From: Edaphochlamys debaryana
Lineage: Eukaryota > Chlorophyta > Chlorophyceae > Chlamydomonadales
Direction of reading: 5' to 3'
Length of the DNA: 64,000 nt
Assembly: GCA_016858145.1 (NCBI GenBank)
Contig: JAEHOE010000006.1
Span: forward strand, 682,001 to 746,000
Every line of letters begins with the position of its first letter. The stretch's first letter is position 1. The notes under the pieces are model-generated. The model did no database searches. It had not been told where the DNA came from and saw only the letters and a list, made by a program, of their open reading frames with translations. Of this stretch, positions 1 to 64,000 are shown piece by piece. Position numbers and translations under genes: made by a program.

Positions 1-141
1 CGGCGGGGGGGGGGGGCGGACAACGAGGCCGGAGGCCGGAGGTTGGGGGACGGCTCAGCGGCTGCTTGCCCGTGCGAGCCCCGCCCCGCCCAGCCATGCC
101 CAGTGCATGCGCCCGGCCCCCGCGCTCGCCTTGTGCCTCAC

Positions 142-1148
142 GCCCCCCGCGATGAAGGCCGTGCCCATGACCAGCAGCAGGTTGGACACCACGGAGCCCA
201 GCAGGCTCAGCTGCACCACGCGCAGGTAGGTGCGCCGGGTGACCTCGTCGCCGCGCCGCGCCTGGATCATGGCGAAGGCTGGGGGCGGGAGGAGGGGGAA
301 CGGGCAAGGTCGCCGCTGCATGCCTGACCTGCCCCGGCCTCTCCGGCCCACCGCTGCGCCCACGCGGCCCGCCCCCCTCGACCCCACACGTTGCATAGCC
401 CTTCAGCTAGGCAGGGCAACCGCACGCCCGGCGCAGCCTCCATTTCCTCCACGCCGCCGTCTCCCTTGCAACCCTCAGACCCTCCCCTGCCCGCCCCCTC
501 CGTCCCCGCCCCTCCCCCCACCCGAGATGATCATCTCCGTGGCGTTGCCGAAGGTGGCGTTGAGCAGCCCCCCCAGCGTGTCGTTGGTGTACATGGCCAG
601 CTGCTCGGTCACGAAGCCCAGGCGCTGGGGGGGGAAGGGGGAGGGAGGGAAGGGGCGGAGGGGGGGATCGGGGACGGGTGGAGGAGGGCGCCTGGGGGGT
701 GGAGTCCTCGAACCCCTCGAGCCCTCAGCCCTCAGCCCGAGGCCACTGAGGACAGATGAGGTACCCAGGCGCACTTGAGCGTCGCCGGCTGAGGCGCATC
801 CCCTCGCCTGTGCACGTACATACCCTCCCAAGCCCCTCCACCCCGCCCCCCCCCCGACCCCGCCGTCTCGCACACACCTCAGCCAACGGAACCAGCGCCA
901 CGCAGGAGAGCACGAAGGTGGCCGCATCGCCCCAGCCCGCGAAGCGAGCGATGAAGGCAAAGGGCAGGGCCACCAGCAGCACATTTAGCTTGTTGTCTAG
1001 GATGAACTGTTGGGGCGGGGATGGAGTGAATCGAGGGGTTTGTGAAGGCTGGGGGCAGGACCGTGGGGCAGGACCCAGCAGGACCCTTCCAATCACTCAA
1101 GGCGCTGCTCACCGCCTTGAACTCCGCTTTCAACTGCGCCATGGCCAT
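142..1148 (-). CDS. CAX: CAX-type vacuolar Ca2+/H+ antiporter, N-terminal part (runs off the left edge)
   Basis: Four minus-strand exons join in phase: 1148-1113, 1006-878, 624-522, 278-142. They encode the N-terminal third of a cation/proton exchanger of the CaCA superfamily, which in plants and algae moves Ca2+ (or Mn2+) into the vacuole against H+. Visible family signatures are [15 protein letters not shown] in the first membrane segment, [17 protein letters not shown] (the c-1 ion-selectivity region, GNATE intact) and [15 protein letters not shown]. The start is the ATG at 1148, which gives a short N-terminus ([12 protein letters not shown]) directly before the first helix; a second ATG lies two codons later. 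All donors are GT. The 3' exons and the second half of the exchanger lie left of base 1. The family is certain; the start is likely but unproven. Confidence 0.9.
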
Positions 1149-3316
1149 CGTGCCCCACGGCCCGCGGCCTCTGCGGAAAAAGACGGCGGGTGTGCGGCGG
1201 GGGTTGATGGCGTCGTGCATGCATGCCTCGGCGGGCACTACGGCCGGAGCTGCCCGAGGCACGAGGCCGACAAGTGTGCACCCCAATGCTTCCCGCACGA
1301 ACGGCAAAACGGGTGCGTGTGGCACGTGTGTGTGGATAGGGGCCCCGATGGTGGTGCACTCCCATCGGGCCCGTGCTCTGCTAGCGACCCACCTGCCGGC
1401 TCGGAGCTCAAGCTGCAAGCCCTCGCTGTGCACGACCTGTTGCTCGCCGCCTTAAGGAGGCTCGGTCATAGGAATCCCGCTTGAAGTTTCAGCCAACGCG
1501 CAACCTAGCTTTCCGATTGGGAAGCTCTACTACAGGCGCATATACAGTATGAAGCTGCTGCTACTTGTCCGGGCGACGTATACGTTGTTGCGACTGCAGG
1601 GTTGAATGCGCGGACAGCTTCGCAAGTAAGCTGGACTCGGAAGTATCTTGGCGTTGCGGGTATGTGCCTGACTATGACACCCTGCGAGTGTGGTAGTGGC
1701 TGGGGCGTGCGGCGGTCGGGCCAGGCCCTGCATGAGTGCGCGCCATCCTCGGCGTCCTCGCCAATCCTGGAGACCGCCTGCCATCACTGACGGCTGTGCA
1801 TTCACGGCGTATACCCGCGCTCGAACAACCTTTTTAGCACAAAGCCGTTTCCATCCCTCCCTCCATGAACTGCACCCGCCACCCAGCGCCAGCCGGCGTC
1901 CAGACTAGCCCAGCTGCACACCGAAGCGGCCTTGAGGCGTGCGCGCACCATTAGGATGTGTCAATCGTCCTAACCTGCCACACCGCGGGTTTGCGGGCCG
2001 CAGGCCGGCTTCTCGCGCTCTACCCGCCCTCAGGGCATCGGAGCTCCGGCGGCGCTGTGGTCGTGGATGGGGCCATCTATGGCCTTTGGTATCCACACGT
2101 GAGGGGCAGATGCGGGTAGGGACAGGACACGTCGTGCATAGCGTGCCGAGAGCGGGGCCTGGCGGCGCAGCCAGGGGCCCTACTTTCAAACGGGCAGAGC
2201 CCGCTCCTAGTGGGCACTTGCTGGGCATTCAGAAGTGCTCGTAGGGTGCCTTACACTTTGTCCCTTAGCCGCTTAGGGTGGCACGCAACTGACAGTCGAC
2301 GGTCCCAACAGATTGACTTCATAGGGGTGAAGCTGAGGGGGCCGGGAGCATGTGGCCTGAAGGAGCAGAGGCCTGAAGTGCTGCCCCGCCTCCTTGCCTC
2401 CTGGCTCGCAGGGCCTGCGGCGCCCCGGACCTGCCGGGGCCACGCTCACCTTGCGAAGGAGCGAGCCTCCGATGAGCCGCAGACATCCCTGTGCGCTGGG
2501 ATCAAAGTTGCCTTGCGAGTGCACGGTTTGGACTACGACGGGGGCCCACAGGTGGCTGTGTGGAGACGCGGTGTGTGGAGACGCGGCGGCTGTGTGGAGG
2601 TGCAGGTGAGCACCAACCACGACCGGTACGTATCTCACGCTTTGTCACGAGTGGCTCGACCCGGGTTACCTGGGCCCTCGGGGCCACAAGCCCGGGTTGG
2701 CACGGAGCCACTGGACCGGACTGGGCTTCACGCGGGGCCGCCGCACGCAAGCAAGCACGGAGCTGCCTCTGGCCGAAGCGGTCACTGGCCAGCCCCCCTT
2801 CGCCGCTGCGAGCCGCCGGCCGAGTCATGCTGCGCACTGGCTGGCGTACGCAGGGAGGGCCCTGTTGGGTGCGCTGTGGGGCCAACGTAGTCGCCTACCG
2901 GCAATCAATTATGGCGTTTCTCAATGCCGCTCCTCCGGGCGAGGTCACATGTGTGTCCGAGGTAGCCAGTACCCCGCCTGCCCTGCCGAGCGCAGCAGTT
3001 CCATGAGGCCGGGCCATGCCGCTACCACCGATGAGCAAGACCATGGCTGACTGAGTGACTGGCCAATCTGGATGATGGTGCAGGTCCCTCCATTCTCGGT
3101 TTCCCGTACAAGTGCAGATCACGGACGCCTTCGGCACCTGTGGCCCTCCCGCGCTTCCCACGAGGGGCTCGCTCCGTGGTGTGGCCCCCGGCGCTAGCCT
3201 TGCTGGCGCCTGGCTCCCCAGCCCCTGCCCCCATATGGCACCGGCACATCAGCTCAGTGGTAGGGATAGAGTTGCGGCTTTTTTTGGCTCTTTTTGGGCT
3301 GAGCCGCCGCCGTTAG
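1149..3316. other. Intergenic stretch, no recognisable gene
   Basis: Base composition is lower in GC around 1.5-1.6 kb and higher afterwards. Several open frames exist on the plus strand between 2.2 and 3.0 kb, but none shows a motif, a clean splice chain or coding-like composition. The 3' half could hold decayed upstream exons of the Fanzor-like fragment that follows; I could not identify RuvC-I or RuvC-II motifs. Confidence 0.4.
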
Positions 3317-3774
3317 GCTCTTCGGGCGGCGAAGCCCCCCGGGGTTACCCCGTGTCGTCGTGCGTGCGTGTGTGCCTACGTCACGCATGAACTTGCGATT
3401 CACGCCGCAACCACACCGCAGACGTGCTACAACTGCGGGCACCAAAACATGGTGCTGAGGAACGGACTGGTGGGCCTGCGGATGGGCCAGCGGGCCTGGT
3501 CGGTGAAAGACTGCAACAGTTGCTTCACAACCTGGGTAGGTGGGGGTGGGGGTGGGTGGGTGGATTGGGGACGGTCCGTTGGGGCTTGGCGGGGTTGGTG
3601 TGCGGAGGGCTGCTTGGGTGGACTTGGCTGGACTGACCCGCACCCCTTCCAACGTCCCCTCAGAACCGCGACGTCTCCGCTGCCAACGTGATCCGCATCC
3701 TCCTCCTGCTGAAGCTGCTGGGCTTCAGCCGGCCGGCCGCGCTGGAGCGGTCGCCGGCCGTGGACCCGGGCTGA
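3317..3774 (+). pseudogene. C-terminal fragment of a Fanzor/TnpB-like (IS605 OrfB family) nuclease
   Basis: An open frame (3317-3535) is spliced at a GTAGG donor (after 3535) to a second exon (3664-3774, CAG acceptor, TGA stop). The join reads zinc ribbon CYNCGHQN ... DCNSCFTTW followed at once by NRDVSAANVIRILLLL. That is the arrangement of TnpB and its eukaryotic relatives, the Fanzors: a CxxC-CxxC ribbon inserted before the last RuvC motif, whose Asp is the D of NRD. Just upstream, THELAIHAATTPQ resembles the family's 'E..TS..C' lead-in but looks decayed. A stretch in another frame (VAAFFGSFW near 3271) also resembles the preceding conserved block, suggesting a frameshift. The N-terminal domain, RuvC-I and RuvC-II were not found, so this is most likely a dead remnant, although distant upstream exons cannot be excluded. 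Fanzors are RNA-guided DNA nucleases carried by transposons; activity here is not implied. Confidence 0.6.
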
Positions 3775-4389
3775 GGGCCCAAACAAAGAGCAGCGGCGGC
3801 GGAGGGAGAGATGTAGCGGGTGGCGTGTGGGCAGTAGCGGATTGGAGACGGACATCTTCTCTTTCTATCTTCTGGAGAGGTGCATGTGAATGTGCGCCCA
3901 ACCCAACCGGCTAAGTCCGGGATTGCGGGGTTGCGAAGGCCCCTAACTTATGGCGGCGTGGGTTTAGTCCGGGCGCTGTGGGGCGTAGTGCTTGATTGCG
4001 CGGCCCCAGTGCTGCCCGGCCTCGCGGGGTTTGGGGCTCAGCCCTTTTCCCTGTCCTGAGGAGGACAGACACCCTTGTTGTATGGTGACTTCTCGGGATC
4101 TCCTCCATGACGATGGCAATCGCCTCCTTCGTCGCCAGCCTGTAGATGGGCAGCGTGTCCTTCCAAGGCCAAAACCTCCACCAACAGCACGTCACCCCAC
4201 CGCGGCACACATTGTCTTCGCCCGCTGCCAGGTGCATTGCCATGCTTCAACGCCTCCGCCCGACCACCCCTGCCTTCTCCGCTTCCGACCACTTCCTGTA
4301 GATCTCTCTCACCCCCTCTCATGTGTACGCACAGTCGCCCTCTGCGGCGTCTCCTCGGCATCACGCCTTTCCCCCCTTGAGTGCTGCCA
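3775..4389. other. Intergenic sequence downstream of the Fanzor-like fragment
   Basis: No protein or RNA gene is visible. If the fragment belongs to a transposon, the right end should lie here. I saw no clear terminal repeat and no guide-RNA-like structure by eye. Confidence 0.35.
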
Positions 4390-4731
4390 CCCACCCATCC
4401 CCACACAGACCACCCCTCTCCGCCCCGCCCCCTCCTCCTGCAGATGGCGCCCGCAGGCCCCCCTGCGCTCCAGGCGCGTGCGTGTCTGGCCCCTGCGGCC
4501 CGCCCGCTGGCCGGCTGGGGCCTGGCGGCGGGCGCTGACACGCACGCCCCGGCCGCCCGCCCCCCCTCTGCGGGCCCGTGGGGAATGGCTGGCCTCGTCG
4601 GACGCGCGCTGGACCAGGGTGTTGGCCGAAAACGTACGGTATGTAACACATTGAGAATGCAGAAATGGCATCCGGGGTATTAGCTCAGTGGTAGAGCGCG
4701 CGCTTCGCAGCTGCGAGAAGATGCGTGAGGT
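4390..4731 (+). repeat. Third (direct) copy of the tRNA-Ala-bearing repeat segment
   Basis: About 340 bp that closely match 6506-6857 in the left arm of the large inverted repeat and, inverted, about 14070-14430 in the right arm. The shared block includes a short reading frame starting ATGGCGCCCGCAGGCCC and ending just before the tRNA. The copy ends inside the tRNA-Ala gene, in its variable loop, so the duplication breakpoint lies within the tRNA. This copy carries single-base indels in its C-rich tracts relative to the other two. Confidence 0.8.
4674..4731 (+). pseudogene. Truncated tRNA-Ala(CGC), 5' part only
   Basis: The 58 bases are the 5' acceptor strand, D arm, anticodon arm and intron of tRNA-Ala(CGC), identical to the intact copies at 6798 and 14125. 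They then run into unrelated sequence (TTGCGTGGCG) where the T arm should be. Without a T arm or 3' acceptor strand (no B box) it cannot make a tRNA. Confidence 0.85.
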
Positions 4732-4809
4732 TGCGTGGCGACGCAGTGCGAAGGCAGAGGCCGGGGGGCTGAGGAGCCATCGCCTGTTCCCACGCCCGCG
4801 CCCCGCCCA

Positions 4810-4960
4810 TGCATGCATGCTCATCCCCCTCATCGCTGCGCAGACGAGCCCCCGGAGGCCAGCCCGCCGCCCACCGACCCCGCGGAGCTGCCGTACCTGA
4901 TGGTGCTGCTACCCTACGCTGCACTACCCTACCCTAATACCCCCTCCTCATGGCCGGTGC
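4810..4960 (+). pseudogene. Fragment paralogous to the 5' part of the membrane-protein gene at 16-18 kb
   Basis: This stretch reads in parallel with the reverse complement of about 17960-18125. Both have ATGCATGC near the start, an acceptor-like GCGCAG, then GAGCTGCCGTAC, a CTGCTACCCTAC tract with CCCTA repeats, and CCTCATGGCCGGTGCG ending in a GT donor. Homology stops on both sides. No downstream exons of the paralogue are present, so this is an isolated duplicated exon joined to the broken tRNA-Ala copy. Confidence 0.55.
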
Positions 4961-6180
4961 GCGCGCAGAGCCTGTCCTCGAGCGCTGCTGGCCGCAAGGC
5001 CTCCCAGGTCCCAGCTATGCTCATTACTGCCGCCCGTGTGGCCAGGGCCCTTCGCTCACAGAGTCACAGTGCTCCTTGCCCACAGCGACAGCGTGCTGCG
5101 GTGGCTGTCGCAGGGGCAGCTGCAGTTGCCTCAGCAGCCCCCATCCACCCGAGGGCCGACCTGGTGGTCCAGGGCTGTGGAGGCGGCCCGCGCCTCCTCT
5201 GGGTGGCGCACTACCACCGTGCCCGGCAAAGGCACAGTAGCGGGACACCCGGGCAGGATACAATGGTCGAGGGCATCGCTCTGTCGGTAGGGGGCCTGAA
5301 TGAGTGGATTCGCGGGGAGGATGAGGTGCAGGGGAGGGCCAAGTGGGCAGCCTGGGAGGGGACCGATGAGGGGTGGGGATGGAAGGACCTTGACTCGCGT
5401 GATTCCCTCACCACGTTATCAGGGGTATGGCGACCACATGTGCACGGCGCACCCGTGCACGTGGGCTCCTGGCATGGAAGTCGCCCGTGTTGCCGGCGTT
5501 GCCCGTATGTGAGTTGAATACTAGTAGTAGTGGTAGCTAGTCAGAGTCGCAGCCCCCAAGAGTGCTGGCGTTTGTGACTGATGAGTACAGAGAACGGTGC
5601 TTTCGGACCGCCCGGCTCCAGCTATTGCTCGACGACCAGAAGTCTGCCACGTAGCCATTGGTGTTGGTATGTAGGTCACGTAAACAGGGGGTGACGCTCT
5701 TGATTGACCCCTGACCCCATTGAGGCGGTTCCTGCAGTGATCAGCGTGTGCTGGGGCCAGATGCGTGAGCCTGCTTGGGCAGGGCAGGGCGCATTGCAGG
5801 CGTTAGCTGGTACCCGCCTGCTAGGTGCTGGTCGGTAGATGGCTCCGAGCCCGGGGGGCCGGGGCCGTGGGGAGGTGGGCCCTGGGCCGTGGGGAGGAGG
5901 CCGAATGGTTTCTCTCACTCCTGCCCTCAGCACGTACGGTACCCAGCCAGCACAGTAACTCGTCACGTGCCGCTTTCACCGCAATCAGGCCAATCCATGA
6001 TGTCCAGATCCCCCGCTGCCCTCCGCCCGCCTTCCAGGGGGCCAGTGGCCTACTGACATTGGTCCCTCGTGCTTCCTTTTACTGAGGGAGCTTTCCTGTG
6101 CCTCTCGGCACAGCCTAATCAGCAACTTGCTGCTTGAGCCCACCGTGTAGAGATAAGTCGGTCATTGCGAGCGGGGCCCC
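4961..6180. other. No recognisable gene
   Basis: A plus-strand frame stays open through about 5.5 kb, but it has no motif and no splice chain supporting it. Nothing else was found up to the boundary of the inverted repeat. Confidence 0.35.
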
Positions 6181-6797
6181 TCATTGACTGGGGCCACAGC
6201 TCAGACACACATCCCTTAGTGCAAGCGGGCCCTCTCTGAAGCGGAGACACCCCCTGTGGATGAAGGGGTCGCTTTGTGGCAACTGAAGGAAGGCAGGGAG
6301 GTGACAGGCGAGGGAGGGGGCTGAAGCTGGCTGCTGGGGGGCTGGAGGGCCGCAGCACACCTTGTGCACTGCCGCAGCCTCCGTGTGCGCCCTCGCCCTC
6401 CACAGTGCTCCGCAGCCCTCCTCAGCACACATGAGGGGCGCGCCACTGCCGCCGCCCCGCGGCACCTTGGCCGGCTTTGAAGGCCCTTTGCCCCCCCAGC
6501 GCTGCCACGGCCGACCCCTCCCGCACACACGTAGACACCCCTCTCCGCCCCACCCCCTCCTCCTGCAGATGGCGCCCGCAGGCCCCCCTGCGCTCCAGGC
6601 GCGTGCGTGCCTTGCTCCTGCGGCCCGCCCGCTGGCCGGCTGGGGCCTGGCGTCGGGCGCTGACACGCAGGCCCTGGCCGCCCCCCCCCCTCAGCGGGCC
6701 CGAGGGGAATGGCTGGCCTCGTCGGACGCGCGCTGGAGCAGGGTGTTGGCCGGAAGTCAACGGTATGTAATACATTGAGAATGCAGAAATGGCATCC

Positions 6798-6881
6798 GGG
6801 GTATTAGCTCAGTGGTAGAGCGCGCGCTTCGCAGCTGCGAGAAGATGCGTGAGGTCACCGGATCGATCCCGGTATGCTCCA
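6798..6881 (+). tRNA. tRNA-Ala(CGC) with a 12-nt intron
   Basis: A complete cloverleaf can be drawn. The acceptor GGGGTAT pairs with ATGCTCC (two G-T wobbles), the D arm is GCTC/GAGC and the anticodon stem CGCGC/GCGTG. The loop TTCGCA-T has anticodon CGC at 6830-6832, and the T arm is ACCGG-ATCGATC-CCGGT. The discriminator is A and no CCA is encoded, as expected in a nucleus. A 12-nt intron (6834-6845) interrupts the loop after position 37, the canonical place. The T loop starts with A instead of T, in both intact copies. It lies 6 bp upstream of tRNA-Cys. Confidence 0.92.
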
Positions 6882-6887
6882 TTCTCA

Positions 6888-6959
6888 GGGTCTTTAGCTC
6901 AGTGGTAGAGCAGCTGACTGCAGATCAGCAGGTCTCGAGTTCGAACCTCGAAGGGCCCT
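6888..6959 (+). tRNA. tRNA-Cys(GCA)
   Basis: A 72-nt cloverleaf with acceptor GGGTCTT/AGGGCCC, D arm GCTC/GAGC, anticodon stem GCTGA/TCAGC, loop CTGCAGA (anticodon GCA) and T arm TCGAG-TTCGAAC-CTCGA. The discriminator is T (U). There is no intron. It sits directly downstream of tRNA-Ala(CGC), and the pair recurs inverted at 13964-14125. Confidence 0.95.
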
Positions 6960-7462
6960 ATCTTATTGCGGCCCCGTTCAGCCCCATCCCGACCGCTTTT
7001 TGCCGCGCGCTCGCGCCTGTGCATACACCACTTGAGGTCCCTGCTGCTGCTGTGCCAGCATGGGCGGGGCGGCCTCGGGGGCGCAAGTGGGGCCCGCCCA
7101 TGGATGACCCATGTCCACGGTGCGGTCCGTCCCTCAACCCAACACCTCAACCCGCCTCGCCCCGCAACGCATTGCGCCACCTCTGGCCTCGGCCGCCTCC
7201 ATCAGTGCTTCAGGTTGCCCCAGATGCCAGGGCATAACATGGGCGTACCGGGCTATGCTCGCCAGCACTGCTTTTGCAGGGGGTAGCGCCTGGGCTGCAC
7301 AAGCCGGTGGGGAGGGCCGACCTGGGCTAGGCGAAAGGGCGGGGGAGCACGGCTCCGAGCCACGCCACGTCCACGCCTTGCGAGCCTAGAGGCTGTAGAC
7401 CGGCCTGCATCACCTCCCAGGCGCCTGCCACTCAAGCGGGTACGACACGAGCCAACCAACAT

Positions 7463-7467
7463 TTACA
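7463..7467 (-). terminator. Candidate TGTAA poly(A) signal for the 200-aa gene
   Basis: TGTAA on the minus strand, about 310 nt past the stop at 7779 and inside the inverted-repeat arm. TGTAA is the usual green-algal poly(A) signal. The mirrored copy in the other arm (13456) serves the gene on the far side. Confidence 0.5.
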
Positions 7468-7778
7468 AGGCACAGCCCGTGCACGGTGCACCCTGCACCA
7501 CCATCACGCACCAGCCGGCCCCTGCCGCCTGCCGCTCACGGGTCCCGGCTTGCCCCTGACCGCCTGTCCAGCCAACATGCGACCCCTGACGTCCCCTCCC
7601 TGCTACCTGGCAAGCTCCCCATTGCACCAATCAGGCCGAGGTCCCAGGGGTAGACGAGCTGGGCGCCACCCACAAGGGCCGCCCGCGCTTGAGGGCCCGG
7701 TTCGCTCTCCTATGCCAGTCCCCGGCCCCCGCTTCCCACGCGGCTCCCTCCACCACCCCCGCCGCGCCTCATCCGCCC

Positions 7779-9233
7779 TCACGCGCTGGCTGCGTCCAGG
7801 GGCAGGAGGTCTGCCATCTCGGCCACACGGCTCTGACGCAGCTGGGCCAACACCAGGCGCTGCAGGGGGCGGAGGCAAGGGTGCGGTTGCGGGGGGCAGG
7901 GCACGGAAGCCGGAAGGGACGTCTTGCGCTGCACCGGGAGAGGCAGGCTCGGCCCTAACCTGCTTGACCACTCTCTAGATCGCTCTGCGCGCCTGGCGTC
8001 GCTCGGGGGTGTGAGCACCGCTGGCAAGAGTGGAGGGAGTATGATGGGCAGCGGGCGCAGTCTCACCGGTATCCCGTGGGGGTACTCCCTGCTTAGCCGT
8101 TGTCGCAGCTCCAGTGCGGCAGCCACGTCCCTGAGTCGGGACTCCATGCCCTGTGGCAGCGTAGCGGCAGACGCACACAAGCTCAGCCAGGACACATGCT
8201 CCCTGTACGGTGAATTCACACAGCAGGCACGCTGATGTGAGTCCCCTGGCAGTGACCCCGGAGCGCACCTGCTCCCTCGCTTCCTCCTGCTGCGCCTGCT
8301 CCTCCTCCTCCACCGGCACCAGGGTGCTCGTGGCCAGGTGGTCGCGGGCGGCCCGCATTTCCTCACCCGCAAACGTGCGCTTGGACTCGGGCTGGGGTTG
8401 TAGAGTGTAAAGGAGACAGTTGAGCGCATGGTCCACAGGGAGCATGCGGCGTACAGGCAAAGGCTGTTGCATAACCGCTCACCCGTGTTGCTGCCTGCAG
8501 GGATGTGCAGCCCGCCACCCCTGCCGCTTGCCGCGCCTCGGGCACGCCGGGCGCTGAGTAGTAGCCAGCACCGCACCCCAGCAGGTTGTCGTGGCTGGTC
8601 ACGAGGTGTCGACCTATGGGCCCGCTCTTAGGAGCGACCTGGGTGACAGGCAAGCACGAGGCTCTTAGGTGGCAGATACTACATGCAGCGCCGCTACAAC
8701 GCTGCTGGTGGGACGAGGGACTGAGGTACGGTGCCCAATGCCATGCTCCTTCCTCACCAGGGTCTCCGCCGCTGCTTCCCGCTGCGCCCACGTCTGGTAC
8801 AGTTCCTCCCGCGCCTCCGTCCACCTGCCCCGTGGCGGTGCCTGCATCTGCTCTATGGCCGCCTCGCACTCCGCTGCCTTGTCAGCCTCATACTGCTGCC
8901 ATAGCTGCTTGCGGCATGGGACCTCCGGCAGCCCATATACCTCCCGCCCTGCACAGCGGCGAGGGCGGGCAAGTTGAGCAAAGGCGGGGGCACATGTCAA
9001 AGTCGCAAGTCACGCAAGTGGGCCCGGCCAGGAGGTGCTGCCAATAACTATTTGGTGCTGCTTGTGTGACTCGAGCGGCTTTCCCCCGCCGCGGGTCTTG
9101 CCCGCTCACCGTCCTTGTTGAAGGAGATCGATGCCACGATAGGCTCAAAGCGGGGCCGCTCGCTCTCCTTCACGGAATGCTTTCTGTTGGGGGGTTCCTT
9201 TCCCCCGCCCGAGGGGCTCGCTTTCTTGTCCAT
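7779..9233 (-). CDS. 200-aa charged, helical protein of unknown function
   Basis: Five minus-strand exons (9233-9110, 8948-8758, 8391-8269, 8150-8067, 7859-7779) join with GT-AG sites and exact phase into 603 nt, from the ATG at 9233 to a TGA. The protein is rich in Glu, Arg, Gln and Ala with long helical, coiled-coil-like stretches (for example EEEEQAQQEEAREQ near residues 130-145). A conserved-looking N-terminal block reads RPRFEPIVASISFNKDG then REVYGLPEVPCRKQLW. There is no signal peptide or membrane segment. I do not recognise the family. It is transcribed away from the 782-aa gene across a 621-bp shared upstream region, and its stop lies about 50 bp from the inner edge of the inverted repeat, so its 3'UTR should lie in the arm. 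Confidence 0.75.
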
Positions 9234-9854
9234 GCGCGGTCTGCAGGCAGGGGGGACGTGGGGGGACAAAGGAGTGGGCCGTCAGGGCGTCAGAGGGCTC
9301 CAGCTGGCTCCTGGGCCAACATCCAGAGAGTAATGAACTGCCCCAGGATACCTCATACAGAAGCGATGCGAGGGAGTCCACAACAGGCTCGCGACCAAGC
9401 AAGTTGCATGTGCAACAGGGACATGCGCCCCACCTCCGTGACCCACAACTGGATATAGTTACGCCAACGCAGACCGCCACTGCAGTTGCTCCTCGTGCAC
9501 GTTCAGACTGAAGCAGGGCGCGGCGTGACGTCGACCAAGGGTTTCGTCAAGGCCCGTGGTGGTCAAGCAGCGTATCGGAAGGCTTGGTTGTAGAGCTGGT
9601 ATCTACAGTATTCTTCATGAGTATAGTGAGTACTTGCGGCGCTCGGCGACCGGCCACCGAGGGGTTTGGTCGTGCGACGGATGCAAGGGAGAGCTTCTGC
9701 AATCAAAGCAAGCGCAGACCACTGCAGACCACTTTATGAGAGTCTCACAACCCACTCGTAGAGTTCAAGGCCCCTTCACCTTACCGCACGCAGACAACTG
9801 GATGGCTGTCGCTGTGGCTCCCGCGCGTCGCTCGCAGTGCATCATAGCGTTCCC
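9234..9854. promoter_or_regulatory. Shared upstream region of two divergent genes
   Basis: The 621 bp between two divergent start codons (ATG at 9233 minus and 9855 plus) should hold both promoters. GC is lower than in the flanking exons. I saw no convincing TATA box. The plus-strand frame stays open some way upstream of 9855 without another ATG, so the start of the 782-aa protein is the first ATG of its frame. Confidence 0.4.
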
Positions 9855-12800
9855 ATGAACCGCTTGGGGCGACGCGCGGGGGGCGTGCGGCTTCTGGCCG
9901 CCCTGACGCAGCACGGGGCCGCCCTCAGTGTGGGGTCTTGCCCCAGCGTATGCCCCCTCGCCAAGACGGGGATCTCCATCCAGCGCAGTACCTCGGCCCT
10001 AACCGGCGTCGGCCATGTTAATGGAGCAAACTCCCGAGCTGCATGTCTCCGGGGGGCCTATACCGGCGCACCGAAGCCCTGTTCCTGTGCTGCGACCGCC
10101 AGGGGCGGCGAAGCGCTCAGCCGTGGTGCTGGCCGCCCCCGCAGGGCCGTGGCACAACCGCCAGCGGCCCCCGGCGCCTCTCCCGCAAGGCCAGAAGCCG
10201 GTCAGATACCTCAGCGGCCAACAGTAGTGCTGCCGCTCGGGTCGGCTCTGGCCAAGCTTGGGCCAGACCCCCACCTGCGCCTGCGTGGATGGGAGGTGCG
10301 CCTCCTGCCCGGCAGCGCACAAGCAGCCGAGGCGGCCAGCGGCAGAACTGCTCGCCGGGGCCGGGGCAGGCCAAAGGCCAAGATGGATGGTGGCTCTGGC
10401 AGCGGTAGTGAAAGTGACAGCGACAGTGGCAGTGGAGGGGCGGCCGGGAGCCTGGGGCGTGTGGAGGAGGTCTTTGCGGTCACCGTCACGGAGGCATCGA
10501 GCGGGGGGGCATCTGCCAGCAGTGGCACCGCCAGGCAGGGCGCCCAGCGCCAGGAGTGGCTGCTGCGGGTGGTGCGGCGGTCAGATGCTTACGCAGAGGC
10601 CTATGGCTTTGTGGGTGCTGAGGAGTACGTGCTCAAACTGGATTCGGCGCTGCTGCCACACGCCGATGTGGGCGCCCAGGTCCTGTACGCCGCACCGCCG
10701 CCGGGTAAGCACGTAGAGCCAAACCTCTGCAAGCTGCTGCGGGCAAGTTGCGGTGCCCTGCACGATGCATGTACGCGCTGTTGTCTGCTGTAACCGTGCG
10801 ACTCCTGACAGCGCCTGACCTGGCTCCTTGCACCCCAACGCAGAGCTGCTGGAGCAGGGCCGGCGCCACCTGCTCCTGCAGCTGCTGCGGAGCGAGCTCC
10901 GTCCCCTGCTGGAGGGCGTGGAGGGAACGGAAAGCGGGAGAGCAGGAGGCGCTGAGGCGGGACCCTCGGATAAGCCTGCTGACAACCTGAGGCGCGGGCA
11001 CCGGCGGAAGGCTGCCGGTGGTGAGGCGCTGCCCCCCGCCGCAGCTGCGCCCGCCCCGCTCCCCCCCGGCGCGACGCTGCCCTCCCGCAAGCAGCTGCTG
11101 GAGGCGGGGCGGCGGGACCTGGTGGAGCTGGTGGCGCAGGCGGGGGGCTTTGCGGAGGTACGCGAGGAGGGCCCTCAGGTTGACTGAGGGTCGAGAGTCT
11201 TGACTACCGGGAAGGCATGATGCTTACTGATCACACGCGGATCCTGTGCAGGTTGCGACACACTTGGGGCTGCGCCTGGCCCGGCGCCCGCGAGGGTTCT
11301 GGATGGGGCCGGGCAGCTGGACCCGGCTGGGCGAGGAGCTGGCAGTCTTTGTGGCGAACAGCTGGCTGGAGCTGCCCGCACCGGATGAGGAGGGCGCCTG
11401 CTACTTCTTCAACCAGGTGGGGCGGGAGAGGACGACGGAAGAGAGCTGACGGTTCAGCCCTATCAGGCTCACATGAAGCTCCTGCCGCCCCGGTGCGCCC
11501 CTGCAGGTCAGCGGCAGGACCACGTGGCGCCGCCCCGCTCCACTCAAGCGCCTCCCCGCGCCCGCCGGCGGGGCACCCGGGGCCGGCGGCGTGCGCTGGG
11601 TGGTGGCGGAGCCGGCTGCCAACCGCGTCATGCCCTCCCAGACGGCAGTGCTGCAGGGTGAGGCGGGCACAACATGTTGCCGATCGAGCAGGCGCAGTGG
11701 CTGTATTAGCGAGGGGCATGGCTGACGCCAGAAGGCCTATACGTCTGCTCCTCCTCCCCCAGCCGGCCGCTACGACCTGCACAACGCCATCGTGGCCCAC
11801 GGGGGCTACACCGCTGTGGCGCAGCACCTGGGGCGGCGGGTCACGTGGGCGCTGTCCACACGGGCGTACGGCAGCAGGGCGACGCTGAGGAGGCAGCTGG
11901 CGGCGGCAGCGGAGGAGCTGGGGCTGCCCGAGGGTGCGCAGCAGGGGGCGGGCTCGGGCCTGGGGAGGAGGGTCAAGGTCGACGAAGTCCACAATCTGAC
12001 TTGACCGTACAGCTTACTCTCCCTTACCTTGAATTGCTGCCACCATTCGTGTGCCGTCCCCAGGCGCCATGCCAACGCAACGCGAGCTGCAGGAGGCCGG
12101 GCGGGGGGCGCTGCTGGCGGCGGTGCGGCGCAGCGGCGGCTTCCAGGTGCGACCGTGGGGGACCACCAGGACAGAGGGCGTGACTGCGTTGATCCCTGGT
12201 CCTGTGGGCTCATCCTGTTTGCCTCCTTGTCCCTTCGTCGGCTCTGCACCCCGCGCCAGGCTGTGGCCGGCAGCCTGCGCCTGCGCCCCCGCGGCCGGCG
12301 CCGGCCCCGGGGCCACTGGGACGACCCCGAGCGCCTGGCCCTGGAGCTAGCGGCCTTTGCGGCAAGGTGAGGGGCAGCTTGCTGCACAACCACCTGCTTT
12401 AAGAGCCCGAAAGAGCATCGGTAAAGCCATGTCTAACTTCTTCTTTCTTGCGCCCATGGCCGTGGCGCAGCACGGGCAAGACGGCGAGCGCCCCAGCTCC
12501 CAGCTTTGAGCCGGCAACTGCACCTGGACCCGCCTTAACGCAAGCCGCGGCAGCACCAACAGCCGCGACTCCAGAGCCCACCACGCCTGCCAGCGGGCCT
12601 CAACCCGCATCAGCCCCTGCGCTGCCCAGCCGCGCCTCACTCATGGCGGCGGGGCGCATGGACCTGGTGTACGGCATGGACCGCCACCGCGGCCGCAGGC
12701 GGGAGCTGGCGGAGCTGGCGGGGCTGGCGCCGGCGGCCTCGCGGAGGGGCACCAACCGCAACGCGCTGCGGCTGGAGGACGTGCGGGGGGCGCTGGCGGT

Positions 12801-13151
12801 GTGTCGGGGTGCTGAGGCCGCTCGGATAGAAGCACCTGGGGCGGGCAGCCGACGGGACGCTCGAGACCTGCACGTGTTGATCCTTCTCAGAGACTTCGCA
12901 ATGGGTACGCACGGATGAGGTTACCCTGTAATGTCAGGCCTGTGAGCTTTGCCTGCTGCCCTCCTCCACAGGCCGGCTGCCACACCCCCAAGGCCATTCG
13001 TGAGCACCTGGAGGGCCGGGGCGTGTCCGTGTCCCGGCAGCACCTCACCACCTGGCTGGCCAGCCGGGTGGAGGAGGGGCTGCTGGCCAGGGCGGGGCAC
13101 GGGCGCTACCGGGATGCACACGAGGAGGCCGGCGAGGAGGCAGCTGGCTGA
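9855..13151 (+). CDS. 782-aa protein with four 'AGRxDL' modules and a WW-like motif
   Basis: Nine exons join in phase: 9855-10704, 10844-11157, 11252-11416, 11507-11657, 11763-11933, 12064-12146, 12260-12366, 12471-12798, 12972-13151. After a low-complexity N-terminus (Ser/Gly/Asp tract near residue 185) come four related modules of the form LPSRKQLLEAGRRDLVELV, MPSQTAVLQAGRYDLHNAI, MPTQRELQEAGRGALLAAV and LPSRASLMAAGRMDLVYGM. Modules 1-3 continue with GG..VA..LGL and a W-containing segment (RGHWDD in the third). Such modules occur, from memory, in plastid proteins of plants and algae, some near starch metabolism; I cannot assign a function. Between modules 1 and 2, ACYFFNQVSGRTTWRRP resembles the second half of a WW domain. 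The C-terminal 60 residues look like a winged helix (HTPKAIREHLEGRGVSVSRQ). The end of exon 8 is the least certain splice. Confidence 0.75.
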
Positions 13152-13455
13152 GGGCAGCATGGCGGCAAAGGCCGGGCAATGGGGATGCCGATCAGGGCCG
13201 GGGACTGGCAGAGGAGAGCGAACCGGGCCCTCAAGCGCGTGCGGCCCTTGTGGGTGGCGCCCAGCTCGCCTACCCCTGGGACCTCGGCCTGATTGGTGCA
13301 ATGGGGAGCTTGCCAGGTAGCAGGGAGGGGACGTCAGGGGTCGCATGTTGGCTGGACAGGCGGTCAGGGGCAAGCCGGGACCCGTGAGCGGCAGGCGGCA
13401 GGGGCCGGCTGGTGCGTGATGGTGGTGCAGGGTGCACCGTGCACGGGCTGTGCCT

Positions 13456-13460
13456 TGTAA
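13456..13460 (+). terminator. Candidate TGTAA poly(A) signal for the 782-aa gene
   Basis: TGTAA, 305 nt past the stop at 13151. It is the mirror image of the TGTAA used by the divergent gene on the other side of the core, so both genes appear to end in the same duplicated 3' sequence. Confidence 0.5.
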
Positions 13461-13963
13461 ATGTTGGTTGGCTCGTGTCGTACCCGCTTGAGTGGCAGGC
13501 GCCTGGGAGGTGATGCAGGCCGGTCTACAGCCTCTAGGCTCGCAAGGCGTGGACGTGGCGTGGCTCGGAGCCGTGCTCCCCCGCCCTTTCGCCTAGCCCA
13601 GGTCGGCCCTCCCCACCGGCTTGTGCAGCCCAGGCGCTACCCCCTGCAAAAGCAGTGCTGGCGAGCATAGCCCGGTACGCCCATGTTATGCCCTGGCATC
13701 TGGGGCAACCTGAAGCACTGATGGAGGCGGCCGAGGCCAGAGGTGGCGCAATGCGTTGCGGGGCGAGGCGGGTTGAGGTGTTGGGTTGAGGGACGGACCG
13801 CACCGTGGACATGGGTCATCCATGGGCGGGCCCCACTTGCGCCCCCGAGGCCGCCCCGCCCATGCTGGCACAGCAGCAGCAGGGACCTCAAGTGGTGTAT
13901 GCACAGGCGCGAGCGCGCGGCAAAAAGCGGTCGGGATGGGGCTGAACGGGGCCGCAATAAGAT

Positions 13964-14035
13964 AGGGCCCTTCGAGGTTCGAACTCGAGACCTGCTGATC
14001 TGCAGTCAGCTGCTCTACCACTGAGCTAAAGACCC
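13964..14035 (-). tRNA. tRNA-Cys(GCA), second copy
   Basis: Reverse-complement copy of the gene at 6888-6959 with the same cloverleaf, anticodon GCA and discriminator. No difference in the 72 nt was seen. It lies 6 bp from the tRNA-Ala copy. Confidence 0.95.
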
Positions 14036-14041
14036 TGAGAA

Positions 14042-14125
14042 TGGAGCATACCGGGATCGATCCGGTGACCTCACGCATCTTCTCGCAGCTGCGAAGCGCG
14101 CGCTCTACCACTGAGCTAATACCCC
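14042..14125 (-). tRNA. tRNA-Ala(CGC) with 12-nt intron, second copy
   Basis: Reverse-complement copy of 6798-6881. It has the same 12-nt intron after position 37, anticodon CGC and A-initial T loop, so the unusual T loop is not a random defect of one copy. Confidence 0.92.
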
Positions 14126-14585
14126 GGATGCCATTTCTGCATTCTCAATGTATTACATACCGTTGACTTCCGGCCAACACCCTGCTCCAGCGCGCGTCCG
14201 ACGAGGCCAGCCATTCCCCTCGGGCCCGCAGAGGGGGGGGGGCGGCCAGGGCCTGCGTGTCAGCGCCCGACGCCAGGCCCCAGCCGGCCAGCGGGCGGGC
14301 CGCAGGAGCAAGGCACGCACGCGCCTGGAGCGCAGGGGGGCCTGCGGGCGCCATCTGCAGGAGGAGGGGGCGGGGCGGAGAGGGGTGTCTGCGTGTGTGC
14401 GGGAGGGGGCGGCCGTGGCAGCGCTGGGGGGGCAAAGGGCCTTCAAAGCCGGCCAAGGTGCCGCGGGGCGGCGGCAGTGGCGCGCCCCTCATGTGTGCTG
14501 GGGAGGGCTGCGGAGCACTGTGGAGGGCAAGGGCGCACGCGGGGGCTGTGGCAGTGCGCAAGGTGTGCTGCTGCCCTCCAGCCCC

Positions 14586-15235
14586 GTTGGGCGGGCGGGG
14601 GGAGGGACGCTTCCCAGGGGTTCGCTGGGGCTTCGGGCGCGCAGCGGTGTCCCGGGTGGGTGGGGTCGCTGGCACTCAGCCAACCCTCCCGGGGCCTTCC
14701 TCGTCCTGCTTGCCCTCGCCATGGTCCGCTTACCACGCTTGTCGCCGTACTGGCTGCTCGGCCGCCGGGGGCTTCTTGCTTCGCCCCGCCCCTATCCCCC
14801 ATACATAGGTCTCCAGCGCTCCTCCGGCGGCTCTGGGGTGTGCTCGTGGCTCCGCTGCTTGCCTCGCCGCGCTGGCATGCGCCTTCGAAGAAGTTCCTGA
14901 CGCCTCTTTCGCCTTCCTTCGGCGGTTCTTCCGTCACCTACAGGTCTGTATGATGATGCTGGGCGGGTCCGGGCCTATAGTGAGCCGCCGGAGACGCTGC
15001 GCACTGTACCCGCACGCTCAGGTAAATTTGCTCCAGGTAACTCAGGTGTGGGGGGCTTCGGACGGATTGGGATGGCTTCGGAAGGCTTCCATATGCCGCC
15101 TGGCTTTGATGAAACGTCGCTCCTCGGCTCGCAAGAGCAGGGTTGCGGGTAGTTTCTCGCCAGTGCATTCGTCGCACTTTGCTGGCCTTGCTTTTCGCGC
15201 ACCCTCGTCGCCCGTTTCTCCTTCCCCCCAGCCCC
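14586..15235. mobile_element. 650-bp insertion in the right arm with possible 8-bp target duplication
   Basis: The right arm departs from the left just after CCAGCCCC (14578-14585) and rejoins it at a second CCAGCCCC (15228-15235). The left arm has this sequence once. That is the footprint of an insertion with an 8-bp target-site duplication, a size typical of hAT-like elements. No coding region and no clear terminal inverted repeats are visible. The site is C-rich, so a deletion from the left arm by slippage or recombination between short repeats is a real alternative. Confidence 0.45.
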
Positions 15236-15382
15236 CCAGCGGCCAGCTTCAACCCCCCTCTCGGCCCCCTGCCCTCCTTCAGTTGCCACAAAGCGACCCC
15301 TTCATCCACAGGGGGTGTCTCCGCTTCAGAGAGGGCCCGCTTGCACTAAGGGATGTGTGTCTGAGCTGTGGCCCCAGTCAAT

Positions 15383-15941
15383 GCAGGTGAAGTCGGCCAA
15401 CCACTGCAGCACGAGAGCAACCCGCACAGCAGGTCAGCAGCGACTAGGCCCTGGCCAGGACACCGCTCTACGCAGCAGGCAGCACCCTCCACGGCCTCCA
15501 GCCCACCACTCACTCACTCAATCACTCCCACCAGCCCAGCCCCTCTTACTGGTGCAACAGGTAAACGATCGCAGCCCCATTTGTGCAAGTGCAAATTGTC
15601 GTAGCCCCAAATGAGAATGCACCTTCCCTCCGCCCGCGAACGTGGCCCTTCCGTCCTAATGCATACAAAGGCTATCGCGTGTTACTCTCTCGCTCTCTCT
15701 CCCAAAGGCCGCCTGACGCCCCTGGGCTCAGGGGCTTGACAATGCCTCGCTCACGTACCCAACGGGTCAGGTCACCCAACTGCTCTCACCCTCATGCATC
15801 TCACCCTTGCCAGACTCAGCTTCGTGCATTTCGCCCTTGCCAAGGCACCGCTCTGTGTTTGGCTCTGAACCCTGAAGTCTGGACTGTCTCGGATGATTTC
15901 CTCCGAATCCTGCGACCGCCACAACACTGCTCAAGTTAGGC
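15383..15941. other. Short intergenic stretch with CACT/CATCT-type simple repeats
   Basis: It contains CACTCACTCACTCAATCACT near 15505-15530 and repeated TCACCC/TTGCC phrases near 15785-15840. No gene is seen. Confidence 0.4.
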
Positions 15942-18053
15942 TCACTTGGGCGGTGCACTGGCCCCGGCCCGTGCTTCCCGAATTTCTTGCCGGCTGAACT
16001 GCGCTTCCCTCATGGCCGCCTCAATCTCGGCTTTGGACAGCACCTGCGGCGCATTGGGCACATACACCAACAGCGGCATGCGACCAAGGTGAGCTCGGAG
16101 AGGGAGGGCTGTGCCCACAACGAGCTGTGAGGATGCGAATGCGGGGCTACCGCACACGCCCGTGGTCCCACCGCCAGCAGGTGTGGTTGGGAGCACGCCA
16201 CCACGGTGACGCCGCGCCATGGATCTGATGCCAGCGCCACCAGTCACGCAGGGCCGACGCATCCGTCTCACCTGGCCCCGCTCCTTGAGCGCCGCCTGGT
16301 TGACCCGCACCCAGCGCGCGTCCATGACGTGGGACGACGTGCGCACCGCCGCCGCCGCGGCAGCCACCGCCGAGGCGCTCTCCTCGCCGCCGCCGGCGCT
16401 GCTGGCGCCGTCCGAGCCGTGGCCCCCGCCCCCTGGGCCGCCCATGCCGGCGGCGCTGCCGTCCACCCCCAGCACGTGGAAGCAGCCGAACCAGCCCTGG
16501 GGTGGGGGGAGGAGGAGTCAGGGCGGGGGCGGGCAGGTGCGGGTGCAGGCCTGTAGGGCAGCGGCGACGCGAATATGATAGCGGCAGACGGATGTGTGCA
16601 GCGAGCCCTGCTCCCCCCCCGCCCGCACCTGGCCCCAGCCCAGCATCACGCAGTAGACACTGAACGCCACCTTGGCCAGGAACTGGTAGGCGCCCTGCAG
16701 GGTTTCAAGATTTCGGGAAGGGAGCCTAAGGTGAGGAACACAAGGTGGCCGGCATGCGTGGCTCGAAGGCTTAGATGAGCCACAAAGCAGCGAACCTGCA
16801 GCCCGCGGCGCCCCTCCGCCCCCCACGCGCCTGCCAGACCACGAAGCAGAAGCCCACCAGCACGCCCACGTAGATGACCGTCCCCAGCGCCGCCATGGCC
16901 AGGCGCGTGAGCAGGAACAGGCCGCACTGCAGCAGCAGCAGCCCCAGCCGCAGCAGCTGCTGGGTCTGCGGGCGTGGTCACGAGAATGGAGGACGGGGCC
17001 GGCGTGCCAGGAAGGCACACAGTCAGCAGCAGGAGCAAAGGTGTCGGTATAACGGGACTCGGGACTCGGGGCTCAGGTAGTGCGGAAGTGCCAGCTAGCA
17101 ACTCCAGCTGGCGCGCGGGCCTGGAGCCGCCCGGCCGCTCACCCCCTCGGCGGCCACCCGCCTCCCCCTGCGCGGGTGGCGCTGCGTCCACTCGTCCACC
17201 GCGTCCTCCTCGGTGGCGTCAAGCAGCTCGTCCGCCCGCGAGTGCACCTCCACGGGGGCCACGTGGGGAGGGGGGGCGCGGGCGGAGGGGGGGCGGTGTC
17301 AGCAGCACTCGGAGGGGTGGAGGTCCGCAGCTCCGCCCGAGGCGACCTGGACGGGGCAGGCTCTGTCACCTGGGGCCTGACTGGTCTCTTCTACGGAGGA
17401 GGCAGGACGCACGGTGCGGCTGGAGGAATGGAGGCAGGGGTCGAAGAACATCAACGAAGCGAAGCGCTTGGTTGTGGTGTGGCGTAGGGCGTTTTCCGCA
17501 GACTACGCAGGCGAGGAGACGACCTGTGGGAGGGCTCGTTGTCGGAGGCAGGGGCAACGCGCTTGCCTTGGCGCCTCCGCCGCCGCTGCCGGGACCCGGG
17601 TCGGCTCCGTCTGAGTCCTTGGCGCCCGCCAGCTCCTTGGCCGCCCAGCGTGGCGTGGACAGGGCGAGGAGGCGCTTGGGCAGCCAGATCGCGCTGCCCT
17701 TGAGCGCAAACACCAGGATGCAGTACGGCGCCATGGCCAGGCCCAGGGCCCACGTGGCTGCGTGCATGCAGGGGCACGTGCGCATGCGAGGGAAGAACTA
17801 CGTTAGATGCAGGGTGCAGGGAAAGAGAGTGGGCGGGGTGCAGCCCTAGAGGTTGCCCCAGCGTTCGCAGGGACGAGTAAGGGATCATGCGACACAGGCA
17901 TGGAAGCAAGCAGCCACCCGACATGTAGCAGGTGGGCCGCCGTTTCGCACGCGATTCGCACGCACCGGCCATGAGGAGTGGGTAGTAGGCAGGGTAGGGT
18001 AGTGCAGGGTAGGGTAGGGTAGGGTAGCAGGAAGATGTTGTACGGCAGCTCAT
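15942..18053 (-). CDS. Multispanning membrane protein, family not recognised
   Basis: A minus-strand exon chain closes in phase: 18053-17966 (least certain), 17757-17567, 17247-17143, 16965-16831, 16694-16629, 16496-16272, 16124-15942, about 330 aa. Hydrophobic segments are TWALGLAMAPYCILVFAL, LLLLQCGLFLLTRLAMAA followed by GTVIYVGVLVGFCFVV, and FLAKVAFSVYCVMLGWG. Between the first and second segments is a Gly/Asp-rich linker and an acidic helix (DELLDATEEDAVDEW). The C-terminus is soluble, ending AEIEAAMREAQFSRQE then a basic tail. Two introns use GC donors (CAG|GCGCGT after 16831; AAG|GCAAGC after 17567). The 5' exon overlaps a CCCTA-rich tract and has a stray paralogue at 4.8-4.96 kb. A different reading of that exon (GTNELPYNIFLLPY) would need another splice site, so the N-terminus is doubtful. 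Confidence 0.5.
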
Positions 18054-18313
18054 TGGTGCCGGTGGGCAGCAGCCTGGTCTCGGCGGACTTGTCTGCGCGG
18101 CGGTGAGCCATGCATACATGGGCGGCGCGCGGGGGTGCGTGCAGGCACGAGCCCCTTCGATCCTCTGCAATCAGCCCTCTGGCTTGCTCACTCTTAGCGC
18201 CGCATGCATGCATGCTTGATCGGTTTCCTGTCCGGCGAAGTATTGTTGGATCACCCAGCTCCGGGTTGCCGTCCAGCGGCAGGTTCGCGCCCGCGCTCCG
18301 TCTCTCTCGTCCG

Positions 18314-18318
18314 TTACA
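18314..18318 (-). terminator. TGTAA poly(A) signal of the glycosyltransferase-like gene
   Basis: TGTAA on the minus strand, 47 nt past the stop at 18365, in AT-richer context than the coding region. Confidence 0.5.
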
Positions 18319-18364
18319 ACGGGGACCTCGCCGCCTCCTCACCAGAGCCAGAACCGCCTCGCCT

Positions 18365-21300
18365 TCACCCCTCGCCCCGGTGTTGCCCAGCCTCCTCCTC
18401 GCCCTCACCCTCGCCGGCCTCGCAGCCGCCGGCCCCAAACGGGCACTCCCACTCGCGCCCCGGCCAGCGCAGCCTCGTCAGCCGCTGCAGGTTGAGCCGC
18501 CTCGCGTGCTCCGCCACGTGCACGTGCAGCTCACTGCCCAGGAACCACGCATCCCATGCGCCGGCCCGCCCTCCACCGGAGCTACCGCCCTCAGCCCCAG
18601 CCCGCCCAGGCCCCGCTTCAGATGCTACGGCCTCGCCTCTACCTCCACCCGCCCCTGCACTCGCAGCCCCGGCACCCGCCCCTGCGTCCGTGCCGCCCTC
18701 CAGGTCGGCCCAGTGCGCCGAGCGGCCGTACCGCATCTGCAGCAGCCGAGCGCACCCCGCCTGCTGCCGCCGCAGCCACCGGGGCGGCGCCCGCTCGCAC
18801 CAAGGCGCATCCGCAGCTGCAGCTCCTCGCCCCGCCCCTCCTGCTAGGCGCTCCGCCGGCCCATCAGCGGCCCCCGGGACCGCGCTGGCACCTACGGACT
18901 GCGCAGTAACCTCCACAGCGTCTGCCCGCAGCGCGCGCCCCGCCGCCTTGGTCGCTGCGGCGCCGCTGGAGTTTGCCCGCTGCGCCGCCCGCGCCGCAAG
19001 CGCAGTCCCCAGGGCCTCCACCGTACGAGCAACCTCGGCTTCAGACACGCCCGCCGCCGCCGCCGCCGCCGCGCCTGGCCCGACGGCTACCGCCGTCATC
19101 ACTGGCTTGGCGGCGGCATCGGCAGGGGTCAGGGAAGCGGACGAGCTGGTCTCCACCCGGGCCCCGGGCCCTGGGGTTGCTGTCGCTGCGGGCTGCGCCC
19201 CGTTGCGGAGGTCCCCGGGCCGCAGGAAGGGCCATGGGCCCTCGAAGCCCGGCGCCCCGCCCGCGGCCGCCGCTGCCGGTGTGACGGGCATGTGAGCCAC
19301 CTGGGGATAGAGGATGGGAGCGGACATTGGAGGGGGCGAGAGGGGGAGGGCCGGTCGGGCACTTGCACCGGGCCTTTGCCACCCCGCTTGTCGTGCCTCC
19401 TTGGGCGCTTTCTTGTCCATCCATGTAGCGGTCGGGAAGGCATCCGCGCCCATGCTATCACCGGGGCCAGGCTCTCGCCTACCGCAGCCCGGGCACCATA
19501 TGCCTTTCGCGGTCTCCCCCCGGCGCCCCTGCCCCTGCCCCTCCACAGGCTGCGTGCGGCCCCCAGCCTCCCCACCTGCCACCCCGCCAGCCACAGGCGC
19601 GTGCTGAGGTCCAGCTCGCCGCACGCACCGCACGCCGCGCCGCCGCCCAGACCCGCATCCACGCCGCCCAGCTGCCGCCACGCCGACCGCCGCACCGCCA
19701 GCGGGCCGGCGACAGCGGCGGCGGCGGCAGGGTCGATGCCGGTCGCGGAGCCGTTGGCGGAGGCGGCCGGGCTCGGCCGGTCGTTGGCTCTTAGTACGGC
19801 GCTAACAAACTGCATGGGGAGGTCGTTGGCGGCGTCCCTGCAGGCACAAGGTGGACGCGTTGGTGGTGGGCACTGGCAGCCCGGCACCCCATGTCGTCCC
19901 CATATCGTAACCCAAAGGCCCATGACTTGAGCCCCACCCCATCCCAAGCCACCCCCCACACACAAGTGCACACATTTGTCCCAAAGCGTCCGGGCCAGGA
20001 GAGCAGCCCCTAGCACACGCAGGTCGCGACTTAGAAGGCCCCAAGCCCCTGACGACAGGGCTACTACACAATGCATAGAACAACCTGCACCCGCCCCACC
20101 AGAAGGCCAGGCCCCTGTTGGCGGCCGCGGGGTGCCAGTCCGCCACGAAGCCGCCCCCGCCCAGCGCCCCCAGGCGGGGCCAGGCGGCGAAGGCGCGGGC
20201 GGCGGTGTGTAGCCAGGCGCACAGCTGGGGCGGCGGCGGAGCGTCGTCCTGCGCAGGGGGGGCGAAGGAGCCGTGCCTGGCGGTCAGGTAAGGGTGCCCC
20301 GGGCTGCTCCGTTTCCTGCACATGCCCCGTGCTCGCCTGCACTTGCCCCTTCCTCGCTCTGTTCGCCTGAATGTTCTCTCGACCCGCACCCAAACTGTGC
20401 ACCCTCTCAAGCCCTGGTCCTTGAGCGCATCCCTCCACCAGGGAGGCCTTGGGGCATCACCGGTTCCTCCCTCCCGCCCCCCGCCCCTGCCCCCCCTCCC
20501 GCCCCCGCCCACCCGCAGCACCAGCAGCACCTCCCCCTGCGCCACCGCAGCCAGCCTGTTCAGCCCCAGCAGCAGCTCCGCAGCGGTGGCGGAGGCGAAG
20601 GCGCTGCTGGCGGCGCCGCTAGGCGGTCCAGCCGCCGACGCCTCGGCCTCCGTTGCCCGCGCCTCCGCCGCATCAGCAGGTGCTGAGGCCGCCGCCGCCG
20701 CTATCTCTGCGGCGGTCTCGGCGGCGGCGGCGGCGGCGTCTGGTACGGCAGTGGCGGCGGGGCGGAAGATGGGCACCACTCGGCCGCCGCTGTCGGCCGC
20801 GATGGAGGCCCAGTTCGCAGCCTCCGACACCTCGTCGTACCCAACGAACAGCTCAACCGCCAACGGCGGGAACGGCCCCGAGCCCCGCCACCCAGCGGCT
20901 GTTGTGCCGTTGTCGCCACCCGTAGCCCCGACCGCCGCGCCGCTGGCGGCGGCCGCCGCCGCCACCGCATCCTCCTGCAGGACCTCTCCGGCAGCGCACG
21001 CGAGGAGCGGGTTAACCACCTCCTGCAGCACGGCGGGCAGCCGCCGGCCGCTGTACGACAGTACGGCAGACACGACCGGCTGTACGGGCGGGTACGACAC
21101 GTAGTTGCGTGGGTCCAGCCGTGCCAGCACGCACGGGCCGAGCAGCAGGTCGTACAGCTCCAGGTCAGACGGGTCCGCCACTAGATCGCTGGCGTTGGCG
21201 GGGGCGGAAGCTAGGCGCGGGGCATCGGCAGTGGCGGCCGCCCTCAGCAGGACCTGCACACAGGGAGGCCGGCACGGGTCACAGGGCGGCGGTCAAGGTC

Positions 21301-22928
21301 GAGCCCATGCGCATCCCGGCAGCCCATACGCAACCCAAGAACCGGAGCCGGCACCAGGCGCGGGGCCCTCACGAGTCAGGGGGTTAAGGGTCGCACCGCC
21401 CCACCCTGAGCTGCACCAGGCCCCGGTCCACACGGGGCTGCAGCGCGGCCGCCTCCGCCTCGGCCGCCACACGCCGCCGCTCGAGCACATCCTGCAGGGC
21501 CGGCGGGGGCGGGTGTTGCGGCAGGGACCCGGGTCCCAGGCTGAGCGCAGCGCGGCCCACACGTGGCCCACACGGCTCCAACGCAGTGGCAGCCAACGGA
21601 TGAAGGCGCAGCGCTAGCCCTCAGGAGTTCAACAACCGGGCAACACAGCGCCCCAGGGCCCTCTTGACCCGGCATCTCAGCGCCCCACACCCCTTCCCAC
21701 CTACCAGCAGCTCCTCCCGGTCCCCCTCGCCCTTGAGCACTCGCTCCACCAGCGCAGGACGCAGCAGCGGCACCGGGGCGGCCCCCCCCTCCGCCTGCGC
21801 CTCCGCGCCTGGCTCCCCCTCCGCCGGCGCCTCCGCCCCTGTGGTGCTGGCCCCCGCCTCTGCCTCCGCCGGCGCCGATGCGTCGGCTTCAGCAAGCGCC
21901 TGTCGCCGGGCGCCGCTCCGTCCAGAGGCTGCTGCCGCAAGCTGGGTGGCTACTGCCGCCGCCGCCTCGGCGGCCGCAGCGGCGGCGCTGGCCGCAGCCA
22001 TCGCCGATGCCTTGGCCGCACTCCGCTTCGCCTTCTTGGCCCCCTCCTTGCTGCCGCCTGCGGCCTCCGCCTCCGTTGCCTCTGCTGCTCGATGCCCCGA
22101 GACCTCATCCGTTGCTACTGCCTCTGGCCCCTCGGCGCCGGGGTTGCTGATTGTGCTACTGCCGCTCTGTGGCTCCTGCGAGTCGACTGGCTGTGGCTCT
22201 GACAGCCTCAGCCCAATAACTGTGTACGGCTCCCATGAACGGCTATCTGGCGCCGCCGCTAGGGTTCCCAGATCGAGGTCATACATGCGTGCTGTACGGA
22301 GGGCGTACTGCAATCGCTGCATGAGTGCCAGCTGGGCCTGCGGGGCAGGTCACGGATGAGGCAAAGGGTCATGAGGTGAGGTAGGTGACAAGTCGAGCGT
22401 CGAATCCGCTGGGAGAGGTGCTTTGGCGTAAGCAGCACACACGCAGAAACGACAAGCACCTTTGTACTGCTGCTCGGGTCGAGATAGAACGGTGGGCGCC
22501 AAGCGTTAGCGTCCTGGTCCCAAGCCCTGACCTGCCTGGGCAAGCAGCCCCCACGTCCTTACCCTGCACGCCCAGGGGGGTGGACTCACCCAGCACCCGC
22601 CCCGCCCCCAACCCCCTACCTTCAAGGCCTCCCTACCCTCCTCAGTGCGCTCCAAGATATGCAGTAGCGCCTGGCAGCTGGGGAAGAGGTGCGGGTAGGC
22701 CGCGAGCAGCTCCATCCTGTTGCGGATGGGTGCTGCGCCCGCCGGATCAAACTCCTCCTGGTGCTGCTCGAAGCTGCTGCTAGGCTGATGGCGAGCCCGA
22801 TGCGGCAGGCCCGCCTGGGCATCGCGAGGCGAGTCTTGGCCGAGCCCATGCTGCTGCGGAGAAGCCGCCCGTGGGCTCCCCGCCAGCGCAAGCAGAATCA
22901 GCGCAAGCGAGCTACGCACGAGCATCAT
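18365..22928 (-). CDS. Secretory family-2-like glycosyltransferase, 1041 aa
   Basis: Seven exons join exactly in phase: 22928-22620, 22337-21705, 21491-21405, 21253-20513, 20248-20091, 19837-19576, 19300-18365. The N-terminus MMLVRSSLALILLALAGS is a signal peptide or anchor. An Ala/Glu-rich, partly Lys-rich linker follows. The catalytic-like region reads LNRLAAVAQGEVLLVLRDD (the RDD at the usual DxD metal site), then WPRLGALGG, and GPLAVRRSAWRQLGGVDAG with ELDLSTRLWLAGWQVAHMP. This order (acidic motif, PLAVRR, LGGxD, E(L)DL..R.W..G) is typical of GT-A fold, family-2-like transferases that work in the Golgi or ER. The C-terminal 300 residues are Ala/Gly-rich with a basic, Trp-containing end. 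The exact sugar and acceptor cannot be read from the sequence. Exons 4-6 carry the diagnostic motifs. Confidence 0.75.
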
Positions 22929-23383
22929 AGAGGCACCATCGCGGTTTGTCCGGACTTGGCGTCCTAGAGAATCGCGCCAAGAGTGCGCGCTGGTTGTCTG
23001 GTGAGACTCGTCTAGACTATGGCTATATGCATCAATGCGGTCACGCTGGATGAGGAGCGCGTCAGAGGCGGTTGAGCTTAGGACAGCCGACGGGCGGGTG
23101 GAAAGGTCGGACGGAGCGGAAGTTCAGGCAGGCAGGGGCAGGCCGGATGTGTGGATTCATGCTCACAGCCCTTTTCTCTGCGTCTGTGAAGCTTGTAATA
23201 ATATGCCATAGCTAGCGAGCCTGACACGCACTCGCTTCAGGGGTGCGCGGCGTGATCTGGAGCCGGACGCCGTAAGGCGCCGTACTAACGGCTGCACACA
23301 GCACACGCAGTAGGAGCTCTCTTAGATTCTTAGTTGCTTACACAACTTGCCTTGCAGCCGCCTGCCATCGATACCTCACCGCA
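22929..23383. other. Intergenic: promoter of the glycosyltransferase-like gene and 3' end of NOP9
   Basis: The 455 bp between two head-to-tail minus-strand genes. GC drops. A CATATAG on the minus strand near 23022-23030, about 100 bp upstream of the ATG at 22928, is a weak TATA candidate. Confidence 0.4.
23338..23342 (-). terminator. TGTAA poly(A) signal of the NOP9-like gene
   Basis: TGTAA on the minus strand, 42 nt past the stop at 23384 and immediately followed by lower-GC sequence. Confidence 0.55.
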
Positions 23384-26300
23384 TCACGCCTGCCGTGCCC
23401 GCTTGGCCTTGCCGGCCTTGGGTGCAATCAGCACTATCCCTCCCTCCTCGTCCTCCGTCTCCTCCCCATCATCTGCGGCCCGCTTCGTCTCGTCCTTCCC
23501 GCCCCCGTCCCCCTTGCGCTTTTTTCCTTTTGTCCCCACGGCCTCCTCCGCTCCGGCCTCTTCCGCACCCTCCTCCGCCCCCTTGCGCTTGCCTTTTGTC
23601 CGCTCCCCGCCTCCGCCGCCATCCCCTTGCCGCCCACTAGGCCCTGGCTGCTCCGGCGCAGGCTCGTCGGCCTGGGCGCGCTCGCCCTTGCCCTTCTTCC
23701 TCTTCTTCCTTGGGCCCTCCTCCTGCGCCGCCTCCGCCTCCGCCGGAGCCCCGCTGGGGCCTGCCTGCTCCGCGGCGGCTCCTGCCCCTGCCCCCGCCTC
23801 CTCATCCTCGGCCTCCGCCGCCCGCTTGCGCTTTGCCTTCTTGCCGCCCTCCTCCTTGGCCGCCCCGCCTTCCCGCCGCTGCTTCTTGGCGGCTTTCCGG
23901 GCGGCTCTCCGCTCCTCCTCAGGAGTCCGCCCCTCCGCGTCCTCCTGCGCCTCCTCCTGCGGCTCCTCCTCCTCCGCCCCCTTGTCCCCTGGCGCAGGGG
24001 CCTCGGGCTCCCCGGCCTCCGCGTGCTGCCCGCCCCTGCCGCCGCCGTCCTCGCCCTTGCCCGCCCCGCGCTCCTTGCCCTTGCCCTTGCCGCCCTTGCC
24101 GCCCTTATCGCCGCCCGCCCCCGTCCCCGCCCCAAACATGGCCGCGAAGGCGTCCAGGGTCTTGGTGGAGGAGGCCGCGTGGCGGCGCCACTGCTCGGGG
24201 TCACGCTTGTAAGCCTCCACACCCACCTGGGTTGAGAAGGGAGGGTGGGAGAAGACGGGACAGGTGTGTGGCGGGAGAGGTGTGTGAGGATCGAGGCAGA
24301 AGAGCGGCAGAGGCGAATGGACGATTGAGCTAACGTTGGAAGTTAGGGCAGAGGGGAGCAGCTTGGGGATTTGTTCCCCGGTTAACCAACTCCCCCGGCC
24401 ACTGTATAGGTCGAGGAAGTACGATGCCGGGTGGATTGCTTTAGTGTGACTAAAGGCCCGCAAAGGCGCACGGTGAGAGCTACCGAGCGGGAAGACGCAC
24501 ACAGAAGGTGAGCTATTGTTGGCATGTGTTGCACAAATGAACTGTAATAACATGACATCGCAAAGCACGTGCCAACTTTGATTGACAAAGGCATGTTCCC
24601 CGGTTAACCAACTCCCCCGGCCACTGTATTGGTCGAGGAAGTACGATGCCGGGTGGATTGCTCTAGTGTGACTAAAGGCCCGCAAAGGCGCACGGTGAGA
24701 GCTACCGAGCGGGAAGACGCACACAGAAGGTGAGCTATTGTTGGCATGTGTTGCACAAATGAACTGTAATAACATTACATCGCAAAGCACGTGCCAACTT
24801 TGATTGACAGAGGCATGTTCTCCGGTTAACCAACTCCCCCGGCCACTGTATGGGTCGAGGAAGTACGATGCCGGGTGGATTGCTCTAGTGTGACAAAAGG
24901 CCCGCAGAGGCGCACGGTGAGAGCTACCAAGCGGGAAGACGCACACGTGGGAGGGGTTCGTGCAGGGTGATGTCGTGCACGGCTTGCGTAAATGCGGACA
25001 CGTTGCGAGTACAGGAGTGAAAATGAGGGCTGCCCATGTGGTACGGTGCGGAAAGGGGTGTCGCCCGGCTAACCAACTCTCCCGGCCACTGTATAGGTCG
25101 CGGAAAAGTTACGATACCGGCTGTGTTCGATGTCGTGTGACCAAAGGCCCGCAGAGGCGCACGGAGAAAAGCTACCGAGCGGGAAGACGCACACGGTGGC
25201 AGGTGCTTAGTCTCTCACCCGGCCCCCGACCCCAAACCCAAACCCATATCTTTGCCCCGGCCCCACCCACCCCGCCCCCTCCCTCCCCACCTTGCGCATG
25301 AGCGCCGGCCCCCAGTGGCAGCCCTCGAGGGCCTTCTCGGCCGAGGCCAGGCGGGACACAATGGCCTCCTTGGCGGGGGCGTCCTGTGGGGGTGAGGGCA
25401 GGGGTGGGTGGGTGGGTGGGTCAATGGGGGCAGAGAGTCCTGCACCTCAAGCATGCGCAGTGCACACTGCCCTCAGACTTCTCCGTTGCCTTCTGCACCC
25501 TCCCTCCCAGTCACCCCCGGCACCCCCCCACTCACCCCCAGGCGGTACGCGCTCTCCACCAGGAAGGCGCCCGAGCCCGTGGTGGCCACCGCCTCCCACC
25601 GCCCCGCCAGCGCCCCCAGCAGCTGCGCCTTGACCTTGGCGGGGGCGTTGCCGCCCAGCAGCGCCTCCAGCACACGGGAGCCCGAGGGGTCGGCGCCCAC
25701 CCTGGAGGGAGGAGGGAGAGGGGAGGGAGGGAGGAGAGGGAGGGAGGCGGTGCGGGTGGTGGCGAGGGAGAGGAATGCAGGACGCTGCAGGCCACAGCGG
25801 CCGGGCCCACACCACCGACGGAACCTGACATCCTCCGGTGCCCGCGCTCCTCTTGGGGAGACCGCCACTACCCCACCTGCCCGCACCTGACCACACCGAA
25901 CCCCGCCCGGCGGGCCCCCCCCGGCCCCACCTGGCCGCGTCGTTGGGCTGCAGCGCCGCCACTGAGTCGGTGAAGGCGCGGCAGGCGCCCTGGCCGTAGC
26001 GCAGGACCTACGGAGAGGCGGAGGGAGTGGGGCGGGTGGTTGGTGCTCGGAACTGGAACCAGGGATGGCACAACAGGAAGGGGGAGGAGCCAGGACGCAA
26101 GGCGTGCCCAGGTCCGGTCGGGCACAGGCGCAGGCAGGGCCGGCCTGGGGGAGCGCCCCTCTTCTCTCCGGTTTCCAACTCGTCAAAGATCATCCTTCCC
26201 CGCCCCACCTGGATGAGGATGGAGCAGCCCACGGGTGACAGCCGCTGCGCCCCGCCCGCGGCCCGTGTGGCGGCGGAGTAGGGCTCGTTGGCGCCCACGC

Positions 26301-29300
26301 TGGCGAAAGAGTCCAGGCACAGCAGCGCGGGGGCGAGCGCGGCGTCGCCTGGGCGGAGGAGGGAAGGGGAGTGGAGGGGCGGAGGGGAGGAGGAGGGGAG
26401 GGTGGGGCGGTGAGAGGTGGAGGAGGTAGCAGGTGGTTGGGTGCGAGGGTTTGGCTGGGATGAGGCTTGGCGAGTGTGGGTGTGTGGGGGTTTGTTCCCC
26501 GGTTAACCAACTCCCCCGGCCACTGTATTGGTCGAGGAAGTACGATGCCGGGTGGATCGCTCTAGTGTGACTAAAGGCCCGCAAAGGCGCACGGTGAGAG
26601 CTACCGAGCGGGAAGACGCACACGGAAGGTGAGCTATTGTTGGCATCCACAACACAGATGCGGCATGTAAACGTATCATATCCCAAACAGGAAGCACGTG
26701 CTGTTGTTTATGAACACAGGGGCATGTTCCCCGGTTAACCAACTCCCCCGGCCACTGTATGGGTCGAGGAAGTACGATGCCGGGTGGATTGCTCTAGTGT
26801 GACTACAGGCCCGCAGAGGCGCACGGTGAGAGCTACCGAGCGGGAAGACGCACACGTATAGAGGGCCGTGCGTGCATGCTCCCAGTCGAGCGCCACCCCC
26901 GACCCTCTAACCTGACCCACGACTCAAGCAATACCAGCGGCCGCGCCCCGATACCGGTATCTTCCTGACCCCAAAGACCCCGCCCACAGCCCCCGCCAAG
27001 GGCCCCCCGCTACCCAACCCACCCTTGAGCCCAGCGGGCGAGGGCATGGAGCCCAGGGCCGACGCCAGCGCAGCGCACATCTCCTTCTGGCACACGCCGT
27101 GCCACCCCAGCGCCGCCGCCAGCGCCGCCACCACGCCGCCGCGCCGCCGCGTGAGCAGGTCGGACAGCAGCCCCTGCAGCCCCTCAAACTGGGACTTGGC
27201 CTGGGGGGGTGGAGGGGAGGGGAGGGGAGGAAGCGCGGGGAGGGCAGCGCATTAGGGCGTGTTGGTGGGGGAGGGAGGAAGAGTGCAGAGGAGAGAGCGG
27301 GGCGGGGCGGCACGAGAGCTCCTGAGGTGCAGCCGCCACAAACGCTATGAGGGGCCGTATGCGGATGCGTGGGTGCTTGTGGGTAGCATGGTTGCGTGGC
27401 TCAGGATTAGACTCAAGCTACTGTAAGCTCATGTTAAGAATCGAGTAGGCAAAGGTATCGTCATCGCCAGTGCCAGTGAGTGAAACGCGTGGCGGGAGGA
27501 GCGACCGCGCCCAGCCCCGCGCTGCAGAACCCCTGCTCGTCGCACCCCCCCGTACCTACGGCATCCCCCACGCCAGCCCCACCAACCCCCCCGAACCCTG
27601 CAACCCCCACCAGCCCCCACGTCCTTCCCCTCCCTTCGCCCACGCCCCCCGCTTGTACCCCTCCCCCGCGCTCACCACCTCCTTGCTGGGTGCCGCCGCC
27701 AGCGCCGCCTGCACCACGAAGTTGGCCGAGGGGTGCTGCGCCAGCTCGGCCAGGCGGGGCGCCAGGAAGCGGCGGTGGAACTCCTCCAGGATGGGGGCGG
27801 GCAGCACCTGCAGGGGGCGGGAGGAGGGGGAGGGAGGGAAGGGGAGGGGAGGGATGAGGGTGGGTGTGGAGAGGCGCGCGGTAAGGGGGCAGGAAGAGGT
27901 GTGGGCGGGGGGGTGGCAGCCGGTGCCTGAGAGGAGAGCGAGTGCAGAAGGGTGGGGTGGGCTGGGTGCAATGTGGTGGATGGGTGCAGTAGTGCTGCGC
28001 GGCAGAGGCAGGGCGCACAGGCCCGGAATCTTGGGAGCGGCGGCTCAGGATTAGACTCAAGCTACTGTAAGCTCATGTTAGGAATCGAGTAGGCAAGGGT
28101 ATCGTCATCGCCGGCCCGCTCCCACTTCACATGCATGCGACGGTACAGTATCAACATGCCACGCACGATACCCACCGACACCTTCTGCGCCATCACCCCA
28201 CCCACTGCATCGCCCCATTAAGCACCCCCGCCCCACCGAGCCCCGTACCCCGCTCCCACCTGCAGCATCACCTCCGCCAGGTGCGAGGTGGTGGGGTCCG
28301 TCAGCAGCGCCACCACCTCCTCCTCCTTGCAGCCGCCCAGCACCGCCCCCGCGCCCCCCTTGGAGCGGTCGTCGATCACCGTCGAGCCCAGCAGCACCGG
28401 CACCAGCTGCCGGAGCGCCTTGCTGCGGGGGGGGAAGCGGGGAGGCACGGGGGTCGGAGGCAAGGAGCGGAGAGAGGTTGGATGAGGACGAGGGCCTGCC
28501 CCCATCAGGGCCTCACACCCGCCTTCCACCCCGCCTCCTCTCCGCCCCGCCTCCCTCTCCGCCCCTCTCCGCCCCACCGGTCGCTAGCCGCCGCCTTGAG
28601 CAGCGCCTGCAGCAGAGGGCAGGCGTAGGGGTGGTACACCAGCTCCCCCACCGTGGCGCCCGCGTAGTCGTCCGAGCACACCACGTCCACCAGCTTGGAC
28701 AGCAGGTCGGGGAAGCGGGCGGGCGGGGGCTCGTTGGCGCCGGCGCCCAGCAGCTCCGCCGCCAGGGCCGAGGCGCCGCCGGCCCCCGCCCCGCCCGCCC
28801 CGGGTCCCAGGCGCGAGGCCAGGCCGCCCGCGGGGGCATCCTCGGTCTTGGCGCGCTGTGGGAGGGTGGGGTGGGTCGTGGAAAGGTAATGGAATGGGTT
28901 CGGTACAGGATACACATCAGCCGTCACCGTTTCCCATCCCACACCACACCGCTGCTTTCCCCAAACCCTCGGCCGGCACGGAGCCCGCCGCACCTTGTTG
29001 GACAGCCCCGGCAGCTGCTGCTGCGCCGCCGCCGCCGCGCTCTTGACCGCGGGCGGCAGCACGTTGCGCCCGGCCGCCGCGCACAGCAGGCGCCGCACGA
29101 CGTGCGTCGCGAAGCGGTCCGTGGCGTAGTCGTACAGGTGGGGCGCGACGGCCTCAAACAGCAGGGTCAGCACCTGAGGGCAGGGGCAGGCCGGATTGAG
29201 GCAGGATCAGGCAAGGGCGGGCGGAGGCCCACGGGGGTGACGTGGGATGGAGACAGGGAGGCGGGCGGCCTGGGGCTGAGTGGCATCAAGGCAAGGGAAG

Positions 29301-30040
29301 GGCGCTGTGGCGCGCGGGGGGGGATCTCAGCCTCACCTTTTGAAACTCGTCGAACTCCTCCTGGCTCATGGAGTCCAGCTGCGACTCCAGGCGCACCAGC
29401 AGCTTCTCGACCACGTGAGAGCCGAAGGGGCTGCGGGGGGGACCCGGGGGGGTAGGGGGAAGCGGGCGGCGCAGGGGGGATTCAGGTCTGTGTGTTTGGG
29501 AGCGGGAGGCTGGGGCCGGGCTGAGGTATGCACTGCTCCCCTACGATACCCGCTAGCGTAGACCCCTTGCCCCGGTGTGCCCCTCTCACGTTCGCACCTG
29601 CTGACGAGGGTGAAGAAGCCATCCACATCCGACACGGAGGTGATGAAGCGGAGCAGCTGCCCGGCCTGCGCCGCCGCCATCAGCGTCTCCACATGCCTGC
29701 TGCAGACGGGGTCGCCAGCGACCTTGACCTCCTTGCCAGCGATTTCCTCCAGCACGTTCCCGACAAGCAGCGATCGCTCCTCATCGTCGACAAGGGTCTT
29801 GAAGTGCGTGACGACCTCCTCAAGATACGCCACCGTTTCCGGGTTTACAACGGACCGGTTGCGGCGCCCGAAGCCGCGACCGCCGCCCTCGCCCTCGCCG
29901 TCCCCAAATTGAGCGGCATTGTCGGCGGGCGCCGCCTCCGCTCCGGCCTGCTCTTCGGCCGGCTCCGCAGCCGCAGCGACCTCCTCGGCTACCGGTGCCT
30001 CTTGAGGCTCCTCCTCAGCCTCACGTCGTCGCTTGCCCAT
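23384..30040 (-). CDS. NOP9: NOP9 / PUM23-type nucleolar Pumilio-repeat protein, 928 aa, snoRNA host
   Basis: Twelve exons close in phase: 30040-29598, 29430-29337, 29173-28994, 28855-28578, 28422-28260, 27807-27676, 27200-27023, 26348-26209, 26007-25931, 25701-25536, 25383-25291, 24226-23384. PUF-type repeats are spread along the protein: SPFGSHVVEKLLVRL, DRFATHVVRRLLCAA, HPSANFVVQAALAA, DPSGSRVLEALLGG. The N-terminus (MGKRRREAEEEP) and the roughly 240-residue Lys/Glu-rich tail (KKAKRKRAAEAEDEE, PRKKRKKGKG) suit a nucleolar protein. NOP9 in yeast and APUM23 in plants bind pre-rRNA and are needed for small-subunit rRNA processing. This protein is longer than most relatives because of the charged tail. 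Introns 27-28 kb and 24-27 kb carry snoRNA-like elements. The start is supported by a TATA box 74 bp upstream. Confidence 0.88.
24369..24502 (-). ncRNA. H/ACA snoRNA candidate, copy 1 (last intron of NOP9)
   Basis: This 134-nt element lies in sense with the host. Hairpin 1 has lower stem GTGTG/CACAC, an internal loop (CGTCTT and CCTTTAGT), stem CCCGC/GCGGG and inner stem CGGT/ACCG. An H box AAAGCA (ANANNA) follows directly, 14 nt below the loop top. Hairpin 2 has lower stem CCCGG/CCGGG, an internal loop (CATCGTAC and GTTGGTTAA) and upper stem TTCCTCGACC/GGCCGGGGGA. Then comes ACA with three nt to the 3' end, 16 nt below the loop top. The 14-16 nt spacing is the rule for H/ACA pseudouridylation guides. 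Pairings were drawn by eye. Confidence 0.65.
24591..24724 (-). ncRNA. H/ACA snoRNA candidate, copy 2
   Basis: Exactly 222 bp from copy 1, again 134 nt. The H box is AGAGCA, a change that keeps ANANNA. The terminal loop of hairpin 2 changes (CAATACAGT) while its stem is untouched. It ends ACA-TGC. Between the cores lies an 88-nt AT-richer linker that is also repeated. Confidence 0.65.
24813..24946 (-). ncRNA. H/ACA snoRNA candidate, copy 3
   Basis: Third tandem unit, 134 nt, with the linker lost afterwards. Substitutions fall mainly in loops (CCATACAGT) and in the guide pocket. One lower-stem pair of hairpin 2 is lost (CCGGA for CCGGG). H box AGAGCA and ACA-TGC are intact. Confidence 0.6.
25056..25194 (-). 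ncRNA. Diverged H/ACA snoRNA-like copy 4
   Basis: A 139-nt relative in the same intron, clearly diverged. It keeps the first hairpin (GTGTG/CACAC and CCCGC/GCGGG), the second-hairpin pocket GTTGGTTA and a terminal ACA. The H box is no longer a clean ANANNA, and hairpin 2 shows many changes. It may be a paralogous guide or a decaying copy. Confidence 0.4.
26490..26623 (-). ncRNA. H/ACA snoRNA candidate, copy 5 (a second NOP9 intron)
   Basis: A 134-nt copy in the intron between the exons at 27200-27023 and 26348-26209. It is nearly identical to copy 2, but the H box reads AGAGCG, losing the last A, so it may be less active. It is followed by a different linker and then copy 6, 232 bp away. Confidence 0.55.
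26722..26855 (-). ncRNA. H/ACA snoRNA candidate, copy 6
   Basis: A 134-nt copy with H box AGAGCA and ACA-TGC. The second-hairpin loop is CCAT-type, as in copy 3. The core ends abruptly at GTGTGCGTC, as in the other partial units, marking the unit boundary at the snoRNA 5' end. Confidence 0.62.
27398..27468 (-). ncRNA. Box C/D snoRNA candidate, copy A (NOP9 intron)
   Basis: A 71-nt element in sense with the host. It has the terminal stem (T)GGC/GCC(A), a box C-like ATGACGA (consensus RTGATGA, one change) six nt from the 5' end, and box D CTGA three nt from the 3' end. The guide-like sequence before box D is GAGTCTAATC. D' and C' are degenerate. An almost identical element sits in the next intron upstream in the gene while the flanks share nothing. 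I could not assign an rRNA target. Confidence 0.75.
28042..28112 (-). ncRNA. Box C/D snoRNA candidate, copy B (adjacent NOP9 intron)
   Basis: Seventy-one nt with only two differences from copy A, both outside the boxes and the D guide. The terminal stem extends with a C-G pair (CGGC/GCCG) where copy A has T-A (TGGC/GCCA), a compensatory change. It lies in the intron between the exons at 28422-28260 and 27807-27676. Confidence 0.78.
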
Positions 30041-31811
30041 AGCTTCAGAAGCTCATGCGGGCATGTGCCGCTGCGATATCACCGCGTTTACCTTGCGGGA
30101 CTCTCAAATAGAGCTATATACACTCCGTGCAGTGCGTTTATGGCTTGGCGGGTGGACGGCCGCCCTTACCTGCCGGGACTCACGGCTAACCGGGAGGCCG
30201 ATCCATGTCCTGCAAAGGCTCGATCCACAGTGGTCCGCTTTGCACAGGCTCCATGCGAATGGGCGACGGCAGCCTCCTACAAGGGGCCCTTCCTTGGCCT
30301 CCCTTGGCCCCCTCACCGTGGGTTTTCATAGACAACGGGGCGTAGTGCCCCACCGTGGGTGCTGGCTGCCCCTGGCCCCAGCTGCCAGCATGCGGATAGA
30401 GTGCGTGGCCAACGGGACCGACTACGGCTTGCCAAGAGGCGAGACGCGACGAGAATTGCCTGAGAATTGCAACACGGTCCTAGTCGACAACGTCCGCATG
30501 CTAGTGCCCAAACAGCAAGGAACAACACTCCACAGCCCCGGGCTAGCTGCACGTTGCAGTGGCCCCTGGGCGCCCCCCGCCAGCACCACAGCAGGGTGCA
30601 AAGCTCCTCAACTCCTCAAAAGACGATGGGTATCTGAAGGTGGCTCGCAGTGACGTGCAGAGGCACCATAATGCTCGTGCGCTAGTCCCTATGCCCCGGG
30701 CTTGGGATGTCCGCAAACGAGTGCCCCGCGGTCCGCATGCATGACCTGATCGTCCTCCCCCCTGACCTGTCCCCGGCAACCAGCTCGCATGAACAGACGG
30801 GAAGCTCCCACAGCAGCGACAGCAGCAGCACAGAACAAAACCACCGTTTCACGACCGTTTCCCTTGCTCCTTGCCAGCAGCTGCTACTAGAACGGGCCCC
30901 TACTACCACCGGTCCGTAACCTGTCCGTGTGCACTAGCCACGGAGCCCCAGGCAATGCTGCGGCCGCGTGCCGGACCCATCCGTCCCCATCCTCACGGCC
31001 CGCCCCCCCTCCCGGTGTGCCTCGGATTGCCATGCATCGCCCCTAGGGCTCCACATGGCTCCAGTGCCCAATGCCCATTCCCAATCTGCCTCCGCCCCTA
31101 TTGCTCGTCGTGCCTGCAACGCTGGCCGACATCCTGGGTGGTCACAGCGGGAGTGGTCCATAGCTCTCCGAGGGAGGGGGCCGCTAGGCCACAAGCCGCG
31201 ACAGCACGTGCCAGCCGTAGCGCACACCGCCCCTCGGCCTCGCCTGCTGCTGCTCTCGGCGAGGATGCGCCCATAAGGGCCGGTCCACGAGGGCGGCCTC
31301 TGGAGGGCGCCCGCGTCGCTAGGCGCGTCGCCGGCATTCCCCCAGCCCTCGGCGCAGCCGGACGGGTCCACCACGGCACCAGCCTCCAGCTTTCTTTTGG
31401 GTCCCGGGGCCTCCGCGGAAGGCCTCCGCGGCGGCCAGGAAGGGTTCGCCGCCGCGGCTAGCGGAGGGCTCTCCAGGAGACGCCCGTTGCGGCTGGTCCG
31501 TGCAGGGTCCGTGGGTACGGACATCACCCCACGACTCCACTCGGCGCTCCCACTCCAGCGCTGGTGCCCAGGCACCTGAGCCCGGATGAGGAGGCGCTGT
31601 CGCCAGGGCTCAACGGGCTGAGCCTCCCCGCTGCAGCTCTAACCCGACCCAATTCAGCCCGACAACTAACGACCACTGCGCCCTGGCCTTGCGCCTTGGC
31701 CACGCAGAGCCCTCTCTCTACCCCTACCTCTCCCTCCCAGCCACACCAGCTCCCGCTCCACCCCCCCGGTCCATCCGTCCGCCCCGCCCCATCCCGTCCA
31801 TCCGCCCCCCC
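30041..31811. other. 1.8-kb intergenic region between NOP9 and the USP gene
   Basis: It holds the NOP9 promoter at its left end. Minus-strand and plus-strand open frames of up to about 210 codons exist near 30.9-31.6 kb, but none has a motif or introns consistent with the neighbours. I see no gene I can support. Confidence 0.4.
30114..30120 (-). promoter_or_regulatory. TATA box of the NOP9-like gene
   Basis: TATATAG on the minus strand, 74 bp upstream of the ATG at 30040, in a local AT-rich patch of otherwise GC-rich sequence. The distance suits a short 5'UTR. Confidence 0.5.
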
Positions 31812-32968
31812 TCAGGGCTGCTTGACGATGACCACGGGCACCTTGGAGTGGTGGCTCACGTACTGCGACACGGAGCCCAGGAAGAACTCGGCCACGGGGC
31901 CCTTGTTGTGGGAGCCCATGAGGATGGCGGCGGCGCGCAGCTCCTCGGCCTTCATGCAGATGACGTGGCCCACGCTGTTGGTGTCCACCTCGGACTGGGG
32001 GGGAGGGGGGGAGGGGGGAGGAGGGGGAGGAGGGGACGGGGAGGGGGGGAGAGGGGGAGAGGGGGAGGGGTTGGAGGGGGAGGCGGGTGACGGATTGGTG
32101 GGGTTGGGAGGGCGGCCGGGACGGATTGGGAAATGATAGCGAAGGGCTGGAGGGCGGAGGGCAGATGTGACCTGTCAGCGCGGAGGTAGGGTATCGCCAT
32201 GAGGGCCGCTTGCAGGTAGTGAAGCAAGGGTAGTGAAGCCTCAGGGGCGGAGGAAGGGGGGTGGGGAATGGGCCTTGGCAGACAGGGCCTCTGAGTACCC
32301 AGCTGCTTGCTGACGTCAGCTGAGGTCTGATGACGGGCGCCGAGGACTGCCTCCCGACACGGCGGGGTGTCGGCGGGGGTGCCGCGCCGAGGGCAAGGCG
32401 TGCCACGGCGCCGAACCTCGTCGCGCATAACGTGTTTTGGCGGCCCGCACTGCCCGAAACCGATCCAGCGGCGGCAAAGCGGCTGCCAAGCTCCGCTGAG
32501 CGCACCGTCGAAAGCGCTCGGCGAAAACGGTTTGGCCCACGTGCTTGCTGATAATTGCACACGCCTTGCGAGCTTTACCACCGCCTGCCACCCCTGGCAT
32601 GTTCTGGAAATGCTGCTGACCATCGCTGCCACCACACGCAGCGAGCGTGGCATCCAATTGAGCCTTGCGCGGCGCACCTTGACAATGTGCACGATGGGCG
32701 TGGTCTGGATGTGCTGCGGAAGCCGCGCCAGGAACCGCTTGACGATGAAGGCCTCGCTCTTTTGCACCACGGCTTCGTAGGCCTCTCGGTTGATTTGGGG
32801 CGTAAAGTCGACAGCTGGCACGCCCAGGGTCGCGGCGAAAGTAAGCCGCGATATCACGTTTAGCAGGTGGACCTCGTCGCCGTCCCTATAGAAGTTGGCT
32901 ACAAACCAGTCCCAGCTCTTCTGGCTGTCTTCGGAATCATCCACGGGGAACAGCAGAACGCGCGACAT
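31812..32968 (-). CDS. Universal stress protein (UspA domain), 157 aa
   Basis: Two exons, 32968-32678 and 31994-31812, join in phase 0 across a 683-bp intron. The protein starts MSRVLLFPVDDSEDSQKSW (beta-1 with the Asp of the nucleotide site) and ends with the ATP-binding signature GSHNKGPVAEFFLGSVSQ, that is G-x4-G-x8-G-S, close to the ATP-binding type consensus, followed by VPVVIVKQP. Length and order match single-domain USP proteins of plants and algae, which are cytosolic dimers linked to stress and nucleotide sensing. The intron begins (sense direction) after VHIVK and ends in a long G-rich tract just before exon 2. No alternative exon was seen inside it. Confidence 0.92.
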
Positions 32969-33630
32969 TTTGATTGAGAGATGTGTGTGATGGTGTCGGT
33001 GTATAAACCCTGTCGTTCGGGAGGTGAGGGGAATGCGGGAGGCCGCGCTATGTGGTGGGGGGGGCACGGCACGGCACGACGGCACGCACCACCGCCGCGT
33101 GTCCATCCGCCGGGTATCCCCCCGCCTTTTCTGTTCGGCCCCCTCAGTCTCAACTCTGTTCAAGCAAGGAGGTGTCTTGTCTCTGCCTCACCGCCTCACT
33201 GGCCTTCGCTTGCACGAACACGCAAGTCTGCTTGGTTGTATCACTGCTCGGCCCTGCCTGCAACACCCCTGGGCTCACCGGTCGCAGCCGTCCGCTGCAA
33301 GACTAGCCAGTTTGCATACGTTACACTCATGCCCCCTCGGTCAGTCGCCCCAGAGCTATGCGGGCATGCGGTGCGCATGCCGCATGTTTTCCTACCGGTG
33401 AAGCCCAAGCACCAGACGCCTCCCAGCGCTGGGCACACGCTGTAGGTCGCGGACGGTGCTCGGGCGACGCCTGATGGCATCCGGCAATCAGTCGCTGCTG
33501 CCAACGACCCGTGCAAGCGGCGAGCCTATCCTCGCGGCCTGCCTCCTTACTCACTACCTGTCTTCGCCATCGTATTATTTAGGGCACTCGCTTCTCACAA
33601 GCACCGCGCAATAAGCTGGCGCTGCCGCAA
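32969..33630. promoter_or_regulatory. Divergent promoter region of the USP and SET genes
   Basis: The 662 bp between two divergent ATGs (32968 minus, 33631 plus). A TATAAA (33001-33006, plus strand) lies close to the USP start, but in the orientation of the other gene. TATTATTTAG about 60 bp before 33631 is a possible AT-rich core promoter for the SET gene. Confidence 0.4.
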
Positions 33631-36600
33631 ATGCGGTTCGCAGGGATATCGCAGCGGCCCTGCAGCGCTGCAGCGCACCCACCCAGCGTTCACGTGCTCC
33701 CAGCTACGCTCCTCAATGGCGCACAAGCGCGGTGGCCCGTCTCGTTGGAGTCGTCGCGCATCGGCAATGCGGGGCCGCGCTCGCGCGCGCCGCGCGGCCG
33801 GCCCTGCGCCGCGGCCGCGCCGCTGACCCTCGTACAAGAGGTCGCGGTCACGCAAGCCGACGCAGCACCTGTGGAGGCGCCGACCGAGCCCCTCAGCGAC
33901 TTGGCCGACCCCGAGGCGCTGGCGCGGGCGGCCCGGGTTGAGAAGCAGCTGGTGGTGGGCTACGGCCCGCTCGGCCGCGGCCTGGTCGCCACGCAGGCCC
34001 TGGAGGCGCGGCAGTCGGTGGTGTCGGTGCCGCTGGAGAACGCACTGATCATCACGGGTGGGGGCTGGGGGCTGGCGGGGGGTTGCGGCCGGCGGCACGT
34101 ACGCCGGGTTGTGCCAACGGCGGGAGACGCCCTGCCGTGGCCTGGCCCCTTGATGTGCCCCTGCCCGTCCCTGAACAGCATCACGCAGACGTTGAGCGCA
34201 CAGCACTCTTCCTCCGCCTCTCTCCTGGAAGGGCCGCCCGCTTGCGGACCCCCTCAACACTGCCACGGCCGCGCCACGTCACGCCTGTCCCCCACATCCT
34301 CCCTTGACCTAAGCCCGCCCCCCCACCCCACCCCAGACGAGCCCCTCGACGGCATCTCGGTGTTCGGCGACCGCTGCCTGGAGGCCTGGCAGGCGGCGCA
34401 CGGGCGCATGCCGGAGGACCTGGTGGACTTCCTGACGGGTGCGGGAGGGATGGAGGAGACGGCTAGGATGGTGGGATTGAGAGCGGACAGTGGACCGGGA
34501 GATCAGCAACCCAGATAAAAGGAGACAGCGGTGAGAAGAGAAGCTGTGTGGGCGGTACGCTGTCAGCGCATTCGGGCACAGGCGGTGCAGCAGTGCGCTG
34601 GGCGGCCGCTGCGCGGTTGCGCCGTTGGCAGTGTTCCGCGTCCACACTGGTCCCTCACCTCTGGCCCCCCCCACCTGCCCCACCCCCAGGCGAGGCCCGC
34701 TGGGACGTGCGCATGACCGCCTTCCTGCTGTGGGTGGCCTCGGAGCAGCCCGACAGCCCCGTGTGGGGGCGCTACATGGCCAACCTGCCACCCGCGGGGG
34801 AGGTGGGGCGGGGCAGGGGGGGGGCGAGGGGGACGCTGCTTCCGGACGCTGTGGCAGACCCCGAGGTCCCAGGGCGAGGGCCTACCTGCCGAGGGTGCAG
34901 AGGCAGAGGGTGAAAGTCCCTCGCCCCTCAGGGCCTCAGCCGCCCCTCCGCCCGGCACCCCGCACCAGGCGTCCCTCCCGTGTTGTCTCTCCCTCCTCGA
35001 CGCTGCCGCCCCCGCTACCCGCCCGGCCAGATCACGTGCCTGCTGCACTACGGCCCCGATGTGGCGCGGGAGCTGCAGTTCAAGGAGCTGATTGTGAGTG
35101 GGGGCTCGGGGGGGGGGGGAAAGATGGGAAGGTGGAGGGGGAGAAGATGTGGGGTGGACGGAGTGACGGCGGGTGGGGCCGGGGGAGCCAGTCACCGGCG
35201 CGATGGCCCTTCCTTGCCCCCTGCCGAGTCCCATGGCCTGGCGGCCCCATCCTTGGTCGGGAAGAACCTTGTCGTCCACACCCAGCCCCAACGTTCCCCC
35301 TGGGGCGCCCCAACCCGCGCAGGACGAGGCCAAGACGCAACACGCCTGGGCCATGGGAGTGCACCGCAAGTGGGTGCCGCTTGGGGGGCGGGGGTGTAGA
35401 AGCACGGCCCGGCCTGCCGCAGGGCCCGGGCGCAGGAGGTTTGATGTTCACCCTACGGGCCCCAGCCCAAGGCGCTCTGCACAGTTTGCTGCCCCCGCCT
35501 CGCCCCATTCGGCGCATCCTTCCCTCCCCACATGTCCAACGTCCTGCCCCCTCATCTTCCGCCTCGCCCCCTCCCAGGTACTTCGACCCCAAGACCGGCC
35601 AGCTGGGGCAGCTGCGGTTGGCCGCCCGCGTGGAGGACACCATGTGGGCCATGTCCATGGTGCGATCCGGTTGGCGGTTGGCGGTTGGGCGGTGAAGGGA
35701 ACTGGGAGGGTAGCGTCTGTGCGGGACGATGCAGCGACCCTGCGCCACCACGCCCCATGCAACGCCACTGTACCTTCTGCAGCGGTTTCTCCTGTCCCCT
35801 CCCTCACCACGCCTCATGCAACGCCACCGACCCTATCGCGGGTGCCACAGGTCCGTACGCGAACCTTCTCCGAGACCGTCAACGGCGAGGCGCTTACGCT
35901 CATGGTGCCGTACGCCGATCTGGCCAACCACTCCTTCCGGTGCACGGGCACATTCTGCATGGCACGAGACAACAAGCGGTGCGAGGGCCCGCGCGCAAGG
36001 CTTGGGGGAGGCCGGGGGCGATGGGGGCGCACCGGGGGGCGTCGGGGCCGCGTTGCGGGTGGCGGATGGGTTTGTTGGGAGCTTGACAGGAGATCTGGGG
36101 TTGGGTGTTTGGGGCCGGGAGGAGGCTGGTAACGCCTGTTATTGTGTTGGCCGTGGCCCCTTCCAGGTTCGACCTGCGGCTGCTGGCGCCGCTGGCGGAG
36201 GGCGAGGAGGCAACCATCAGCTATGGGGAGGCCAAGAGCAACGCCGAGGTGGGGGGGGGCTTTGGGGTTTGGGGGTGGGTTGCTAGGGATGTGGGTCGGG
36301 GCCCGATGGCTATGCGCTGGACGGATGGGGGCGGGTGCATGGCTGAACGGGGCTAGGCACCAACAGAACACAGTGCGTCTCCAGCTAATCCCTCCCTCAC
36401 CTTAAGGCGCCGCCGCCCACCCCCCTCGTCACCCACCGCGTTGCCCAATCGCCCCCAGGTCATGCGGGACTATGGCTTCGTGGTCCCGGGCAACCCCAAC
36501 GACCGCCTGCGCCTGCCGGGGCTGGAGCAGCTGCCGCCCCTCAACGGCGCGTCGCTGCTCGAATCGGTGAGGCGGCGGGAGGCGGCGCAAGGGGGCGTGG

Positions 36601-37971
36601 AAGGGGGCGTGGAAGGGGGCAGAGGAGGGTTGAAGACTCCACAGCAGGGTCGGGTGAAGTCCGCTGCCTCGCTGTGCCGGATGCGTACCGGAAAGTGGCG
36701 TAGTCTAGAGCAGCTAGGCTGGCGTGGAAGGCGGCAGAGTAGGTTCGAACACCCCACAGCAGGGTTGGGGTGCACGGTGCAGGCCACTGCCTCGCTGTGC
36801 CGTGTGCTGCGTGGGCCAAGCAGTGTCGAACGGTCCTTCCTCACCCCACCAACTCCCACGCCTGCACCCCAACGCGATGCGACCCCGGCCCCGCTCCCCC
36901 TGCGGCCACAGATCGGCTTCAAGGGGGACTGGCGCGAGGGCACCGCCGCGCCCAAGCGCCCCACGCTGGAGGCCTCGCACGGGGACCCCGAGGCGCGCCT
37001 GGTGCTGGCGAGGCGGAGGTGGGGGGGTTGCCGGGAGCCCCGGGGCCCAGGGCCCTGGGCGGGGCCTGCCGGGGTGTCGGAAGCATGCACCGCGGGCAGG
37101 CGTGGGGGCTGGGGTCACGGGGCTGACCCGCATGGCCTCCCGCCCCCGCCGCAGGTGTGTGGCGCTGTCCCTACAACTGTACGACACCGTGGCGCCGCCG
37201 CCGCCCTCAAGCGGTGCGCCTCGGCCGCTGGGCACGGCTGCTGGGGTAGTGATGGGGGAGTGCGGGCCTGCAAGCCCTGCGGCCTACGTTCTTATGCGGA
37301 AGCGTTCAGCTGTTCCTGCAACTGCCCCGCCGTCCTTACTCACGCGTTCAACTCTCGGCACTCCAGGCAAGGGCGGGCTGCTGGATGGCTTCGCGCAGCC
37401 CTGGAGCAACTCCGGCCGGCCGCCGCCGCAGCACGTGGCGCCGTACGCCCTGGCTCCGGAGCTGGAGGCCGTGGGGGCGGTGCGGGGGGTGCTTCAGGGC
37501 GCGCTGGACGAGCTGCCAACCACCATCGAGCAGGTGCGGTGGGCAGCTTGGGCCAGCCTGCACGAGAGGCGGGGGCCGGCGGTAACAATTGGGGCGTTGG
37601 GAGGTGCCAGCATGGCCTGGCTTCAGTGTAGCGGGGACCCCGTTAGGCGTCCGCGAACGCTGGACGGGGTGTCATCTCAACCTGCGGGCTTGCTAACGCA
37701 CATCGCTTTCCCTTAACCCTTCCGCTGCTGCCCTCAACCCTTACCCCCACCCCCCCAGGACGAGGCGCTACTGAGCTCGTACGGCGCTGCGGGCGCGGAG
37801 GCGGGGGCGGGGGCGGGGGCGGCCGCGGGGCTGGCGCTGTACGAGGCCGCCCTGCGCTGCCGCCTGGAGGCCAAGCGCCTGCTGCGGGAGGGCGTGCGCG
37901 TGATGGACGCGTACGGGGCCTGGCTGGCGGAGCGGCAGCAGCAGCAGCTGCTGCGGAAGAGGAGGGGGTAG
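33631..37971 (+). CDS. SET-domain protein lysine methyltransferase, Rubisco-LSMT-like, 565 aa
   Basis: Thirteen exons close in phase: 33631-34057, 34337-34438, 34690-34802, 35031-35093, 35323-35369, 35578-35659, 35851-35978, 36167-36248, 36459-36566, 36912-37018, 37155-37213, 37367-37533, 37759-37971. A basic, Ala-rich N-terminus (about 60 aa) looks like a plastid transit peptide. The split SET domain begins GYGPLGRGLVATQALE, then VVSVPLENALIIT. The core motif is MVPYADLANHSF with the NHS of the AdoMet site, followed by EGEEATISYG. The C-terminal part (residues about 330-565) has the helical Rubisco-LSMT substrate-binding arrangement. Relatives methylate Rubisco large subunit, fructose-bisphosphate aldolase or other plastid proteins, and the substrate cannot be read here. 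Exon 11-12 splicing is supported by phase, but the intervening 153 bp is also open. Confidence 0.88.
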
Positions 37972-38069
37972 CAGCAGCGGCGGAACGCGGAACGGGAGTG
38001 GTGGAGGGAGGTTGTGCCGGGGATCGGGCGGGCGGCGTGCCGAGAGGCCCGGGAGATGTGCCTGTGATC
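37972..38069. other. 3' flank of the SET gene
   Basis: Short spacer before the decayed paralogue begins. A TGTAA (38448-38452) further on, inside the duplicated block, may serve as the SET gene's poly(A) signal. Confidence 0.3.
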
Positions 38070-39135
38070 CGCCGGGATCGCAGTAGGTTTGTGTTTCCAA
38101 TCCTCGATATGGGCCGGGGCACGTATAACTCGGACAGGCGCTCTGCATGCCTCAGCCCACCGCGAGGAAGTGGTGGCCAAGGAGCGTGCACAGGTCCAGC
38201 TCCATGTCCGCCACGTCCCCCACCTTGGGAGCCACGGGCACGGGCAGCGAGCCAAAGCTTGTCGTTTGCGAGGCTCCGGCGTTCTTGACGCCCGTCTTGT
38301 TACTGTGTTGTAGTCCGGCCTTTGGGGGCACCGGAGGCTTCGCGCTGGTTCTGGCTGTGGGGTGGCCACGGAGGAGGCGAAGGCGACTGCGCCAGGCAGG
38401 CGGCCCCACAGCAGGAGCGGACGTGTGAGCGTTTTTGGAAGTGCAGGTGTAAATAAAGTCGGACGATGCTGTTGATCTCGGTTGGCACTGCGGCTAGCCG
38501 TCAACTGAAACTGCTTGGCGGTGTGTCGATGGTGTGTCGAGTGGTTTGGCCTGGTGAAGAAAGCCCTGTTGTTATGTGAAGGGCTCGACGGAGGAGGGGA
38601 AGGAAAAGTGAGCATCAAGGATTACCTCTGTGAGCTGAGCGGTAAGCAGCCCGTACGGGCCATCATGTGAGACCAGTTTACCTCAACCTATGAGTATCCT
38701 TGATAAGACGCAAACTCGAGGGACGAGAGGACGGGCATGTTGACGGTTGGGGCTGTGTTGACCTTGACAATTCGACTGTGTACCCGTCGGATGGGCCGAC
38801 ATACCTCTGGACGTCTCGAGTGTTGGGTGTTGGGCTTGTTAGCGGGAGTCTGTGCAGCCAAAGAGCTCGCTGACCACTGCATCTCGCTGGCTGCTGAGTC
38901 CAGGCTCAAAAATTAATAAGTGATAAATATTCTTATGTCTCAAAGCCGACTTGTCACAATCCGACGCGTCTCCCCCCCCCTCCTGGAGCACGGAAGGGGC
39001 GCCCCAGCTGTATTCGGAGGGCTCGACGCTGACTGAGCTTGCTGCGGCGTTGAGGGAGCTCAGAGCGGTCGCCAGCGAGACCACGCCGGCCCCGTGGGAC
39101 GCGGCAGAGGCAGCGCTGCACTTGGCGGTGGCCAT
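38070..39135 (-). pseudogene. Decayed paralogue of the 401-aa gene at 41.4-43.3 kb
   Basis: Two parts of the downstream gene recur here in the same order. The exon-1 start (39135 down to 38983, MATAKCSAASAASHG...) breaks off after SAPSVLQ-like sequence. A diverged version of the third exon lies at about 38350-38155 (NAGASQTTSFGSLPVPV ... DMELDLCTLLGHHF) and runs on to about 38070. The piece between (38440-38982) is unrelated, so the second exon and the rest of exon 1 are missing. Homology of the third-exon copy is moderate, whereas exon 1 and its upstream region are nearly identical to the intact gene, which points to later conversion. Confidence 0.75.
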
Positions 39136-39605
39136 CGGTGCGGGCGCGGTGGAGAGAGGCAGCGCGGTGCGACCGAGCGAGGGCCGCGGCTGGGAGTCCC
39201 AGCGCCTGGGCGAGCGAGCGCTACGAGTAGATTGGATTAGCTATGCCCTTGTGTGTGTGCTACGGGCGTGTACTTGTATGTGGGGCAAGGCAGGCCCGAA
39301 GGGGACGTCCTCGCTCCTGAGGGCTCCAGGGGGGGGTCCTGCCGCCCTGACTGTCCCTCCCCCGCCGCAGAAACAGTCTTCTGACGCATTCGATGGATAC
39401 AGGCGCTCGCCTGCTTCCCATCGCGCCCTCTAGCTTCGTCGAGGGGTGGCGCGGCGCGCTACCTTAGTTGCCCCTTTCGGCCCCCGCTGGCACGCCCTTA
39501 ACGCTCGCCCAGCACCCGGGGCTGATGCCCGGCTACGGGTGACACTCAGGCACGATTGTTTCGAGCGTCGCGGGGGGGCGTTGGCGTGGGATGCGCTTTT
39601 ATGCG
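38983..39605. repeat. 623-bp direct repeat, copy 1
   Basis: Matches 43132-43754 over its full length of 623 bp with one difference seen (G for A near 39231/43380). It spans the first 153 coding bases of exon 1 and about 470 bp of upstream sequence. A second homologous patch follows at about 39670-39760 (matching 43820-43912) with a few differences. Confidence 0.92.
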
Positions 39606-41452
39606 CCTTTAAGGAAGTGCCCACAAGTATCGGCCGGTGCGGTCTCCGCCTCCCGTCCCTTTCAGCCACCCGCGTCCGCGCAGGGCAGCATGGAACGGAG
39701 CAAGGTATGCCCTGAAGCAGCGAGTTGCGCCAACAGTGCGGCGAGCTGCACTTCGCCATGCTGCTCTGTGCGGCGCCACCGGTGTTGGTACCGATCATCT
39801 AGGTGCGGGGACGCCCCCATCCCCATCAGCCCTAAAGCCAGCCTCAACCGTCAGGTGGAAACTCGGAATGAAGCGTGTCACGCACCCGACTTCCAGCGTT
39901 ACATTGCGTAGGCTCACATGGCATACCAGCAACGGTATCCAGATAATCAGCACTCACGGAACTCTTCAGGCTGTACGGGCCCCTGAGGTCCTGCACCACA
40001 ACACCAGCAAAACAGCCGAACCCCATACCTGCCACAGAAGCCGCTGTCTCCACAACAGTAAGTAGCCCGTAGCCAGTGGGCTGCCCCCGCATTGGGACGA
40101 CGCGCAAGTGCATGTATAAGCACACCCTGTCGACACACAACGATGATGGCGCTAACAACGATGGTTCCACCACAAAGCAGACAGGGGTCTGCCCGTGGGT
40201 AGCCTGCGCAGTTATGCACGAAGCACAAGCATCACACAACGGCCTGAAACAGTTGCCTCCCAGCAGAAGGGGACGCACTCTGCAGGGGATTGCAAGCCCC
40301 GCGACCTGAAGCAGGCAAACAACACACCAGCAACCAGCCCGTCAACGTGAACAGCCTCTTCCTCTTCCTCGGTCATGCTCCTCCTCAAGCGCTCCAGCTC
40401 TCGTACACTCAGCTCTTCACACACGATGGCCCTGAGGCTCTTTTTATGGGCTTGTGCCCCAATTTTGGGGAGCGATCCCGATCGCTCCGATCTTTTTACT
40501 AAACCACGCACACACGCACACTCATCCACCTCTTTCCACTTGGCAGTCTTGGTAGCGTCAGCGAAGGCACCGCTCACCCCCATGCGCCCCACCATGCGCT
40601 TGCGCTGTTAACCACATGGCAGTTAGTAAAAGGCTGCAGTTCAATCCCCAGCGACAGGCCGCAGCAAAATGGGTGCACGGAGACCCCGCGCCTGTACGTT
40701 GGGAAGCCTCCTCAGTACGTGTGGAAGCCCAGTAGCATTCGATGCCCCGAGTAGGGGGGCAAAAACCTGGAGGTTAGGCCATCGCCTTTCCCCCCGCATG
40801 CCTGTGAACAACACACCCAAACCCAGACCCCTGCCCCTGACGGACTGCACCTGAAACTTAACTAACCCATTCAAGAGTCACGGAAGCACAGGCCATAACG
40901 CTGTTATTCAAATGGCACCGCACAACCCGACACAACTGGCCTGGCCGCGACGGCCGCAAGCCGGTGGGGCCGCAGCGCACCGCGCGCAAGCAGAGCCCCA
41001 CCGGCCAGCGCCCGTCGCGGCTGCATCACACCCCTACACACACAACGCCCTTCGCCAATCCCCAGCCCAGTCCTAGAGTGCCCTCCCGCCTGCATCACTC
41101 ATGCGCGAGTGCGCTGTAAAGGCCCTCAAAAAAATGCCGCAGTAGCGCCGCGCAGTGTGCGGCTCCCACACAAGAGAGCGACGAAATGCGCCTGAGCGCC
41201 CCGGCTTGGGCGGCTGCAGGGGTAATCGCCACCCCCAACGTCGCCAGCTTGGCAGCAACGGGTGGCAGCTGAAACAATACGTTAAAGCGGTGCAGGCCGA
41301 TAGAAGGCAGCCGTTTCTCGTTCATTAGTTTTTACGGTCTGGAGCAAAATCGAGGATCCTTGTTAGGATAGTAGGTCAACTCTTGCGCAGCCGCCGCTGG
41401 AGCGACGGCCAACGCCGGGTTAGCATGGCTTTTCGCGCATGGCCCCGGCGCC
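39606..41452. other. Gene-poor stretch with possible exon remnants and a hairpin pair
   Basis: On the minus strand near 40.61-40.63 kb a perfect TACTAAC branch-like site and AACAG acceptor precede a short open segment. Near 40340-40440 the frame CEELSVRELERLRRSMTEE looks like real helical protein bounded by an AG and a GTGTGT. Together they may be exons of an unrecognised minus-strand gene or its remains. At 40455-40492 lie two adjacent hairpins. Another small minus-strand frame (41325-41095, 76 codons) has no motif. Nothing here is secure. Confidence 0.3.
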
Positions 41453-43284
41453 TCAAAAGGCTGTGATTGAGCACGAGAAGGGGTTCTCGAAGTCCAGGTC
41501 CAGGTCCCAACCGTCGGGGATCCTGCAGGGAAGCACGCAGCAACAAACGAAGTGTTCAGCGAGCGCCACCGAGCGTTGAACAAAAGCATCTGGCACTCCT
41601 AATTGGCACGTGCGGATCGAGCCCTTGGGTGCCACCGGGCGGCTAGGGCAACCCCCGCCAGCAGAGCACATGCGCCGGTCCGTCCGATCAAGGGGGTTCA
41701 AGGATTCCCGCCACGCCACCAATGCCATGAGCCCTGCCTCAGGAAACAACCATGATCCCCACCTGTTATCGTCCTCGCCGAGGAGCCGCGACAGGTCTGC
41801 CGCCGATAGCGGGCACTCCTCCTGCGCGGGGCCGCCCTGGGCCGCGGGGGCGGCTGCGGGGGCGCCCGTCGCCGCCGCACAGGCAGCGGCCGTGGCCCTG
41901 CTGGCCTTGGCCCCGCCGGCCGGCTTCTGCACGCCGCCCTTCACCTTGAGGGTGATTTTCGTGGGGGCGGTCGTCACCTCCTCCTTGGCTGCCTTGGCTG
42001 CCGCCGCCGCCTCGCGGGCAGCGGTGCGGGCTGAGCGCGTGGCCTTGGTGGGGGAGGAGGAGGACACCAGGTTGTTGAGGTCGGCCGAGCCAGCCTTCGA
42101 CGGGGGCACGTGCCCGGAGCCGCCCTGCGCCCAGTCCGGCGAAGCCGCGGACGCAGGGAGCTCATCCATGTCGAGGTCGAAAGCGGATGCGAAGTTGTTT
42201 GCGAGAGAGCCGCTGCCGCTTGCGCACAGGCTGCTGTTCGAGCCATGGTTTCTGGGCATAGCCCGCGTGTCGGATGTCGTGGAGCTTCCGTTAGAGCCCT
42301 CCGACGCGACGTCTTCCTGCAGGTTCTGCGTCGGGACAGAGGACGGCCGGGGGGTGGCGTTGGCTAAACATGACAACCGGGATGGCTTGGCGACAGCCGC
42401 CAACGACGAAACGGCCCGATGCGCCGCGATCGCAGTAGGATTATGCCCCCAGAAGCGCTCGACACGGGCCATGGCCCGTATAACCCGGGGAGGGCTCCGC
42501 ATGCTCAACGCACCTCGAGGAAGTCGTCACCGAGGAGCTTGCACAGGTCCAGCTCCATCTCCGCATCGTCCTCCACCTTGGTCGCAACAGGCACGGGCAG
42601 CGAGCCAACGCTCGTTGTGTGCGAGGCTCCGGCCTTCTTGATGCCCGACTTGTTGCGTGCGGGTCCGGCCTTCTTGGCCACCGGCGGCTTTGCGGCCTGC
42701 ATAACCGGGATGCAACGATCGATCAGTGCAGCACGCTTGCGCGCTTGTAGGGGGCCCTGGCCCGACGTGACCGTTGGCGTCGAACACGCCTCGCCTCGCG
42801 CACCTGGACAGGCGCCGGTGCCGGCTGCGGCGCAGGCGGGCACGGAGGAGGCGAGGGCGACTGCGCCGGGCAGGTCGGAGCAGGGAGCGCGAAGCCTGCG
42901 CGAGAGGAAAGGCAAAAGTTGGGATCGAGAATGCCCAACTCTGCACCCAGGCAGAATTATCCCTGAAACGCAACGCCGTCGCTTACCAGCGAAAGGTGGC
43001 ATGAACCCAGGGAAGACAGGCCGCGCGAGGCCCATCGCCGGGTTCAGCACACCGGGAAGCATCGCCCCCGTCTGGGGCATACAGGCGCTCATGAACGCCA
43101 GCTGCAAGAACTGGGAGTACAGTGCCTGTTGCTGGAGCACGGAAGGGGCGCCCCAGCTGTATTCGGAGGGCTCGACGCTGACTGAGCTTGCTGCGGCGTT
43201 GAGGGAGCTCAGAGCGGTCGCCAGCGAGACCACGCCGGCCCCGTGGGACGCGGCAGAGGCAGCGCTGCACTTGGCGGTGGCCAT
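41453..43284 (-). CDS. 401-aa disordered protein with acidic patches, function unknown
   Basis: Five exons join in phase: 43284-42987, 42895-42804, 42696-42514, 42325-41763, 41522-41453. There is no folded domain I recognise. The sequence is rich in Ala, Pro and Ser. It has a Met/Phe-rich segment near residues 50-100, a basic patch (PVAKKAGPARNKSGIKKAG) and three acidic-hydrophobic motifs: DDAEMELDLCKLLGDDFLE, FASAFDLDMDELPAS and, at the C-terminus, GWDLDLDFENPF. Such motifs resemble transcription activation segments, so a regulatory role is possible but only inferred. A partial, decayed paralogue lies upstream at 38.1-39.1 kb, and the first 153 coding bases plus the promoter are in a near-identical repeat. 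The first ATG of the open frame was taken as the start. Confidence 0.7.
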
Positions 43285-43754
43285 CGGTGCGGGCGCGGTG
43301 GAGAGAGGCAGCGCGGTGCGACCGAGCGAGGGCCGCGGCTGGGAGTCCCAGCGCCTGGGCGAGCGAGCGCTACGAGTAAATTGGATTAGCTATGCCCTTG
43401 TGTGTGTGCTACGGGCGTGTACTTGTATGTGGGGCAAGGCAGGCCCGAAGGGGACGTCCTCGCTCCTGAGGGCTCCAGGGGGGGGTCCTGCCGCCCTGAC
43501 TGTCCCTCCCCCGCCGCAGAAACAGTCTTCTGACGCATTCGATGGATACAGGCGCTCGCCTGCTTCCCATCGCGCCCTCTAGCTTCGTCGAGGGGTGGCG
43601 CGGCGCGCTACCTTAGTTGCCCCTTTCGGCCCCCGCTGGCACGCCCTTAACGCTCGCCCAGCACCCGGGGCTGATGCCCGGCTACGGGTGACACTCAGGC
43701 ACGATTGTTTCGAGCGTCGCGGGGGGGCGTTGGCGTGGGATGCGCTTTTATGCG
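43132..43754. repeat. 623-bp direct repeat, copy 2
   Basis: Partner of 38983-39605. It contains the start and upstream region of the intact 401-aa gene. Sequence outside the block is diverged or unrelated on both sides. Confidence 0.92.
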
Positions 43755-46104
43755 GCTTTCCGATTAATATCTCCTTCCGCCTCAGGGGGTGCTCGCGTTC
43801 TCCACGCCGGGCCCCCCCCAGCGTGCCGCGTCCGCGCAGGGCAGCATGGAACGGAGCGAGGTATGCCCTGGAGCAGCGAGTTGCGCCAACAGTGCGGCGA
43901 GCTGCACTTCGCTTCGCAATCGCTCTGCATTGCTCTTTCCGAGCCCTTTTCCTGGCAAATCGCGATTCAGTGTTGACGCACCAGCAGGCTGCAGATGGCT
44001 GCCGGTTGGTACGCTAGAGGTGAACAGCAGCGGTGTCGCGCTGTGCCAGCCAGGCAGGCGGTTGTCGGCGGCAAGGTGCAGTGCTTGTCTTGGCGCCGGC
44101 ACCGGAGCGGGTGTCTTTCCAAGGAGGAGAGGGGAGCGAGAGGAGAACACAGTGGCGAGGAGGGCGCGGGGGCAGATGGGGGCGTCCCACACCTCTGGGG
44201 TCGCGGGGTGGGTTGTCCTCCACCAGTTTCACCAGCCCAGTCTGTGTCCCCGGGGTGTCGGCCAACGCCCTGCTAGGCGAAGCCATATGAAGCCGAATGA
44301 ACCTGCCCGTAAGCGTAGATAGCCTGGCGCAGAGGAGTCGGGATTGAGAAACCGTGAAACCGTATGTCCAATGCACGGCAAGACCGCCACTGCAGCCAGC
44401 AGCCCACAATGTTAGGGGGCAGCGGACGGCGGCGAAGGGCTAGGACCTGAAAGCGGGGAGGCAAGGATGCGATGGTTGCAGCAGGAAGTCCAGGAACCGC
44501 CTCCAGAAGGTGAGGCGTTGAGCTAGAGCGCCACCAACTGGGTGTGCCACCTGCACACCAATACCCACGGCTACCGTGACAGACTCTCGGTCGGCACGCC
44601 ACGTCAAGGCAAGGCCTCGGGGCCCTGGGCCGTGTGCGTGTCCACTCCCTTGCCCTCGACGTCCCTCGCTCCCTATCCACCGCAATGTACGCTCTGCTAC
44701 GTGGATCTCTTCGACCTCTTCAAACTCCGGGCCCATGTGGGTCGGGCCGCCCCGTGCCATGTGGGTTGGGCTGGCGCGCACGCTTCCTCGAGTGCCTCCT
44801 CAAGTGGTCTCCGCACTGTCCGCAGCAACTGCTGCTGCGGGGGCGGTGGCCGCGGCCTGGGCAGCCGTGTGGACTACGCTGCGTGGCCCCTGCGGGGACA
44901 GACCCCAGTGCAAGCTGTCAGCACATGGAGCGAGCTGTGAGGCTCCTCCCAGGCCGCTCGGCTCACCGACTCGTCAGCCGTTACCGCCGCAGAAGCCACA
45001 TGCCCATGCCACCAACACTGCGCCTGCCAAATGCCACCTCTGCAGGCGCCAATTCCTCCCCGGCACAGCCTTTCGGCACTCTGCCTCGGCGACTCTTGCA
45101 ACCCCCTGGTGCCCGCAAGTCTGCGCCTGCCTCCTACAGGGCAGCTGATCGCGCACACGTAACCCAACCCCTCCTCAGCAACCCCCCTAACGCAAATGGA
45201 CACGGTACAATGACGCACCAACATATGTCCGCATGCACAGCCCCTGCCTTCAAGGGCCGTGCCACGCACTCCTGCAAGACACGACAACGGCGTTCTGCAC
45301 GCGAAAACTCTCATGCTACAACGCGCCACACGCAACCCACGAACTTAACTTTCTGCTGCCCGCTTCCTGCACCCACACTCTCGCTAGCCAAGCTCTTGGT
45401 CCTCAACCTGCCGCCAGGCCACACTGGGGTGAACCTCTAAACTAATAGAATGGAAGATGGAGCTCCGATCGACCTACTGACGCCTAGCTCCTAGTCCTAG
45501 CTCCCCAGACACCGAAGTGACGAGTGTGGCTGAAGCTTGTGGCGGTCCCTGAGGACGCGGCCAAGCCAAGCAGGTGCCGCCACCCCCACAACTAGCAGCC
45601 AAGGAATGGAGGGGATCCACCGCTCGACGCATCGAGGCTAAGGCGGAAAACGCACGCGGGTTGCGTAATGGGCCACAGCAGGGCCTCATTCACCGCTTGG
45701 AGGGATGCTTACTAAACTCGCGCCCCCCTCATACCGTACCGCATCAAGCAAGTTTATGTACGGCACGCTTGTACGGCACGCTCAGGGTACTCACGTGCAC
45801 GACAGACACGTTGCGCGGCACTGGTCCGAAACCCACAGGTCAGCAGACCCTCGCCCCCGTGTCACTACATATGCCTACAAGCTTGTCTCTGCAGCGCCAA
45901 GAATCACAAAGGCACCGCCGTTCCGGCCAACCGCCCACAAAGTCTATTGCTCACTCACGCCTGCAAAAATAAGTGAAGACCCTAAGCCGCCACCGAAGAG
46001 GAAGAATAATGTGTCTGACGATTGTGGCACACCCGCAGTGCTGTCCACAACGCGCAAGGCCGCCCGTACGGCAGCCCACACGGGCCGCACGTGTCACGAG
46101 CGGC
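43755..46104. other. 2.3-kb stretch without a supportable gene
   Basis: Plus-strand frames at about 44.7 and 45.0 kb contain CTLCYVDLFDLFKLRAH and KCHLCRRQFLPGTAFRH, each like half of a C2H2 zinc finger, but in different frames and without the second His at the right spacing. GC falls to the right. No RNA gene was seen. Confidence 0.35.
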
Positions 46105-49100
46105 TCAGCTGGACACGAAGCCCCGTGTGCCCTCCACGCCCTTGCGGTACCCCGGCTGTCCCGGCTGCGGCCGCGGCAGGGTCACCCACACGGCCTTGGA
46201 GTAGATGTCGCCGTTGAGCAGGAACAGCCTGCGCAGGTGAGGGGCGGCGGCGGGGGGCGGGGCAGGCAGCCGAAGGTCAGGCTCCGTGGCGCTAAGAGAC
46301 GCGGGCAGCGCTGCCTACCGCCCTGGGGCCCCAGCCGCACGCTCACCCCCGCCCCCTCCTCAGCCCGCAGACATCATCGAATGCATGCCGGCCCTCCAGC
46401 GCTTTCAGCCCCAACACCAACTACAATCACAGCCGCGGCCTACAACCGCTGCCCCCCCAGCCCGCGGACCGCGCACGCACTTGTACATGCCGGGCAGCGC
46501 GATGTACATGTGCGGGGGCCCGCGCAGCGTGAGCCGCCCCTCCAGGGGGTCGTCCGCCAGGATCTCCAGCCCGATCAGGCGCTGGTGCGTGTTGAACGAG
46601 TGCGTCACGGAGCTGGAGGGTTGAGAGGGGGGGGTGCAGGGGAGGGGCGGTGAGTGGCGGGGGCGGTGAGGATGCGGGCCGGCAGCGCACGTGAGGCAAT
46701 GGGATGTAGCGTGGTGAGGCAGGGTGGGGCGGGCTGCCCGCGCCTGGCTCCACCGGAGAGCGAGCCCGAGCCCGCATGCCCTGGCCCCGTGACAAGCCCC
46801 CTGAGCCCCGCACTCCGGGCCTCGTGACGAGCGCCCTGAGCTCCTCGGGGCCCTGTCAGCACCTCGGCCCCCACCTCCGCAGCCGTCTGCCCCTCACCAT
46901 GGCGCCACGATGACTGCGCGGGTGATGCTGGAGCCCTCGGGCGCCTCGGATGAGATGACGTACTGTACGGCAAAGGTCTCCTGGTAGCGGATGGTGTCGG
47001 GGGCAGTGATGATCCAGGGCCGCGACTCGGGGAAGAAGACGAAGGGCGGGGAGAAGATCTCCACCCGGTACTCGGCCTGTGGGGGGGGGGAGGAGGATGG
47101 GGAGGAGAGGGGCAAGAGGCTTCGAGTTCAGGCGGTTGTTGCAAGGGTAGCATGCGGAGCTGGAGCCCCAACAAGGGCCCCCTCAAACAAGCCGCTACCC
47201 CGCAGCGCCCTCCTGCCGCTCTCCCCCGCCTCGCAACGCCCTTTCCCCGGCCCCGCCTCGCCTTGTTGGTCGGGCTGGGGTCGAAGTCGTACCCCGGCGC
47301 CACCGTGAAGCGGAAGCAGCGGTCGCAGCCGGCCACCACCACCGTGCCGTCCACCGTTAGGCAGGCCGTGGAGTGGTACCTGGGGTGTGGGACGGGGAAG
47401 TGTGGGGAGGGGGGGTCAGAAGGTGGGGGAGCGTGCGTTGACAGGGGGTAAGGGCGAGATAGCACACTTACGCCAAGGGGGAGCAGGGGACGGCGTGATG
47501 AGCATGGTTGATGGTACAGAGGGACATGCCATGCACATGCGCTCCGGTGACCCGCGCCCATGGCCCCTTCACACAACCCCCGTCCCCAACCCCTCCCCGA
47601 CCCGCCCGCTCCCTCCTCACATGCGTGCGATGCGGGTGGTGGCCATGCGCGTGAAGCGCTGGCCCTGGGGGGCCTCGGGGTCGTACAGATCGGCCTGGGG
47701 GGCGGAGGGTGGTGAGGAGGGGGTTGGAGGAGGGGTGGTCGAGGGGATCGGGCCGGTGAAAAGGGGCATGCGAGAGAGGAGGGGGGGAGGGCGATGGCCA
47801 GCGGTGAGCGTGCACAGGGCTACAGCCAGCAAGCCCTCGCGCCGGTCCCGAGGTCCCCTCCGCTCGGCCACTTACAAACATAACGGGGAGGTTGGCGCGG
47901 GACTCTCCGCCGCTCGCCGAGTCGCCCGCGAGGCCGGTCTGCGGGCGAGGGCGGGTTGCGAGGGAGGGAAGAAGTATGATTGAGGCAGGCAGGGGCGGGT
48001 CAAGCAGTGGCCACAGGCGCCAGGGCTACTAGGGGGGGGGCGCCTCCCGCCTGCCTCCCGCCACTAGGGCCGGCCGCGGACCCCAGGCCGTGTCCCGCCG
48101 GCCCCTTCCCCGCCCCCGTGCAACCCCTCCTCTCCCCCGCGCCTCACGCTTGCTCCGTTGAGGATGACGACCTTGCCGTTGGGCAGCAACACGGAATCCG
48201 GCATGACGCGGCCCACGGGCATGGGCTCCTGGATCCAGCCGTTGTAGGTGTAGTTCTGGATCGCATGGCATGGGGGGGATTCGGGTTCCGTGACATGTAA
48301 GGAGCAGGTTCAAGCTCGAAGGCTCGAACTCGAATGCGGCACCGGCACAGGCTGTACACTGCCGTCCAGCAGCCCCAATAGCAGGCACAGCTAGCTCCCC
48401 CGTTCTCCTTCCCACGGGCTCACCCCTGTGGCCGGGTCAAAGGTCAGGCCGATGCGGTTGACATTGCGGTTGGCAATGGTCGACAGGTCCTTGACGGTTG
48501 ACTCCTTCTGGCCGCCAATCAGCATCACCTCAAACTGGGGAGCCGGGCGGGGGAAGCGGGAGGGTGCACGGGGCTTACGGCAGAGTCAAGAGCGGCAATG
48601 CCTGCGCCCCCCCTCACCCCCCCTCCTCTCCCCCTCCACCCTCACCGCGTAGTCCTTCTCGGGGTACAGCCCCAGCAGCAGGGAGGTGCCGGTGAAGGGG
48701 AACTGCGTGGAGGCGTAGCCGCGCAGGCGGGGCACGTCCTGGAGGGACCGGGGGGCGGGGACGAGCGGGGTGGGGCGACGACAGGCGGGCGCAGAGCTGG
48801 CGCAGGAGCGGGCTGCGGGGCAGAGCGGCGGCCGGGGAAGGAGCACGGAGCAGCAGGGTACCGTATAGGTTCCGGCGCAGGCTTATGTGGGGTAGTGCGG
48901 TGTGGTCCGAGGCGGGTGTCCCTGCTGCCCGCTGCCGAATCACCTCCTCCCCTCCTCCGCACCTGGCGCCAGGTGTTGTTTGTGTAATCCAGGATCCAGC
49001 CGGAGCGGCCGCAAAAGGTAAAGAGCAGGCCCGAGGGGAGCACGTAGTTGAAGGGGTAGTAGATCTAGGGCCGAGCGGGGTGGGGAGGGAAAAGGGTTGG

Positions 49101-52100
49101 CTGAGAGGCAAGCATGCGTGATGGAGGCCGGTCTTCGGCAGTGCTGCCCTTACTCCTGCCCCTAACCTGCCCCCGCAGGCCCCCCCCCCTGCCTGACTGC
49201 CCCCCTTCCCCAGCCCCATCTGCCCTACAGCAAGTGACCCCCAGCCCTGCCCCCTGCCCCTGCCCCTGCCCCCCCTCCTCCCCCTGCCCCTGGCCCCCTT
49301 CGCCCCCCAGCCCCCCCGCTTCCCACACCTGCTCCGACTGGTCTAGGTACTGCGGCCGCATGGCGTACGGCGTGAGCGCCTGTGACACAGGGTCGTACAT
49401 CTCCCAGAAGGGGTTGTTGGCGGTGCCGGCGCCCACGCCCTGCGTGCCGCCCATGACCAGCACGCGGCCGTCGGGGAGCAGCGTGGCGGTGGGGTACCTG
49501 GGGGGGAAGGGGGCAATGTGTTGCACGAACGGGGAGGAGCCCAAGAGGCGTAGTTCGCTTGACTGCCATGGGCGGCCTCTCAACGCTGCTGGCACACCAC
49601 GCCCGGCACCCATTCCTCTTTCCACGCCCCTCTGCCCCCCCGCCTGCAGCCTGCCCCGCCTGCAAGGCCCGCCCCTCTTCCCACCGCCCCAGCAGCGCTT
49701 CCGTCATCGGCATACACAAGGAGTCCCCCTCCAGCCACCCCCTCCCCACCATCGCTTCCAGCCCATCTCCACCAGCTTGTTCAGCGCCAGGTCCTCGCAG
49801 GACTTGTTGAAGGTGCGGATGGACTTCATGCCGTCGGGGTAGCCCGCGTTGGCCTGGTGTGTGTGTGGGAGGGGAGACGTGAGGAGAGGGGCAGAGGCGG
49901 CCAAGAGCCTGGTCTGGCAGAAGCCCCCACAACCTGCACACACGCACGCTGCTGGCGCCCCCACCGCTCGGCCCGGAGGCACGGCACGCCCCAGCCCGAA
50001 ACCCAGCCCGCAGCCCCCTCCGCCCCCTGCGTTCCCCTCCTGCCCCCCCTGCAAACGCACCTGGTGGCCGCCCACCACCACCACGTCCCCGCTGTCGAGC
50101 AGCGTGTGGCCGCAGCAGAAGAGGCCGTCGGGCGAGAAGATGTGCGTGAAGTTGCCCGTGTCCATATCCATGAAGCCGGCAATGGAGCGGGAGCCTGAGG
50201 CGGAAACGGATGGGGAGGCAGGGAGCCAGGGAGGGCGGTTAGCAGGGGGCCGAGGGAGGGCTGCGGCGTGGCGGCGGGGAGGGCTGCGCGTCAGGGCTCG
50301 TCAAGATCATCGGTCGTCAACATGTGATGCAGAAAGGTGGTGAGGAAGTAGCGAGCCCAGGCACTTGGCCCCCTCGCCCGGCCCCCTCACCATCGGGGTG
50401 GTAGCCTGAGGGCCGCTCCATGAAGAGGAAGCGGTTGGTGCCCGGGATCTGGACCATGTGTACGGCTGCGGACGGCGTACGGCAGTTGCACAGCAGATGG
50501 AGCAGGAGGTAAGTGCCGAGGGGGCCGAGCCACAGGGTTTCCTGACTAACGGGGAAGCCATTGACCGGCCTGCAGGGGGCGGCCCCCGGCAAATCCCGCC
50601 CTCCCCCCAAAGCCCTAAAAGCAGGGCCTGCCTGCTGCCACGATGCCCCCCGGCGGTCGCAGGCCGAGCCTCAAACAATCGCCCACCGACCTCAGGAACT
50701 GTGGTCCAGCCACTCACCCACGATCATGCCCACACCGAACACATCGTATCTGGGAGAGTGGGAAAGGGCAACAAGCGAGCAAGGGAGGATTGACGCACTG
50801 GCGATGAAGATCGGGTGCGTGTTCCCGCCCGCGCCAAAAGACCCCCGCGTGTCGAATCTGCCTGAACCGTTGCACCGCCCGGCACGGGCCCGTGCCTGCT
50901 CGTTTGCTGGCCCCTGCATCGCCCCGCCCGCATGGGACGAGCCCGTACCCATGTGGCCCACGTGCCCACCTGCCGATTTGCTGAGCTGGCAGCGCCGGCG
51001 CCTGGGGCGGCCGCAGGCTGGGGGGCGGGGAGGGTGACACGGGCGGCCACTGCGGCTGCATGGGCGGCGCCGGGATGGAGGGGACGGCGGGAATGGCGTC
51101 GTTCCGCGTGCCCGTAGGCGGAGGGGGGCGCTGGGAGGGGCGGGAGTCGCTGGGGTTGGGGCTGTTGTCGGAAGGGCCGGCGGAGCCGCGAGGGGAAGGC
51201 GGCGGGCGAGGGGGCGGCGGGCGAGGGGGCGGGGACCGGACAGGGGGCGGCGGGCGAGGGGGCGGGGACCGTACAGGGGGCGGCGACGCGCGCGTTGGAG
51301 GAGGCGACCGTACAGGGGGAGGCGATGGCGGGGGAGGGCGCGGAGGGGGCGAGCGCTTGGGTGGCGGCGGCAGGGGTGGCGGCGGCGGCGGCGGGGGCGG
51401 GGGCGGAGGCGGGGACCGCGAGGGCGGGGGTGGCTTAGGGGTGGCGGGGGGCTCACCGGGGAAATCAGGTGGCAGGGCCGGAGTACGGGGGAAGAGCGGC
51501 TTCCGCGGCTTCTTCGGGCGAGGCGGCATGGGGGGCCGCGGGCGCCTCGGCGCGCGAGGAGCCCGGGGCGTTACAGGGGGCAGCAGGGGGGCCGGGGGCC
51601 GCTTCTTCTTACGGACAGCAAAGGCCCGCGGCATGCTTGCCGCCTGCAGCAGCCGCTCTCTTGCTGCCGCCTTGGCGTCTCTAAGGCCCTCCCGGGCCTG
51701 CAGACCCTCAGCCAGGATGGCAATGCCGCTGGCGCCAGCGATCGCCATGGGGTCTTCATAAGGGTCCGAGTCGTCGCCGTCGGGGCCGTCTGCAGCCCCA
51801 AACCCCGTCGTCACGCCGAGTAGCGCTTGGCTCGCGGCGCCTCCCAGGGCCGAGATGGCGGCCAGGAGCAGCACCAGCAGCGAGGAGGGCCGGAGGGCTC
51901 GGCCGCATAACCGCCGACGGACGGAAGGAGCTGCTGGCTGTGCGTCTCCCGCTTCGCCAAGCAACTGCCGCTTCCCCGCAGCGCGACGGGCGGGGGGTGT
52001 CCCCCGGGGCCTGTCCGCGCCAGCACAGCTTATGTGCTGCATATCGTCGCTGCAGCCGGAGCCGGAGCAGCTGGACGCTCTGTCCGCTTGATAGTTGGGC

Positions 52101-52135
52101 GACGAGCACACATCGCTCGCGCCTGGCCGCTCCAT
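46105..52135 (-). CDS. GOX: Copper-radical oxidase (glyoxal/galactose oxidase-like) with SPPP-rich stalk, 927 aa
   Basis: Sixteen exons close in phase: 52135-50970, 50749-50718, 50465-50391, 50194-50061, 49853-49750, 49497-49329, 49064-48963, 48738-48646, 48534-48424, 48255-48148, 47938-47876, 47694-47621, 47379-47262, 47076-46898, 46612-46481, 46228-46105. Residues about 1-390 hold a basic leader, a membrane anchor (SSLLVLLLAAISALGG) and a hydroxyproline-type stalk of repeated SPPP units. The catalytic part follows the glyoxal oxidase pattern: DGLFCCGHTLLDSGDVVVV (Cys of the Tyr-Cys cofactor), RWYPTATLLPDGRVLVMGG (the cross-linked Tyr), RMYHSTACLTVDG (axial Tyr and His) and CSVTHSFNTHQRL (C-terminal domain His). 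The enzyme should oxidise aldehydes or alcohols and make H2O2 in the cell wall. One intron is GC-AG (AAG|GCGAGG after 47262). Confidence 0.9.
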
Positions 52136-55100
52136 CGGCGCCAGGCTGCCACAATATCGACCACGATGATTGCCGACAAGAGAAGCGGGCCACCGACGCT
52201 CACGCGTTTGCCAGTTGCGGATGATGAAAGCAGCGGATGGCTTCGTCCGCCAAGCGCTGTCAAGGCCGCAGTTGATTGGCTTATGACGCCCGTAGGTATG
52301 GACTACACTGATGCAGGTGGCATGAGGATAAAGAACAGTGGAAATTACTTCGCCTGTCGCGCCCGGCGTCCTATTGTTGGTGAGAAGCGCTCTGTCCGTC
52401 TGAGCTACTGGTCCGCCTAAGGCTTCTGTCTCGCTATCCTATCTCGCTCTGATTGCAACGCGGTTAGCGCGCAAAAGTCAAGCGTGTGTCGGCGCGCGCG
52501 CGAGCTTTCAGTCCTGGTCTACAAGGTGTAACCGCGATTTCTGCGAGCGCCTAATGCTAGGAACACGAGTGCGTAACCATACAGCGGATTGTGTGGTCCG
52601 TCACCCGTACGCGTCGGCCCGTTCCCGCCCTCCACACTTGTACCTCGCCAGGGTACCTCGCTCGACGCCTGCCCCCGCACCATGCCCGCCGTGCGCTGCC
52701 CTCAAGCGACGGCACCCATAGGTGTCGTCATGGGTCGCAGGTGACGCAGGACCTCGGCCCGCAGCGGCAGTCCCTAGTCCGCGCCCGTACAACTGGCTTC
52801 CATCCAGGTGCGCCTTGGCTGCCCCTGGCTGCCGCCCGTCACAGCAACCGTCAGGCGTGTGCCTTCCCCAGCTGGCTTCGCCATCGCTCCCAGTGCCCCA
52901 TCTCCTCCAACACAATCCCAGAGCAGAGGCCACTTGACTACGGCGGTCCCACACATTCTCTTACGAATCCGGAAGCCAGGGGGGTGGGGGTGAGCTCGGG
53001 GCGTCTGTGTTCGACGGCTGGACCTCCAGCGCCCATCCTGAGAAACGCAGCTACCCAGAGGGCGACTGATCACGGCATGGGCTCATACTTCCACCCCTCC
53101 GGATCTCGGGATCCAGAATCCAGGCCAACAGGTCCTTTTCAGCCGAACCGCGTCCTCGCACGGCCCATCCTTCAGGCCCTGCGCTGCCTCTGCCCACCTG
53201 CGCCTTCCGGCTTGCCCCCCACCGCCTCCTGCTTGCGTTCAGCAGCACCTTCGTCACGGTCGCCACTACTGTACACCCCCAACCACCACAGGGCGGCATC
53301 CGAACATCTTGACCCCAACACACCAGGGGGGGGGGGGGTAAAAACATTAGTTCCATACACCACCCCACAAAAGTTCGGACCCCCCCGACCCCCCCACCCC
53401 CCACCCCTTGCCGTACACTGCACACACTGCCGTACACGGCCATAATGTAACCCGTTTCCCTCGACTTTTGTGCCAATCGGGTGCGCTTCGTGTGCGCTAC
53501 TGCCTTGCGCGTGAACCGGAAGCGTCGATGAGGCTTGGGTCCTGTCCATTGACCATCCCCGCGTCCATGGACCACTCTCCGGTACCTTGCATCCGCGCTA
53601 TTCATGCCCTATGCCTCCTATATGATGAGCTACGGCCATCATAGTACATCCGGACGTCTAGCAGCGGTGGCAGTGCCGGTCGTGACGTGTCCCACGCGCG
53701 GACATGCCGACATGTGGCACCCGCAGCCACCCTTCGACCACCATCCCTATGGTCTGTGGTGCTCAGGCACACCCACGGTTCAGCCTCTCCTTGATACCAC
53801 GCGTTTACGCAAGGAAAGGGCCCTTGGGCTGCGTCAGACCGCTGTGACAAAAGTTCGGACGGGAGCTGTACAAAAGTTCGGGACCCCCCTCCCCCCCCCG
53901 TCCCCCCCCCACTTTGAGGGCTCATAACTTTTTTCCTAGAACCTCGATTTTCAGTCTGAAAGCGGATTTGGGCTCCTCTTGTCGAGCTCTCCAAAGTAAA
54001 AGCGTGGCGTAGTTTTTTACACTTCCTGCCCCCCCCCTGAACACACGCCCCCGGACGTCCTCCAGCTGAGGGCTACCAAAAGCCCCAGGCAGTCGCCCCG
54101 TCCGTCCACTTCTTTACCTTCGTGCTCCTCCCCCCCGCTTGCGGCACTGCGCGCTCGTGCCATCACATCTCTGCGACTCTGCGAGTGCTCGGGCTCTTGA
54201 GTGACTTGGGATCTTCGTCAGTGTGGTTAAATCAGAGCTCAGCTGCCTTCAGCTGCTCTCTAGTCCCCGGTGTCTTCGCCTCGACGGCTCGACCTGGTGG
54301 CAGCGACTTGCCGTTACCGTAGCCAAAGGCAACTACTCACTCTCTATTCCGTAGAGTAGGCTGAGAGAGTTGCACATGGTGGGCGACGGCCCCGTTCGGA
54401 TCTGAGCTTGCCCTTTCTCTGTGGTGTGAGCAGCAGCCCCTGCTTGGACAACGCTTTACTGCTCACCACGTTCTGGGAAGTCCTGGGCCATGTCACCGGT
54501 AACCGCTCGAGGCTCATGGTATATTGGCGCGTCCCCTTGGCCGCAAACCCCAGCTACCGAGGAACTGCGGCAGCCGCGGGCCGCACCGCGTTTCACCCTG
54601 CCGCCCGCCTTGCTTTACCGCTCCCACCGGAGGCGGCAACCACACAAGAACCACAGGACAACTGCAAGGGGGCTTGAACGGGAGACTCTTGCTGTGTCCC
54701 TTACAGGACACATCCCACGCCGCGCCATCGGCCAAAACCGAGAGACGCACGGAGTCGCTTACCACAACCTGCCAGCCCCGCTGGCCACCTGCACCGATTA
54801 CCCTAGCGCCACCACTCATCAGGCACCAGCTCACGACTCCTGACGCCCTGACCAACAAGTAACCCATGACCCCACAGCCCAGCAGAGTGACCCTGATCCA
54901 TACCTCTCCCCGCGCCCCCCAACTGCCCCCAGCCAACGGCCACCACCCCGCGCTGACGAGCGACGTATTGCCACCGCGGCTTGCCCGTTTGGGTAAGCGC
55001 TACCCCTTAACCAACCACCGTTTGAACACACGAGCAGTACGTATGTGAGTACTGACATGCACTGCCAAAACTGGACCGACCGGCATGCGTTGTCCTTTTG

Positions 55101-56811
55101 CAACGACAGCCCCCACTTCTTAGCATCCGTTATGCTCGGCTTCGGCAGACACGAGCCTAAGCTTCCGTTGCATCCACTTTACCAACATTACTACATCCTT
55201 TCCACCAAGCCCGATGTGCCGAGGCCCGGAGTGCCACTGCATGCTCGTGAGCTCCCCGGCGTTCGGCAGAGCCGTCAGTCCAACGAGCCCGAGAACAGCA
55301 GACGCACATCCATCCTGGACAACCGACACCGCATCCCTCCGCCCCATCCAGCCATTTAAGCGTTCCTACTGCAAAACGACATCACAACCGCACTCAAGGC
55401 CCACCCAAAGGGCCTGACGGCTGGGGGGCACACGGCCCCACAAAACTCACACCGCGAGCGCACGCGTTTGGCCTGCAACACAACCCCCTTCCCCTCATAA
55501 GCATGCGCTCGAACACCACTGCCGTTTCAAGAGCAGGAACAAAGGACCTGGACAAGGACACGTGTAGGGACGGCCACCCGTTGCGAGGCAGCGACAGTTC
55601 TTGGGCAAGCGTTTGCCTAGGCGATCAAAGAATGGGGCAAGCGTTTGGATAAGAGACTCTTGCTGGTACCGTTGCCATACCACATTCCCCCCCCCCCAAC
55701 AACAGTGCGACACGAAAGCAGATACCTCAACCTAAACGGCAGCCATCGCGCGAAGCCCTTCGTGCATAAGCCCTACTTAAGCACTTTTAAGGTGGGTGGT
55801 TCCAGAACCAGCCCATCCTCGAGGCTCCCGTTTGCCGCGTCGGCACGGGAGCACGAGGACACCGGAGCGGTGGGCGTGCCAGAAGGGTTCCGGCCGGCAG
55901 ACCATTTCCTGCACAATCTCTCACGAAGGTGCGCCTGCCTGAAACCCTCTTGTCCCCCCTGAATGTGGCCCCTACCCTACACACCCAAGACACGCCTCGG
56001 AGCCCGCCCCAGCGTCCGCACGAGCGGTCTCCCCGATCCCTGGACTCTAGTTGCGATGCACCCGTTCGGCCGCAGCGCCACCCGGGGCGCGGTGCCTGGC
56101 CCCGTGAGGGCAACGGCCATGTCTACCCCGCGCATGCGTCAGGCCCGCAGGTGCCAAGCCTAGAATCTCGCCAGCATCCATATGATTCCCCCAAACCTCC
56201 AAGAAGTAACGCCGAGCATGTTACCCTCCCATGCAGCGTACGCATGATACGGTTCGCATGACAGCGCGCCGATAAAGGAAACGCGTTGTGGCTTTCGCCT
56301 GCTATCAATGCTTTGGGCGATGCATGAAAGAGGGTGGCACGCCGCGAGGGGCGAAGCGCGGTGTTGTAGAGAGAGATAGGCCCCTCCTCCGAGTCTCCAG
56401 GCAGGCAGTCGCCAACGCTTGGGCGCTTGAAGTGCGAGCGGGGCTCTCTGATGAGAGCCTTAGGAGTATATTTCTACTTTGTCTTTTACCATACCATAGG
56501 TGGCATGTTCACCATGTTTGTAGCGCCGGCATCGACCTCACCAGCGTATTGCCTCCAGCGGCCGCAAAACCGCCCGGCTAGCCGCCGTTCCCACACGCGG
56601 CGCGCTGCCGACCAGCGTCCGGGTCCGTGAGCCATTCTCTCTTTGACGCATAAGCAGGCCTCTAGCGCCCGCCCGAACCGCGCCGGCAGCAACGGCCGGC
56701 GGCGCACTGCAAGACGGGTTCACGGGATGCGTGCGCACCGCTGCCGCTCCCAAGGGAGCGCCGGAGGGGCGCTCCGGGGCGGCTCCGACCTCCGAGGGAG
56801 GGCGCGGCCGC
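52136..56811. other. 4.7-kb gene-free stretch, lower GC, with C-tract and AAAAGTTCGG repeats
   Basis: No coding chain, tRNA or clear transposon was found. Poly-C/poly-G runs at 53.33 and 53.89 kb flank repeated ACAAAAGTTCGGAC. The block near 53920-54040 (CTCATAACTTTTTTCC, TTTTCAGTCTGAAAG) has the look of an interspersed noncoding repeat. The rest (54.3-56.7 kb) is unremarkable. Confidence 0.4.
53367..53884. repeat. Three copies of ACAAAAGTTCGG(G)AC beside homopolymer C/G runs
   Basis: Copies at 53367-53380, 53847-53860 and 53870-53884. The first and third are followed directly by long C-rich tracts. They may be ends or internal repeats of a noncoding mobile element. Confidence 0.5.
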
Positions 56812-59800
56812 CTAGACCGCCCCCAGCAGTGCCACCACCTGGTGCTGGGCCGCCGAGGAGGACGACATCTGCATGATGATCCTGCGGGGGAGCACACGAC
56901 ACAGATGAGGGTCAGGCTGCTGCGCGTGACGAAGGCCGAACGGCTGGGGGTCTTGGCCATGGTGTTTGCCCGTCTGCTTTCAGTGCAGCGCGCTCTTGCG
57001 ACATGGCTACTTGTGGGGAGCCCAGCCAAACGCCCTTTCCTGGTCGCACGGCTCGGGTGCCGGAGTGCCAGCCCCAGCCCAGCCCGCGCCGCTCACCTCT
57101 GCATGCCCCCCACCGCCGCGGCCAGCTCCGCGCCCTCCAGGTCCGTGTACCCCGTGAGTGCGGCCACGGCGGCGGGCCAGGGCGGCGTGTCGCCGCGGCG
57201 CAGGCGGTGACAGTAGAGCGCGGCGGCGGCGGTGGCGGAGGGGCGGTAGTTGAGGAACTCGGGGTCCAGCAGGGCCTCGTCCATGAGCGCCTGCAGGGAC
57301 AGGGGCCCGCCCTGCTGCAGCTCGGCGCCCGCGGCGGCCGCCGCCGCCGCCGCGCCGCCAGCGGCGGCGCCGCCGATGCGGCGCAGGTAGAGGCGCAGGC
57401 AGCGCAGGCCCGAGATGGCGTCCACGTCGCCGCCCAGGGCGGTGCGGATGTTGAGCTCCATGGACTGGAAGCCCAGCGTGGGCAGGCCCGTGACCTGGGG
57501 GGTGGGGTCGGGGGGACGGGAGGAGGGGTCAGTTGAGCGAGGTATGCTTGCCCTGGGAGCCCTGTGCTGCGCAGCAGAGAGGAGCCACGAGGCAGGATTC
57601 CGAGCGAGGTGCGATGCTGCCCGCCGACACGGCCCCGAGCCCCATCTCCCACCTGCGCCAGCCGAGCGTCCAGGTCCGCTTCGGCCGCGGCCGCCGCGCC
57701 GCGGCCGCTGGCCAGGGCCGACCCCGACCCCGAGCCAGTGCCCGCGCTGCTGCTGCCCGCGCTGCCTCCCCCTCCTCCCCCTCCTGCGCCTCCGCCTGCC
57801 GCGCCCGCGGCACCGGCGGCGGCGAAGGCCACCATCCGCAGCGCCGTCACCGATGCCATGCCCAGCAGGTCCTCGTGCAGCTGCGGCGCGGCGCTCATGA
57901 GGCGGTCAAGCAGCAGCGCGCCGTCGTGGGCGGCCTCGCGGGGCAGCCCCAGCGTGTCCGCCACGCGCAGCAGGTCGGCGGCCAGGTCGCGGCGGCGGCT
58001 GTAGTAGGCCTCGCCCATGGCCGCCACGGCCAGGCAGTGGGTGGTCTCGAAGCGGCGCACCTCGGCGAAGGCGTCGCGGCAGGCGGCCTGGGGAGGGGCG
58101 GGAGGGGAGTGGTGGGTGGGGTGGGTGAGGTGGGGTTGGGAGTGGGGTTGGGGTTGGGTGGCGTCAGGTCGCGTGGACAGGGTGGAGGTGTGTGAAGGTT
58201 CAAGGTGTGCAGGGGGGCTGTCGGTGCCACAGGTTGCAGGGGCGAGGGGCCCACCCTACAACTACCCCACGTGGAAACCAGGGTCGGCATGTTGCTACCC
58301 CATCCGTTGAAACCTTGCCCCGGGGGCCCCGGGGCCCACCTCAAGCGCTGCGTCCTTGGCGTCCTCCTCCTCGGCGCCCACCAGCGCCGCCGCCACGAGG
58401 TCGCGCCCGCCCTCGGCCTCGGCGCCGCCGTACGCCGTACGGCTGTACGGCAGCAGCTCGAGGGCCGCCTCGTCCGACAGCAGCCATGCGGCCAGCTCGG
58501 GCCCCGAGGCCTCCAGGCGCAGCGACACGCCCGCGACGGGGTCCTGCGCGAGGCGGAAGGGCGCCCCCCGGCTGCCCAGCCAGGCCTGCAGGGCGTCGCG
58601 CAGCGGCAGCGCGGGGGCGCCGTCGCGGCCGGGGCGCGCGCGTGCGAAGCGGAGCACCATGCGCGGCGGCAGCGCGTCCGGGCCCGACTCGATGCTGCGC
58701 TCCCTGCGACCGGGGCGGGAGGGAGGGGAGCGCGAGAGGCCGAGCGGAGGCGTGTCAGCTCCAAGGCAGGCTTCGTCACGGGTATGGCTGCAGGGCGCTG
58801 CCCGGCCAGACCAGGAGATGGCCCGTGCTGCCTGTCGGCCGTCAGTCCTTGCGACCTTCCCCCTGTACTGCACGGAGCACCCCGCGCCCCGCCCCGCCTG
58901 CCCAAGCCGCCGCACCTCTGGTCGGCCAGGAAGGCCAGCAGCGCCACCACCGCACTGCCCGTGGCCAGGGCCCCCAGGTGGAGCTCCTGCACGTCCCCGC
59001 CGGACGAGGAGCCACCAACCGCCTCGCCAGCAACCGCCGCCGCCGCAACGGCCGCCAGCGTGCCCGCCGCGCCGCCGGCAGCCGCCGCCGCGGCGAGCGG
59101 GCCCGCGGCGGTCACGGGCTTGACGTGCCCGGCCGACAGCGCTGCGCGGAAGATGCGGGCCGCGCGCGCCTGCGCGGGGGCGGTGCCGCTGTCCCACAGC
59201 GCGTCGGCGATGGCGGCGTACACCACGTGGTCGGTACGGCAGCCCTGTGGGGTACGACACATCGTACGACAAGCCGGGGAGGGGTGAGCACTGGGGATAG
59301 GAGAAAGCGGCACAGACGCGTACGAATGCTGTGGACGCAGGGACCTGGACCGGGAATAAGGGAGCGGGCCGGGAGGCGCTAGTTCCTAGCGGTAGAGCGG
59401 TGCGAGACCCGGCTTGCCTGCTTGAGCATGCGGTCGAAGGCCTGCAGGCTGCGCCGCCACTGGCCGCCCTTCTCGTATGCGTTGATGAGCGCCGTGTAGG
59501 TCACCACGTCGGGCTCACAGCCCTGCGGGAGGAGGAGGCCAGCACGGGGGGGGGCGGTCAGCGGCACGGGTGACATGCCCTTGGGTTACACGCCCTTGGG
59601 TCTCACGCCCTAGCAGCAGGAAGGAAGGGCGGAGCACCGCATGCGCCCGAAGCCCAGCCACCGCCGCAGCCGCTGCCACCGCCGCCCGCACCTGGCGCTG
59701 CAGCTGGTTGAATACGTCGGCGGCGCGCTCCCACTGCGCGCCGGCCGCCAGCGCCGTGATGAGGGAGTTGTAGGTGATGATGTTGGGCGCGCAGCCCTCG

Positions 59801-62259
59801 CGCAGCATCTGCCCAAACATCTGGAGCGCCAGCTCCCACTGCCCGTCGCGCTCGCAGGCGGCGATCAGCGCAGAGTAGGTGATGACCGTGCGCTCGCAGC
59901 CCGCGGCCTCCTGCGATCGGACGGTCGGTGGGGTTAGGAGAACAGGCGCATGTATGGGGCATCAGAGCTTCAAGAAACCGGGTGCAATAGGGATGGTGTG
60001 ACTAAGGGGAGGATGACTAAGGGGAGGGGGCGCATTAGTAAGGGGGCAACGCCGCGGCGCCCGACCCACCATCTCCCGCAGCGCCTCCATGACCTTCTCC
60101 AGGCGGCCGGCCTTGGAGTAGGCCGTGATGAGGGCGTTGAAGGTGGTGGTGTTGGGCGCGTGGCCGGCCGCCAGCATTTGGTTGTAGACGCCCAGGGCCT
60201 CGTGCCACTGGTTGGAGCTGTTGCACGCAATCATGAGCGCTGCAGGCGGTGGTGGGGCGGCGGGGGGTGTCAGTGCGAGGGTTACATTTACACCGGGAGA
60301 TACAAAGGCTGCCGTCTGGAGGCAGCGAGCATGGCCGAGTACGGTTGCGGAGCTCGAAGCAGCTGAGGAGCTAGAACCCGGCAAAGGACGCTGCCGTACT
60401 TACTGTTGTACGTGCGTGTCACCGGCTCCATGCGCTGCACCGGGGGGCGAACGGGGAGGAGCGCCTTGACTGATTGCTCGTGCCAAGCACGAGCAGCTGG
60501 GCGAGCATTTATCGAACCCGTTAGCGACCGTGAAGAGGCACCCCACACCCCACGCCCTGCCGCAGCATCGCACCTCCTCCTTCATGCGCGCCATGACCTT
60601 GAGGGCCTCGGCCCACTGGCCCGTCTTGCCGTACGCATCAATCAGGGTGTTGTACGTGACGACCTGGGTGGTACGGCAGGCACCATGAACACGAGGCAGT
60701 ATATCGGTTGAGACTGGGTGCTCGTAACTGAAGCAAGCCGCCTCGCCCGGTTGGGCCAAGTCATGCCACCACAAGCTCCCATGAAGACTCCCTGTGGCGG
60801 GGTCACCGGCCCGCCACCCTTTTCCCCGCCCTACCGGCTCACAGCACTCCCCCGGAGCCAGGGGCGCCGCGGTCCGCACGTGCGGGCCCGACGACACCCA
60901 CCCAATGAGCCAGCCGCCCTTCCAGTGCCCTCCATCCTGTCCTCACCACCACCACCAACGCACCCCCACGCGACCAAACCGACGGCCCCTCCAGCCCCCT
61001 TGTCCGCTCCCTCCCGGCCATAAAACCCCGCTCCGCCCCGCCCCCGGCCCCGCTCTCACGTTGGGCCGGCAGCCCGCCTCCTGCAGCTCCCTCCACACCT
61101 CCAGCGCCGCCTGGTGCTGACCCGCCTTGATGCACACATTCATTAGCGCGGAAAAGGTGTGCACGTTGCGGGGCACCCCGCGCGCCGCCATCTCCCGGCT
61201 CAGCTCCAGCGCCAGATCCATGTCCCGGCGGCTGCTGCCGCTGCTGCAGAGCGAGATCATGGCCGTGTACGAAAACACGTCCAGCAGCCGACCCAGATCG
61301 TGGCCGGCGGGCAGGCCGCGCAGCCAGTTGAAGACCTCCCAGGCACTGCCCGTGAGGCCGTTGCTGGCCAGCTGCTTCATCAGCGCCGCCATCCCCCGGC
61401 TGTCCAGGCCGCCCAGGCGAGCCGCGACGGCGTCGTGCGGCGCCTGGCCACGTGGCAGCTGACGCAGCGTCATGACGAGCTGGTGGACGAGCCCCTCGGA
61501 CTGGGCACTGCCGCCGCCGCCACCACCGCCCCGCCAGCCGCCGCCACCGCCGCGCCCGCCTCCGCGCCCACCGTAGGAGTCACGGCCCCGACCGCGCCCG
61601 CCACCCCGCGAGGAGCCCGGCGAGTCCCGACCGCTGCCTGCCTCCGCGAAGCTGCCCGTGCCGGGGTAGGGCAGACGCTGACCGCCCCAGCCGTGACCCC
61701 CCATGTGCTGCCCTAGCTGCTGTTGTTGCTGCAGCAGCTGCTGTTGTTGCAGCTGTTGCTGTTGCAGCTGCTGCTGTTGCTGCAGTTGCTGCTGTTGCAG
61801 TTGCTGCACATGGGACTGCTGCTGGGGATGGGTGGCCTGAAGGTGGGCTTGGCGCGCTTGGGCTTGGGCCTGGACCTGGGCCTGGTGGGCAGCAGACAGA
61901 GTTTGGTGCTGCACCCAAGCCTGCTGCGGCTGCGTTGCCCAGGCCTGCTGCTGGGACAGCGCATACTGCTGGTGTGACAGGAGCGTCTGCTGCTGCTGAA
62001 CGAGGTTTGCCTGCAGCTGTGCTGCGGGCAGTCCGGCCGCCAGCGCGGGCATAGCCGGCACGGTGAGAGATATCCCTGCCGGCACTGACACCGGCACGTA
62101 TTGCGCCTGCAGCAGCAAGCCTGGCGGGAAGGGCCCCCCAGCTGCGGCCGCCCCGCTCCAGCGCCCCGCTCCGGCGCTGGCGATCCCATCGTAGTCTCCA
62201 TATGTTCCTGGCGTGCGTTGTTGGTTGTTTTGGTTCGACAGCTCTCCAGATGACCACAT
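56812..62259 (-). CDS. PPR-cyclin fusion protein, 1136 aa
   Basis: Eleven exons close in phase: 62259-61060, 60663-60574, 60434-60404, 60239-60070, 59910-59692, 59522-59418, 59244-58916, 58703-58340, 58087-57653, 57494-57097, 56881-56812. The N-terminus (about 1-260) is Gln-rich and then RGG/Gly-rich, as in RNA-binding proteins. About nine PPR repeats follow (VVTYNTLIDAYGKTGQW, TTTFNALITAYSKAGRL, VVTYTALINAYEKGGQW and others). After an Ala-rich linker comes a cyclin-like box: RFETTHCLAVAAMGEAYY, LLRVADTLGLPREAAHDG and, in the second fold, YRPSATAAAALYCHRLR with ALTGYTDLEGAELAAAVGG. PPR-cyclin fusions are, from memory, an algal speciality. The usual PPR role is organelle RNA binding, but no clear transit peptide is seen. 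One 31-nt exon and one GC-AG intron (CAG|GCAAGC after 59418) are notable. Confidence 0.85.
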
Positions 62260-64000
62260 ACAGGTCGCCTGAAGCCGCTTCCTCTACCGCCGGCGCTGGA
62301 CTTCACCGGCCGGAGATCGTTTGCTCAGCAGCAGCATTCTGGGCGACCCAGGCCACCGCGCGGTCAGGCTGCAAAGGGCGCACGTGTTGGATTAGTGTCT
62401 GTTGCCCTTTCATTCAGCGCCTCTAGGCGTAGGCATGCAGGCCGTTTTGGCGGTCTGCGCCATAGTTCGCATGCAGCGGCCCCCAAGTGGCAGCCTGCAG
62501 TGGACCGTGGGCCCCGCCGTCTCCTATGATATCACGCCAAACGTCCCAATCCAGCGCCCGTGTCGTGGAGCCCTCTGGCCCAAGGCGCAATGGCCTGCGT
62601 GCGTACCCTGGGGCAGAACTACGTAGCCGCTACAACCGGTCAGAGTGCGTAGCTCTGCCGAGACCTCTGCAGCAGAGTCTGCTCGCTTGCGGCGGTGATG
62701 TTCACTTCTGCAACCTGTCGCGTTTTCGCTGTGCTGGACCTGCTCTAGGGAGGAGTGTGTATGTGTTCTATGGTAGTTACTGGCACGGTGCGCCCAGCCG
62801 GAGCGAGGCCTAAATCCAACCTGGCCCATGGCCGGCATGGCCCATTTGCGGGAGTCCGGCCGCCCGCGCATCCAAGGAGCCTTTACTTGTGCGCGCATTG
62901 CGTACATGGTTATACCCAAGATAGCGGGTCGTCTCGGCGCTGAGAACCGCGCGACCATGGCGCGTTGCGCGTTCGGACGCGACAAGCGCGAAGAGCGGCG
63001 AGGGCAGTACCCATAACGAACATCGTTTTTGCAGCAGTTGCAAGTAGCTTGTGGAAATGTCGTGCCGCGCGGCGCAAGTCGGGCAGTCGACCACGCGCCT
63101 CCGAAACACATAACCCCGCACCCGCAGGGCGCAGCGCTCTCGTGTTTCGCAAAGCCCACACGCCGTCTGGACACGGGCCCAGGCCGGTCCCGTGGACTCT
63201 CTCCCAGTAGGCGGCAACGGCAGATATGTTCGTCCTCGTCCTCCTCGTCCTCTTGAGCGCCTCTCTACCGCGCATACACATATAACTTTTGTTCAAACCA
63301 TGTGTCGGCATCAGAGAGTACGGGTGTACACACGTAGTCCTGTGGAATTTGCCGTGACCGAAACGGACCGCGACGGGGTTCGACGGTGTTGCGCGCCTCG
63401 GACTGGCTCGGACGCCGCGCAGCCCCTGCACCCCTGACCCGAAGCCGCTCTGACGCGGAGAGCTCCAGTGCCTAAGAGAGCTGGGTGAAGCTACCTGTCT
63501 GGAGCCGTGGCAAGTCGCCGAGTCAGCGAGTATTTGAGGTTGGGCAGAGGGCTGGGCCGAGTTGGGCAGGGGGGCCTAAGCTAACCCCTGTCCTGGCTGC
63601 TGCCTTCAGCGGCGCACTGGTACCCATTGTGGGGCCCCCTTCTTGCTGCGGCTCACCCAAGCGCATCGCTGCACTGCATAGAAACAAGTCTCCTTAACTG
63701 GCGCCGCACAGCACGGGATTTACATTGGCCACAATGGCCAGCCTGATCCCCCTGCTCCTTCGGCCCCGCCTCGCGTCCCTCCACCCCCACGTTCCTCCTC
63801 GCGCGTTGCGGCAGCGGCTACGTCGACGCGCTCAGCTGCATCCCTCGACGTCGTCCTGACTACGCAACACGGCCCCTGCAAGCACAGACCCCCCGCGTTC
63901 CAGCCCTTTCCAGCACACCTGAGCGTCGGACAACATCCAGCACCCGTCCACGACTGCCCACCCCGCCAGTGCATACGCACGACCCACGCCCGCGCTGCAT
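62260..64000. other. Right-hand flank, no recognisable gene
   Basis: It contains the upstream region of the PPR-cyclin gene. Frames of up to about 215 codons exist on the minus strand (62.5-63.2 kb), but they have no motif or splice support. A CCTCGTCCTCCTCGTCCTC simple repeat lies near 63230. Confidence 0.4.

What the first reader, a model, noticed from the sequence alone, without database searches (positions are those of the whole stretch)
24369..26855. Six intronic copies of a 134-139-nt H/ACA snoRNA-like element inside a NOP9 gene
Two separate introns of the NOP9-like gene carry the same core, five times at exactly 134 nt and once diverged at 139 nt, always in host sense. The minus strand folds into two hairpins, each with a pocket-like internal loop. 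An ANANNA box sits 14 nt below the first pocket. An ACA sits 16 nt below the second and three nt from the end. Changes between copies fall mostly in loops, or keep the H box (AAAGCA to AGAGCA). A ribosome-biogenesis gene is a natural snoRNA host. Tandem units of 222 bp suggest local amplification plus a jump between introns. I do not know of this family.
Basis: partly seen in the sequence, partly recalled or inferred. Interest (0 to 1): 0.85.

Follow-up and report, generated by a model that had tools for sequence, protein, structure and literature searches.

The report
Six intronic H/ACA snoRNA gene copies
Two introns of what looks like a green alga's NOP9 gene carry six copies of a probable small nucleolar RNA of a familiar kind, which appears built to mark two neighbouring sites in small-subunit ribosomal RNA; it is a good new example rather than a new type of system.

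Summary
Six copies of a 134-nt element (one of 139-140 nt) lie on the minus strand at 24369-26855, in the sense of a 12-exon NOP9 gene whose 11 introns are all GT-AG in my model: four in a 1064-nt intron, two in a 674-nt intron. A DNA search of the 142-Mb assembly finds only these six places. A strict H box is present in four of six. I found one coherent pair of sites in a stand-in 18S rRNA: the 5' pocket fits the equivalent of human Psi1046 and the 3' pocket that of human Psi1081, 35 nt apart, both listed human pseudouridines. The 3' site needs three unpaired target bases and is weak alone; I added that option after seeing the match. The alga's own rRNA was not found, there is no covariation, and no RNA data exist here. 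Two more introns carry a box C/D-like element. Best reading: a tandemly amplified dual-guide H/ACA snoRNA, a new member of a known kind (algal intronic snoRNA clusters).

The parts
24369..24502 (-). c1, H/ACA snoRNA-like copy, 134 nt; H box AAAGCA; tail ACA+AAT
24591..24724 (-). c2, H/ACA snoRNA-like copy, 134 nt; H box AGAGCA; tail ACA+TGC
24813..24946 (-). c3, H/ACA snoRNA-like copy, 134 nt; H box AGAGCA; one mismatch in the 5' right guide and one lower-stem pair lost
25055..25194 (-). c4, diverged copy, 139-140 nt; H box degenerate (ACATCG); three guide letters differ from c1, all three paired as G.U
26490..26623 (-). c5, H/ACA snoRNA-like copy, 134 nt; H box degenerate (AGAGCG); tail ACA+AAC
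26722..26855 (-). c6, H/ACA snoRNA-like copy, 134 nt; H box AGAGCA; one mismatch in the 5' right guide
24227..25290 (-). NOP9 intron of 1064 nt, GT-AG, holds c4-c3-c2-c1
26349..27022 (-). NOP9 intron of 674 nt, GT-AG, holds c6-c5
23384..30040 (-). host gene: NOP9 (PUF-repeat nucleolar protein), 12 exons, 928 aa
   Evidence: reading frame of the last exon ends at 23384; splice model; PUF_NOP9 E 4.1e-65; PDB: Pumilio homolog 23 and Nucleolar protein 9
27398..27468 (-). box C/D-like element, copy A (GGC-G-ATGACGA ... CTGA-GCC), in the 475-nt NOP9 intron 27675-27201
28042..28112 (-). box C/D-like element, copy B, 97% identical to A, in the 452-nt NOP9 intron 28259-27808

Best explanation
The six elements are copies of one dual-guide box H/ACA snoRNA gene, transcribed within the NOP9 pre-mRNA, released from its two longest introns (directly or as a polycistronic intron precursor) and trimmed to about 134 nt under protection of H/ACA proteins. 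The 5' pocket (CGTCTTC / GCCTTTAGT) positions the 18S rRNA uridine equivalent to human U1046 (GGGGGC-UC-GAAGACG). The 3' pocket (CATCGT / TGGTTAA) positions the uridine equivalent to human U1081 (CAACCA-UAA-ACGATG). The pseudouridine synthase (Cbf5/dyskerin) then isomerises them. The array arose by tandem duplication plus a transfer between introns; cores stayed alike while spacers diverged. Shown by sequence: copies, host, strand, boxes, core conservation, pairing with a stand-in 18S. Predicted: the fold. Inferred: expression, processing, target modification.
For: Six sense-strand copies in two introns of NOP9, and only at this locus in the assembly. Spacer s12 vs s56 is 64/86 identical with 14 gapped columns (s23 vs s56: 67/82, 22 gapped), while cores c2 vs c5 are 131/134 with none. 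5' pocket of c1: 7 of 7 left positions Watson-Crick and 9 of 9 right positions paired (4 Watson-Crick, 5 G.U) at U981 of L013; 2 of 300 guide shuffles and 2 of 300 target shuffles reach its score with nine pocket registers allowed. L013 is eukaryotic SSU rRNA, Rfam model 14-1797 of 1831. Both pockets within 100 nt: 0 of 1000 guide shuffles reach the joint score. The two uridines are 35 nt apart in L013 (981, 1016), as are human Psi1046 and Psi1081 (PMC6182160, table passage seen). In diverged c4 all three guide letters that differ from c1 pair as G.U. Precedent for three unpaired bases and for a dual guide to this region: SNORA57 (PMC8522698, passages seen).
Against: No RNA evidence. No compensatory changes: 0 of 29 pairs change on both sides, and column shuffles do as well. 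Folding energies are only modestly below shuffles (z -2.03 to +0.05). The fold depends on the ends chosen: with two 5' bases cut off and other 3' ends, the 5' hairpin was lost. In c2, c3 and c6 the minimum-energy fold also pairs three hinge bases (GCA, part of the H box) with the last three bases, so hinge and tail are not free; c4's centroid is poor; and part of the 3' pocket is paired within itself. The target is a stand-in 18S, not this alga's; rDNA was not found in the assembly. The 3' pocket alone is not significant (37 of 300) and needs a 3-nt gap that I added after seeing the match. H box off consensus in 2 of 6 copies. No Rfam snoRNA match.
Confidence: 0.85

Rival explanations
1. H/ACA snoRNA, but orphan or with another target: the two 18S matches are coincidental or only the 5' one is real, and the 3' pocket is idle or guides an LSU or snRNA site I could not test.
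For: 3' pocket alone reached by 37 of 300 shuffles and needs three unpaired target bases; LSU coverage was partial (L011, 130 bases of L012, a recalled yeast 3' part); own rRNA not found; of snRNAs only U2 was tested.
Against: Joint test 0 of 1000; both sites are listed human pseudouridines at the same 35-nt spacing; c4 keeps pairing; U2 of this genome, read in sense, gives best scores of 18.0 (5') and 18.7 (3'), below 32.5 and 25.
Confidence: 0.2
2. Decaying snoRNA array: one or two copies are functional and the rest (c4, c5, perhaps c3 and c6) are pseudogenes on the way out.
For: Non-consensus H box in c4 and c5; one guide mismatch each in c3 and c6; one lower-stem pair lost in c3 and c4.
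Against: c4, 85-87% identical to the others, keeps most stem pairs, ACA and guide pairing; c5 keeps all stems of the stated structure and both guides.
Confidence: 0.3
3. A non-RNA intronic repeat: a tandem satellite or a small transposon that happens to fold.
For: Tandem 222-bp unit; no covariation; weak folding z-scores.
Against: Only six places in 142 Mb, all at this locus and in host sense; across the six copies conservation falls away just outside GTGTG and ACA, although c1, c2 and c5 share further sequence next to GTGTG; boxes, pockets and rRNA complementarity in register.
Confidence: 0.05

Closest known systems
Intronic snoRNA gene clusters of Chlamydomonas reinhardtii (Chen et al. 2008, Genetics 179:21; title seen in reference lists, text not held)
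   Same: Green alga; snoRNA genes mainly in polycistronic clusters, usually with multiple isoforms (PMC7671301 passages), with 'intronic gene clusters' in that paper's title.
   Different: I could not compare sequences, so whether this family is one of the 131 Chlamydomonas-only families mentioned in PMC5122169 (passage) is open.
Vertebrate SNORA57 (H/ACA)
   Same: Guide for two neighbouring 18S sites; one pocket acts on U1045/U1046; the other is reported with three unpaired bases instead of two (PMC8522698 passages).
   Different: Here the 5' pocket, not the 3', fits U1046, and the partner site is U1081 rather than U1004; sequence homology was not tested.
Ostreococcus tauri intronic snoRNAs
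   Same: 72 of 131 are intronic, and of the Ot-snoRNAs 33% are said to be hosted in ribosome-biogenesis genes (PMC7671301 passage).
   Different: There all but three exceptions are single-copy genes; here six copies.
Arabidopsis Pumilio homolog 23 and Nucleolar protein 9 (host protein family)
   Same: Host gene belongs here.
   Different: Host only; not part of the RNA's mechanism. Whether NOP9 of other species hosts snoRNAs was not tested.

Membership tests
Box H/ACA snoRNA | Two hairpins joined by a single-stranded hinge, with a single-stranded tail | tested here: met
   RNAalifold consensus; both hairpins in 6 of 6 minimum-energy folds, but hinge and tail wholly free only in c1, c4 and c5 (three extra pairs between them in c2, c3, c6). 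With shorter 5' ends the 5' hairpin was lost
Box H/ACA snoRNA | H box ANANNA in the hinge, about 14-16 nt below the 5' pocket top | tested here: inconclusive
   Box met in 4 of 6 (c1, c2, c3, c6); AGAGCG in c5 and ACATCG in c4. Spacing 14-15 nt in c1 by my count on the alignment. The 14-16 rule is recalled
Box H/ACA snoRNA | ACA three nt from the 3' end, 14-16 nt below the 3' pocket top | tested here: met
   ACA in 6 of 6; the three following nt are so by choice of the end, and the true RNA end is unknown. Spacing 14-15 nt in c1 by my count
Box H/ACA snoRNA | Bipartite guide complementary to rRNA or snRNA around a UN | tested here: met
   5' pocket: canonical two-base gap at U981 of L013, 2 of 300 shuffles. 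3' pocket: three-base gap, 37 of 300 alone; both jointly 0 of 1000 (partly after the fact). Stand-in rRNA
Box H/ACA snoRNA | Discrete stable RNA of this size bound by Cbf5/Nop10/Nhp2/Gar1 | not testable with these tools
   No RNA data
Box H/ACA snoRNA | Compensatory base changes in the stems across relatives | tested here: inconclusive
   0 of 29 pairs with two-sided change among six near-identical paralogues; no orthologues available
Known Rfam snoRNA family | Covariance-model match at gathering score | tested here: not met
   whole window: four tRNAs only; 24200-27000, E up to 10: 10 matches, none a snoRNA family
Transposon or dispersed repeat | Copies spread in the genome | tested here: not met
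   6 of 6 reported places at this locus; the tool calls its counts lower bounds

The most novel reading that the evidence does not exclude
A lineage-specific, amplified guide for the 18S site equivalent to human Psi1046 (normally unmodified in yeast) plus Psi1081, whose copies have begun to differ in guide and H box, so that dosage or isoform choice tunes how fully this part of the small subunit is modified, in step with splicing of NOP9, itself a small-subunit biogenesis factor that binds 18S rRNA.
Probability: 0.12. Interest if true: 0.55.

Novelty: new member of a known kind. Interest (0 to 1): 0.36.

Why it matters
It turns an untargeted hairpin repeat into a concrete prediction: this alga should carry pseudouridines at the 18S positions equivalent to human 1046 and 1081. 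If confirmed, a site that yeast normally lacks (PMC8522698 passage) would be shared by vertebrates and a green alga, guided by an RNA with a different pocket order from SNORA57. It also shows a single ribosome-biogenesis gene hosting both H/ACA-like and box C/D-like elements in its four longest introns.

Tried and rejected
Covariation as evidence: none among these paralogues. Rfam at gathering and at permissive thresholds: no snoRNA family for the H/ACA element (one miRNA match, mir-331, plus strand, E 0.76, overlaps the end of c5 and is taken as chance); only sub-threshold box C/D names for the second element. A covariance model found the six copies plus three weak plus-strand matches overlapping the array (E 0.045, 0.17, 0.31), which I take as antisense noise.

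Plus-strand folds of c1 and c5 do not show the two-hairpin plan.

Rejected alternative 3' targets: LSU GAAC[UG]GUACGG in the recalled yeast part (20.7) and CAAC[UUA]GUACGAG in L012 (23.7) score below 18S U1016 (25). U2 snRNA was first scanned on the wrong strand and redone in sense: no good site.

Post hoc points: I had spotted GAAGACG in recalled 18S before the scan, and I allowed three unpaired target bases only after seeing the CCA-UAA-ACGATG match by eye, so the figures are partly after the fact. The nulls used the pockets of c1 only and a home-made score; single null values do exceed the observed 5' score (maxima 34.1 and 38.8 against 32.5).

Two short LSU-like fragments in the assembly (L009, L010) give no Rfam match at gathering score.

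Full report
What is there. The minus strand of 24369-26855 holds six copies of one element: c1 24369-24502, c2 24591-24724, c3 24813-24946, c4 25055-25194, c5 26490-26623, c6 26722-26855. Five are 134 nt; c4 is 139-140 nt. Pairwise core identity is 93-98% among the five and 85-87% to c4. c1, c2 and c3 repeat every 222 bp.

Host. Splicing 12 exons on the minus strand (30040 down to about 23384) gives a 928-aa protein with 11 of 11 introns GT-AG (exon ends chosen by me from reading frames and splice signals). Its first 682 residues match Pfam PUF_NOP9 at profile positions 1-512 of 514, E 4.1e-65, and the solved structures matched are Pumilio homolog 23 and Nucleolar protein 9 (that Pumilio 23 is Arabidopsis's is recalled). 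c4-c3-c2-c1 lie in the intron 25290-24227 (1064 nt), c6-c5 in 27022-26349 (674 nt). The two next-longest introns (475 and 452 nt) hold the box C/D-like pair described below; the other seven are 138-229 nt.

Organism. The assembly has 141,892,200 bases in 502 contigs and the window is 67.5% GC. Edaphochlamys debaryana is listed at 142.14 Mb, 527 contigs and 67.1% GC (PMC8226300, Table 1 passage seen). This fits but does not prove identity.

Not dispersed. A DNA search of the whole assembly returns 6 matches, all at this locus (the second with E up to 10). The tool warns that very common words are skipped and that counts are lower bounds.

Fold and boxes. RNAalifold without constraint gives two hairpins, a hinge and a tail. 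In c2, c3 and c6 three further pairs join the hinge (GCA, part of the H box) to the last three bases; in c1, c4 and c5 hinge and tail are free; c4's centroid is poor (-26.2 against -46 kcal/mol); and part of the 3' pocket pairs within itself. Energies are only slightly better than dinucleotide shuffles (z -2.03, -1.75, -0.69, 0.05, -1.39, -0.74). With other ends, two 5' bases short, the 5' hairpin was not formed. There is no covariation: 0 of 29 pairs change on both sides. ACA is present in all six. A strict descriptor finds c1, c2 and c6 and nothing else on either strand of the window, while 20 shuffled one-strand windows give 4 hits.

Selection on the core. Spacers of the two introns are related but diverged (s12 vs s56 64/86 with 14 gapped columns; s23 vs s56 67/82 with 22), whereas cores c2 and c5 are 131/134 with no gaps. 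Within the first intron the spacers s12 and s23 are themselves 86/88 alike, a recent duplication. Gene conversion limited to the core would look alike, so this supports but does not prove function.

Targets. The alga's rDNA was not found: two 18S patterns gave 0 matches, an LSU query gave only two short fragments, and the rRNA family searches did not complete. With one base pair of the 5' upper stem opened, the 5' pocket CGTCTTC / GCCTTTAGT gives the best score of all pockets and targets at L013 U981, AGTTGGGGGC[UC]GAAGACGATC: 7 of 7 left positions Watson-Crick and 9 of 9 right positions paired, of which 5 are G.U. 2 of 300 guide shuffles and 2 of 300 block-shuffled target sets reach this.

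The 3' pocket CATCGT / TGGTTAA has its best match at L013 U1016, GTCTCAACCA[UAA]ACGATGCCG: 6 of 6 left and 6 of 7 right positions paired, with three unpaired target bases. Alone it is not significant (37 of 300 shuffles), and I allowed the three-base gap only after noticing the match. Both pockets within 100 nt at this joint score: 0 of 1000 guide shuffles, maximum 56.2 against 57.5 observed.

Independent support. The human table lists Psi1045, Psi1046, Psi1056 and Psi1081 in 18S (PMC6182160, table passage seen). L013 U981 and U1016 are 35 nt apart, as are 1046 and 1081; that they are the same positions also rests on my recalled human sequence around them. SNORA57 is reported to guide 1004 with three unpaired bases and, by its 3' pocket, 1045/1046; yeast normally has only Psi999 in that region (PMC8522698, passages seen). 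In the recalled yeast stretch neither pocket matches, in the recalled human stretch both do (28.1 and 23.7). In c4, three guide letters differ from c1 and all three pair as G.U; c3 and c6 each carry one mismatch in the right arm of the 5' pocket; the arms of c2 and c5 equal those of c1.

Second element in the same gene. A 71-nt element at 27398-27468 and 28042-28112 (97% identical; the only two places reported in the assembly) reads GGC-G-ATGACGA ... CTGA-GCC on the host strand: a terminal stem, a box C with one mismatch to RUGAUGA, and a perfect box D (box consensus as given in PMC8351944, passage seen). Of five permissive Rfam matches in that stretch, four are box C/D families on the host strand, E 0.73 to 8.5, all below gathering score. 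A stretch CCTTTGCCTAC pairs with LSU GTAGGTAAGGG in L011 with two G.U pairs; a 12-nt match at the box C end ranks above it in the same list, so this is no evidence by itself.

Known context. In Chlamydomonas and Euglena, snoRNA genes are reported as mainly in polycistronic clusters with multiple isoforms, and in Ostreococcus 72 of 131 are intronic with many ribosome-biogenesis hosts (PMC7671301, passages seen). 131 families are said to appear only in Chlamydomonas (PMC5122169, passages seen). The key survey (Chen et al. 2008) is not held, so I cannot say whether this family was already listed for a relative. A search for NOP9 with snoRNA, host gene and intron listed two papers; [quoted passage not shown] A search for Chlamydomonas, 18S rRNA, pseudouridine and snoRNA listed eight; I saw passages of three of them and read none through. 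Passages and one section on plant rRNA modification (PMC8351944, PMC9483110, PMC10281867) did not name these two sites; their supplementary tables were not available to me.

Verdict. A probable dual-guide H/ACA snoRNA family, amplified inside NOP9: a new member of a known kind, with a testable pair of 18S sites.

Noticed in passing
27398-27468 and 28042-28112 (-): Two 97%-identical 71-nt box C/D snoRNA-like elements in two further introns of the same NOP9 gene: boxes, terminal stem, and an 11-nt stretch that pairs with LSU rRNA of L011 with two G.U (not significant by itself).
   Followed up: partly
6338-7728 and 13195-14585 (also 6182-6308 and 15257-15383): A 1391-bp inverted duplication, arms 99% complementary and 5.5 kb apart, each carrying a tRNA-Ala(CGC) and tRNA-Cys(GCA) pair.
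   Followed up: partly
   Followed up: partly
24503-24590 (-), spacer between c1 and c2: The spacer folds into a hairpin closed by GTTGGCA/TGCCAAC (z -1.97), but the related spacer 26624-26721 does not keep it (z 0.71).
   Followed up: partly
NZ_CP050525.1 (L013), JABSRU010000113.1 (L011), IMGVR_UViG_3300009564_000091 (L012): Public records that hold eukaryotic rRNA under other names: an SSU rRNA filed as a bacterial plasmid, an LSU contig in a bacterial MAG, and an LSU piece at the start of a contig in the virus collection.
   Followed up: partly
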